Origin: a virus
IMG/VR virus record: IMGVR_UViG_3300037325_000455
Span: 1 to 31,977 of that record
Length of the DNA: 31,977 bases
Strand: one strand, 5' to 3'
This document shows, piece after piece, positions 1-31,977 of the stretch. The notes under the pieces are model-generated. The model was not told where the DNA came from, ran no database searches, and saw nothing but the letters and a program-made list of their open reading frames with translations. Every line of letters begins with the position of its first letter. Position 1 is the stretch's first letter. A program made the position numbers and the translations under genes.

Positions 1-641
1 ATTTTTCTACCCTTATGATATCCAATTGGAATATCACAATTATTCTTAATTTTCATGCTATGGATACCATTGGTTATCCACATTGTCCCAAATTGGGAAT
101 TACCTGCGCCAAGTTGGCTTATCGCGGCCTTTTCTCCAATAATTTTTTTTGATATAGAGGAATGACTGATTCCTTTGAATGTATGGCGCTTATCGCCAAA
201 TAGTTTTTCACCATTTCTAACTCTTTTATTATTCCGATCAGTCGCCATCTTACTCATTTTTTCTTTGAATATTGGGTCGGACTGGTATTTTTCACCTATG
301 ACTAAATTAGCGGCATCTGCGGCTCTAACTCTAGTATCATAAGAGTAATTTAGGTTTGCATATCCCCAACCTCCTTGACCACCAAGCTTTAGATTGTATG
401 TATTGGCTTCAGCCAAGAACTCTTCATTAACTAGTTCTGCTTCTTTAGCATACATTGATTCTACAGTCTCAAAAACAAAGAGAACTTCCTTATAAAAGTT
501 ATCTAAGCCATGTTTTTTAATAGAACTCTTTAGATACTTTCCTGAGCCCATATATCCGTCATCGAGATTTTTAGTCTTATGTGCCCCGATATATATCTTG
601 CTATTTATTTTGTTTGTAATCTTATAAATTATACAGTACAT
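1..641 (-). CDS. GIY-YIG homing endonuclease (Seg-like), 3' end cut by window edge
   Basis: The protein begins MYCIIYKITNKINSKIYIGA, a GIY-YIG nuclease module of the type found in T4 Seg endonucleases; the conserved pair appears here as YKI...YIG. The following GSGKYLKSSIKKHG segment also fits the family. Near the window edge the sequence GTMWITNGIHSMKI...GYHKGRK matches the C-terminal DNA-binding region common in phage homing endonucleases. I chose the start at 641 because GGAG lies seven bases upstream; an in-frame ATG at 653 has no such site. A TATAAATA late promoter lies at 659-666. The gene sits beside a tRNA cluster, a common place for such free-standing endonucleases. The stop codon lies outside the window. 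Confidence 0.85.
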   Translation of the reverse strand, partial: MYCIIYKITNKINSKIYIGAHKTKNLDDGYMGSGKYLKSSIKKHGLDNFYKEVLFVFETVESMYAKEAELVNEEFLAEANTYNLKLGGQGGWGYANLNYSYDTRVRAADAANLVIGEKYQSDPIFKEKMSKMATDRNNKRVRNGEKLFGDKRHTFKGISHSSISKKIIGEKAAISQLGAGNSQFGTMWITNGIHSMKIKNNCDIPIGYHKGRK

Positions 642-658
642 AGTTTTCTCCATGTACT

Positions 659-666
659 TATTTATA
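659..666 (-). promoter_or_regulatory. Late promoter TATAAATA
   Basis: An exact T4-type late promoter -10 element (TATAAATA on the minus strand) lies just upstream of the homing endonuclease ribosome-binding site. Late transcription would need gp55, which is encoded in this window. Confidence 0.6.
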
Positions 667-689
667 AGGTTCGAACTTCGAATGAGATG

Positions 690-771
690 TGCGACTGATC
701 GGGATCGAACCGATATGCCCGAAGACGTCAGATTTTGAGTCTGGTGTGTATACCTATTCCACCACAATCGC
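690..771 (-). tRNA. tRNA-Leu (anticodon CAA)
   Basis: A class II cloverleaf can be drawn. The acceptor stem GCGATTG pairs with CAGTCGC, and the D stem is GTG/CAC with GG in its loop. The anticodon loop CTCAAAA has T33 and anticodon CAA. There is a long variable arm, and a T arm ATCGG-TTCGATC-CCGAT. No CCA is encoded. The long variable arm agrees with a leucine identity. Confidence 0.9.
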
Positions 772-860
772 ATAAATTTTGGACCTTGTTGATTCAAGTA
801 CTGTTCGCCTTTACCAGGTTACTGAGTTATAAGATCCTTACCGGATCTTTGTCTTTTAGT

Positions 861-938
861 TGGTACCCTCGGCTGGATTCGAACCTGCACGACCTTCGTT
901 CTAAGCGAAGTACCTCATACCAATTGGGTTACGAGGGC
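861..938 (-). tRNA. tRNA with anticodon UAG, short variable loop
   Basis: The acceptor GCCCTCG pairs with CGAGGGT (G1-U72), the discriminator is A and CCA is encoded. The anticodon arm is a perfect CTTCG/CGAAG stem with loop CTTAGAA, giving anticodon UAG (codon CUA, leucine). The variable loop is only about five bases, so this is a class I tRNA, whereas bacterial and phage tRNA-Leu are normally class II. The T stem has one mismatch. The tRNA call is firm; the amino-acid identity is not. Confidence 0.8.
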
Positions 939-943
939 ATATT

Positions 944-1018
944 TGGCATCGCGTACGGGGCTCGAACCCGTCTACGCAGCGTGAAAGGCTGCTGACCTCA
1001 CCCGAAGTCGAACGCGAT
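944..1018 (-). tRNA. tRNA-Glu (anticodon UUC)
   Basis: The acceptor ATCGCGT pairs with ACGCGAT, discriminator G, CCA encoded. The D stem is GACT/GGTC, the anticodon arm is GCAGC-CTTTCAC-GCTGC with anticodon TTC, and the T arm is ACGGG-TTCGAGC-CCCGT. It lies five bases from the UAG tRNA and is probably cut from the same precursor. Confidence 0.9.
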
Positions 1019-1024
1019 ATAATT

Positions 1025-1114
1025 TGGTGGTCCCCCGAGGTTACGATCCTCTTGTCCAACCACCCACTTGTTTTTAGACGGCAGTTTTACAGACTGCTAG
1101 CGGGGATGGGAACC
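1025..1114 (-). tRNA. Atypical tRNA-Tyr-like RNA (anticodon GUA)
   Basis: The anticodon arm GCAGT-CTGTAAA-ACTGC reads GUA and resembles that of bacterial tRNA-Tyr, including the CCGTC that follows. An acceptor GGTTCCC/GGGGACC with discriminator A and CCA closes it. The D arm is reduced to about eight bases (CCCCGCTA). The variable region is about 28 bases. The T loop reads ATCGTAA instead of TTCGAAT, so the usual T54-A58 contact would be replaced by A54-T58. It may be a derived functional tRNA, a decaying one, or a tRNA mimic. Confidence 0.5.
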
Positions 1115-1116
1115 AA

Positions 1117-1187
1117 AGTCTATTCTAAAATGTACAAGCCGCGGGTGTTGCACCCCATGACGGTTCTGGTACATTTTAGAATAGACT
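1117..1187 (-). repeat. 19-bp perfect inverted repeat with structured 33-nt loop
   Basis: The arms 1117-1135 and 1169-1187 are perfectly complementary. The loop can form a further small stem (GGGTG/CACCC). It lies directly upstream of the Tyr-like RNA in transcription order, so it may be a processing site or a separate structured RNA. No protein-coding reading was found. Confidence 0.6.
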
Positions 1188-1189
1188 GA

Positions 1190-1380
1190 TCATATCTTTC
1201 AATGATCATTCTATGTCAGGGTCGAACCCTGACCAGATTTATTCAACTCCACAAAAGGAGTCTCCTTCCTACTGTACGCCCATTGCACGATTTTTAGAGT
1301 GTTCGTCCAGCTCTCGTTGCTGTTTTCACTGATTATATTGTTTCAATTGTTCGAACTGTTCATAAATTCCTTATTTGGCA
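1190..1380 (-). other. Transcribed leader of the tRNA operon, no gene assigned
   Basis: This stretch lies between the 1388-1416 promoter and the first RNA hairpin. It contains a stem-loop at 1215-1233 (GTCAGGG, loop of five, CCCTGAC) that resembles a shortened T arm, and a hairpin ACTCC/GGAGT. I could not build a tRNA from them. A start codon with a good ribosome-binding site leads only to a six-codon reading frame. Confidence 0.35.
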
Positions 1381-1387
1381 TGTGTTT

Positions 1388-1416
1388 ATTATAACACATC
1401 TAGTAATAAAAGTAAA
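1388..1416 (-). promoter_or_regulatory. Early-type promoter for the tRNA operon
   Basis: TTTACT, 17-base spacer, TATAAT preceded by TGT (extended -10). It would drive the tRNA block down to about position 690. The -35 element follows directly on a terminator hairpin. Confidence 0.8.
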
Positions 1417-1444
1417 CCCCCGGGTCCTTGTGGAGTCCGGGGGT
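1416..1444 (-). terminator. GC-rich hairpin running into a T-rich -35 element
   Basis: The arms 1416-1423 and 1437-1444 (ACCCCCGG/CCGGGGGT) form a hairpin. On the minus strand it is followed at once by TTTACTTTTATT, which is both a plausible U tract and the -35 region of the next promoter. Confidence 0.6.
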
Positions 1445-1467
1445 CTGAAGTTGATCTTAGATCTGGT

Positions 1468-1617
1468 TCAGGTACCCGGAATTCCGGTCTCATAATGACG
1501 TGTATTTAGGCTTACCGGTGCCCACACGATGGACGGCTGGTTGCCGATCGCATCAAACCCGCGGAGGCACGTGCCCACCGATAAGGTTTTTGTGTGTTTC
1601 ATCGAATCAAATTTCAT
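1468..1617 (-). CDS. Small hypothetical protein (49 aa)
   Basis: This open frame starts MKFDSMKHTKTLSVG and ends ETGIPGT. I do not recognise the product. It has no clear ribosome-binding site (only GATAGAAA), but an exact late promoter lies at 1655-1662 and a terminator-like hairpin at 1416-1444, so it has the layout of a one-gene unit. An internal ATG gives a 44-aa version. The GC-rich sequence could instead be another structured RNA. Confidence 0.4.
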   Translation of the reverse strand: MKFDSMKHTKTLSVGTCLRGFDAIGNQPSIVWAPVSLNTRHYETGIPGT

Positions 1618-1654
1618 ACAATTTTCTATCTAAATCTCTTTGTTTGTTATAGCT

Positions 1655-1662
1655 TATTTATA
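1655..1662 (-). promoter_or_regulatory. Late promoter TATAAATA
   Basis: An exact T4-type late -10 element on the minus strand, about 38 bases before the 49-aa reading frame. Confidence 0.55.
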
Positions 1663-1690
1663 CATCTAAAACTTAGGGTTTTAGAAAAAC

Positions 1691-1780
1691 TTATCAGGTA
1701 GTAACGTGGAATCGAACCACATACCCAGCCCGGCGGGTAACAACCATGTTACGGTGATCAGCCGTTATACTACCTGATAA
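1691..1780 (-). ncRNA. tRNA-like RNA with a 13-bp terminal stem
   Basis: The ends 1691-1703 and 1768-1780 pair perfectly over 13 bp, longer than a 7-bp acceptor. Inside is a canonical T arm (TGTGG-TTCGATT-CCACG). The rest folds as short hairpins: CGG-CTGATCA-CCG, GTAAC-ATGGTT-GTTAC and CCC...GGG. I cannot fit a normal D arm plus anticodon arm: the first hairpin would give anticodon GAU and the second GGU with a six-base loop. The promoter at 1797-1825 directly precedes it, and a T-rich stretch follows its 3' end. Confidence 0.5.
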
Positions 1781-1796
1781 ATCATCCTAAGTTTCT

Positions 1797-1825
1797 ATTA
1801 TAACACAGTTCACAATAAAAGTAAA
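1797..1825 (-). promoter_or_regulatory. Early-type promoter of the 1691-1780 RNA
   Basis: TTTACT, 17 bases, TATAAT. The next element downstream is the tRNA-like RNA, with no reading frame between. Confidence 0.75.
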
Positions 1826-1828
1826 AAC

Positions 1829-1981
1829 ATTTTTGTGTGGTAGCGAAAGGATTTGAACCTTTCTCACCCGTCTGCGTTAGACGGATCGATGTGCTCCCCC
1901 AGTAAGAATTTTATCCGGTGTACTTTCGGAATTCTTACTAGACTTTTCGATTGCCTCTCCAAGAGGCTACCACACAAAAAT
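1829..1981 (-). ncRNA. tRNA-like RNA with a 16-bp terminal stem and internal hairpin
   Basis: The ends 1829-1844 and 1966-1981 pair over 16 bp. A T arm (AAAGG-TTCAAAT-CCTTT) lies at 1845-1863, and a long variable-arm-like hairpin (CCGTC/GACGG) before it suggests a class II tRNA ancestry. A 10-bp hairpin (1901-1910 with 1930-1939) sits where an anticodon loop would be expected: the flanking CTAGT/ACTGG could be an anticodon stem with a 33-base loop. It has its own promoter at 2017-2045. It may be an interrupted tRNA or a derived RNA. Confidence 0.5.
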
Positions 1982-2016
1982 ATTTTATTATCTAACCGTT
2001 CCCCTGAACATAAGTT

Positions 2017-2045
2017 ATTATAACACATTCAACAATAAAAGTAAA
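2017..2045 (-). promoter_or_regulatory. Early-type promoter of the 1829-1981 RNA
   Basis: TTTACT, 17 bases, TATAAT. Its transcript would begin with the same leader (AACTTATGTTCAGGGGAACG) as the next promoter upstream, at 2203-2231. Confidence 0.75.
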
Positions 2046-2111
2046 AACATTTTGGGAGATTGGTCCGAAGCTGGTGACTAAACCAATCTTCTTCCTGTTG
2101 CGTTCTTTTTT
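2034..2111. repeat. 78-bp direct repeat, copy 1
   Basis: This is identical to 3055-3132 except for two bases. The unit holds part of an early promoter and the hairpin formed by 2058-2064 with 2082-2088. Confidence 0.85.
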
Positions 2112-2170
2112 GGCGCTCCGGTGGCGTTTCTGCCCGGCGGATACTAAACAACAAGACTAACCAATCTCCC
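2054..2170 (-). ncRNA. Structured RNA with an 11-bp terminal stem
   Basis: The ends 2054-2064 and 2160-2170 pair perfectly. The 3' strand can instead pair with an internal copy at 2082-2088, so two folds compete. The middle is GC-rich with CCGG and GGCGC elements. No T arm of the GTTCGA type is present, so I do not call a tRNA. The promoter at 2203-2231 precedes it and the next promoter follows it, so it looks like a one-RNA transcription unit. Confidence 0.45.
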
Positions 2171-2202
2171 TAAATATTCTTCCGTTCCCCTGAACATAAG
2201 TT

Positions 2203-2231
2203 ATTATAACACATCCGACAATAAAAGTAAA
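2203..2231 (-). promoter_or_regulatory. Early-type promoter of the 2054-2170 RNA
   Basis: TTTACT, 17 bases, TATAAT. The -35 overlaps the end of the terminator hairpin 2228-2293. Confidence 0.75.
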
Positions 2232-2293
2232 GAGTGGGTAGCCTCTACCATTTATCACAGTAGCTGTACCTTGTACACCAGTCCCACTCTTTA
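2228..2293 (-). terminator. Long hairpin ending at a -35 element
   Basis: The arms 2228-2238 and 2283-2293 (11 bp) close a 44-base loop that itself contains GGTAG/CTACC and ACAG/CTGT stems. The descending arm ends CTCTTTACTTTTATT, so the T-rich tail is the -35 of the next promoter. It may also be a small structured RNA of its own. Confidence 0.5.
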
Positions 2294-2444
2294 TAAGAAG
2301 TGCCGCTAAAACATAGGGATTTTTACCCCGCATTTTCTTCTGGACTTTAGGCCCAGACACTGTGTACACAGTAAGGAACGCCAGCGGCCGACGTTCTGCA
2401 TTTACTTTCGGTTCATGACTCCCGATCAATTCTAAAATTCTTGA
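2294..2444 (-). other. Probable structured noncoding stretch
   Basis: Several short stems are visible (TCTGG/CCAGA around a nine-base loop, the palindrome ACTGTGTACACAGT, and GGG...CCC). A 90-codon open frame crosses this stretch but runs on through the terminator hairpin and a promoter, so I do not accept it as a gene. It is most likely part of the same transcript as the conserved RNA at 2445-2547. Confidence 0.35.
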
Positions 2445-2547
2445 AGGAATACACGGCGCCTACTGGGGTGCAACCCGTCTAGCTTCTGTCCTTCTTGCAG
2501 TTTTTCCGCCAATAACAACTTTCTTTACCCTACTGGACCGACTTCCT
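2445..2547 (-). ncRNA. Conserved structured RNA, copy A
   Basis: This is homologous to 3387-3507. Both share GGCGCCGTGTATTCC, AGGACAGAAGCTAG, a GCGG...CTGC stem and CCAGTAGGGTAA. The closing stem is AGGAA/TTCCT here (2543-2547 with 2445-2449) and TGATAGG/CCTATCA in the other copy, so both bases of the pairs changed together. The central insert differs in sequence and length. That pattern indicates a selected RNA structure. I do not recognise the family. It lies downstream of the 47-aa gene. Confidence 0.6.
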
Positions 2548-2681
2548 CTCGTAATCGTCACCTTTCGGTGAAGACCGCGGGCTCTGCCACGGCTCGGTTT
2601 TCATCTACTCTAGTACTTGTTGTTATCTTAGTTTCTATATCTACTTAATCTATAATATGAGTAAATGTTAAAGTTTACATA

Positions 2682-2825
2682 TCATCCCACGTTGGGGTAT
2701 ATGGGCTTGATCGGGTGAATATATTTACCCCAGCGACCGTATTCATAGAGACAAATCCACCAGCCAGGGCGGTCTCCGGAGGGAATCCAAGCAACCACAA
2801 ATTGATCCATCATATTTTTGTTCAT
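2682..2825 (-). CDS. Small hypothetical protein (47 aa), Trp/Gly/Pro-rich
   Basis: The reading frame starts MNKNMMDQFVVAWIPSGDRP and ends IKPIYPNVG. I do not recognise it. It has no membrane segment or signal peptide. The promoter at 2831-2859 puts its TATAAT only five bases before this ATG, so the message would be leaderless or the internal ATG at 2813 (43 aa) is used. It is one of a run of tiny genes with private promoters. Confidence 0.55.
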   Translation of the reverse strand: MNKNMMDQFVVAWIPSGDRPGWWICLYEYGRWGKYIHPIKPIYPNVG

Positions 2826-2830
2826 AAGTT

Positions 2831-2859
2831 ATTATAACACATCTAGTAATAAAAGTAAA
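2831..2859 (-). promoter_or_regulatory. Early-type promoter of the 47-aa gene
   Basis: TTTACT, 17 bases, TATAAT, ending five bases from the ATG at 2825. Confidence 0.75.
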
Positions 2860-2860
2860 A

Positions 2861-3010
2861 TCAGTCTTGAACAACTTCGAAAAAGACAGACACATCAAGA
2901 TTGGTTTGCTCTGCTTCTAGCATCAAGTCCTGTGCGTCTACTTCGGACAGGGAATCAGCAACAACAGTTCTGGATAAGGTATTGTCGTTGAAGGCGATGA
3001 CTGAAAACAT
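2861..3010 (-). CDS. Small acidic hypothetical protein (49 aa)
   Basis: The frame starts MFSVIAFNDNTLSRTVVADS and ends FFEVVQD. AAGGA lies seven bases upstream of the start and the promoter 3038-3066 precedes it, so expression is well supported although the function is unknown. The protein is acidic and soluble, with no membrane segment. The stop codon lies one base beyond the next promoter (2831-2859). Confidence 0.7.
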   Translation of the reverse strand: MFSVIAFNDNTLSRTVVADSLSEVDAQDLMLEAEQTNLDVSVFFEVVQD

Positions 3011-3037
3011 TTTGTGATCCTTGGTTGGTATGTGTTT

Positions 3038-3066
3038 ATTATAACACAGATGAGAATAAAAGTAAA
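3038..3066 (-). promoter_or_regulatory. Early-type promoter of the 49-aa gene
   Basis: TTTACT, 17 bases, TATAAT, followed by the leader ACACATACCAACCAAGGA, which is shared with the 61-aa gene promoter at 20628-20656 and nearly shared with two others. Confidence 0.8.
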
Positions 3067-3132
3067 AACATTTTGTGAGATTGGTCCGAAGCTGGTGACT
3101 AAACCAATCTTCATCCTGTTGCGTTCTTTTTT
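3055..3132. repeat. 78-bp direct repeat, copy 2
   Basis: This has two mismatches to 2034-2111. Read on the minus strand it runs from the stop codon of the 55-aa membrane protein through a hairpin (GATTGGT/ACCAATC) into a T-rich -35 element, so it works as a terminator-promoter cassette. Confidence 0.85.
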
Positions 3133-3298
3133 AATTTACAAAAATATTAATTAGTATAAGCAAAGACGGCATAGAAAACGATAATGCTAGTGCCCAAAAT
3201 AAAGAACTTTTATACCAAGGAGTATATTCAAGTCCAAGAATGCCACATAGTTCTTTTTCAGACATCTTACTAACATCAATATAGTGTATTGTTTTCAT
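3131..3298 (-). CDS. Small membrane protein (55 aa)
   Basis: The frame starts MKTIHYIDVSKMSEKELCGI. The second half (about residues 31-54, SSLFWALALSFSMPSLLILI) is one hydrophobic membrane-spanning segment, leaving a soluble N-terminal tail. GGAAA lies upstream of the start. No homologue is recognised. The stop codon falls inside the direct repeat. Confidence 0.65.
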   Translation of the reverse strand: MKTIHYIDVSKMSEKELCGILGLEYTPWYKSSLFWALALSFSMPSLLILINIFVN

Positions 3299-3386
3299 AT
3301 TCTTTTTCCATAGTTTTTAATCAGGTAATAACTTTTACCTGGTGCTTCTGCAATGCTACTATATAACACTATCATATTCAATATGG

Positions 3387-3507
3387 TGATAGGAATACAC
3401 GGCGCCAAGTCTATGCCACAAGGGCTAAAACCTAGCTTCTGTCCTATCAGCAGCAGTTTCCGCCGATAATAACTTTCCTTACCCTACTGGTCCGACTTTA
3501 CCTATCA
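3387..3507 (-). ncRNA. Conserved structured RNA, copy B
   Basis: This second copy of the RNA family at 2445-2547 is closed by TGATAGG/CCTATCA (3501-3507 with 3387-3393). The shared block GGAATACACGGCGCC occupies 3392-3406 on the plus strand, and CTAGCTTCTGTCCT 3432-3445. The GCGG-AAA-CTGC stem is kept with a shorter loop than in copy A. It lies downstream of the 3505-3756 unit in the same transcript, as copy A lies downstream of the 47-aa gene. Confidence 0.6.
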
Positions 3508-3585
3508 TCTATCAAAGTTTGTGCATTGAGCACAGGCAGTAATTGTATGAGCTGGGATAATTCTTTCTGGGATGATAAAGCTAGT
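3505..3585 (-). pseudogene. Truncated paralogue of the 3812-4015 gene, start codon lost
   Basis: The frame reads TSFIIPERIIPAHTITACAQ and ends NFDR. It matches the N-terminus of the neighbouring gene (TSFIIPERIIPAQTITACGH) almost residue for residue. The intact gene has AAAAATGACC at its start; here it is AAAAAGACT, so one T is missing and there is no start codon. The frame is continuous with the 50-aa gene upstream except for its TAA at 3604. It could be dead, or made only by stop read-through. Confidence 0.6.
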
Positions 3586-3603
3586 CTTTTTGTTATTTGC
3601 GAT

Positions 3604-3756
3604 TTACACAAGTTCTGCTTCAAAAACCTCGGCGTATACGCTAGCATAAAGCTGGTTGTCGATAATCTGACCGCCGTAGCACACTGCATACAACTCTGCA
3701 CAAGCCTTGACCGTAAATTTTATGACTTTGCCGCTGGAAGTGATAAGAATGTACAT
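3604..3756 (-). CDS. Small hypothetical protein (50 aa)
   Basis: The frame starts MYILITSSGKVIKFTVKACA and ends EVFEAELV. GGAAA lies seven bases upstream and the promoter 3780-3808 precedes it. I do not recognise it. It is probably a compact alpha-beta protein without a membrane segment. Its TAA is followed in frame by the start-less paralogue fragment at 3505-3585. Confidence 0.65.
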   Translation of the reverse strand: MYILITSSGKVIKFTVKACAELYAVCYGGQIIDNQLYASVYAEVFEAELV

Positions 3757-3779
3757 TTATGTTTCCGTGTTGATAAGTT

Positions 3780-3808
3780 ATTATATCACAGCCCAGAATA
3801 AAAGTAAA
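3780..3808 (-). promoter_or_regulatory. Early-type promoter of the 50-aa gene
   Basis: TTTACT, 17 bases, GATATAAT. It overlaps the region just after the 67-aa gene stop. Confidence 0.7.
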
Positions 3809-3811
3809 ACT

Positions 3812-4015
3812 TTACACAAGTGCCGGGCACATGATCCAGATAGTTTTCTCTGGATCGAATTTGAGAAAGTCAAAATATTCTCCGTTCGACCTCCAGTGCC
3901 CGCAGGCCTGATAGTTGCCCCAAGGACCAAGATCAGTTTCATAGTGGGGACAATGACCACATGCAGTAATGGTCTGAGCCGGGATAATTCTTTCCGGGAT
4001 AATAAAGCTGGTCAT
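3812..4015 (-). CDS. Hypothetical protein (67 aa) with Cys/His pairs
   Basis: I start it at MTSFIIPERIIPAQTITACG because AGGA lies nine bases upstream and because the paralogous fragment at 3505-3585 begins at the same point; a longer frame starts at 4051. It contains CGHCPH and, about 20 residues later, CGHW, a spacing that could bind zinc. The product is not recognised. It lies downstream of the 70-aa gene and is probably co-transcribed from the 4266-4294 promoter. Confidence 0.6.
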   Translation of the reverse strand: MTSFIIPERIIPAQTITACGHCPHYETDLGPWGNYQACGHWRSNGEYFDFLKFDPEKTIWIMCPALV

Positions 4016-4047
4016 TTTTGATATTCCTGGTTTAAAACGAGTTCTTA

Positions 4048-4260
4048 TCAAGTAAAAAATAGCATACCAGAGTCGTGCTTAAATAGGCTTATGGGTCTAT
4101 TATTAATTTTAGCAAAACTATAGTAATAGCAATCTTTCAGTACTTCATCAAAACAATTTCTTAACTTACAAGCATTCAATATGAATCCATTACAACTCAC
4201 CTTGTTATTAGCAAAATAGTATTGGGGACCGCTGTAAGTCTGTATAACTAATGTTTTCAT
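4048..4260 (-). CDS. Hypothetical protein (70 aa)
   Basis: The frame starts MKTLVIQTYSGPQYYFANNK. It is rich in Tyr, Phe and Cys and has no membrane segment. The promoter 4266-4294 ends five bases before the ATG, so the message would be leaderless or nearly so. No homologue is recognised. Confidence 0.6.
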   Translation of the reverse strand: MKTLVIQTYSGPQYYFANNKVSCNGFILNACKLRNCFDEVLKDCYYYSFAKINNRPISLFKHDSGMLFFT

Positions 4261-4265
4261 GATTT

Positions 4266-4294
4266 ATTATACCACAAGCAAGAATAAAAGTAAA
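4266..4294 (-). promoter_or_regulatory. Early-type promoter of the 70-aa gene
   Basis: TTTACT, 17 bases, TATAAT, five bases from the start codon. Confidence 0.75.
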
Positions 4295-4299
4295 ATCAT

Positions 4300-4455
4300 G
4301 TGTGAGCGTCGCTTGTAGAGTGTCTAGGTCAACATCGGCTAAAGCATAAACCCGCTTAAATAGCGGCTAAGACTGTCCTAGGCATGCCTCAAGAGTACTA
4401 GTCGACCACTCAAGAAAGCATGGTTACATTACAAATAACCAGCAACTGGGGAACA
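4300..4455 (-). ncRNA. Probable structured noncoding RNA
   Basis: This lies directly behind the promoter at 4462-4496 and holds no reading frame longer than about ten codons from an ATG. Stems are visible: GGTTA/TAACC, CATGC/GCATG enclosing GAGT/ACTC, CCGC/GCGG with a seven-base loop, and CTAGG/CCTAG closing the last part. No ribosome-binding site was seen. It ends before the next promoter at 4266-4294. Confidence 0.45.
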
Positions 4456-4461
4456 TAGTCT

Positions 4462-4496
4462 ATTATATCCAGAAAAACTTTACTCCGAAATAAACT
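4462..4496 (-). promoter_or_regulatory. Box-type (probable middle) promoter
   Basis: AGTTTAT, exactly 22 bases, TATAAT. Its only downstream target is the 4300-4455 RNA. Confidence 0.6.
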
Positions 4497-4537
4497 GGTG
4501 TAACACATTGTAATGATGAATTGACTGTTTATACTTC

Positions 4538-4572
4538 TTCGGGTACCTAAAAATAACTTCTAGGTACCCGAA
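4538..4572 (-). terminator. 12-bp hairpin after the gp41 transcription unit
   Basis: The arms 4538-4549 and 4561-4572 (TTCGGGTACCTA/TAGGTACCCGAA) close an 11-base loop just downstream of the 68-aa gene. The tail is not strongly T-rich, so it may stabilise the 3' end as much as terminate. Confidence 0.5.
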
Positions 4573-4586
4573 TAATATTCTAAAGG

Positions 4587-4793
4587 TTATGCTTTCTCTA
4601 ATTCCGGTAAATTAGTGGTGGGATCATCTCCTACAAAGATATAATCATAATCAGATAATTCTGCTAATGGGATGCTACGTGGTTGACCTTCAAATATGCA
4701 AAAAACATACTTAGGTGGAAATTCATCTTCTAAAAACCGCTTGAAAATATCGTTTATTGTAAATCTCTGGTGTTGTTTAAACTCTGTTTTCAT
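4587..4793 (-). CDS. Hypothetical protein (68 aa)
   Basis: The frame starts MKTEFKQHQRFTINDIFKRF, with GAAGGA upstream of the ATG. It lies 27 bases after gp41 and before a hairpin, so it is the last gene of the helicase transcript. Acidic second half, no membrane segment, product not recognised. Confidence 0.6.
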   Translation of the reverse strand: MKTEFKQHQRFTINDIFKRFLEDEFPPKYVFCIFEGQPRSIPLAELSDYDYIFVGDDPTTNLPELEKA

Positions 4794-4820
4794 AATATTC
4801 CTTCTTTATTCAACCATTAT

Positions 4821-6200
4821 TTACATCTTAAAACCGGAGAACTTTTCAGCTGCTGCCCTACCTAATCGTTGTGGTGCATTACTGGGTTGAGGGGCCAATG
4901 CAGGTTTCGCCAAAGTCTGGGCACTTGCCTCTAGTTCATAGAATTTCATTTTTGCTTTTTCAAGACCTACAACAAATTTATCAAGTTCACCATACCGATT
5001 TTTTAACATCTTGATGATAATTTGATCCATCTCTGATAATTCATCTGTGGCAATAAGAGTAAAGGCGCTATCCAGGCTCATTATCAAGCCGATACTATCT
5101 GCGGTGTCAGCCATTGACACATCGGAATTATCATAAGCACCACGATTTAGTTGATGGCCTGTAAGAATCGGTACGTTAAATTCAATTGCCAGTGATCGTA
5201 GTTCTTCTGCAATAGTCTTAACATATGTATTGGTGTTAGTCGACCCACCCATTTTGATCCTAGCAGAAGCACAGATACCTAGATAGTCAATAATAATTAG
5301 ATTGGGAATAAAATTCTGTTTGGTTTTTAGTTCTTCTAGTAGGCCACGAAAATGTCCAGAATGTGCTGCGCCTGTAGGATATTCCTTAACATATAGTTTG
5401 CCATGAGTCTTGGATGAAATCTTATCGATTTTCGACATGAAAACATCTTTTGGGAGACCCTTAATACTATCAACCGTGATGTTCATTAGGTTCGCATCGA
5501 TACGTTCGGAGATCCTAATTTCAGACATCTCCATGGTAATATACAATACATTCTTACCGGCGGCCAATGCGACTGCGGCATTGTTAGTCATAAAAATTGA
5601 TTTGCCGGCGCCTGATGAACCGCCTACTGAGTTTAGAGTTTTTCTACTCATTCCACCCTTGGTCAATTTATCGAGAGCAGTAATACCAAACGAAATCTTA
5701 TCCTCGACTAGATTATATTGATCAAAGCGGTCTGAAGCATCGGCCAAATAAGCATGGCCTACTGATGAATCAAAGTTAATATTGATGGCATCAGCAAGAA
5801 GCTTGGGTATGGCATCATCAGTTAGTTTCGATGAGCCATCCATGATGCCAATAGATTCCATGATGGCAAGATAGATAGCCCGTTTTTTACAAAAAGTTTC
5901 GGTGGCAGTTAGCAGCCAATCAATATCAGTTGGGGTAGTAGAAAATGAATTAACAAGAAGCTGGGCAGTTTCTAATTCGGCATCTGAAAGTCCCTTGACA
6001 TTTTTTAACTCCAGTGAAAGAATCTCTGGAGTAGTAGCTCTATTGTGTTTATTGAAAAATTCTAGTGAAAGTTTTAGAATTTGGCTTTCAGCTTTATCGC
6101 TAAAGTAGGTATCCTTAAGAAAAGGAATAACCACACGGCTGTATTTTTCATTAATTAGTAGATTGGCTAGGATGCTGGTTTCAATTTTCACTTCTGACAT
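4821..6200 (-). CDS. 41: Replicative DNA helicase, gp41-like (DnaB family)
   Basis: This 459-aa protein has the two-part DnaB-family layout: an N-terminal helical domain, then a RecA-type ATPase with Walker A GGSSGAGKS at 193-201, YITMEMSE shortly after, and LIIIDYLG as Walker B. T4 gp41 is of similar length. It would form the hexameric helicase that unwinds the fork ahead of gp43. The start is supported by GGAG before the ATG and by the promoter at 6225-6259. The C-terminus is a flexible Ala/Pro-rich tail ending KFSGFKM. No gp61 primase was seen in the window. Confidence 0.92.
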   Translation of the reverse strand: MSEVKIETSILANLLINEKYSRVVIPFLKDTYFSDKAESQILKLSLEFFNKHNRATTPEILSLELKNVKGLSDAELETAQLLVNSFSTTPTDIDWLLTATETFCKKRAIYLAIMESIGIMDGSSKLTDDAIPKLLADAININFDSSVGHAYLADASDRFDQYNLVEDKISFGITALDKLTKGGMSRKTLNSVGGSSGAGKSIFMTNNAAVALAAGKNVLYITMEMSEIRISERIDANLMNITVDSIKGLPKDVFMSKIDKISSKTHGKLYVKEYPTGAAHSGHFRGLLEELKTKQNFIPNLIIIDYLGICASARIKMGGSTNTNTYVKTIAEELRSLAIEFNVPILTGHQLNRGAYDNSDVSMADTADSIGLIMSLDSAFTLIATDELSEMDQIIIKMLKNRYGELDKFVVGLEKAKMKFYELEASAQTLAKPALAPQPSNAPQRLGRAAAEKFSGFKM

Positions 6201-6224
6201 TAATACTCCGTAGGTTTATGTCCC

Positions 6225-6259
6225 ATTATATATGGGGACCGAAGTTCCCGAAATAAATT
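6225..6259 (-). promoter_or_regulatory. Box-type (probable middle) promoter of gp41
   Basis: AATTTAT (one change from AGTTTAT), exactly 22 bases, TATAAT. The box overlaps the stop codon of the gene in front. Confidence 0.6.
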
Positions 6260-6701
6260 ACTTCATTGCCTTACTACCTTCTGCCGCAAGCCGGTTTAGA
6301 AAATCCATAGCATTTTCCTTGGGTTTTGCTACAAATGCACCCACCTGTGTATTCAATGTCGGAAATTCTAACCCAGTAGAGGCTTCTTGAATTAGGCTGT
6401 TGATCTGACCTTTATCTGGGTCTGTGCCACCAGTGTATTGAACCTCTCCAGCCTCCAATTGTTCTACAATCATTGTATGAAGTAGAGTAGCAATATCATG
6501 CTCAAACGACTTTTTATCTACCGGGGTCCCTTGAATTACATTGTAATCAAATTGTAAAGAAGGATTATCTACATCATCCGTATTCACCCATACGCGGCCG
6601 TACTGATATACAATTCCAGAATCATCGCCTTCAAGAATAGTAATATTGGCAAGATAGGATTCGGTATAGTCAACGCGGGTGTTTTGATTAGTTAATTTCA
6701 T
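6258..6701 (-). CDS. Hypothetical protein between UvsX and gp41 (147 aa)
   Basis: The frame starts MKLTNQNTRVDYTESYLANI, with an AAGGATAT-type site before the ATG. The first half looks beta-rich (SGIVYQYGRVWVN); the C-terminal part (DFLNRLAAEGSKAMK) is helical. Its place in the recombination/replication operon, 15 bases after uvsX, suggests an accessory role, but I cannot assign one. Confidence 0.65.
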   Translation of the reverse strand: MKLTNQNTRVDYTESYLANITILEGDDSGIVYQYGRVWVNTDDVDNPSLQFDYNVIQGTPVDKKSFEHDIATLLHTMIVEQLEAGEVQYTGGTDPDKGQINSLIQEASTGLEFPTLNTQVGAFVAKPKENAMDFLNRLAAEGSKAMK

Positions 6702-6716
6702 GATATATCCTTATTC

Positions 6717-7775
6717 TTAAATGTTGGCTAGTTCGGTATCGATTGCATCATCTGTTAGTAAAGCTCCATTGCTTACCTTATACGTTAAGGTTAGATAATC
6801 CTTGAATAGATTTGTTTTAAGAACCGGTGCCCAGAAGTCTTTATTATCAATATCCTTGGCTCGAAACTTTTTATCTTCCATAACACCATCATCATCAACT
6901 CTAGAATACCATCCATTAGAGGGTTTTTGAACAGCTTTACTATCTAATGCAATTTCAAGTAGACCGGTGTATTTTGATAAACCACCCTCAAACTTTACAG
7001 TAATAGGAATAGCAGATTTTTCTCTTACATATCTAGATTTTTCGATGCGGATAGTAAAATTATATCCAGATAGTTCCGTACCGTCCTTGTCCTGTGAACG
7101 TCCGATTAGCCATACATTATCGCTAGCCAACATTACACCAGTGCCGCCACTTAATACGGCCTTACTATAAATTTCTTGGGTCATATAAATGTGACCAATT
7201 TGTACTAAAGGAATATCCAAAATACGTAGGTACGGGGTAATGATTCGGTAGAAGCTTTTAAGGTATTTTGCCCTCGACATATCGCCCACAGATTTACCAT
7301 CGATAGCATCATCTTGTTCTTTTAAACTCGCAAGATTTCCTATCGAATCAATCATGAAGAATACCTTTTCACCCCTAGTAATGGTAGTCAATTGCTGCAT
7401 CATTTCAAACTTTAATTCTTCCAGATTTTTCACCGGAACATGCAGGACTCTAGAGGTATCAATTCCAACCGCTGAGAAGTACTCTTTGGGAGATCCAAAT
7501 TCCGAGTCCATAAAAAATAAAACTGCGTCCTTATGCTTTTTAAGATATGCAGCCGCAATGATTAGACCATACATAGTTTTAAAATGTCGACTTGGTCCAG
7601 CAATAGTAAGAATGCCCGACTTCATCCCGCCATCGATGCTGCCGGATAATGCAATATTAATCGCTGGGATATCCGTAATAGTTTCGTCGACATCGTTGAA
7701 GAAGGTGGACTTGTCCAAGACCGATGCGATCTTGATAGTTGAATTTTTCCGTAGCTTATCCATTAGAGACATCAT
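6717..7775 (-). CDS. uvsX: UvsX-like recombinase (RecA family)
   Basis: This 352-aa protein is close in size to T4 UvsX (about 390 aa). Walker A is GPSRHFKT at 60-67, the same form as the GPSKSFKS type of UvsX. FFMDSEFG and VFFMIDSIGNL follow in the order expected for the catalytic Glu and Walker B, and VQIGHIYMTQEIYSKAVLSG fits the L2 region. UvsX coats single-stranded DNA and drives strand invasion for recombination-dependent replication. AAGGA precedes the start, and the promoter at 7799-7833 is nearby. Confidence 0.92.
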   Translation of the reverse strand: MMSLMDKLRKNSTIKIASVLDKSTFFNDVDETITDIPAINIALSGSIDGGMKSGILTIAGPSRHFKTMYGLIIAAAYLKKHKDAVLFFMDSEFGSPKEYFSAVGIDTSRVLHVPVKNLEELKFEMMQQLTTITRGEKVFFMIDSIGNLASLKEQDDAIDGKSVGDMSRAKYLKSFYRIITPYLRILDIPLVQIGHIYMTQEIYSKAVLSGGTGVMLASDNVWLIGRSQDKDGTELSGYNFTIRIEKSRYVREKSAIPITVKFEGGLSKYTGLLEIALDSKAVQKPSNGWYSRVDDDGVMEDKKFRAKDIDNKDFWAPVLKTNLFKDYLTLTYKVSNGALLTDDAIDTELANI

Positions 7776-7798
7776 GTTTTTCCTTGGTGTAAAGATTA

Positions 7799-7833
7799 AT
7801 TATATAACGGTAATATGAGAAGCGAAATAATCT
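7799..7833 (-). promoter_or_regulatory. Box-type (probable middle) promoter of uvsX
   Basis: AGATTAT (one change from AGTTTAT), exactly 22 bases, TATAAT. The box touches the stop codon of the upstream gene. Confidence 0.6.
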
Positions 7834-8213
7834 TATTTCTTTGGGCCAAATCGTGGCAAGGACCCATGTGATCTTGGGATATGTCTGAGATCCAATAAGG
7901 TATCAAGATCTCCCGACCAGATTTTTACTACTCTCAACAAAATATTCTTGATATTCTTGCCGGCATGTGTTTTAATAGGATCGAACGTTTCAAACATATA
8001 AAAAAGCTGAGTCTGCCCGATATGTTTTTGACTATTTCCCACTTGTCTGGCAAAATAAGTATCAATATCAAAAAACCACTGGATCATTTTCTGGTTATTA
8101 AGGAAGTTGCTTTTGGCTTCTTCCAGGGAAAGGCCCCTAAGAAAATCACCACATTCAGGTTTGGTTTTATCAAGTTGTGGTTGAAAAAGTTCGGTAATTT
8201 GTTCTAGATTCAT
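7833..8213 (-). CDS. Hypothetical protein (126 aa)
   Basis: I start it at MNLEQITELFQPQLDKTKPE because the longer frame (from 8273) would overlap the methyltransferase by about 47 bases. It is mostly helical and ends with a basic tail (RHIPRSHGSLPRFGPKK). It lies between the methyltransferase and uvsX. I compared it by eye with UvsY and do not see a convincing match. The function is unknown. Confidence 0.6.
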   Translation of the reverse strand: MNLEQITELFQPQLDKTKPECGDFLRGLSLEEAKSNFLNNQKMIQWFFDIDTYFARQVGNSQKHIGQTQLFYMFETFDPIKTHAGKNIKNILLRVVKIWSGDLDTLLDLRHIPRSHGSLPRFGPKK

Positions 8214-8226
8214 AAAGTTACAATTT

Positions 8227-9066
8227 TTAAAAGAATTCTGAGAGATCACTAGTAGTTTGCTTTTGGATTTCAAAATTACAGAATATGTATTCGGGATTGT
8301 CCACTGATGTATTATCCTTTCTTGGTTTAGTACTTGTAGTCCAAAGATTATCTAGCTTTACACAGTTCCATGAAGTTAATAAATGGGCATTATATTCATG
8401 AATAGTATCTGTGTAAATTACATTGCCATGAAACTCTTCTATCATACCAATAAAGATTTTTGTCTTTAAATTGTTAAAATTAGATTTGTAATTTATCGGG
8501 TTTTTGTAATAGGGTGGGTCTAAAAACCAAGTGGTATCCTTATTATCAAGAGCACCCAAGTTGAAGAAGTCGGCCTGCTTAAAGTCTATATTCTGACATC
8601 TCTCTATGATTTTCTTAAGCATACAAAGATCGAGCATTGAATGGCTTCGAGAACCAAAGCTTTGATTAAATCCATTAGGGCCCCATCTAGCAAGAGAATT
8701 CAAACAACACTGGAATAGTTTTTGTTGATGAACTGCCTTTTGTGGTAGATTCAAAGAATCATAGTTTAGATTATAATAATTCCTATAGCTATAGTATGAT
8801 TGATGATCATTAGGGATAAGTTCTGGGTCTTTACAATTATAGAGTTTAATATACTGTTCGATGTTTATAATCTTAAAGCCATTGAACAAGTCTATTAATC
8901 TTTCATTATAGTCAAATGCTAAAGTTTTATTGTTAACATTTAGGGATACTGCGGCAGAACCCAGAAATGGCTCTATCAGATGTTTTTTTGTATCTATTAG
9001 AGGTAGTATAATATCCAAATATTTGTTCTTACTACCGGCATATTTAAACAGCTTTAAGTGACTCAT
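8227..9066 (-). CDS. DNA adenine N6-methyltransferase (Dam/D12 class)
   Basis: The 279-aa protein has the Dam-family order of motifs: FKYAGSKNKYLDIILPLI at the N-terminus, LIEPFLGSAAVSL as the SAM-binding motif (about 30-42) and the catalytic DPPY at 183-186. It would methylate adenine in a short DNA site. Its start overlaps the gp43 stop as TAATG, and the GGAG used for initiation lies inside the last codons of gp43, so the two are translationally coupled. Its last six residues, DLSEFF, are identical to those of gp43. The target site cannot be told from sequence. Confidence 0.88.
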   Translation of the reverse strand: MSHLKLFKYAGSKNKYLDIILPLIDTKKHLIEPFLGSAAVSLNVNNKTLAFDYNERLIDLFNGFKIINIEQYIKLYNCKDPELIPNDHQSYYSYRNYYNLNYDSLNLPQKAVHQQKLFQCCLNSLARWGPNGFNQSFGSRSHSMLDLCMLKKIIERCQNIDFKQADFFNLGALDNKDTTWFLDPPYYKNPINYKSNFNNLKTKIFIGMIEEFHGNVIYTDTIHEYNAHLLTSWNCVKLDNLWTTSTKPRKDNTSVDNPEYIFCNFEIQKQTTSDLSEFF

Positions 9067-11594
9067 TAAAAGAACTCCGAAAGATCATTTCTATGCTCAG
9101 CCTTCCAGTTCATGGGCTCGATCATAAGTTGAACAGCATTCAGAAATACTTTTTCAAACTGAAGATCAACATCGATATATTTGTGTAGACCGAACTCAGT
9201 TGGTAGCTTGTTGTCCACAGGCCACCCGATGATGTTTTGGTGTAATGGATTTGGTTCTGCTAGGTAGATGAACTTAAGTTTGTTTCCTTCTTTTAAAGTC
9301 TCATATTTTTTAGTTAGGCCGTTTTTTTCTAATAGATGATTGTAGAGTAGGGCTGCTCTAACATGAATAGGTGTCTTCTTTCCGAAAATAGTATTAGGGT
9401 CAGAATATTCGGCTAGGTTAGACAGCCCACGCGGGAAAGCAATTTGTTCAACTGTCAAGTTAACAAAATCTGCTTTTACCTTTGCAATGTATTCTTGCAT
9501 TTCTGATTCGGTACTGTCAAGAATAATTTCAATTGAGTCTTTTAAAGCTTTTTGGATTATCTTAGGGGTAGATGACTTAATAATCTCCATTCCCATAATT
9601 TTCAATTTTGGCTTTGCATAGGATACACCTTCAGAGGAATAAACCCGTGCAAAGTATTTTTTCTTGCCAAGTTGGACCAGATGTGATGCTGCCATCTCAA
9701 GCTTCATATTAAATGTATTTTCATACACATTTAGTTTGGTCGCAATATCCTGAGTAATTTTTGTGATAACCGGCGACATTTTATCTTTAGCCAACTTCTC
9801 AATTAGCTTGATATTCTGCTCAACAGTATTGTTGGGTGCATATTTTTTGACTACCTTATCAAGTGTCATTATCGCACTATCGGTATCGGCATAGAACATA
9901 GTACCAGAACAATCTATCTTCATTACATCAGAAAACTCTTTGTCAAACCTAGCCTCTAAAGTTCGAAGTAATAGTTGACCGGTTAAAGTAATCGATTCTG
10001 CAATATCAGGATTGAAGTAACGAAACCCGGCATTGGCTAACGAGCCATAAAGTGAATTTAAATTCAGCTTATATGCAGTTTGAATGTTATTCAGTTCTGA
10101 ATATCGCTGTGATAAGATGAAAATTTCTTTTTTGTCATTGGTAGTTGTTTTTAATTGTTCAATCTGTCGCTCAATGTCAAGCATTAAGTTTTTAGCGTCT
10201 CGCCGCTTTGTCATATACAGTTTAATGACTAATGGAATAATACCTAGAGACTTTTTTGAATACATAGAACCATTAGGAGCAATACAGACTTCCGAATCTG
10301 TCTTAGGGTAAGTTCCAGCTAGACACGATTCAACCGTGCTTTCTGTTTGCCCCAGATATGTTTCTGGCGAAAGATTTAATGCGCGCATAATGCTAGGATA
10401 GAGCGATGAAAAATCAAAGGAAATAATCTGCCTATACATACCAGGGACCGGGGTTTTAACATAGGCCCCTTCAATCTGTGAAGTTATACCGCTACTCTTC
10501 CTTGGTGGTGTTACAATCCCCATACTTAAAAGTTGATTATGCATGATAGCATCCCAAGTTTTAACGGGGCTGTATACATCAGTATAGTTAATCCTAGCTT
10601 CATAAGCCATAGTACATGCCAGCTGGATTAATTTTAGTTTATCATTAATTTGGCTGACCAATTGCGTGTCAACAATATTATACTCCACGAACTCATCGAA
10701 TGCATTACGATAGAACGCATCAAATGATTCCTCGGGATTTTCGAGTTTTGTAGTACCTAATTCTTCCTGGGCAACCGAGCCAAGACTCCAACTCTCACGA
10801 GCATTGGTGGTGAATTTTTTCATTAACAGCATCATATCTAGGACAGACACACCAACGATAGAATATTCACATTCTTCTCGGCCCTGAAACATTCTCAATT
10901 TGAAATCAACCTGACCCCAAGGAGATAACTTCTTGGTAAAGTCGGGACCAAGTATGATATTAAGTCGATTAACCAGGTACGGCATATCGAAGCCATCACA
11001 ATTCCAGCCAGTAATAACATCAGGTTGTTTTTGTTCCCAGAACATTAGGAACATTTTCAGTAGTGTTTTTTCATCTGAGCATTGAGTATAAGCCGTTTCG
11101 ACCTTATGCTTTCCAGTCGGTGTATATTTCTTAGTCCCCCAGGTATAGCAACGCTTGGTATGCATATCCTGAAGAGTAATTAGTTGAACCTCACCGAGGG
11201 CATATTTTGGGTCAGGAAAATTTCCGTCGGCCGACCCGGTTTCAATATCAATTGAGTATGCTTTAATATGTTTGAAATCCCATCCAGTAAATTGGTATTC
11301 ATTCGCATATTGTAGTATTTCATTCTGTTGACCAAATACTTCTACGCCAGAAATACCGGTGTATTGTTTGCACCATTCCCTGGCTTCATACATATTTCCT
11401 GGCTTAACAGCCTTAACTGAATCACCATAAAGCGTCTTCAGGCCAGAATTATTGCTTGCATCTTTAAGATAGTAGGTAGGTGACCAAATGTCTTTTCGTA
11501 GAGAATGAATCCCATCAACAACCTCGCGAACTAGAATGCTTTGTCCACTTTTGGCAATAGAAGTATAGAATCGGTTATTTTTCGCAGTGTTCAT
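9066..11594 (-). CDS. 43: DNA polymerase, gp43-like (family B)
   Basis: It has an exonuclease Exo I motif (YSIDIETGS, about 113-121 from this start), polymerase motif A (DFSSLYPS) and motif C (YADTDS), so both proofreading and synthesis sites look intact. The 842-aa length is slightly under T4 gp43 (898 aa). I start at MNTAKNNRFYTSI: the frame is open further to 11645, but those codons lie inside a large inverted repeat with no ribosome-binding site. The C-terminus RNDLSEFF is a plausible sliding-clamp-binding peptide. The promoter is at 11681-11715. Confidence 0.95.
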   Translation of the reverse strand: MNTAKNNRFYTSIAKSGQSILVREVVDGIHSLRKDIWSPTYYLKDASNNSGLKTLYGDSVKAVKPGNMYEAREWCKQYTGISGVEVFGQQNEILQYANEYQFTGWDFKHIKAYSIDIETGSADGNFPDPKYALGEVQLITLQDMHTKRCYTWGTKKYTPTGKHKVETAYTQCSDEKTLLKMFLMFWEQKQPDVITGWNCDGFDMPYLVNRLNIILGPDFTKKLSPWGQVDFKLRMFQGREECEYSIVGVSVLDMMLLMKKFTTNARESWSLGSVAQEELGTTKLENPEESFDAFYRNAFDEFVEYNIVDTQLVSQINDKLKLIQLACTMAYEARINYTDVYSPVKTWDAIMHNQLLSMGIVTPPRKSSGITSQIEGAYVKTPVPGMYRQIISFDFSSLYPSIMRALNLSPETYLGQTESTVESCLAGTYPKTDSEVCIAPNGSMYSKKSLGIIPLVIKLYMTKRRDAKNLMLDIERQIEQLKTTTNDKKEIFILSQRYSELNNIQTAYKLNLNSLYGSLANAGFRYFNPDIAESITLTGQLLLRTLEARFDKEFSDVMKIDCSGTMFYADTDSAIMTLDKVVKKYAPNNTVEQNIKLIEKLAKDKMSPVITKITQDIATKLNVYENTFNMKLEMAASHLVQLGKKKYFARVYSSEGVSYAKPKLKIMGMEIIKSSTPKIIQKALKDSIEIILDSTESEMQEYIAKVKADFVNLTVEQIAFPRGLSNLAEYSDPNTIFGKKTPIHVRAALLYNHLLEKNGLTKKYETLKEGNKLKFIYLAEPNPLHQNIIGWPVDNKLPTEFGLHKYIDVDLQFEKVFLNAVQLMIEPMNWKAEHRNDLSEFF

Positions 11595-11658
11595 AATGTA
11601 TCGTAAAGAATACATTACTGCGCCAATGTATTCTTTACGATACATTGGCGCAGTAATG
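11595..11658 (-). promoter_or_regulatory. Two mutually exclusive hairpins abutting the gp43 start codon
   Basis: Fold 1 pairs 11595-11616 with 11625-11646 (22 bp, perfect, loop 8). Fold 2 pairs 11613-11631 with 11640-11658 (19 bp, perfect, loop 8). They share bases and cannot form together. The ATG is the base next to 11595. No ribosome-binding site is seen. T4 gp43 represses its own translation by binding a hairpin in this position, so this is the likely operator. Confidence 0.75.
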
Positions 11659-11680
11659 AAAAGTGAGTGTCAGAAGCTTT

Positions 11681-11715
11681 ATTATACACCGTACTTTAGT
11701 GTATGAAAATAAACT
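11681..11715 (-). promoter_or_regulatory. Box-type (probable middle) promoter of gp43
   Basis: AGTTTAT, exactly 22 bases, TATAAT. Transcription would start near 11674, giving a leader of about 80 bases that holds the double hairpin. Confidence 0.7.
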
Positions 11716-11716
11716 T

Positions 11717-12313
11717 TTAGTCTACTTCGCCGGCTAGCATCATAGCGATATCACGAAGACAATCCTCGACCGGATCATGGGCTACAAGTTTATCTTCATT
11801 ATAGTCAGTACAAACTGTGGTATCTACCTTGATATACCCTCGTTCGGATTTTGGATACAATACCTCGATAAATGTGCGAATATCTCTAAAACCGTAGTAT
11901 GGAGCCAGAGGCTTCATATCTGCGGCTTTGAATAGAGAATCTGTAATCATTTGGTCAAAGGAACCGCGGGTATAAATTTTAGAGTTTTTCGAACCACCAC
12001 GGCTATGATAAAACTCAGTAAGAGCAGATAAACCATCAACCACAGACATATCAGAGGAGGATGGAATCAGACTCATTGCTTGAGATGCTTTGGATTGCTC
12101 AGACCACCACTTCAATGTGTCCTTACTGACAGACCTATTATAGATGGTCTGTTGCTCGCGAGCATTAAATTTTACAAAAAAGGAATTTTTTCTTAAACCC
12201 TCTACGGTGAAAAATGTCTTGGCTTCAAATGGTACCAAGCCGATTGAAAGAATTACAGCATTTGCTTCTGTGGCAAGTGTTTCAATATCAAGTGCAAATA
12301 GTGAGTAATTCAT
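11717..12313 (-). CDS. dexA: DEDDh 3'-5' exonuclease, DexA-like
   Basis: The 198-aa protein has FALDIETLATEANAVILSIG at the N-terminus (first D and E), YTRGSFDQMITDSLF in the middle (second D), and HDPVEDCLRDI near the C-terminus (H and last D), the order of the DEDDh nucleases. T4 DexA, which helps degrade host DNA, is of this group; the related Rv2179c-type RNases are an alternative. It sits between regA and gp43, and its stop is next to the gp43 promoter box. Confidence 0.75.
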   Translation of the reverse strand: MNYSLFALDIETLATEANAVILSIGLVPFEAKTFFTVEGLRKNSFFVKFNAREQQTIYNRSVSKDTLKWWSEQSKASQAMSLIPSSSDMSVVDGLSALTEFYHSRGGSKNSKIYTRGSFDQMITDSLFKAADMKPLAPYYGFRDIRTFIEVLYPKSERGYIKVDTTVCTDYNEDKLVAHDPVEDCLRDIAMMLAGEVD

Positions 12314-12325
12314 TATAATCCATAA

Positions 12326-12511
12326 TTAAGTTAGGGTCTTAGCCCAGTCATACGCCTTGGCTTCGTTTACAAAAAACCTAACGAAAAAATCGTAATCAGC
12401 TTTTTGTTTACTAGCTATTACAAGAACGTTTTTTTCATTTGTAATAGAAATACTATAGTTCCAATTTCCTCGTCTGAAGATAGGAAATTTTGCTAGTTTG
12501 GTAATTTGCAT
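12326..12511 (-). CDS. Hypothetical protein (61 aa)
   Basis: The frame starts MQITKLAKFPIFRRGNWNYS immediately after the regA stop (TAA-ATG), so it is translated with regA. It is basic, with FFVRFFVNEAKAYDWAKTL at the C-terminus. No membrane segment and no recognised family. Confidence 0.6.
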   Translation of the reverse strand: MQITKLAKFPIFRRGNWNYSISITNEKNVLVIASKQKADYDFFVRFFVNEAKAYDWAKTLT

Positions 12512-12925
12512 TTAGATTTTCTTGCCCATAGTGTACTTTACAGTCAAAGTCCACTGAGACTTCTGTGCGAAAGGAATAATTTTAATACAATTGGTGGTCA
12601 AAATCAAGTCTGATTTTTGTACTACCTTACATAGACCCCATTGCTCTAGGAGATTTGCGATAGTATTCCGTCTGGCAATATCATTGTATTCAATATTGGT
12701 TGGTTTACCGTCTAATGCAAAAAGCTCTTTGAAATTCATAATATAATATTTGCCACGGCGGTGTAAAATATGGCAGGTCTGGCAGAGAATTTTTTCTTTT
12801 TTTGAAGCAATTCCTATTCTAGATAAGGTTTCTTTTATTTTTAAAAAGGCATCAGGATCAGGAAGGATAATTTCATAGAGACATGACTCAGTCCAATGAT
12901 AGGAGTCGGTTAATAGATAAGTCAT
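12512..12925 (-). CDS. regA: RegA translational repressor
   Basis: The segment FLKIKETLSRIGIASKKEKI...CQTCHILHRRGKYYIMNFKELFALDG follows T4 RegA (FLKVKETLTRMGIANNKDKV...CHILQKKGLYYIVHFKEM) closely, and the end (KSQWTLTVKYTMGKK) also matches. At 137 aa it is about 15 residues longer than T4 RegA at the N-terminus. RegA binds ribosome-binding regions of early phage messages, including its own. A perfect 9-bp hairpin ends at its start codon and no ordinary ribosome-binding site is present. Confidence 0.92.
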   Translation of the reverse strand: MTYLLTDSYHWTESCLYEIILPDPDAFLKIKETLSRIGIASKKEKILCQTCHILHRRGKYYIMNFKELFALDGKPTNIEYNDIARRNTIANLLEQWGLCKVVQKSDLILTTNCIKIIPFAQKSQWTLTVKYTMGKKI

Positions 12926-12957
12926 AATAAAGGGGCGTGTTGGTTAATCCCTTTATT
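12926..12957 (-). promoter_or_regulatory. Hairpin abutting the regA start codon
   Basis: The arms 12926-12934 and 12949-12957 (AATAAAGGG/CCCTTTATT) close a 14-base loop, and the ATG follows directly. The only purine-rich candidate for ribosome binding (AAAGGG) is inside the upstream arm. T4 regA is autoregulated at this position, so an operator is likely. Confidence 0.6.
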
Positions 12958-12966
12958 TATGATTTT

Positions 12967-13347
12967 TTATCGCCCACCTTTGGTCATTTTATTTTCAAGT
13001 TCTTTGATATCATTCTCGGTTAGAATAAGATTATATTGCTCTGCTATAAGCTTACTGCATTTATAAAACTCTGAGATAAGTTTAACACGTTCGTCCTTAC
13101 GCGGTTTCGCCCAAGTAGAAAAGCGTTTCTTTTTATTTTTGATTGCACGATTATAGAAGTCAAAGGCCCACTTTTTGGGAATCTTTGAAGCGGCCAGACT
13201 GTTCATCTCATTGGCAATCAGCGCCGTGTCATAATGATTACTAAAAAATCTATTAATCATAAACGGCTCATATAGGCTTTCGCATTCTGACCAATCAGAT
13301 GTTTTGGTAGAACTCAGACTGTTCGCGACATCAAACACATTCTTCAT
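12967..13347 (-). CDS. 62: Clamp loader small subunit, gp62-like
   Basis: The 126-aa protein contains EPFMINRFFSNHYDTALIAN, KKWAFDFYNRAIKNKKKRFSTW and a C-terminal TENDIKELENKMTKGG. These are hallmarks of the T4-type gp62 (phage clamp loader A subunit) seen in divergent T4 relatives, which is shorter than the 187-aa T4 protein. It would pair with gp44 to open gp45. GAGGAAG precedes the ATG, and the start overlaps the preceding small gene by 17 bases. Confidence 0.82.
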   Translation of the reverse strand: MKNVFDVANSLSSTKTSDWSECESLYEPFMINRFFSNHYDTALIANEMNSLAASKIPKKWAFDFYNRAIKNKKKRFSTWAKPRKDERVKLISEFYKCSKLIAEQYNLILTENDIKELENKMTKGGR

Positions 13348-13627
13348 GATCTTCCTCTACTTTAGAACTTACGATAATGGTACGATCTGGAAACATTGCC
13401 ATTGCCATATCAATAATTTCTTGTTTTTCGGTGCTCTGACCAACAAAGGGGCCTAAGTTTAAGATTCTACCGTAATAGATACCTTGCAGAAGTTCTATCT
13501 CCAAATTAACAGGGATATGCTCGACTAACCTTTTGAGTTGATCGACAATATTTTCATTAACTCCTGCAACAAGGCCGCGCCAGTATGAAAAAACACCGAC
13601 TACTAAAGCAACAATAACATATTCCAT
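13331..13627 (-). CDS. Membrane-anchored small protein between gp44 and gp62 (98 aa)
   Basis: I start at MEYVIVALVVGVFSYWRGLV, which opens with one membrane-spanning segment; the longer frame from 13663 would run into gp44. The remainder is soluble (FPDRTIIVSSKVEEDHEECV at the end). The ATG is two bases after the gp44 stop, and the end overlaps gp62. T4 has no gene here. The function is unknown. Confidence 0.65.
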   Translation of the reverse strand: MEYVIVALVVGVFSYWRGLVAGVNENIVDQLKRLVEHIPVNLEIELLQGIYYGRILNLGPFVGQSTEKQEIIDMAMAMFPDRTIIVSSKVEEDHEECV

Positions 13628-13628
13628 T

Positions 13629-14561
13629 TTAATTCTTAATTGGGTCAAGTAACATAATTTCAATCATAGCAGCCATTAAGGTGATAGTTTGATCTACGGC
13701 AGCAGTCGATTTGTAACCATAGTCGCTCATGATTAGAATAATCTGAGGAATGGTTTCTGGCTTGAAATAGTCATTGGAATTATCGTAGAAGTCACGAAAC
13801 AGAGTTTGCATTTCAATGTCTGCATTTTCACCGACCCATCGTCTGACTACTTTAAAGTCTTTATTTTTGATTCCATTCAATAGTTCTGCAAAGGTCTCCT
13901 TGGATGAGCCAAGGAGAATCCCAGAATCAATTTTGCCGGCAGCCGAGTACCGCTGAAGCTCGTTTAAAGTTTTACGAAAATCGGGAAAGAATTTATTTAC
14001 GATCTGAGCAACTACTGCTTTATCGAACTCGATATTATTGGTAGTTAGAATACCCAGAACGCGCTTAAACATCTTCGAGGCTAGTTTTGGCTTGTCCGAT
14101 GCCTGCGCATTAAAATCAATTAGCAAGGCCCGAGATTGAATAGCCGGAATGATCTTGGATAATGAATTTGTAGTAAAGAAGAATCTGGTATTAGAAAACT
14201 CTTCAATCACACCTTTAAGTGATAAAAATGCCTGGTTAGAAAGTGAGTCTGCCTCATCGAATAGGACAATCTTAATTCCACCATTCAGTGAAACCGAACT
14301 ACTGAAAGATACCACGCTGCTACGGATAACATCAATCGATGGTGTTAGTCCACAATTGATGCTAAGTAGGTCAGCATCCATGTCATTGGCAATTGCATTG
14401 CAAATCGAAGTCTTACCGGTTCCTGGTGGACCAGATAGAATTAAATGCTGAAGACTGTTATTTTTAATAGCAGAAGTAATCATACTGGCAACCGAGTCTG
14501 GCAAAATGCAGTCGGCTACTGTTTTTGGGCGCCAGGCTTCTGCCCACACTTTTTCACTCAT
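13629..14561 (-). CDS. 44: Clamp loader large subunit, gp44-like (AAA+)
   Basis: The 310-aa protein starts MSEKVWAEAWRPKTVADCIL, the standard opening of RFC/gp44 proteins. Walker A is GPPGTGKT at 44-51, Walker B IVLFDEADSL, sensor 1 FFFTTNSLSKI, followed by an arginine-finger region (IQSRALLIDF). It is near the T4 gp44 length (319 aa). Four copies with gp62 would load gp45 at primer ends. AGGAGATAT precedes the ATG. It has its own early-type promoter rather than sharing the gp45 transcript. Confidence 0.94.
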   Translation of the reverse strand: MSEKVWAEAWRPKTVADCILPDSVASMITSAIKNNSLQHLILSGPPGTGKTSICNAIANDMDADLLSINCGLTPSIDVIRSSVVSFSSSVSLNGGIKIVLFDEADSLSNQAFLSLKGVIEEFSNTRFFFTTNSLSKIIPAIQSRALLIDFNAQASDKPKLASKMFKRVLGILTTNNIEFDKAVVAQIVNKFFPDFRKTLNELQRYSAAGKIDSGILLGSSKETFAELLNGIKNKDFKVVRRWVGENADIEMQTLFRDFYDNSNDYFKPETIPQIILIMSDYGYKSTAAVDQTITLMAAMIEIMLLDPIKN

Positions 14562-14582
14562 ATATCTCCTTGTTAAGGTAAC

Positions 14583-14611
14583 ATTATATCACATCTGCAC
14601 ATAAAAGTAAA
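14583..14611 (-). promoter_or_regulatory. Early-type promoter of gp44
   Basis: TTTACT, 17 bases, TATAAT. The -35 overlaps the end of the gp45 terminator. Confidence 0.75.
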
Positions 14612-14628
14612 CCAGCCGAAGCTGGTTT
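14609..14628 (-). terminator. UUCG-tetraloop terminator of gp45
   Basis: The arms 14609-14616 and 14621-14628 (AAACCAGC/GCTGGTTT) close a UUCG loop. On the minus strand the T-rich tail that follows (TACTTTTAT) belongs to the -35 element of the gp44 promoter. Confidence 0.75.
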
Positions 14629-14633
14629 GTGAT

Positions 14634-15293
14634 TTAGTCGAAGCTGCTGGTCGACTCAAGTGCAATGTAGAATACCGCATCAAGTGATGTATTTTTGAAA
14701 CGAGAGATCTTTTTTGCTGAGATACTAACGTCATATTCTCCTGGGATAAGTTTTAAGTTTTCAGTCTTAAAATTTACCTTAAAAGTCTTATCGGTATCGC
14801 CAAGTGGTACAGTAAAAGAATTAGAGGTTGCTGATTTCAAATCGGCAACTTCAAATGATAGAAATTTACCATCTGCAACCAGTGACACATCTGAGCTTCG
14901 AAGTACACCTGCAGTACGAAGAACCAATGCTAGTGTTTCCTGCGATAGGGTAAAATCAATATCGGATGTGGGAAACTTGATTGCCTTATTAGGCACAATC
15001 AGGATACTTTCATCAGCAGCATAGTACTTAATTGCGTTGCCGTTTTCAGAGATTAGTGCGTATTTACCTTTAAAAGTAACTTCAGGATCAGAGAATAGGC
15101 TTAATGCACCTAGAAATTCTGACAAGTCATAAATCGGCATAACCGCTTCAAAATCTTCGGCAATAACAATATCAGCCAGAACATTTTTCTGAGGAGAAAT
15201 GGTAGAAACCACCTTACCAGGCTTAAGGATTACGTTTTGATTGATAGAGGAGAGGTGCTTAAGAATAGCAATAGTTTCGCGGCTGATTTTCAT
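14634..15293 (-). CDS. 45: Sliding clamp, gp45-like
   Basis: The 219-aa protein is close to T4 gp45 (228 aa). It begins MKISRETIAILKHLSSINQN, contains IYDLSEFLGALSLF, a hallmark stretch of gp45, and repeats a beta-rich fold (FKVNFKTENLKLIPGEYDVS in the second half). As a trimer it would tether gp43 to DNA and activate gp55-dependent late transcription. Upstream are a box-type promoter and a palindrome in the leader; downstream is a UUCG terminator. Confidence 0.92.
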   Translation of the reverse strand: MKISRETIAILKHLSSINQNVILKPGKVVSTISPQKNVLADIVIAEDFEAVMPIYDLSEFLGALSLFSDPEVTFKGKYALISENGNAIKYYAADESILIVPNKAIKFPTSDIDFTLSQETLALVLRTAGVLRSSDVSLVADGKFLSFEVADLKSATSNSFTVPLGDTDKTFKVNFKTENLKLIPGEYDVSISAKKISRFKNTSLDAVFYIALESTSSFD

Positions 15294-15312
15294 AGAATTT
15301 CTTTCATAATAA

Positions 15313-15326
15313 AGGCAATATTGCCT
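15313..15326 (-). promoter_or_regulatory. Palindrome in the gp45 leader
   Basis: AGGCAATATTGCCT is self-complementary. It lies about 20 bases before the gp45 ATG, where it could form a small hairpin or bind a dimeric protein. Confidence 0.4.
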
Positions 15327-15335
15327 GCTTGATCA

Positions 15336-15370
15336 ATTATATCAGGGTAACACTAGACATAAAATAAACT
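15336..15370 (-). promoter_or_regulatory. Box-type (probable middle) promoter of gp45
   Basis: AGTTTAT, exactly 22 bases, TATAAT. The box ends on the last base of the upstream stop codon. Confidence 0.7.
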
Positions 15371-15756
15371 TACTCGGGTAGATCGTTCCCCGATTCTGCT
15401 GCATCAAGAATGAAGCTAGCACAGCAGATAAGATGGGCCAAGTGATTTTCGCCAGTCTCAGGATCTCGTTCCTCGCCAGACATAAAATGAAAGGCATGCC
15501 GCATCATAGCATCCATATAGCGCTGTTTGGCAGATGGCACGAGCTTCCAGTTATCTTTGCTATATTTCTGGGCACCGAATGTTAGTACCCTACCGACTGC
15601 TAGCATAGCATGTGGCGGGAGTAGCGACATCATTGGTTTGCCAGAATCAAATTTACTACCCTTATCGAGAGTAGTTAGTGTGGCATTAACTGGACCTGGA
15701 CGAAATATTCCGCCGACGTATGTACCACCCATGGGTGGAGTGTGCTTATCAGACAT
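15370..15756 (-). CDS. dATP/dGTP diphosphohydrolase-type protein (DUF5664-like)
   Basis: The 128-aa protein contains KFDSGKPMMSLLPPHAMLAV, VLTFGAQKYSKDNWK, MRHAFHFMSGEERDPETGEN and HLAHLICCASFIL. This order is typical of the small all-alpha MazG-like phage family annotated as DUF5664 or dATP/dGTP diphosphohydrolase N-terminal domain. Acidic residues in EERDPETGE would bind metal. It may trim the nucleotide pool during replication; activity is inferred from the family only. It overlaps the preceding gene by eight bases. Confidence 0.7.
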   Translation of the reverse strand: MSDKHTPPMGGTYVGGIFRPGPVNATLTTLDKGSKFDSGKPMMSLLPPHAMLAVGRVLTFGAQKYSKDNWKLVPSAKQRYMDAMMRHAFHFMSGEERDPETGENHLAHLICCASFILDAAESGNDLPE

Positions 15757-15949
15757 CTAGACTGTATACTGATACTGGGCCCTTGCGGGTATTTTTCATA
15801 AAACGCTGTACGTTAAATCCATTTTGTCGGGCACTGTATGCTGCGTCATAAGGATTGGCAAAACCCATTTGCTTTAGCTGGGGGATAGTTAGGGTCTGGC
15901 CTGCACTCACACGGGTTTCGAACTTGGTTTGCATTGGAACGGTTTTCAT
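15749..15949 (-). CDS. Small basic hypothetical protein (66 aa)
   Basis: I start at MKTVPMQTKFETRVSAGQTL: AGGAAAAATT precedes this ATG, and the promoter 16005-16039 would start transcription about where an upstream in-frame ATG (16000) lies. The sequence IPQLKQMGFANPYDAAYSAR and FMKNTRKGPVSVYSLDV suggests a small winged or helix-turn-helix-like DNA-binding fold, but this is only an impression. Having a box-type promoter groups it with replication genes. Confidence 0.6.
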   Translation of the reverse strand: MKTVPMQTKFETRVSAGQTLTIPQLKQMGFANPYDAAYSARQNGFNVQRFMKNTRKGPVSVYSLDV

Positions 15950-16004
15950 AATTTTTCCTATACCGAACATTGGGTTAAGTAGGACTATCGGTGTCGTCAT
16001 ACCT

Positions 16005-16039
16005 ATTATACCATAAACTTTCAGCGACCAGAATAAACT
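16005..16039 (-). promoter_or_regulatory. Box-type (probable middle) promoter of the 66-aa gene
   Basis: AGTTTAT, exactly 22 bases, TATAAT. The box lies inside the 3' end of the upstream gene. Confidence 0.65.
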
Positions 16040-16272
16040 TTTGCTCGGTAAAACATATCGGCTTCTTGTGTGAGAATGTCGTTTTCATCGCATAGAGAGC
16101 CAAGACACTTTCGAAGTGCTAAAATGATATTGGCCTCTTCGGTTTCTAGAATTTTATTAGCCGCTTCAAGCTCAATCACTCTAGCATTTAGTCTAGAAAT
16201 CTCGGCCTCATATTCTTCATAACGAAGTACTTTATCCGGTTTAACACCGTAATTTTCTGAACCAGTTTTCAT
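16021..16272 (-). CDS. Coiled-coil hypothetical protein (83 aa)
   Basis: I start at MKTGSENYGVKPDKVLRYEE; a longer frame from 16347 overlaps the small membrane protein and lacks support. Residues about 17-60 (YEEYEAEISRLNARVIELEA and on) have the heptad pattern of a coiled coil. It lies eight bases after the membrane protein gene and is probably in the CobS operon. Unknown function. Confidence 0.6.
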   Translation of the reverse strand: MKTGSENYGVKPDKVLRYEEYEAEISRLNARVIELEAANKILETEEANIILALRKCLGSLCDENDILTQEADMFYRAKVYSGR

Positions 16273-16280
16273 GTTTTTTC

Positions 16281-16457
16281 TTAAGATGATGTAGCAGCAG
16301 TCACGGTACCGATTATAACAGAAATCCAAAAAACAAATGAGAACCAATTGGCTATCTCCGGACCGCGGGTATCAAAGTTATAGCCGCTAAGCCACGCTAT
16401 AATGGCACAGAGGATCGATGTTCCAAAGAAACCGAAACAGAAGTTTTTATTAATCAT
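16281..16457 (-). CDS. Small membrane protein (58 aa)
   Basis: The frame starts MINKNFCFGFFGTSILCAII and has two hydrophobic segments (about 7-23 and 35-54) separated by a polar loop (SGYNFDTRGPEIAN). Its ATG overlaps the stop of the 109-aa gene as ATGA, strong evidence of a real, coupled gene. It could be an inner-membrane protein with both ends on the same side. No homologue recognised. Confidence 0.7.
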   Translation of the reverse strand: MINKNFCFGFFGTSILCAIIAWLSGYNFDTRGPEIANWFSFVFWISVIIGTVTAATSS

Positions 16458-16783
16458 TTGGATTTTTTGATTGGGATTCCATACTTAGCGAGTTCAGCCT
16501 TATACAGTTTTTCCATCTCCGTATCCTCTACCATTGGGGCATCTTCATCTGCTAGTTTAGAGCTAGGAAATTTATATACACCCCGAGTCATGGCATTATT
16601 TGTAATAAGCCAGAGTGCTTTAGAGATTTTATACTTAGGATTGTCTTTTCGCTTCTCGGTAAAAAAGTTATGGATGTCCTTTATTTTTTGGTATGTAATA
16701 GTTTCGCTGATATCAGGGAAGCAAAGTTCTACCAAATCCACCCATCGTCGCTGGGAGCCAGAAAGATCAGTATACAGTAACAT
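16454..16783 (-). CDS. Hypothetical protein next to the CobS-like ATPase (109 aa)
   Basis: The frame starts MLLYTDLSGSQRRWVDLVEL. Its start overlaps the stop of the AAA ATPase as TAATG, so the two are coupled and probably act together. The protein is helical with a conserved-looking core (FFTEKRKDNPKYKISKALWL) and a basic tail. No catalytic motif was seen. Confidence 0.65.
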   Translation of the reverse strand: MLLYTDLSGSQRRWVDLVELCFPDISETITYQKIKDIHNFFTEKRKDNPKYKISKALWLITNNAMTRGVYKFPSSKLADEDAPMVEDTEMEKLYKAELAKYGIPIKKSK

Positions 16784-17955
16784 TAAGCGCTTTCTAGAGC
16801 AGGAACAGATGAAAGAGGTTCAACATAAATCTTGTCGAAAAGATCCCGGAATGCAGCTGATGTAAACGAATCGAATCGATTGGTACAGAGTTCAACAGCT
16901 TTCGTAATATTTCGGTAAATAGAATATGCCACCACAATATGATTCAATCGCCGAGTCGAGATAACATCTTCGATACCACCACTCTTATGGGTTTTGCGGA
17001 CTGCATCAGTCCATTTCACCAAAGCCGCGGCCAAGGTCTCATCGACACAGTCATGTTGCTGCATCCAGTTCATTACCATTTTTTGCTCGGCGATCTGATT
17101 AGGAAAATCTTGTTCAAAGGTGCACCCGAATCGCTCGAGGAATGCAGAATTTTGCAGATTAGTACCAAGATATTTGCCATCCTCTGAGCCAGAGCCTTTG
17201 GTGTTGCCGATCGCAACAATGTTAAAGCCAGGAGCAGGCATGATATATTCTCCCGTCAGAGCAAAGAAAAATGGTCGACCCTCAAGGATACCTTGCAGGG
17301 TAAGTGCCAAACGCGTGTCCAGAGCATCAGCCTCTTCTAGGATTATCAAAGCGCCGGTACGGAGTCCAGTAACAATAGGCCCGTCAATAACTTTAATGTC
17401 GCCGTTCACCAGAGTTTTTGAGCCGATTAACCTTTCCTCGTCAGATTGGACCGAGCAGTTAATACGAATCATTGGGATCGAATTCTTGGCGCAAATATTA
17501 ATGACCATACTCGACTTGCCGTTACCAGAAGGACCAGTAATATACACCGGAAAAAACTGGCGACTAGAAATAACACGCTCAACATCACGGTAATTACCGA
17601 AGGGAACATAACCAGCTTCTACTTTTGGCACAGATACGGTGGTCAAAGAAATAGCCAATTCGAGGACACGCGGGGCTTGGGCTGACATCGAAACCAATTG
17701 CAGCGGCTGGATCTTGACAGTAGCCTCCTTTTTGATGGGTGTTGATTTTACTGATGCGACCCCCAGTTTATAAACGCCATGACGGAGTTTTTCAGATTGA
17801 CCAATCAGGGCATTCTGAACACTATTGTCGTTGGCGATACCAAGACGGGCGCAGACATCACGCACCAATTGCCGCGTGTAGATTTTAGTGGCGCGGAAAG
17901 CGTCATCAAGTTCCATCTCATCCAGAACTTGGGTGGTATCGACGATCATAGTCAT
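16783..17955 (-). CDS. MoxR/CobS-like AAA+ ATPase
   Basis: The 390-aa protein has Walker A GPSGNGKS at 141-148, Walker B LIILEEADAL from about 203, and FNIVAIGNTKGSGSEDGKYL plus AFLERFGCTFEQDFP, typical of the CobS/MoxR group. The first 130 residues include a helical stretch that may bind DNA or a partner. Phage CobS proteins are often named cobaltochelatase, but no cobalamin gene is present here. The usual partner of a MoxR ATPase is a VWA protein, and one is encoded next door (18188-20350). I infer that the two form a chaperone-like complex. Confidence 0.82.
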   Translation of the reverse strand: MTMIVDTTQVLDEMELDDAFRATKIYTRQLVRDVCARLGIANDNSVQNALIGQSEKLRHGVYKLGVASVKSTPIKKEATVKIQPLQLVSMSAQAPRVLELAISLTTVSVPKVEAGYVPFGNYRDVERVISSRQFFPVYITGPSGNGKSSMVINICAKNSIPMIRINCSVQSDEERLIGSKTLVNGDIKVIDGPIVTGLRTGALIILEEADALDTRLALTLQGILEGRPFFFALTGEYIMPAPGFNIVAIGNTKGSGSEDGKYLGTNLQNSAFLERFGCTFEQDFPNQIAEQKMVMNWMQQHDCVDETLAAALVKWTDAVRKTHKSGGIEDVISTRRLNHIVVAYSIYRNITKAVELCTNRFDSFTSAAFRDLFDKIYVEPLSSVPALESA

Positions 17956-17961
17956 AATCTT

Positions 17962-18117
17962 TTAGGCGAAAGTTTCGGCGAGAAATTCGTCGAACAAGAG
18001 TTCTTCAGTCACGGCAGACTCAACAGTTTTAAAACCACGGGCATTGAGATAGTCGGTCATATCGCAAAGAAAGTTGTAGTAACCATCAGAAGTCTTGAGA
18101 TTTTCGTATGAGTTCAT
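17962..18117 (-). CDS. Small acidic hypothetical protein (51 aa)
   Basis: The frame starts MNSYENLKTSDGYYNFLCDM and ends LLFDEFLAETFA. AGGA lies nine bases upstream of the ATG, and the promoter 18156-18184 precedes it. It is the first gene of the CobS-like transcript, six bases before the ATPase. Function unknown. Confidence 0.65.
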   Translation of the reverse strand: MNSYENLKTSDGYYNFLCDMTDYLNARGFKTVESAVTEELLFDEFLAETFA

Positions 18118-18155
18118 AATAATATTTCCTAGTAAGTCTTGGTTGGTATGCGTTT

Positions 18156-18184
18156 ATTATAACACACCACAGAATAAAAGTAAA
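18156..18184 (-). promoter_or_regulatory. Early-type promoter of the CobS-like operon
   Basis: TTTACT, 17 bases, TATAAT, with the shared leader that contains ACCAACCAAG. Confidence 0.8.
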
Positions 18185-18187
18185 ATT

Positions 18188-20350
18188 TCAGGCTACCTCA
18201 GCGATCAGCTTGCTAGACATGACACGAGCCATTTTCTGAGCAAGCAATCTGCCGGACGTGACACGGGCGATCTGGGACGCGGTCATGGTCGCGACCACCT
18301 TATCAAAGCCAACATTTTCATCGGTCATATCGACCGGTACAATAAAAAATTTGTTATAACCACGGACAACAAACTCATAAAAGCCTTCTTTTTTCATAGC
18401 ATACCTAGCGTGTTTTTTAGCATCAATTCTTTCACTTAAACCTAAGGTATGAGTATAATAGTCAAAATTATTGCTGAATGTTTCGGCGCCAGTAACAAAA
18501 ATACCAACGAGTTTTGTATCTGGGTGATCGCCGGCTATTAGATCGATCAATGTCTGCTGTAGTTCCAGTAACAATACATTTACGTTTCCATGTTTAAGAT
18601 TAATGGAATACTGAATGTTATTTTTCTTACTGCTAATAAAAATCTTTTGTAATTTACTAGGCCACACATAGTCCAATCTTCGCGGACCAGACATGAATTT
18701 GGTATCGGTAGGAAGCCCATCTGTTAAAATAATAAGTGTATTTTTTTGAGTATTATTCTTGGCTTTAAATACATCCAGGTAATCATTAATATACAGTAGA
18801 GCTTCGACCAAGGGTGTTGCGCCCATTTTGTAATTTTGATAAGTTGAACCCGCCCCCTTTCTGTGAAACACATTAATATAGTTATGTAATATACCAGAAA
18901 TTAAGTTAATCTCAGATTTCTTCATTCCACTTTTATAAAATTGAAGCATTGATACCCTTGCATGACTAACGGTATAAAGCTCATCAAGCTTTAAATTATG
19001 TGTACGCTTTTCTAAGATCGATGCTCCGTTTAATAAATCTTCCCTGGTGTACTCAAATGAATTAGTAAATGCTAGGACTTCAAACTTAATATCGACAGCC
19101 GAGCAAAATTGTACCAATGTAATCACTTGCTCCATGACAGATGAAAATACCATGGTCATGGATTTAGAATAATCCAATAACATGACAAAACCATGATCAG
19201 TTGATGCAGCTTCAATTTTGTATTGCTTGAAAATTTCATCTGCAATTTTGTATTTGAAGATCTTTTTCATGTCCAATGCGCCACTATTTGCAATTTTGGA
19301 CGATTTAAGTTTTTCGGCTGATTTTTTTCGTTCGAACTCCTGTACCATGTGGGTAACAAGTTTTGAATTTTTTGCCATAAATCCCAGATATTTCGAGGAT
19401 GGTAAGACATCTATGTTTTTAAACTCTTCTACAATAGTTTTCAGTGGCACAAATTTGACAAACTGAGCTAATTCAGGCTTCAAATTATAGACCTTCGACT
19501 TAGAACTATCTACCTTTGAACGCATACCTTTATCCATCATATCCTGGGTAGTTGGAACGATGGACTCATTTTTTTCTGAACCAGTCTCCTCAGGTAGACT
19601 CTGGGGTGGCTTATCATTCGCGCGCGAGGGTGTTTTCTCGGACATAGACTCCGGGTCATTTTTCAAATCATCGGCGGAAAGATCTCCAAAGTCTGAACCC
19701 GAAACATCTTCTGAGTCCTCTACACTTGGAGAAGCATTATTATCATTTTGCTCAGGATCGGAGGTTTTGGATTTGTCAGGAGTCTGCTTAGACTTTGACT
19801 TTTCAGCCATGTCATAAACAAGTTGGGCAATTTTTAGAACCTCGTCCTCAGTTTTAACCGTAGTAAGACGGGTAACAAGTGTCTGCTCTTCGGCAGAAAA
19901 GTCGATTTCTACCCGATTCTCAAGTTTGAAGTGTAGATTAATACGATCAATAAAGTTGAGTGTATTTAAATCCTTACCCTCGGTACCGAAAAAATTACTT
20001 TTCAGAATCTCATTGTAGCCAACAAAGAAGTCTTTTTTCAGGCCAGGGAATTTTTCCTTAATCATGCGCTCAATACGAGCGTCTTCACAGATATTAGCAT
20101 ACCCATGAAAATGGGGGCGAAATGGATCATTCCACAGATTCAAAAACTGCTCTGTGGTCCAGATCGCGTGTCCGACTTCATGGGCGATCAACAAAGTTTC
20201 TAGTTGCTTTGAGATTTCTTCCCAAAGTGGAAGCGTGAGCTCTCGGGTAAAAACATTAAAAGATGCTGTATCGGCTTTTTTTCGAACGATGCGAATATTT
20301 TCTGCCGCGAGAAGTCGGCCCAGGAGATCCAGTGAGGTCTTGTCTGTCAT
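18188..20350 (-). CDS. Zincin-VWA protein (CobT-like), 720 aa
   Basis: The N-terminal domain has a zinc metallopeptidase motif HEVGH (57-61) and, 28 residues later, NICEDARIE, whose E/D could supply the third ligand. Residues about 183-275 are a low-complexity acidic Ser/Pro/Asp linker. The C-terminal part is a VWA domain with a full MIDAS site: DYSKS (393-397), T512 in MGATPLVEA, and D544 in LTDGLP. It is separated from the CobS-like ATPase only by a promoter and a 51-aa gene. Such pairs resemble CobS-CobT and MoxR-VWA chaperones. No clear ribosome-binding site precedes the ATG. The substrate is unknown. Confidence 0.8.
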   Translation of the reverse strand: MTDKTSLDLLGRLLAAENIRIVRKKADTASFNVFTRELTLPLWEEISKQLETLLIAHEVGHAIWTTEQFLNLWNDPFRPHFHGYANICEDARIERMIKEKFPGLKKDFFVGYNEILKSNFFGTEGKDLNTLNFIDRINLHFKLENRVEIDFSAEEQTLVTRLTTVKTEDEVLKIAQLVYDMAEKSKSKQTPDKSKTSDPEQNDNNASPSVEDSEDVSGSDFGDLSADDLKNDPESMSEKTPSRANDKPPQSLPEETGSEKNESIVPTTQDMMDKGMRSKVDSSKSKVYNLKPELAQFVKFVPLKTIVEEFKNIDVLPSSKYLGFMAKNSKLVTHMVQEFERKKSAEKLKSSKIANSGALDMKKIFKYKIADEIFKQYKIEAASTDHGFVMLLDYSKSMTMVFSSVMEQVITLVQFCSAVDIKFEVLAFTNSFEYTREDLLNGASILEKRTHNLKLDELYTVSHARVSMLQFYKSGMKKSEINLISGILHNYINVFHRKGAGSTYQNYKMGATPLVEALLYINDYLDVFKAKNNTQKNTLIILTDGLPTDTKFMSGPRRLDYVWPSKLQKIFISSKKNNIQYSINLKHGNVNVLLLELQQTLIDLIAGDHPDTKLVGIFVTGAETFSNNFDYYTHTLGLSERIDAKKHARYAMKKEGFYEFVVRGYNKFFIVPVDMTDENVGFDKVVATMTASQIARVTSGRLLAQKMARVMSSKLIAEVA

Positions 20351-20376
20351 AATGTATGTCGTGTTGGTATGTGTTT

Positions 20377-20405
20377 ATTATACCACAGACAAGAATAAAA
20401 GTAAA
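20377..20405 (-). promoter_or_regulatory. Early-type promoter of the zincin-VWA gene
   Basis: TTTACT, 17 bases, TATAAT. The 30 bases from the -35 to the -10 are the same as at 20628-20656. Confidence 0.8.
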
Positions 20406-20415
20406 ATTTTATAGC

Positions 20416-20601
20416 TTAAGTATTTTCAGCCAACATTTTCTCAAGTTCCTTGATGCGCCGCAACAGAGGCTCCGCATATGCTAGCATCTGCTCTTCACCA
20501 TATGCTTCCATGCTTGAGATCCATGCATCTTCATACTGCTCAGCAGCAAATTGAACAAGGCCGAGAGGGCATGGCAAAGTTGGGTAAGTAAGTTCTGACA
20601 T
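20416..20601 (-). CDS. Hypothetical protein (61 aa)
   Basis: The frame starts MSELTYPTLPCPLGLVQFAA with AAGGA upstream and a private promoter at 20628-20656. It is acidic and helical, with a short coiled-coil-like C-terminus (LLRRIKELEKMLAENT). No homologue recognised. Confidence 0.65.
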   Translation of the reverse strand: MSELTYPTLPCPLGLVQFAAEQYEDAWISSMEAYGEEQMLAYAEPLLRRIKELEKMLAENT

Positions 20602-20627
20602 GGTGTTTCCTTGGTTGGTATGTGTTT

Positions 20628-20656
20628 ATTATACCACAGACAAGAATAAAAGTAAA
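20628..20656 (-). promoter_or_regulatory. Early-type promoter of the 61-aa gene
   Basis: TTTACT, 17 bases, TATAAT, followed by the leader ACACATACCAACCAAGGA that also occurs after the 3038-3066 promoter. Confidence 0.8.
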
Positions 20657-20659
20657 ATG

Positions 20660-22357
20660 TCAGGCTAGGTACTCAAGCACACTGAAGTCGTTTTTCTTAG
20701 AGACACTGATCACCTGGTCATAGATGCTACTATCCGGAGCATTATGGCTGATAACAAAATTATTTCCGTTCTCAAGTTGAGTCAAAATTTCCACAAATGC
20801 CTCCTTGGAGTTCAAGTCGAGGGCTGATGAGGCTACCTCATCAAGAAATAATAGGTTAACCGAGGCACTGTTTTTTATTTCAGTTATCTGACGAAATGCA
20901 AACAAAATACTCAAATCGATCCTAGCTTTTTCACCTTCTGAGAAGGAATTATAACCAAATTCATCCCTACCTCGGGAAAGAATCTTTTCATTAAAATGTT
21001 CGTCGAGAGTAAAATTTACAAAGAAACCAAACTCGCCTAAATATTTGTTAATGAGTTTGTTAAGAATAGGAATGTACTCATTAATAATTTTGGACTTTAT
21101 GCCACCATCTTTTAATAGGCCTAAAGAGATATCCTGAACAGCTCTTTCTGTTAGTAATAACTTCTTTTGCTCTAACATGGAAAGTGCATCGGCTGCAACT
21201 GACTTTAATTTTAACTTTTCCGTCTCTAGCCCATTTGTGTCTTGTTCTAATAAGGCAATATTTGTTTTATAAGAGAATATATCTTTCTTTTTTAGTTCAA
21301 TCGAATTGCTCTTAAATTTAGAGCCGGAACTTATAATCTTAAGTTCCGCTTCGATGTCGATATTAAATTGAATAATAGAATTAAAGTGCTCTTGTTCTAC
21401 TTGTAAGAGTTCTAACTTGGCACTAATTATAGAAAGACGGTCCTGAATAATTAGTTCCGTAATCTTTTTGTGATCTGCGGTAACACATTGCATACATGTT
21501 GGACAAGATTCCATAACATCAATCGATGATATTTTTTTATTAGCCCGGTCCATTTCATCTTGAAGTAGAAATATATCCTTGGAATTGTCAACAGTAAGAC
21601 TCTTTTTATTTTCTGTTAGATTACTTTCCTTAGCATTATTCACAGCAAGTTCAATGGCAAGCTCGTCTATATCGCATTCTGTCTCTAATATCTGAGCTTT
21701 CAGACTATTGATTTTTTCCTCATGATGACCTTCCATTAGTTTGATGATTTTCAACTGATTCTGCGTATCTTTTTTTGCACCATCCAACATACCGTTTACA
21801 GATAATAGACTGTCCTTGCTATCCTGAATACGCTGTCGTAAAATCAAATTCATTTCAGAAAATACTGCAATATCTAATACATCTTCGACAACATCACGCC
21901 GCTGACCTGCTGGCAATTGCATGAATGGAGTGAAACCAGCGGTACCAATTAAGACAATCTGGCAAAAGGTTTTCATACTAATTTTTAGAATAGTATTGGT
22001 CAGATAGCCTTGGTAATCACGTGTTGCTGCTTCTTGATCGAGTAGAATACCATTTTGGTATATTTCAAAGATGTTGGGTTTCATACCACGAACAACTTTA
22101 TATTGTATTGAGCCAATAGAAAACTCAATTGTGGTCAGCATTCCCTTTAGATTAATCGAGTTAATCAGCTGAGGTAATTTAATATTACGATATGGCTTAG
22201 AGTACAATGCATAACAGACAGCATCAACCCAAACAGACTTACCTGAACCTGAGCTGGATGCAATCAAGGTATTTCTATGCTTATCCAAGCGCAATGTCGT
22301 AGGTACATTGCCATATGATAGTAGATTGGTGACGGTTATTTGGTGTAGTGTAATCAT
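20660..22357 (-). CDS. 46: Recombination endonuclease subunit gp46 (SbcC/Rad50-like)
   Basis: The 565-aa protein is the size of T4 gp46 (560 aa). Walker A is SSSGSGKS at 34-41, then a Q-loop region (MKTFCQIVLIGTAGFTPFM), a coiled coil interrupted by a zinc hook CPTC at 285-288, the ABC signature FSEGEKARID, and Walker B NLLFLDEVASSALD. With gp47 it resects DNA ends for recombination-dependent replication. Its ATG overlaps the gp47 stop by four bases. Confidence 0.94.
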   Translation of the reverse strand: MITLHQITVTNLLSYGNVPTTLRLDKHRNTLIASSSGSGKSVWVDAVCYALYSKPYRNIKLPQLINSINLKGMLTTIEFSIGSIQYKVVRGMKPNIFEIYQNGILLDQEAATRDYQGYLTNTILKISMKTFCQIVLIGTAGFTPFMQLPAGQRRDVVEDVLDIAVFSEMNLILRQRIQDSKDSLLSVNGMLDGAKKDTQNQLKIIKLMEGHHEEKINSLKAQILETECDIDELAIELAVNNAKESNLTENKKSLTVDNSKDIFLLQDEMDRANKKISSIDVMESCPTCMQCVTADHKKITELIIQDRLSIISAKLELLQVEQEHFNSIIQFNIDIEAELKIISSGSKFKSNSIELKKKDIFSYKTNIALLEQDTNGLETEKLKLKSVAADALSMLEQKKLLLTERAVQDISLGLLKDGGIKSKIINEYIPILNKLINKYLGEFGFFVNFTLDEHFNEKILSRGRDEFGYNSFSEGEKARIDLSILFAFRQITEIKNSASVNLLFLDEVASSALDLNSKEAFVEILTQLENGNNFVISHNAPDSSIYDQVISVSKKNDFSVLEYLA

Positions 22358-23397
22358 CGATTATTTGCTTCTTGTAACAATGATTGAACATAATGTTTCA
22401 CTGAGTCTTTATCTATGTTATCTGTCATACCATCAATATATTGATTAATGATGGTTTCAGTATTTTGTACTTCTACTGATTCTTCGATATCACCGCCGCT
22501 TAGGTCAATTTTATTATCAATGATAATCAGATCATGAGGATCAGCAAGTTTAAGGCTATTGAGATAGTTGTCAAAGTCTACCAAATTTTTCTTATTATCA
22601 ACAATCAGTTTGACATATTTTCCAGTAATAGACTTGGGATTCGTATAGCATACATTGTCATATCGCAACTTTATAAACATTTCTTCTGGATTAGGAATAA
22701 ATTCTGTGGTCAAGGTTTTAGTGTCAAATATGTTGAAGCCCCGTTGATCGTTGCAATCGCCCCAGTTCATGGGATATGGTGTACCTACATACTCAATCTG
22801 ACCATCATTCAAAAAATTTCTAGAGTGATAATGCCCGACCTTAACTGAAGAATAACGTTCAAACAATTTAGTCGGCATGCCGCCATGACCTGGGATACCT
22901 TTTTGCATCATGCCGCCTACGATCTCAAAGTGACCAATACAAATATCACCAACAATCTTACGTGTCATAAACTCGCGTATTTCCTCTCCGTTTTCATTGC
23001 ATATCCATGGAACTATGTCCACTGTAATATCATCGAAAGCCACCGCGGTTGGATGTGAATATACCGTGACATTAGAATATTCTCTAAGTAATATTTCTGA
23101 GGTATTAAGTTTTACAGACTCCCTGAGTTGCATATCATGATTTCCTACCAAGGTGTGAAACTTGATATTTCTTTTTTGCATTTCATCAAAGATATGCTTT
23201 TTAACAGGATGATATGATTTTAATTGTAATTGTGTTCTATGATCCCAGAGATCTCCTGTTTGTATAATAGTATCAATCCCATGCTGTTCCATATAGGGAA
23301 AAAGTTGCTCATTGAAAAATCTAATCTGGTATTTGGCAAAATGGGAGGAACCAGATTTAACACCCAAGTGACAATCGCCTACAATTGCAAATTTCAT
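22354..23397 (-). CDS. 47: Recombination endonuclease subunit gp47 (SbcD/Mre11-like)
   Basis: The 347-aa protein (T4 gp47: 339 aa) carries the metallophosphoesterase motifs in order: GDCHLGVK at the N-terminus, TGDLWDHR, VGNHD, GHFE and GHYHSRNF, which bind two metal ions. It would supply the nuclease activity in the gp46/gp47 complex. It is followed by gp46 with an ATGA overlap and lies just after gp55. Confidence 0.94.
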   Translation of the reverse strand: MKFAIVGDCHLGVKSGSSHFAKYQIRFFNEQLFPYMEQHGIDTIIQTGDLWDHRTQLQLKSYHPVKKHIFDEMQKRNIKFHTLVGNHDMQLRESVKLNTSEILLREYSNVTVYSHPTAVAFDDITVDIVPWICNENGEEIREFMTRKIVGDICIGHFEIVGGMMQKGIPGHGGMPTKLFERYSSVKVGHYHSRNFLNDGQIEYVGTPYPMNWGDCNDQRGFNIFDTKTLTTEFIPNPEEMFIKLRYDNVCYTNPKSITGKYVKLIVDNKKNLVDFDNYLNSLKLADPHDLIIIDNKIDLSGGDIEESVEVQNTETIINQYIDGMTDNIDKDSVKHYVQSLLQEANNR

Positions 23398-23406
23398 TTA
23401 ATCGCC

Positions 23407-23988
23407 TTACACAAAATCATCGAACATATTAGGAGCATCATTATCTGATTTTTTTGGTTTTTTGCCAACCATCGCTTCAACCTCATTGACACCTAGACCA
23501 GAAATAAATTCATTTAGGTTCATTCTAAAATCGCCGGCATCTTCATCATCTTGAAGACTGAATGAATCAATATCGGCAGAATATATCATTGCACGCTTAA
23601 TTCGGCTTTGCTTTGCCTCTATATTAATACGGTTAATGAAGCTAAAATGAATTGCTTGACTGAAATAACTCAAGGGGGATGTTGGCAGCCCTGTAGTTGC
23701 ATTTACCCTTGCAGGGTCATAAGACCGAACGTACTTTAGGCAAACGTGTACCCCATCCGAAATCATATCGTTTAAGAATGAGTAGTTGCGAAAGTTAAAT
23801 TTATGACCAATGCCTCTGGCTATAAGCAAGAAACACTCGCCTAGGTAGTTTGACACCCCAGGCTGTTCCTCGCCTTTTGCTAGGGCAGCATCACACTGCT
23901 CTTTGTACTCAAAAAGAGCTTCACGCATTTTTACCTTGTCTAGGTAGTAGCGAGGATTCGCAGCATCGACGGTAGGTTTAAGTTCCAT
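23407..23988 (-). CDS. 55: Late-transcription sigma factor, gp55-like
   Basis: The 193-aa protein (T4 gp55: 185 aa) contains KFNFRNYSFLNDMISDGVHV and LSYFSQAIHFSFINRINIEA, the sigma-region-2-like core of gp55, which recognises TATAAATA. It ends APNMFDDFV, in the place where T4 gp55 carries its hydrophobic acidic clamp-binding peptide. AGGAG precedes the ATG. The box-type promoter 24009-24043 drives it, so late sigma synthesis would follow the middle program. Confidence 0.9.
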   Translation of the reverse strand: MELKPTVDAANPRYYLDKVKMREALFEYKEQCDAALAKGEEQPGVSNYLGECFLLIARGIGHKFNFRNYSFLNDMISDGVHVCLKYVRSYDPARVNATTGLPTSPLSYFSQAIHFSFINRINIEAKQSRIKRAMIYSADIDSFSLQDDEDAGDFRMNLNEFISGLGVNEVEAMVGKKPKKSDNDAPNMFDDFV

Positions 23989-24008
23989 ATTTCTCCTAGT
24001 GTTGAGTA

Positions 24009-24043
24009 ATTATAACACATATCTGGAGTACAAAAAATAAACT
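24009..24043 (-). promoter_or_regulatory. Box-type (probable middle) promoter of gp55
   Basis: AGTTTAT, exactly 22 bases, TATAAT. The box is part of the terminator hairpin 24032-24086. Confidence 0.7.
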
Positions 24044-24086
24044 TGTGAGACAGACCTTTACATCTTATCTCACAAGTTTATTTTTT
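24032..24086 (-). terminator. 19-bp perfect hairpin terminating the spanin transcript
   Basis: The arms 24032-24050 and 24068-24086 are perfectly complementary with a 17-base loop, and the descending arm ends in TTTATTTTTT. It separates the late lysis genes from gp55 and could stop transcription on either strand. Confidence 0.75.
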
Positions 24087-24109
24087 AAATCGAATTTTAT
24101 GGATATAAT

Positions 24110-24141
24110 AGATTATGTCTTCCAGTTGTTCGACATAATCT
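24110..24141 (-). other. 10-bp hairpin between spanin genes and terminator
   Basis: The arms 24110-24119 and 24132-24141 (AGATTATGTC/GACATAATCT) close a 12-base loop in the 3' untranslated region after Rz. Its role is unknown; RNA stabilisation or processing is possible. Confidence 0.4.
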
Positions 24142-24193
24142 CTACCTAGATTTGAGGAGATATACCTAAGGTCTAAGCCTAGGGAAGTCACAC

Positions 24194-24841
24194 TCACCGA
24201 TGATTTTTACCAGCATCTAGCCCACCATCATGCAGACGTTGCTGGTCTCTTACCCATTTTTGCAGGGTCAAAAGTTGAACTTCTGTTGCATTGCATGTAA
24301 GGTAATTGTCGACAATTACTTTTGTCGCGGTAGAGAGCTTAATTCCTGAAGCTTCTGTGGTGATTTCATCAGCGCTTCGGGTGGTGTCGGGAACAAGGCC
24401 CTTTGCGGCTGAATCGTGGAGCATGATGAAAGTATCAGGCAAAAAACCATACTGATTATCAATTTCGGTCGTGATATACTTGTCAACATAAACTGTCCTA
24501 TATTCGGTTTTGAGTTTTTCAACTACTTTGACTTTATCTACATACATAACTACGGTTTCAGTAGTTATATAAGCGGCGGCGGCTTCTAATTTGGCTATTT
24601 CAAGTGCCTGCTGGGTTTCATGAAGCTGCCATTTAGCTTTCCACTTTGTCTCTGAGATATATTTACCGGAAAAAAATGTGAAGAATACTATGGCGACTAC
24701 ACCGGTAATAAAAACGGGTTTCTTATAAGCAAAGTTTGGTAAAAACAAACTTAAAATAATTGCGCCGATGCCCAATAGAAGCCCGGGTAGGATCAGCGTA
24801 TAAATGAACTGATGAAATACTGTTAATAAAAATATTATCAT
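24194..24841 (-). CDS. Rz: Inner-membrane spanin subunit, Rz-like
   Basis: The 215-aa protein opens with two hydrophobic segments (about 2-33 and 40-58), then a helical region rich in Ala/Glu (about 65-92) and a C-terminal domain containing TATKVIVDNYLTCNATEVQL and LQKWVRDQQRL, a pattern I associate with phage i-spanins. A second reading frame inside it (24316-24489) encodes a lipoprotein, which is the classic Rz/Rz1 nested layout and makes the call firm. The extra membrane segment is unusual, since most Rz proteins have one. Its ATG overlaps the preceding stop (ATGA). Confidence 0.82.
   Translation of the reverse strand: MIIFLLTVFHQFIYTLILPGLLLGIGAIILSLFLPNFAYKKPVFITGVVAIVFFTFFSGKYISETKWKAKWQLHETQQALEIAKLEAAAAYITTETVVMYVDKVKVVEKLKTEYRTVYVDKYITTEIDNQYGFLPDTFIMLHDSAAKGLVPDTTRSADEITTEASGIKLSTATKVIVDNYLTCNATEVQLLTLQKWVRDQQRLHDGGLDAGKNHR
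24316..24489 (-). CDS. Rz1: Outer-membrane spanin lipoprotein, Rz1-like, nested in Rz
   Basis: The 57-aa product lies wholly inside Rz in another frame. From MLTSISRPKLIISMVFCLIL the signal peptide runs to the lipobox LSSC, with the lipidated Cys at residue 23, followed by a short Pro-rich mature part (PQRALFPTPPEALMKSPQK), as in Rz1. I chose the ATG at 24489 because AGGA lies six bases upstream; the open frame extends to a TTG at 24522. Rz and Rz1 would bridge the periplasm and fuse the membranes at lysis. Confidence 0.85.
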   Translation of the reverse strand: MLTSISRPKLIISMVFCLILSSCSTIQPQRALFPTPPEALMKSPQKLQELSSLPRQK

Positions 24842-25095
24842 ACTATAGTATTTTTACCTTGTAACGATATATCAAATGGGAAATATCGAGTATTTTTCTC
24901 AAGAGCATTACCGGATCTAACTCCTGGTGGATATGTAAGATTACCAGATTTCACTGGTTCAACAATGGGGCCGAGAGCGGAATATAACTTTTTAGCATCT
25001 TCTAGACTAAGTTTTAACTTAGTGCCATTGATATCAAGTTCGATGGATGCCGTAACCTGCACGGTTTGGCTAACTGAAAATATACTGCTATTCAT
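24838..25095 (-). CDS. Hypothetical protein (85 aa) upstream of the spanins
   Basis: The frame starts MNSSIFSVSQTVQVTASIEL and contains LDINGTKLKLSLEDAKKLYS, a beta-hairpin-plus-helix pattern seen in small phage structural proteins. It ends as an ATGA overlap with Rz. Not recognised further. Confidence 0.6.
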   Translation of the reverse strand: MNSSIFSVSQTVQVTASIELDINGTKLKLSLEDAKKLYSALGPIVEPVKSGNLTYPPGVRSGNALEKNTRYFPFDISLQGKNTIV

Positions 25096-25117
25096 ATAAA
25101 GTTACCTAAAAACTTAT

Positions 25118-25612
25118 TTAAGGGAGTACTATAGCTTTCCACTTACGTCGCCTCATGGTAAATAGACGTTCTAGTGGAATGTTTGTGCTAACTGCAGTTC
25201 CAGTGGCATTAGCCGGTGCATCTTCCTCAAGTATACTAAGTTCTTCAAAAAGTGTTTCTAATTCTGGGCATTCGGATTCACATAACTCATTGAATCTAGA
25301 TAGACACTGCTCGTTTAACTCAGCTTCAGACCAATTATTCTCAACCGCCTCTTTCATTAAAAGAAAAGCCGCGGCAGCTGAACCGATTCTGGTACTTCCA
25401 CCCGGTATTAAACCAATAAGTCTTTTTAGATTCCAGGATAATCTGTGTAGCATTGAAGTAGATTTCTTCTCCTCTCGGGTAACGGCTTTTCTAACTGTCT
25501 TACCATCAATATCAATTAGACCCAACTTATATGCTGCAGTATTTTCAATTGGATTAATAAGAAGGTATGCTACTCGAAGAGCTGCCATACTGTCTAAAAT
25601 TGATGCTGCCAT
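25118..25612 (-). CDS. Conserved T4-superfamily structural-type protein (164 aa)
   Basis: The segment AYLLINPIENTAAYKLGLID, the following Lys-rich region, LHRLSWNLKRLIGLIPGG and AAAFLLMKEAVE resemble a family common beside capsid and tail genes in marine T4-like phages, where it is usually annotated only as hypothetical or structural. No enzymatic motif is visible. Its ATG shares a base with the previous stop (TAATG). Confidence 0.65.
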   Translation of the reverse strand: MAASILDSMAALRVAYLLINPIENTAAYKLGLIDIDGKTVRKAVTREEKKSTSMLHRLSWNLKRLIGLIPGGSTRIGSAAAAFLLMKEAVENNWSEAELNEQCLSRFNELCESECPELETLFEELSILEEDAPANATGTAVSTNIPLERLFTMRRRKWKAIVLP

Positions 25613-25965
25613 TATATCTTCCTTAGTTCGGTTATTGTTTTTTCGTCCAATTCAATCTTGTGGTACTCTATCACATCTATTGGCAATCGATTTAGATATA
25701 GTAAAAATGGAAATAATATTGATAGTTGATATGACGGTAATTTGTAGATAAGTAGCTCTGTAGCATGATTACCAAAATTATTATAAAGAATAACTAGATT
25801 GTTCAATACCAACCGATAAGAACAATTGACATCAAGTTTGTCAATAAGTTTTTTTACACCCATTATTCTTGATAGATCCGAGTCGAATTCCTCTACGGAA
25901 ATACATTGCGCATTACTGTATGAGTGTAATGCGACTCTGAAAAATTCTGACTCGGACATTATCAT
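25612..25965 (-). CDS. Hypothetical protein (117 aa)
   Basis: The frame starts MIMSESEFFRVALHSYSNAQ; the second Met (25959) is an equally good start. It is a soluble helical protein with LVILYNNFGNHATELLIYKL in the middle, where T4-like clamp or baseplate accessory proteins give no clear match. Coupled to the 164-aa gene. Confidence 0.6.
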   Translation of the reverse strand: MIMSESEFFRVALHSYSNAQCISVEEFDSDLSRIMGVKKLIDKLDVNCSYRLVLNNLVILYNNFGNHATELLIYKLPSYQLSILFPFLLYLNRLPIDVIEYHKIELDEKTITELRKI

Positions 25966-25967
25966 AA

Positions 25968-26762
25968 TTAAGCGACGGTTAGACTTGCACCGCGTGAGGT
26001 TACCTGAGCTGTTCCACCGTTACCACAGATTACTCGATAACGATTACCATTTAAACCAGAAGAGTTGGTAATGCCAAGTGTGGCTGCAGTTGGTGTGGTA
26101 TATGGGGCGCCTACTGCGTTAATATATGCACCTGTGCCGCCGACCTGTACCTGCCATTGGAACGTGGTAACGCCTGTGCCCACAACTGTAAATGAAGCCG
26201 CAGCAGGAGCTGTAACAGATTGCGCCTGAGGTTGGGTGGTAATAGCAATATTAACATCACCAACTACAAGATCATCACCTTTGCCATCAGTTGCCACGGC
26301 TGATGCGACAGTCATTGCAACAAGACATTCGCTTTTGTATGTAATATTACCGGCAGATGTCATTTTTTCCACAATACGATACCAACCTGGTGAACTAATT
26401 CCCTTTAATTTATTAGATACAAGAAGGGATTCTTCTAAGGAAACAAACACGATTTCTGAGTTAACGTATAGATTAGCGGCTACTGAAGCTGATAGTACCG
26501 CACCGGTCCCCACAGGTGCGGTAACTGTTGGCGCACTAGCGTAACCGGCACCAGGATTTACTATAATTACTCCAGTAATAACACCCGCGGTCACCAAAAT
26601 AGTGCCAACTGCTTGGACGCCGCCAGTTGGCGGTGCTGAAATGGTAAGTGTTGCGCCGTTTGCGTAACCGCTCATTGTGCCCGAGAAGGCAATACCCTTT
26701 ACTTGACCAACATCAATATTTTTCGGTTGACCTGCCTGTGAGTCTTTATTTGTGAATAACAT
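25968..26762 (-). CDS. Ig-like dom ain virion protein (264 aa)
   Basis: The N-terminal half is Gly/Ala/Thr-rich beta structure (IIVNPGAGYASAPTVTAPVG, a repeat type found in phage surface proteins). The C-terminal 90 residues (ITTQPQAQSVTAPAAASFTV ... FQWQVQ ... YRVICGNG) form an immunoglobulin-like domain of the kind displayed on phage capsids and tails. AAGGA precedes the ATG. It is probably a decoration protein; the exact site is unknown. Confidence 0.7.
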   Translation of the reverse strand: MLFTNKDSQAGQPKNIDVGQVKGIAFSGTMSGYANGATLTISAPPTGGVQAVGTILVTAGVITGVIIVNPGAGYASAPTVTAPVGTGAVLSASVAANLYVNSEIVFVSLEESLLVSNKLKGISSPGWYRIVEKMTSAGNITYKSECLVAMTVASAVATDGKGDDLVVGDVNIAITTQPQAQSVTAPAAASFTVVGTGVTTFQWQVQVGGTGAYINAVGAPYTTPTAATLGITNSSGLNGNRYRVICGNGGTAQVTSRGASLTVA

Positions 26763-26771
26763 ATTATTTCC

Positions 26772-28181
26772 TTATTTGTTTTTAGATTCAACTTCGGCCT
26801 TTTTGGCCAGATACTGAGCATGCTTTAGAAGAGAGGCATTCATTAGATCCTTGAAGTAGGATCGATCCTCAAAGCCTTGAGCCTTTGCAGCACGAACTTT
26901 TGCAGATAAAGCATCTTTATACTCTTGACTATCGCGAGCACCTTTATCAATTTTATAAGCCCCGCCGTATGCCCCAGCCGGGCGGCCGACCGATTGCTTT
27001 TCTTTTGGTTTATTTACAGTATTTGGAGCTCGATGATCTTCAGAGCCGTATGTCCCTTTATTCACCAAACCACCTGAGGTTTTGGTTGTGTTTGATTTTT
27101 TAGCAGCATCTTTCATATTTTTACGCCAATCAAATACGGATTCATGAATCTCGACATGATTGGCTTTTGGTGCACCGCCGCTGCGGTGTGCATTGTACCA
27201 AGAATCACCCGGTGTATCCCAGTAATGAGTCTTCTTTGAATCCACGGCCTTCTTGGCTCGAGCCTTAATCGCCTCGCTAGTTTTTTCCATGGTAGAAGCA
27301 ACAAGCTTACCGCCCTTTACAACAAGGGCGGTATGATGACCGTTTTCGTGTACGGCAGTGTAGACATCAGCTCCTGCGCCATCCTTACCATGGTGCTTAA
27401 CACTGTTATATTTTGTGGACCGGTTGTCCCAGTCGGCACTGTGGTGGGTCAGAGTAGCTTCTTCTAGATCTTTTGATGTTTTCGTCTTCAGCATCTTAAC
27501 TGACTTAGCAGGATGTGAGGAAATAGTTCCATCATCGTATTTAACTGTAATTTCGTGTGCATATGGAACCAGGCGGCTAAATGTTGGGCGCTTGCGCTCT
27601 ACATGAATAGTTCCATTGCCATTAGGTGCGCTTACTGCCATACCTACTCGATCTCTATTTGTTTTCTCGTTTGATCTAGAGTCCTCTTTTTTCCAACCTT
27701 CCTCCAGATGCTCTAGATCATCGGATTCCTTAACCATCGCTTGACGATCAAAGCCGGAGGTGTGTTTTTCACCGGACTTAGATAGTTCAATTGCTTTAGC
27801 ACGGGCCGCATTTTCTGAGTAGGCGGTATGAACTACTTTACCGGCGGCGTTTTTTACAGTAAATGATTCTACAATTTCCTCATTCTCTTTAAGGGCTCTA
27901 ACCTTTGTCATATGGTGATCGCCAAGATCTGTATTGACTGTGGTACCATTATGACCGGTGACTGTAGCAATACGATTACCAGAAAGGACGACTTTACTCC
28001 CCTTTGGGTGCTTAGCCTGTGAATCTTTAGTTTCGTCCTCAGCCCGTTTCATGCCACCAACATGAGCATCTCGAGCTTGTTTCTGAGACATCATTTCTTC
28101 TAGTTGCCTATCAATATCTTCAATTACCGATTCATGTACCATGATGTAATCCTTGAAGGAAGTTTTGCTTATATCTGTCAT
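26772..28181 (-). CDS. Lys/His-rich probable internal or structural protein (469 aa)
   Basis: The protein is strongly charged, rich in Lys, His, Ser and Gly, and has no membrane segment or enzyme motif that I recognise. It begins with TSFKDYIMVHESVIEDIDRQ, like the short N-terminal peptides that precede prohead-protease sites in T4 relatives, and contains LEE and ESF elements (HLEEGWKKE, DLEEATLTH) that such a protease could cut. I infer a packaged or scaffold-associated role. AAAGG precedes the ATG. Confidence 0.55.
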   Translation of the reverse strand: MTDISKTSFKDYIMVHESVIEDIDRQLEEMMSQKQARDAHVGGMKRAEDETKDSQAKHPKGSKVVLSGNRIATVTGHNGTTVNTDLGDHHMTKVRALKENEEIVESFTVKNAAGKVVHTAYSENAARAKAIELSKSGEKHTSGFDRQAMVKESDDLEHLEEGWKKEDSRSNEKTNRDRVGMAVSAPNGNGTIHVERKRPTFSRLVPYAHEITVKYDDGTISSHPAKSVKMLKTKTSKDLEEATLTHHSADWDNRSTKYNSVKHHGKDGAGADVYTAVHENGHHTALVVKGGKLVASTMEKTSEAIKARAKKAVDSKKTHYWDTPGDSWYNAHRSGGAPKANHVEIHESVFDWRKNMKDAAKKSNTTKTSGGLVNKGTYGSEDHRAPNTVNKPKEKQSVGRPAGAYGGAYKIDKGARDSQEYKDALSAKVRAAKAQGFEDRSYFKDLMNASLLKHAQYLAKKAEVESKNK

Positions 28182-28191
28182 GTTAATACCT

Positions 28192-29307
28192 TTATTGTGT
28201 TACGGCTTTGTGGGCCAATCTGGATTTTTCAATATTACGAATACGACTGGTTAACTTTAAGGCCAATCGACCCACTAATTTAGAACGCTGTTCAATAATT
28301 TTTTCAATACGCATTTTTTCTGGAACACTCATGCCTGCCAATGGTTTACCACGTGCAAGTTTGGTTTTCATTAAATTAATTGCTAATCGGCGGGCTCTAG
28401 TATTAATAGTCGCATTAGAGCTATGGCGCTTTAGTGCAATTCGAGTAGCACGTTGACGCTTGTTAGCAGTTCTTGCAAATCTAATCTTGGCTTTAAGCCG
28501 CTCGGCGCGTGATAATACTTCGTTTAATTCATCTGACTCATTTAGATCATCAGTTAAATCGTGATCAAGAATTTCACCTGTCTCGGAATCGATCATTACC
28601 AATTCATCATCATCATAGGCATGGATAATGTGTTCCCAGTCGGTGACACCATTAACCATATCTTCTAATTCTGCTTCAGACTCATCATCTTCGGTTTCAG
28701 AGACTTTTGACTCGGTTAAAACGGGTAATTCTATATTAGAAATATCCACACCTACCGACTCTGCTAACTTAAGCATTTCATGGAGTGTTTTAAGTTGATT
28801 CTCAGACATTGGCCCCGAATTTCTTATGGCGCTATCAATAGTCTCTTGAGCCGATTCATTTTGCTCTGGTGTATATTTTAGTGATTGTGCAATAATCATT
28901 GCGGCCTGTGTCTTACGCAAAAAAGTCTCATTAATAGATGCTGGAATAGATTCAGTTACCTTTACTGTGACCTTCCCCATTACAATAGATTCCTTAAGTT
29001 GCTTAATAGGTTTTGATGCGGCAATCTCAACTGTAGGTTCAAATGTAATTACATCACGAAGTGGCACATACATTTTATTTTCTAATACAATTTCTAGTCT
29101 GGCCTGATAATCTCCGGCCCGAAGAATATTTTTTAGACCCTTGATTTCCACTTCAACTCCATCATTGGTCTGAAAACAGGGATATGAAATACTAAATTCT
29201 TTATCTTCAATAATAAATCTAGCTTCTGGGACACCGGATGTTCCGGTAATAGCCACTTCAAATGTTAGAGTTGACGGGGTATCTAGTTTAAGAGTCGCAA
29301 TTGTCAT
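28192..29307 (-). CDS. Probable virion protein with basic C-terminal domain (371 aa)
   Basis: The first 110 residues are beta-rich (an Ig-like or carbohydrate-module-like fold). The middle is acidic (about 205-265, EDDESEAELEDMVNGV). The last 100 residues are strongly basic and helical, with RARRLAINLMKTKLARGKPL and MSVPEKMRIEKIIEQRSKLV, a segment that recurs at the C-terminus of many T4-like phage proteins near capsid genes. It is 10 bases upstream of the 469-aa gene. Confidence 0.6.
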   Translation of the reverse strand: MTIATLKLDTPSTLTFEVAITGTSGVPEARFIIEDKEFSISYPCFQTNDGVEVEIKGLKNILRAGDYQARLEIVLENKMYVPLRDVITFEPTVEIAASKPIKQLKESIVMGKVTVKVTESIPASINETFLRKTQAAMIIAQSLKYTPEQNESAQETIDSAIRNSGPMSENQLKTLHEMLKLAESVGVDISNIELPVLTESKVSETEDDESEAELEDMVNGVTDWEHIIHAYDDDELVMIDSETGEILDHDLTDDLNESDELNEVLSRAERLKAKIRFARTANKRQRATRIALKRHSSNATINTRARRLAINLMKTKLARGKPLAGMSVPEKMRIEKIIEQRSKLVGRLALKLTSRIRNIEKSRLAHKAVTQ

Positions 29308-29314
29308 AGGGAGC

Positions 29315-30006
29315 CTAAGTTCTTTTATTATTTATCATTACTGAAATCGCAGACTCGTATATTTGAATACCATTAACGGCAATCATTATTTCATTTTCCC
29401 TGAAGTCTGTGATTCCACGAAACTCGGCAATCACTCTAGCTTCAGTATCGTCTACTATTAATTCGTCCTCAGACCACACATTATTTATTTTTACCCGAAC
29501 TTTAACCCTATAACGCTCTGGTTTACCTTGAAATGATGGTAAATATCCACCCGCCAGGTGCGCTAACTACCGGGGTAATAATTATCTCAAACTCAAATAG
29601 CCTCTGATTAGCTATAGAAGCAGTTGTAACAACTCCAGGGATTATACCCTGGAGGGCTGCACTTTGATGATAGAATATTAAATTCTTATTACTACTGTAT
29701 TACTTGCTGAGGTCACGATGGTCTGAGAAATATTCCCGGATGTTCTGGAACTTTCTGTGACCAAAGGGGGTAAATCAATTTGTAATCCATGAATCATATG
29801 TAATTCATTTACTATCTTAGATACATCTATCTCTGCAGCCCCATCCCAATTGAGTGTACCTGCAGCATCTATATCTCTTGTTGTAACATCCAAAATTAGA
29901 ACATCATACACACCTTCTGGGGTATCAATAGGAACTGTAGCAGAACCTTAGCGTTTTGTAACTGTATTCTCAGATCAGCTGCACGGGTTATTGGAACTGC
30001 TATCAT
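29315..30006 (-). pseudogene. Probable structural gene broken by three frame changes
   Basis: One continuous protein can be traced through three frames: MIAVPITRAADLRIQLQNAK (from 30006), then VPIDTPEGVYDVLILDVTTR to SNTVVIR (about 29945-29680), then LIFYHQSAALQGIIPGVVTT to SAPGG (about 29680-29548), then LPSFQGKPERYRVKVRVKIN to the stop at 29315. The shifts fit a lost T, a lost A and an extra G at short homopolymers. The product would be about 230 aa, beta-rich. It may be a decayed gene or contain sequence errors; I do not recognise the family. Confidence 0.6.
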
Positions 30007-30040
30007 TTGATGTTTCTTAAATTGGTTGATATACCATTAC

Positions 30041-30382
30041 TTATGTGGTAGTACCCGCAGAAAGATAGTGTCGTATTGTTTCAATTACACCAGATGCTAA
30101 AATAATTAATAAGCCGGTAACCAGCCATGTAATAATGGTCTCGGTGACATTTTTCTTATAGTTATCTACAATATCTGCTTGCTTATCCATCTGAATATGT
30201 GCCTTTCTATGCCCATCATAGTCTGGTTCACCTAGGTCATTTTTTGGGTATGCTGTAGAAAGTTCTCTTATATTTTTTTCAATATCTCGCGTTCGCTCAT
30301 TTATCTGTGTTACTATAGTAAGAAGATCTCTATGCAATATGTTTCTATCATTATTGGGGTCATTATTGTTGTTTTCTTGCAT
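30041..30382 (-). CDS. Membrane protein with C-terminal anchor (113 aa), holin-like layout
   Basis: The N-terminal 85 residues are polar and helical (IVTQINERTRDIEKNIRELS), followed by one hydrophobic segment (TIITWLVTGLLIILASGVIE) and a short tail. Phages often carry such a protein as a holin or antiholin candidate, but no signature proves it. It overlaps the 155-aa membrane protein by 20 bases. Confidence 0.6.
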   Translation of the reverse strand: MQENNNNDPNNDRNILHRDLLTIVTQINERTRDIEKNIRELSTAYPKNDLGEPDYDGHRKAHIQMDKQADIVDNYKKNVTETIITWLVTGLLIILASGVIETIRHYLSAGTTT

Positions 30383-30830
30383 GTTGTATACCGTGACAGA
30401 GAATTATAGGGCGTATCCAAATCCAAATAGCACCAAACATTAATGCAATTTCACCAGAAATCTGTGCTGGTGGCGGTGTAACAGAAAAGAAAATACTAAT
30501 TATTGTTGCCGCCCAAAGTAAGGCACTAAAAAAAGCAAAAAATCGGGCGAAGAAACTATGAAATGATTCACTAAAAATTACATAAAATTGGGAGATTGAC
30601 ATTAGTAAAAATAAAATGGCTAGCTGATCTTGGGTTATTATTTGGCTTATTGATATAAAAGATACCCTATCAAAGATATCTCCAGGCCAAATCAATAGGA
30701 TAAACCAGAAGAATTCGGAGATACCCAAAATTATTCTGAAAAGTACAAGTTCAGAATCAAAAAGTGCATTGGAAATATTTGATACAGTTCTATCTTTTAT
30801 CTGGTGAGAAAGTTTAGTCATTATCATCAT
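30363..30830 (-). CDS. Multi-pass membrane protein (155 aa)
   Basis: Four hydrophobic segments are visible (about 35-53, 68-90, 93-115, 120-142), with a charged N-terminus and a basic end (HGIQHARKQQ). Several ATG codons lie close together at the start (30830, 30827, 30821); AGGA precedes the first ones. It could be a holin partner of the following gene or an unrelated inner-membrane protein. Confidence 0.6.
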   Translation of the reverse strand: MMIMTKLSHQIKDRTVSNISNALFDSELVLFRIILGISEFFWFILLIWPGDIFDRVSFISISQIITQDQLAILFLLMSISQFYVIFSESFHSFFARFFAFFSALLWAATIISIFFSVTPPPAQISGEIALMFGAIWIWIRPIILCHGIQHARKQQ

Positions 30831-30867
30831 AAGTCCTGCTTAGAGTTTATTTCAGTTATTCAAAAAG

Positions 30868-31203
30868 TCAGAAATTGCTTATAACCATCTGCCCGTGCAT
30901 AAGGGTGACTGTTTCGATTAACGAACTTGCCTGAAGTCTATATACATATCTTGATCTATATAGAAGATCCGTTTCTAGCTTACCGGCAGTTATAGTAATA
31001 GCACCAAGAATTGGTATAGGGGATGTAACAGAGAAAACAATGGGTAGAGATTTAGAGCCCATGTAGTCTTTTATCTCAAATTCAAAATTATAGCCAGTTA
31101 AAATTACTGGCAGAATACCATCTGATAATGTGAACTCTTTGTAATATGTATCCCCTTGGTCCACATATAAATCCAATTTTATAGCATTTATAACTTTTAA
31201 CAT
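30868..31203 (-). CDS. Ig-like structural protein (111 aa)
   Basis: The segment KLDLYVDQGDTYYKEFTLSD, then LTGYNFEFEIKDYMGSKSLP, a central SPIPILGAITITAGKLETDL and RYVYRLQASS follow the layout of small beta-sandwich proteins found near tail or baseplate genes in many myoviruses. A late promoter lies at 31264-31271. No ribosome-binding site was identified. Its exact place in the virion is unknown. Confidence 0.6.
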   Translation of the reverse strand: MLKVINAIKLDLYVDQGDTYYKEFTLSDGILPVILTGYNFEFEIKDYMGSKSLPIVFSVTSPIPILGAITITAGKLETDLLYRSRYVYRLQASSLIETVTLMHGQMVISNF

Positions 31204-31371
31204 ATCTGATTCTATCTATAATTTTTCTAACTTTTATGTCAGATTATTCTTGTTTCCTACTAATATTTATAAATGTCTTAATGAAATTCTCAGAAATCTT
31301 TGCGTGAATGTTAAACAACTATAGCTTTTTTGCTAGACTTAGAACCTGTAAAAGCGACTTTCTAACAATTA
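31204..31371 (-). other. Intergenic region with late promoter and C-terminal-like remnant
   Basis: Besides the late promoter, the minus strand holds a short open stretch reading KVAFTGSKSSKKAIVV before a stop at about 31324. It has no start codon and lies just past the stop of the edge gene in another frame. It may be the former end of that gene after a frameshift. Confidence 0.35.
31264..31271 (-). promoter_or_regulatory. Late promoter TATAAATA
   Basis: An exact late -10 element about 60 bases before the Ig-like structural gene. Confidence 0.65.
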
Positions 31372-31977
31372 TTACCTAGCACGTATTGTTCTACCACTAC
31401 TAGTATTTATATGACCATTAACAGTTAGAACATCAGATGAGTATCTTATGACACTTAAGAGTCCCATAAAGTCATAATATTCAGCATTTGTGATCATGTT
31501 TGTTTCATACATTTCATTAAGAAAAATACTATCATCAACTGAGGTGTTGATGACTCCATTACCATCTACCAATGATATACTCACTAGAAGTTCAGATAGT
31601 GATATGTCTGAACTTCTAGTAGATGATACTATAGAAAAGCTAACTAGTTCCTCGGATAATAGGATATCCGAACTTCTTGTCGTAGATTCTACTGATATAG
31701 TAGAATCTATATCTGTTAATATTGTACTGTAATTTAACTGCGCAAAATAATCATCCGCAATAGAATTAGATTCTAATAAAGATACTATAGATACGACTGT
31801 TAGTTGTTCCGAGTGGGTAGAAAAAACTACATCAGTTAAGTCAGATTTTTTCTCGAGTGTAACTTGATAACTATCAATGCAATTAATATTCTCTAACAAA
31901 TTAGTGAATATACTTAATTGACTAGAAGCAAAATCAGAAATTAATCCTGATTCTAATATAGTCTCATTGAAAACACT
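31372..31977 (-). CDS. Repeat-containing protein, 5' end beyond the window
   Basis: The frame is open to the window edge, so the start is missing and at least 201 residues are present. The middle has near-repeats (STTRSSDILLSEELVSFSIV and SSTRSSDISLSELLVSISLV), with an overall Ser/Thr/Asp-rich beta pattern. This suits a fibre or surface protein, but no family is recognised. The DNA of the repeats forms perfect hairpins (31583-31620 and 31683-31709). Confidence 0.55.
   Translation of the reverse strand, partial: SVFNETILESGLISDFASSQLSIFTNLLENINCIDSYQVTLEKKSDLTDVVFSTHSEQLTVVSIVSLLESNSIADDYFAQLNYSTILTDIDSTISVESTTRSSDILLSEELVSFSIVSSTRSSDISLSELLVSISLVDGNGVINTSVDDSIFLNEMYETNMITNAEYYDFMGLLSVIRYSSDVLTVNGHINTSSGRTIRAR
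31583..31620. repeat. 14-bp inverted repeat inside the edge gene
   Basis: The arms 31583-31596 and 31607-31620 pair perfectly around a 10-base loop. The hairpin encodes part of the SSDISLSELLVS repeat. Confidence 0.65.
31683..31709. repeat. 10-bp inverted repeat inside the edge gene
   Basis: The arms 31683-31692 and 31700-31709 (TAGATTCTAC/GTAGAATCTA) close a seven-base loop. Confidence 0.55.

Follow-up and report, generated by a model that had tools for sequence, protein, structure and literature searches.

The tRNA arrays of many uncultivated, often very large, T4-like phages carry a structured non-coding RNA family of about 210 nt. It was recognised in a window of 31,977 bases, the whole of one IMG/VR virus record, and as no catalogued family fits it, we call it a new RNA family of the "structured RNA of phage tRNA islands" kind. 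It is reasonable to think, at a probability of roughly 55%, that it is a stable trans-acting RNA that would be released by tRNA processing and would work together with a partner.

The window derives from a T4-like phage; among the translations of its minus-strand ORFs we read a helicase of DnaB type, a RecA/UvsX-like protein and a DNA polymerase of family B. Its left end carries, on the minus strand, two tRNA-Leu genes and one tRNA-Glu gene, together with 4 kb of structured RNA interspersed with small ORFs; PHROGs returned no match for six small window ORFs. Several other elements were seen in this region. Eight promoter-like sites with identical hexamers, TTTACT-N17-TATAAT, are distributed over the array's small units at 1388-4294 (minus strand; consensus match). 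tRNA-like elements that ARAGORN did not call occur on the same strand at 1200-2180 (for instance 1697-1774, with a weak tRNA-Sec model match), and another, with a hairpin insert, at about 1836-1980; a further example is the paired arms at 2038-2064/2160-2186 (minus strand), partly repeated at 3036-3132. A near-perfect 22-nt inverted repeat with a 27-nt loop (1117-1138/1166-1187) lies within the tRNA region.

A first-pass annotation of the window, made from its letters alone, had proposed a duplicated structured RNA family without a name, and the three sequence blocks on which it relied are indeed exact in both copies (Table 1). Their sharing is not due to chance: the window contains two occurrences of CCAGTAGGGTAA with at most one mismatch against an expectation of 0.07, and copies A and B align with an E-value of about 3e-13. 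The limits 2445-2547 were too narrow, however, as copy A spans 2438-2635 and has a conserved 5' domain that had been missed. The annotation had also described a closing helix kept by paired changes, AGGAA/TTCCT in one copy against TGATAGG/CCTATCA in the other. This change is real for the internal strand of helix h7, which covaries, but the outer strand (AGGAA or TGATAGG) was mis-assigned and is not the partner: throughout the family UCCUUC pairs with the internal GAAGGA, and in copy B TGATAGGA pairs with TCCTATCA. The mistake arose because TGATAGG occurs twice in copy B. A small minus-strand ORF does precede each copy (2682-2825 and 3604-3756), yet this linkage to small genes does not hold elsewhere, where the new RNA follows tRNAs.

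Table 1. Features of the new RNA and its surroundings in the window
Feature	Position	Strand	Evidence or remark
RNA-2, second structured family, directly downstream of copy A	2312-2433	-	nhmmer E 3e-20; covariation in alignment A3
Copy A, complete member, 198 nt	2438-2635	-	cmsearch, full-length over model 1-213 at 168.1 bits; first row of alignment A2
h2 5' strand GATAACAACA	2618-2627, pairs with 2511-2520	-	double changes in 9/10 pairs; recovered in single-sequence fold of copy A
h2 3' strand AGTTGTTATT	2511-2520	-	innermost pair not formed in copy A
h3 5' strand ACCGA	2594-2598, pairs with TCGGT 2537-2541	-	98.8% of cells paired
h3 3' strand TCGGT	2537-2541	-	
Hairpin h4 GCCGTGGCAGAGCCCGCGGT	2574-2593	-	double changes in 4/6 pairs; 4 pairs E<=0.05 (tree-aware)
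Hairpin h5 TCACCGAAAGGTGA, GAAA-capped	2558-2571	-	double changes in 3/4 pairs
Hairpin h6 GGCGG...CTGCA	2496-2510	-	92% of cells paired, mostly invariant
h7 5' strand GAAGGA, closes 3' domain	2489-2494	-	double changes in 5/6 pairs; 4 pairs E<=0.05
h7 3' strand TCCTTC	2443-2448	-	
Inner stem h8 with variable loop, GCTAG...TAGGC	2458-2483	-	double changes in 3/4 pairs
Shared block GGCGCCGTGTATTCC	2446-2460 / 3392-3406	-	exact in both copies
Shared block AGGACAGAAGCTAG	2479-2492 / 3432-3445	-	exact in both copies
Shared block CCAGTAGGGTAA	2525-2536 / 3479-3490	-	exact in both copies
Promoter-like site TTTACT-N17-TATAAT upstream of copy A	2831-2859	-	consensus match only
Copy B, 5'-truncated relic, 3' domain intact	3383-3512	-	71 bits (cmsearch span reported 3383-3597)

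Duplication is not a property of the family. When whole records were searched, 39 of 40 contained exactly one match, among them 12 records longer than 100 kb, including some of 260-354 kb; three records searched later also had one match each. Copy B keeps the core and the 3' domain and has lost the 5' strands of h2 and h3. Upstream of it there is no partner for the long-range helix, no ACCGA block and no GTAGA block, and its core carries a T-to-A change in the otherwise invariant GGUCC. It starts directly after a partial 80-nt duplicate of the small gene at 3812-4051 (repeat D3, 3512-3591/3939-4018, 81%). In the sister contig L084 about 10 nt of the core are deleted, and a B-like copy in the record of L105 (G045) is confined to its 3' part. 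We read copy B as a relic of recombination and the duplication in the window as a local accident.

Homologues were sought by several routes. A first exact scan of viral contigs with two blocks returned 0 loci. GGCGCCGTGTATTCC alone gave 32 matches, four of which lie in related sequence (L084, L086, L092 and, in part, L105); the others have only the 15-base word in common with the window. An exact scan of IMG/VR viral contigs with the core AAGTCGGWCCAGTAGGG yielded 54 loci, and 50 of these match the final covariance model. On the 5' side of the core, these loci share a further conserved stretch, AAUACUAAG...GAGUAGAYGGAAACCGA, which the first reading had not noticed. An independent 5' pattern, GTAGAYGRAAACCGASC, gave 62 loci, with 51 members by the covariance model. 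Since the core plays no part in this second scan, its conservation is not merely a product of the way the first loci were picked. Most of the evidence comes from metagenomic contigs picked by conserved patterns, and apparent invariance is inflated in the pattern columns. In total, 56 IMG/VR loci besides the window match the new RNA, some of them near-identical.

The covariance search of Rfam and phage metagenomes that had been proposed for this RNA thus gave dozens of phage homologues and no Rfam 15 match, either at the gathering cut-off or, for the RNA alone, at E-values up to 10. A match to RT-18 reached 16.5 bits against a cut-off of 41.3, was absent from a sister sequence and is attributed to chance. 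The new RNA was detected as neither tRNA nor tmRNA by ARAGORN and Rfam. No description of such an RNA was found in the open literature (subscription journals lay mostly outside its coverage). It is non-coding: each of the three frames contains a stop in 42 of the 44 members, and block spacings are distributed over all three phases. Since homologues also covary, neither of the grounds for doubt named in advance, translation of a copy or a lack of covarying homologues, applies, and the early view is borne out that this is a structured RNA of phages, built on a conserved core and outside any named family.

The fold consists of a 5' domain, in which the long-range helix h2 encloses the three-way arrangement of h3, h4 and h5, and a 3' domain formed by h6, h7 and h8. 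In an alignment of 34 full-length sequences made without reference to structure (A2), 93.8% of the cells of the named structure are paired and 25 of 44 pairs show double changes. The covariation score was 0.383, compared with 0.063-0.094 for slid partners (0/500 shuffles). RNAalifold, given no structure, predicted 39 pairs, 22 of them with double changes, in essentially the same helices. A tree-aware null supported 17 of 45 structure pairs at E<=0.05, located in h2, h4, h5, h7 and h8; this home-made test follows R-scape in moving substitutions randomly over a FastTree tree (44 sequences) and yields approximate E-values. Since h3 is nearly invariant and h6 mostly so, covariation support is neither gained nor lost for these two helices. 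The folding energy of copy A alone is unremarkable (z -1.2), and its minimum-energy fold shows h2, h4, h5, h6 and h7.

In most members h2 is formed by GACAAUACUU and AAGUAUUGUU, and the region that it encloses, with h3, h4 and h5, has the near-invariant sequence GAGUAGAYG-AAACCGA ... UCGGUCCAGUAGGG. The internal loop between h7 and h8 contains near-invariant CAGAA and GCCGYGUAW. Loop length differs among members in h5 and h8, and otherwise different members have these loops in common, which looks like an exchange of peripheral parts. The tree-aware test showed two alternative sequence modules for the segment that separates h5 from h3. A 5' hairpin, h1 (UACU/AGUA), which would turn h2 into a pseudoknot, is possible; 93% of its cells are paired, with no covariation.

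The genomic setting is dominated by tRNAs. All 665 tRNAs in 42 loci lie on the strand of the new RNA, at least one tRNA is present in 40 of the 42, and arrays reach 41 tRNAs. Several members start 0-2 nt after the upstream tRNA and stop 3-6 nt before the next one, and 24 of 44 members have a CCA no more than 6 nt upstream. Because the new RNA abuts tRNAs in this way, its ends are probably set by tRNA processing. In the window itself, the nearest recognised downstream tRNA is 1.4 kb from copy A.

Other elements accompany the new RNA. The family next to copy A, RNA-2, has no Rfam match in the window, shows double changes in 10 of 17 predicted pairs (A3), contains a GGGGUAAGAGUCCC-like hairpin and occurs in over a dozen phages (L115, L117, L121, L133, L138, L140, L142, L146, L154, L155, L164, L166 and L177). 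Elements of 77-85 nt that ARAGORN did not call lie between tRNA and new RNA in L133, L160 (upstream of the new RNA), L147, L128 and L159; those of L133 and L160 are nearly identical. On the 3' side of the new RNA in L124, L122, L157 and L152, a long stem, AUAUUGAAGCACA ... UGUGCUUCAAUAU, surrounds a further RNA of about 50-100 nt. tRNAs with stop-codon anticodons (CTA, TTA) were seen in L164 (9453-9527), L130 (493-568) and L155 (7324-7398), a hint that some carrier phages may recode or suppress stop codons.

The T4 major capsid protein Gp23 is encoded by 15 of 33 records. The capsid of G021 is closest to those of Stenotrophomonas phage DLP6 and Sinorhizobium phages phiN3 and phiM12, and that of G029 (321 kb) to Vibrio phage 2.275.O, Sinorhizobium phage Phosso and Pseudomonas phages PA5oct and Paride. 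A covariance search found no member in seven isolates, covering whole DLP6, the tRNA regions of Phosso, PA5oct and Vibrio 2.275.O, fetched stretches of phiM12 and phiN3, and the T4 tRNA cluster. Blastn against isolate phages with five queries gave no real match, and 80 loci from phages that encode a related DnaB-like protein contained no match to the new RNA. Two patterns had 0 and 3 matches in GTDB genomes, the three being without covariance match or tRNAs. Two weak covariance matches were rejected, one of 17 bits in G051, with no tRNA in the surrounding 10 kb, and one of 16.2 bits in Vibrio phage 2.275.O, outside its tRNA cluster. No rRNA-like similarity to the new RNA was found in E. coli genomes.

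The distribution is therefore patchy even among phages with large arrays, and the family is known here only from uncultivated phages. As DLP6 and Phosso are related isolates with big arrays and lack the new RNA, it is dispensable in that niche. In DLP6 (L284, KU682439.2), a 20-kb piece contains a tmRNA and 37 tRNAs by ARAGORN, and the piece next to it one more tRNA; 30 tRNAs are given in the genome paper, and the word tmRNA is absent from its text.

With regard to function, for which the first-pass annotation had suggested a perhaps regulatory or ribozyme-like RNA, the tRNA-array setting favors a trans-acting RNA over a cis-regulator. A riboswitch or other cis-regulator of the neighbouring small genes would fit the window, where both copies adjoin small ORFs. 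However, no conserved gene follows the new RNA across the loci compared; in other phages a tRNA or another RNA takes that place, which makes this explanation very improbable.

It is also unlikely that the new RNA acts in cis to help cut the array transcript, as a processing element or a self-cleaving ribozyme. Its small size, its tight packing between tRNAs and its highly conserved unpaired bases, as in ribozymes, would agree with such a role, but a single copy is too few for an array of up to 41 tRNAs. In addition, no Rfam ribozyme covariance model matches it, and ordinary enzymes could mature the neighbouring tRNAs.

A further candidate is a highly divergent phage RNase P-like RNA that would mature phage tRNAs. 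Like bacterial RNase P RNA, the new RNA is single-copy and tied to tRNA, and GGACAGAAG resembles the ACAGNRA motif of RNase P, a vague resemblance that serves as a lead only. The topology differs, however: GUCGG pairs with the upstream ACCGA and not with the 3' strand after ACAGAA, as helix P4 requires, and the strand after ACAGAA forms the local stem h8. No RNase P covariance match was obtained in the new RNA or in the records, no RNase P protein was found in 19 records, and related arrays manage without the new RNA. We regard an RNase P-like role as highly doubtful.

GOLLD (RF02032) and ROOL, RNAs of phage tRNA islands whose function is unknown (PMC12286853), offer another comparison. GOLLD is likewise structured, and ROOL, itself pseudoknotted, is a phage or prophage RNA found near tRNA islands (PMC12286853). 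The new RNA could thus be a similar RNA-only assembly, a multimer of several copies that shelters or binds another molecule. The shared habitat (PMC12286853) and the swappable peripheral loops around a fixed core are consistent with this, as is the occurrence of GOLLD, a permuted tmRNA and the new RNA in one array of a 300-kb record. The array in question, in L143 (299,983 bases), contains the new RNA at 7171-7373, GOLLD at 9451-9914, a permuted tmRNA match and 36 tRNAs. In contrast, GOLLD shows neither a sequence nor a covariance match to the new RNA (the window has no match to RF02032, whose threshold is 150 bits), and the Rfam ROOL model does not match it. The new RNA, at about 200-250 nt, is also far shorter than ROOL env-120, of 659 nt, or GOLLD members, which often exceed 800 nt (PMC12286853). 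Membership in such a class of assemblies is improbable on these grounds. A tmRNA, permuted or ordinary, is also present in some carrier arrays, at other positions than the new RNA.

A parallel in a T4-like phage is offered by the T4 species 1 and 2 RNAs (rnaC and rnaD), a stable pair of small RNAs encoded beside tRNAs. They differ in length (139 and 119 nt), and with filters off the best score in the T4 tRNA cluster was 7.7 bits, outside rnaC and rnaD, so the model gives no homology.

We return to a stable trans-acting RNA as the preferred reading. The new RNA would be transcribed as part of the tRNA array, its 5' end would be left by 3' maturation of the preceding tRNA, and its 3' end would be made ahead of the next tRNA, by RNase P or by some other cleavage. 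During infection it would then most likely bind a component of translation or of RNA metabolism that belongs to the host or to the phage.

The usual view of phage tRNA arrays is that they store tRNA. Here, many large phages keep in them a single copy of a conserved RNA that is unrelated to tRNA. More tentatively, the new RNA may found a new functional class, catalytic or self-assembling and single-copy in the tRNA arrays of large phages, that remodels host translation or protects the tRNA pool. With a defined sequence, a fold supported by covariation and predicted ends, its stability, structure, partners and catalysis are directly testable with synthetic RNA. The presence of the new RNA, RNA-2 and GOLLD in similar arrays suggests that such arrays contain a wider set of unnamed structured RNAs.
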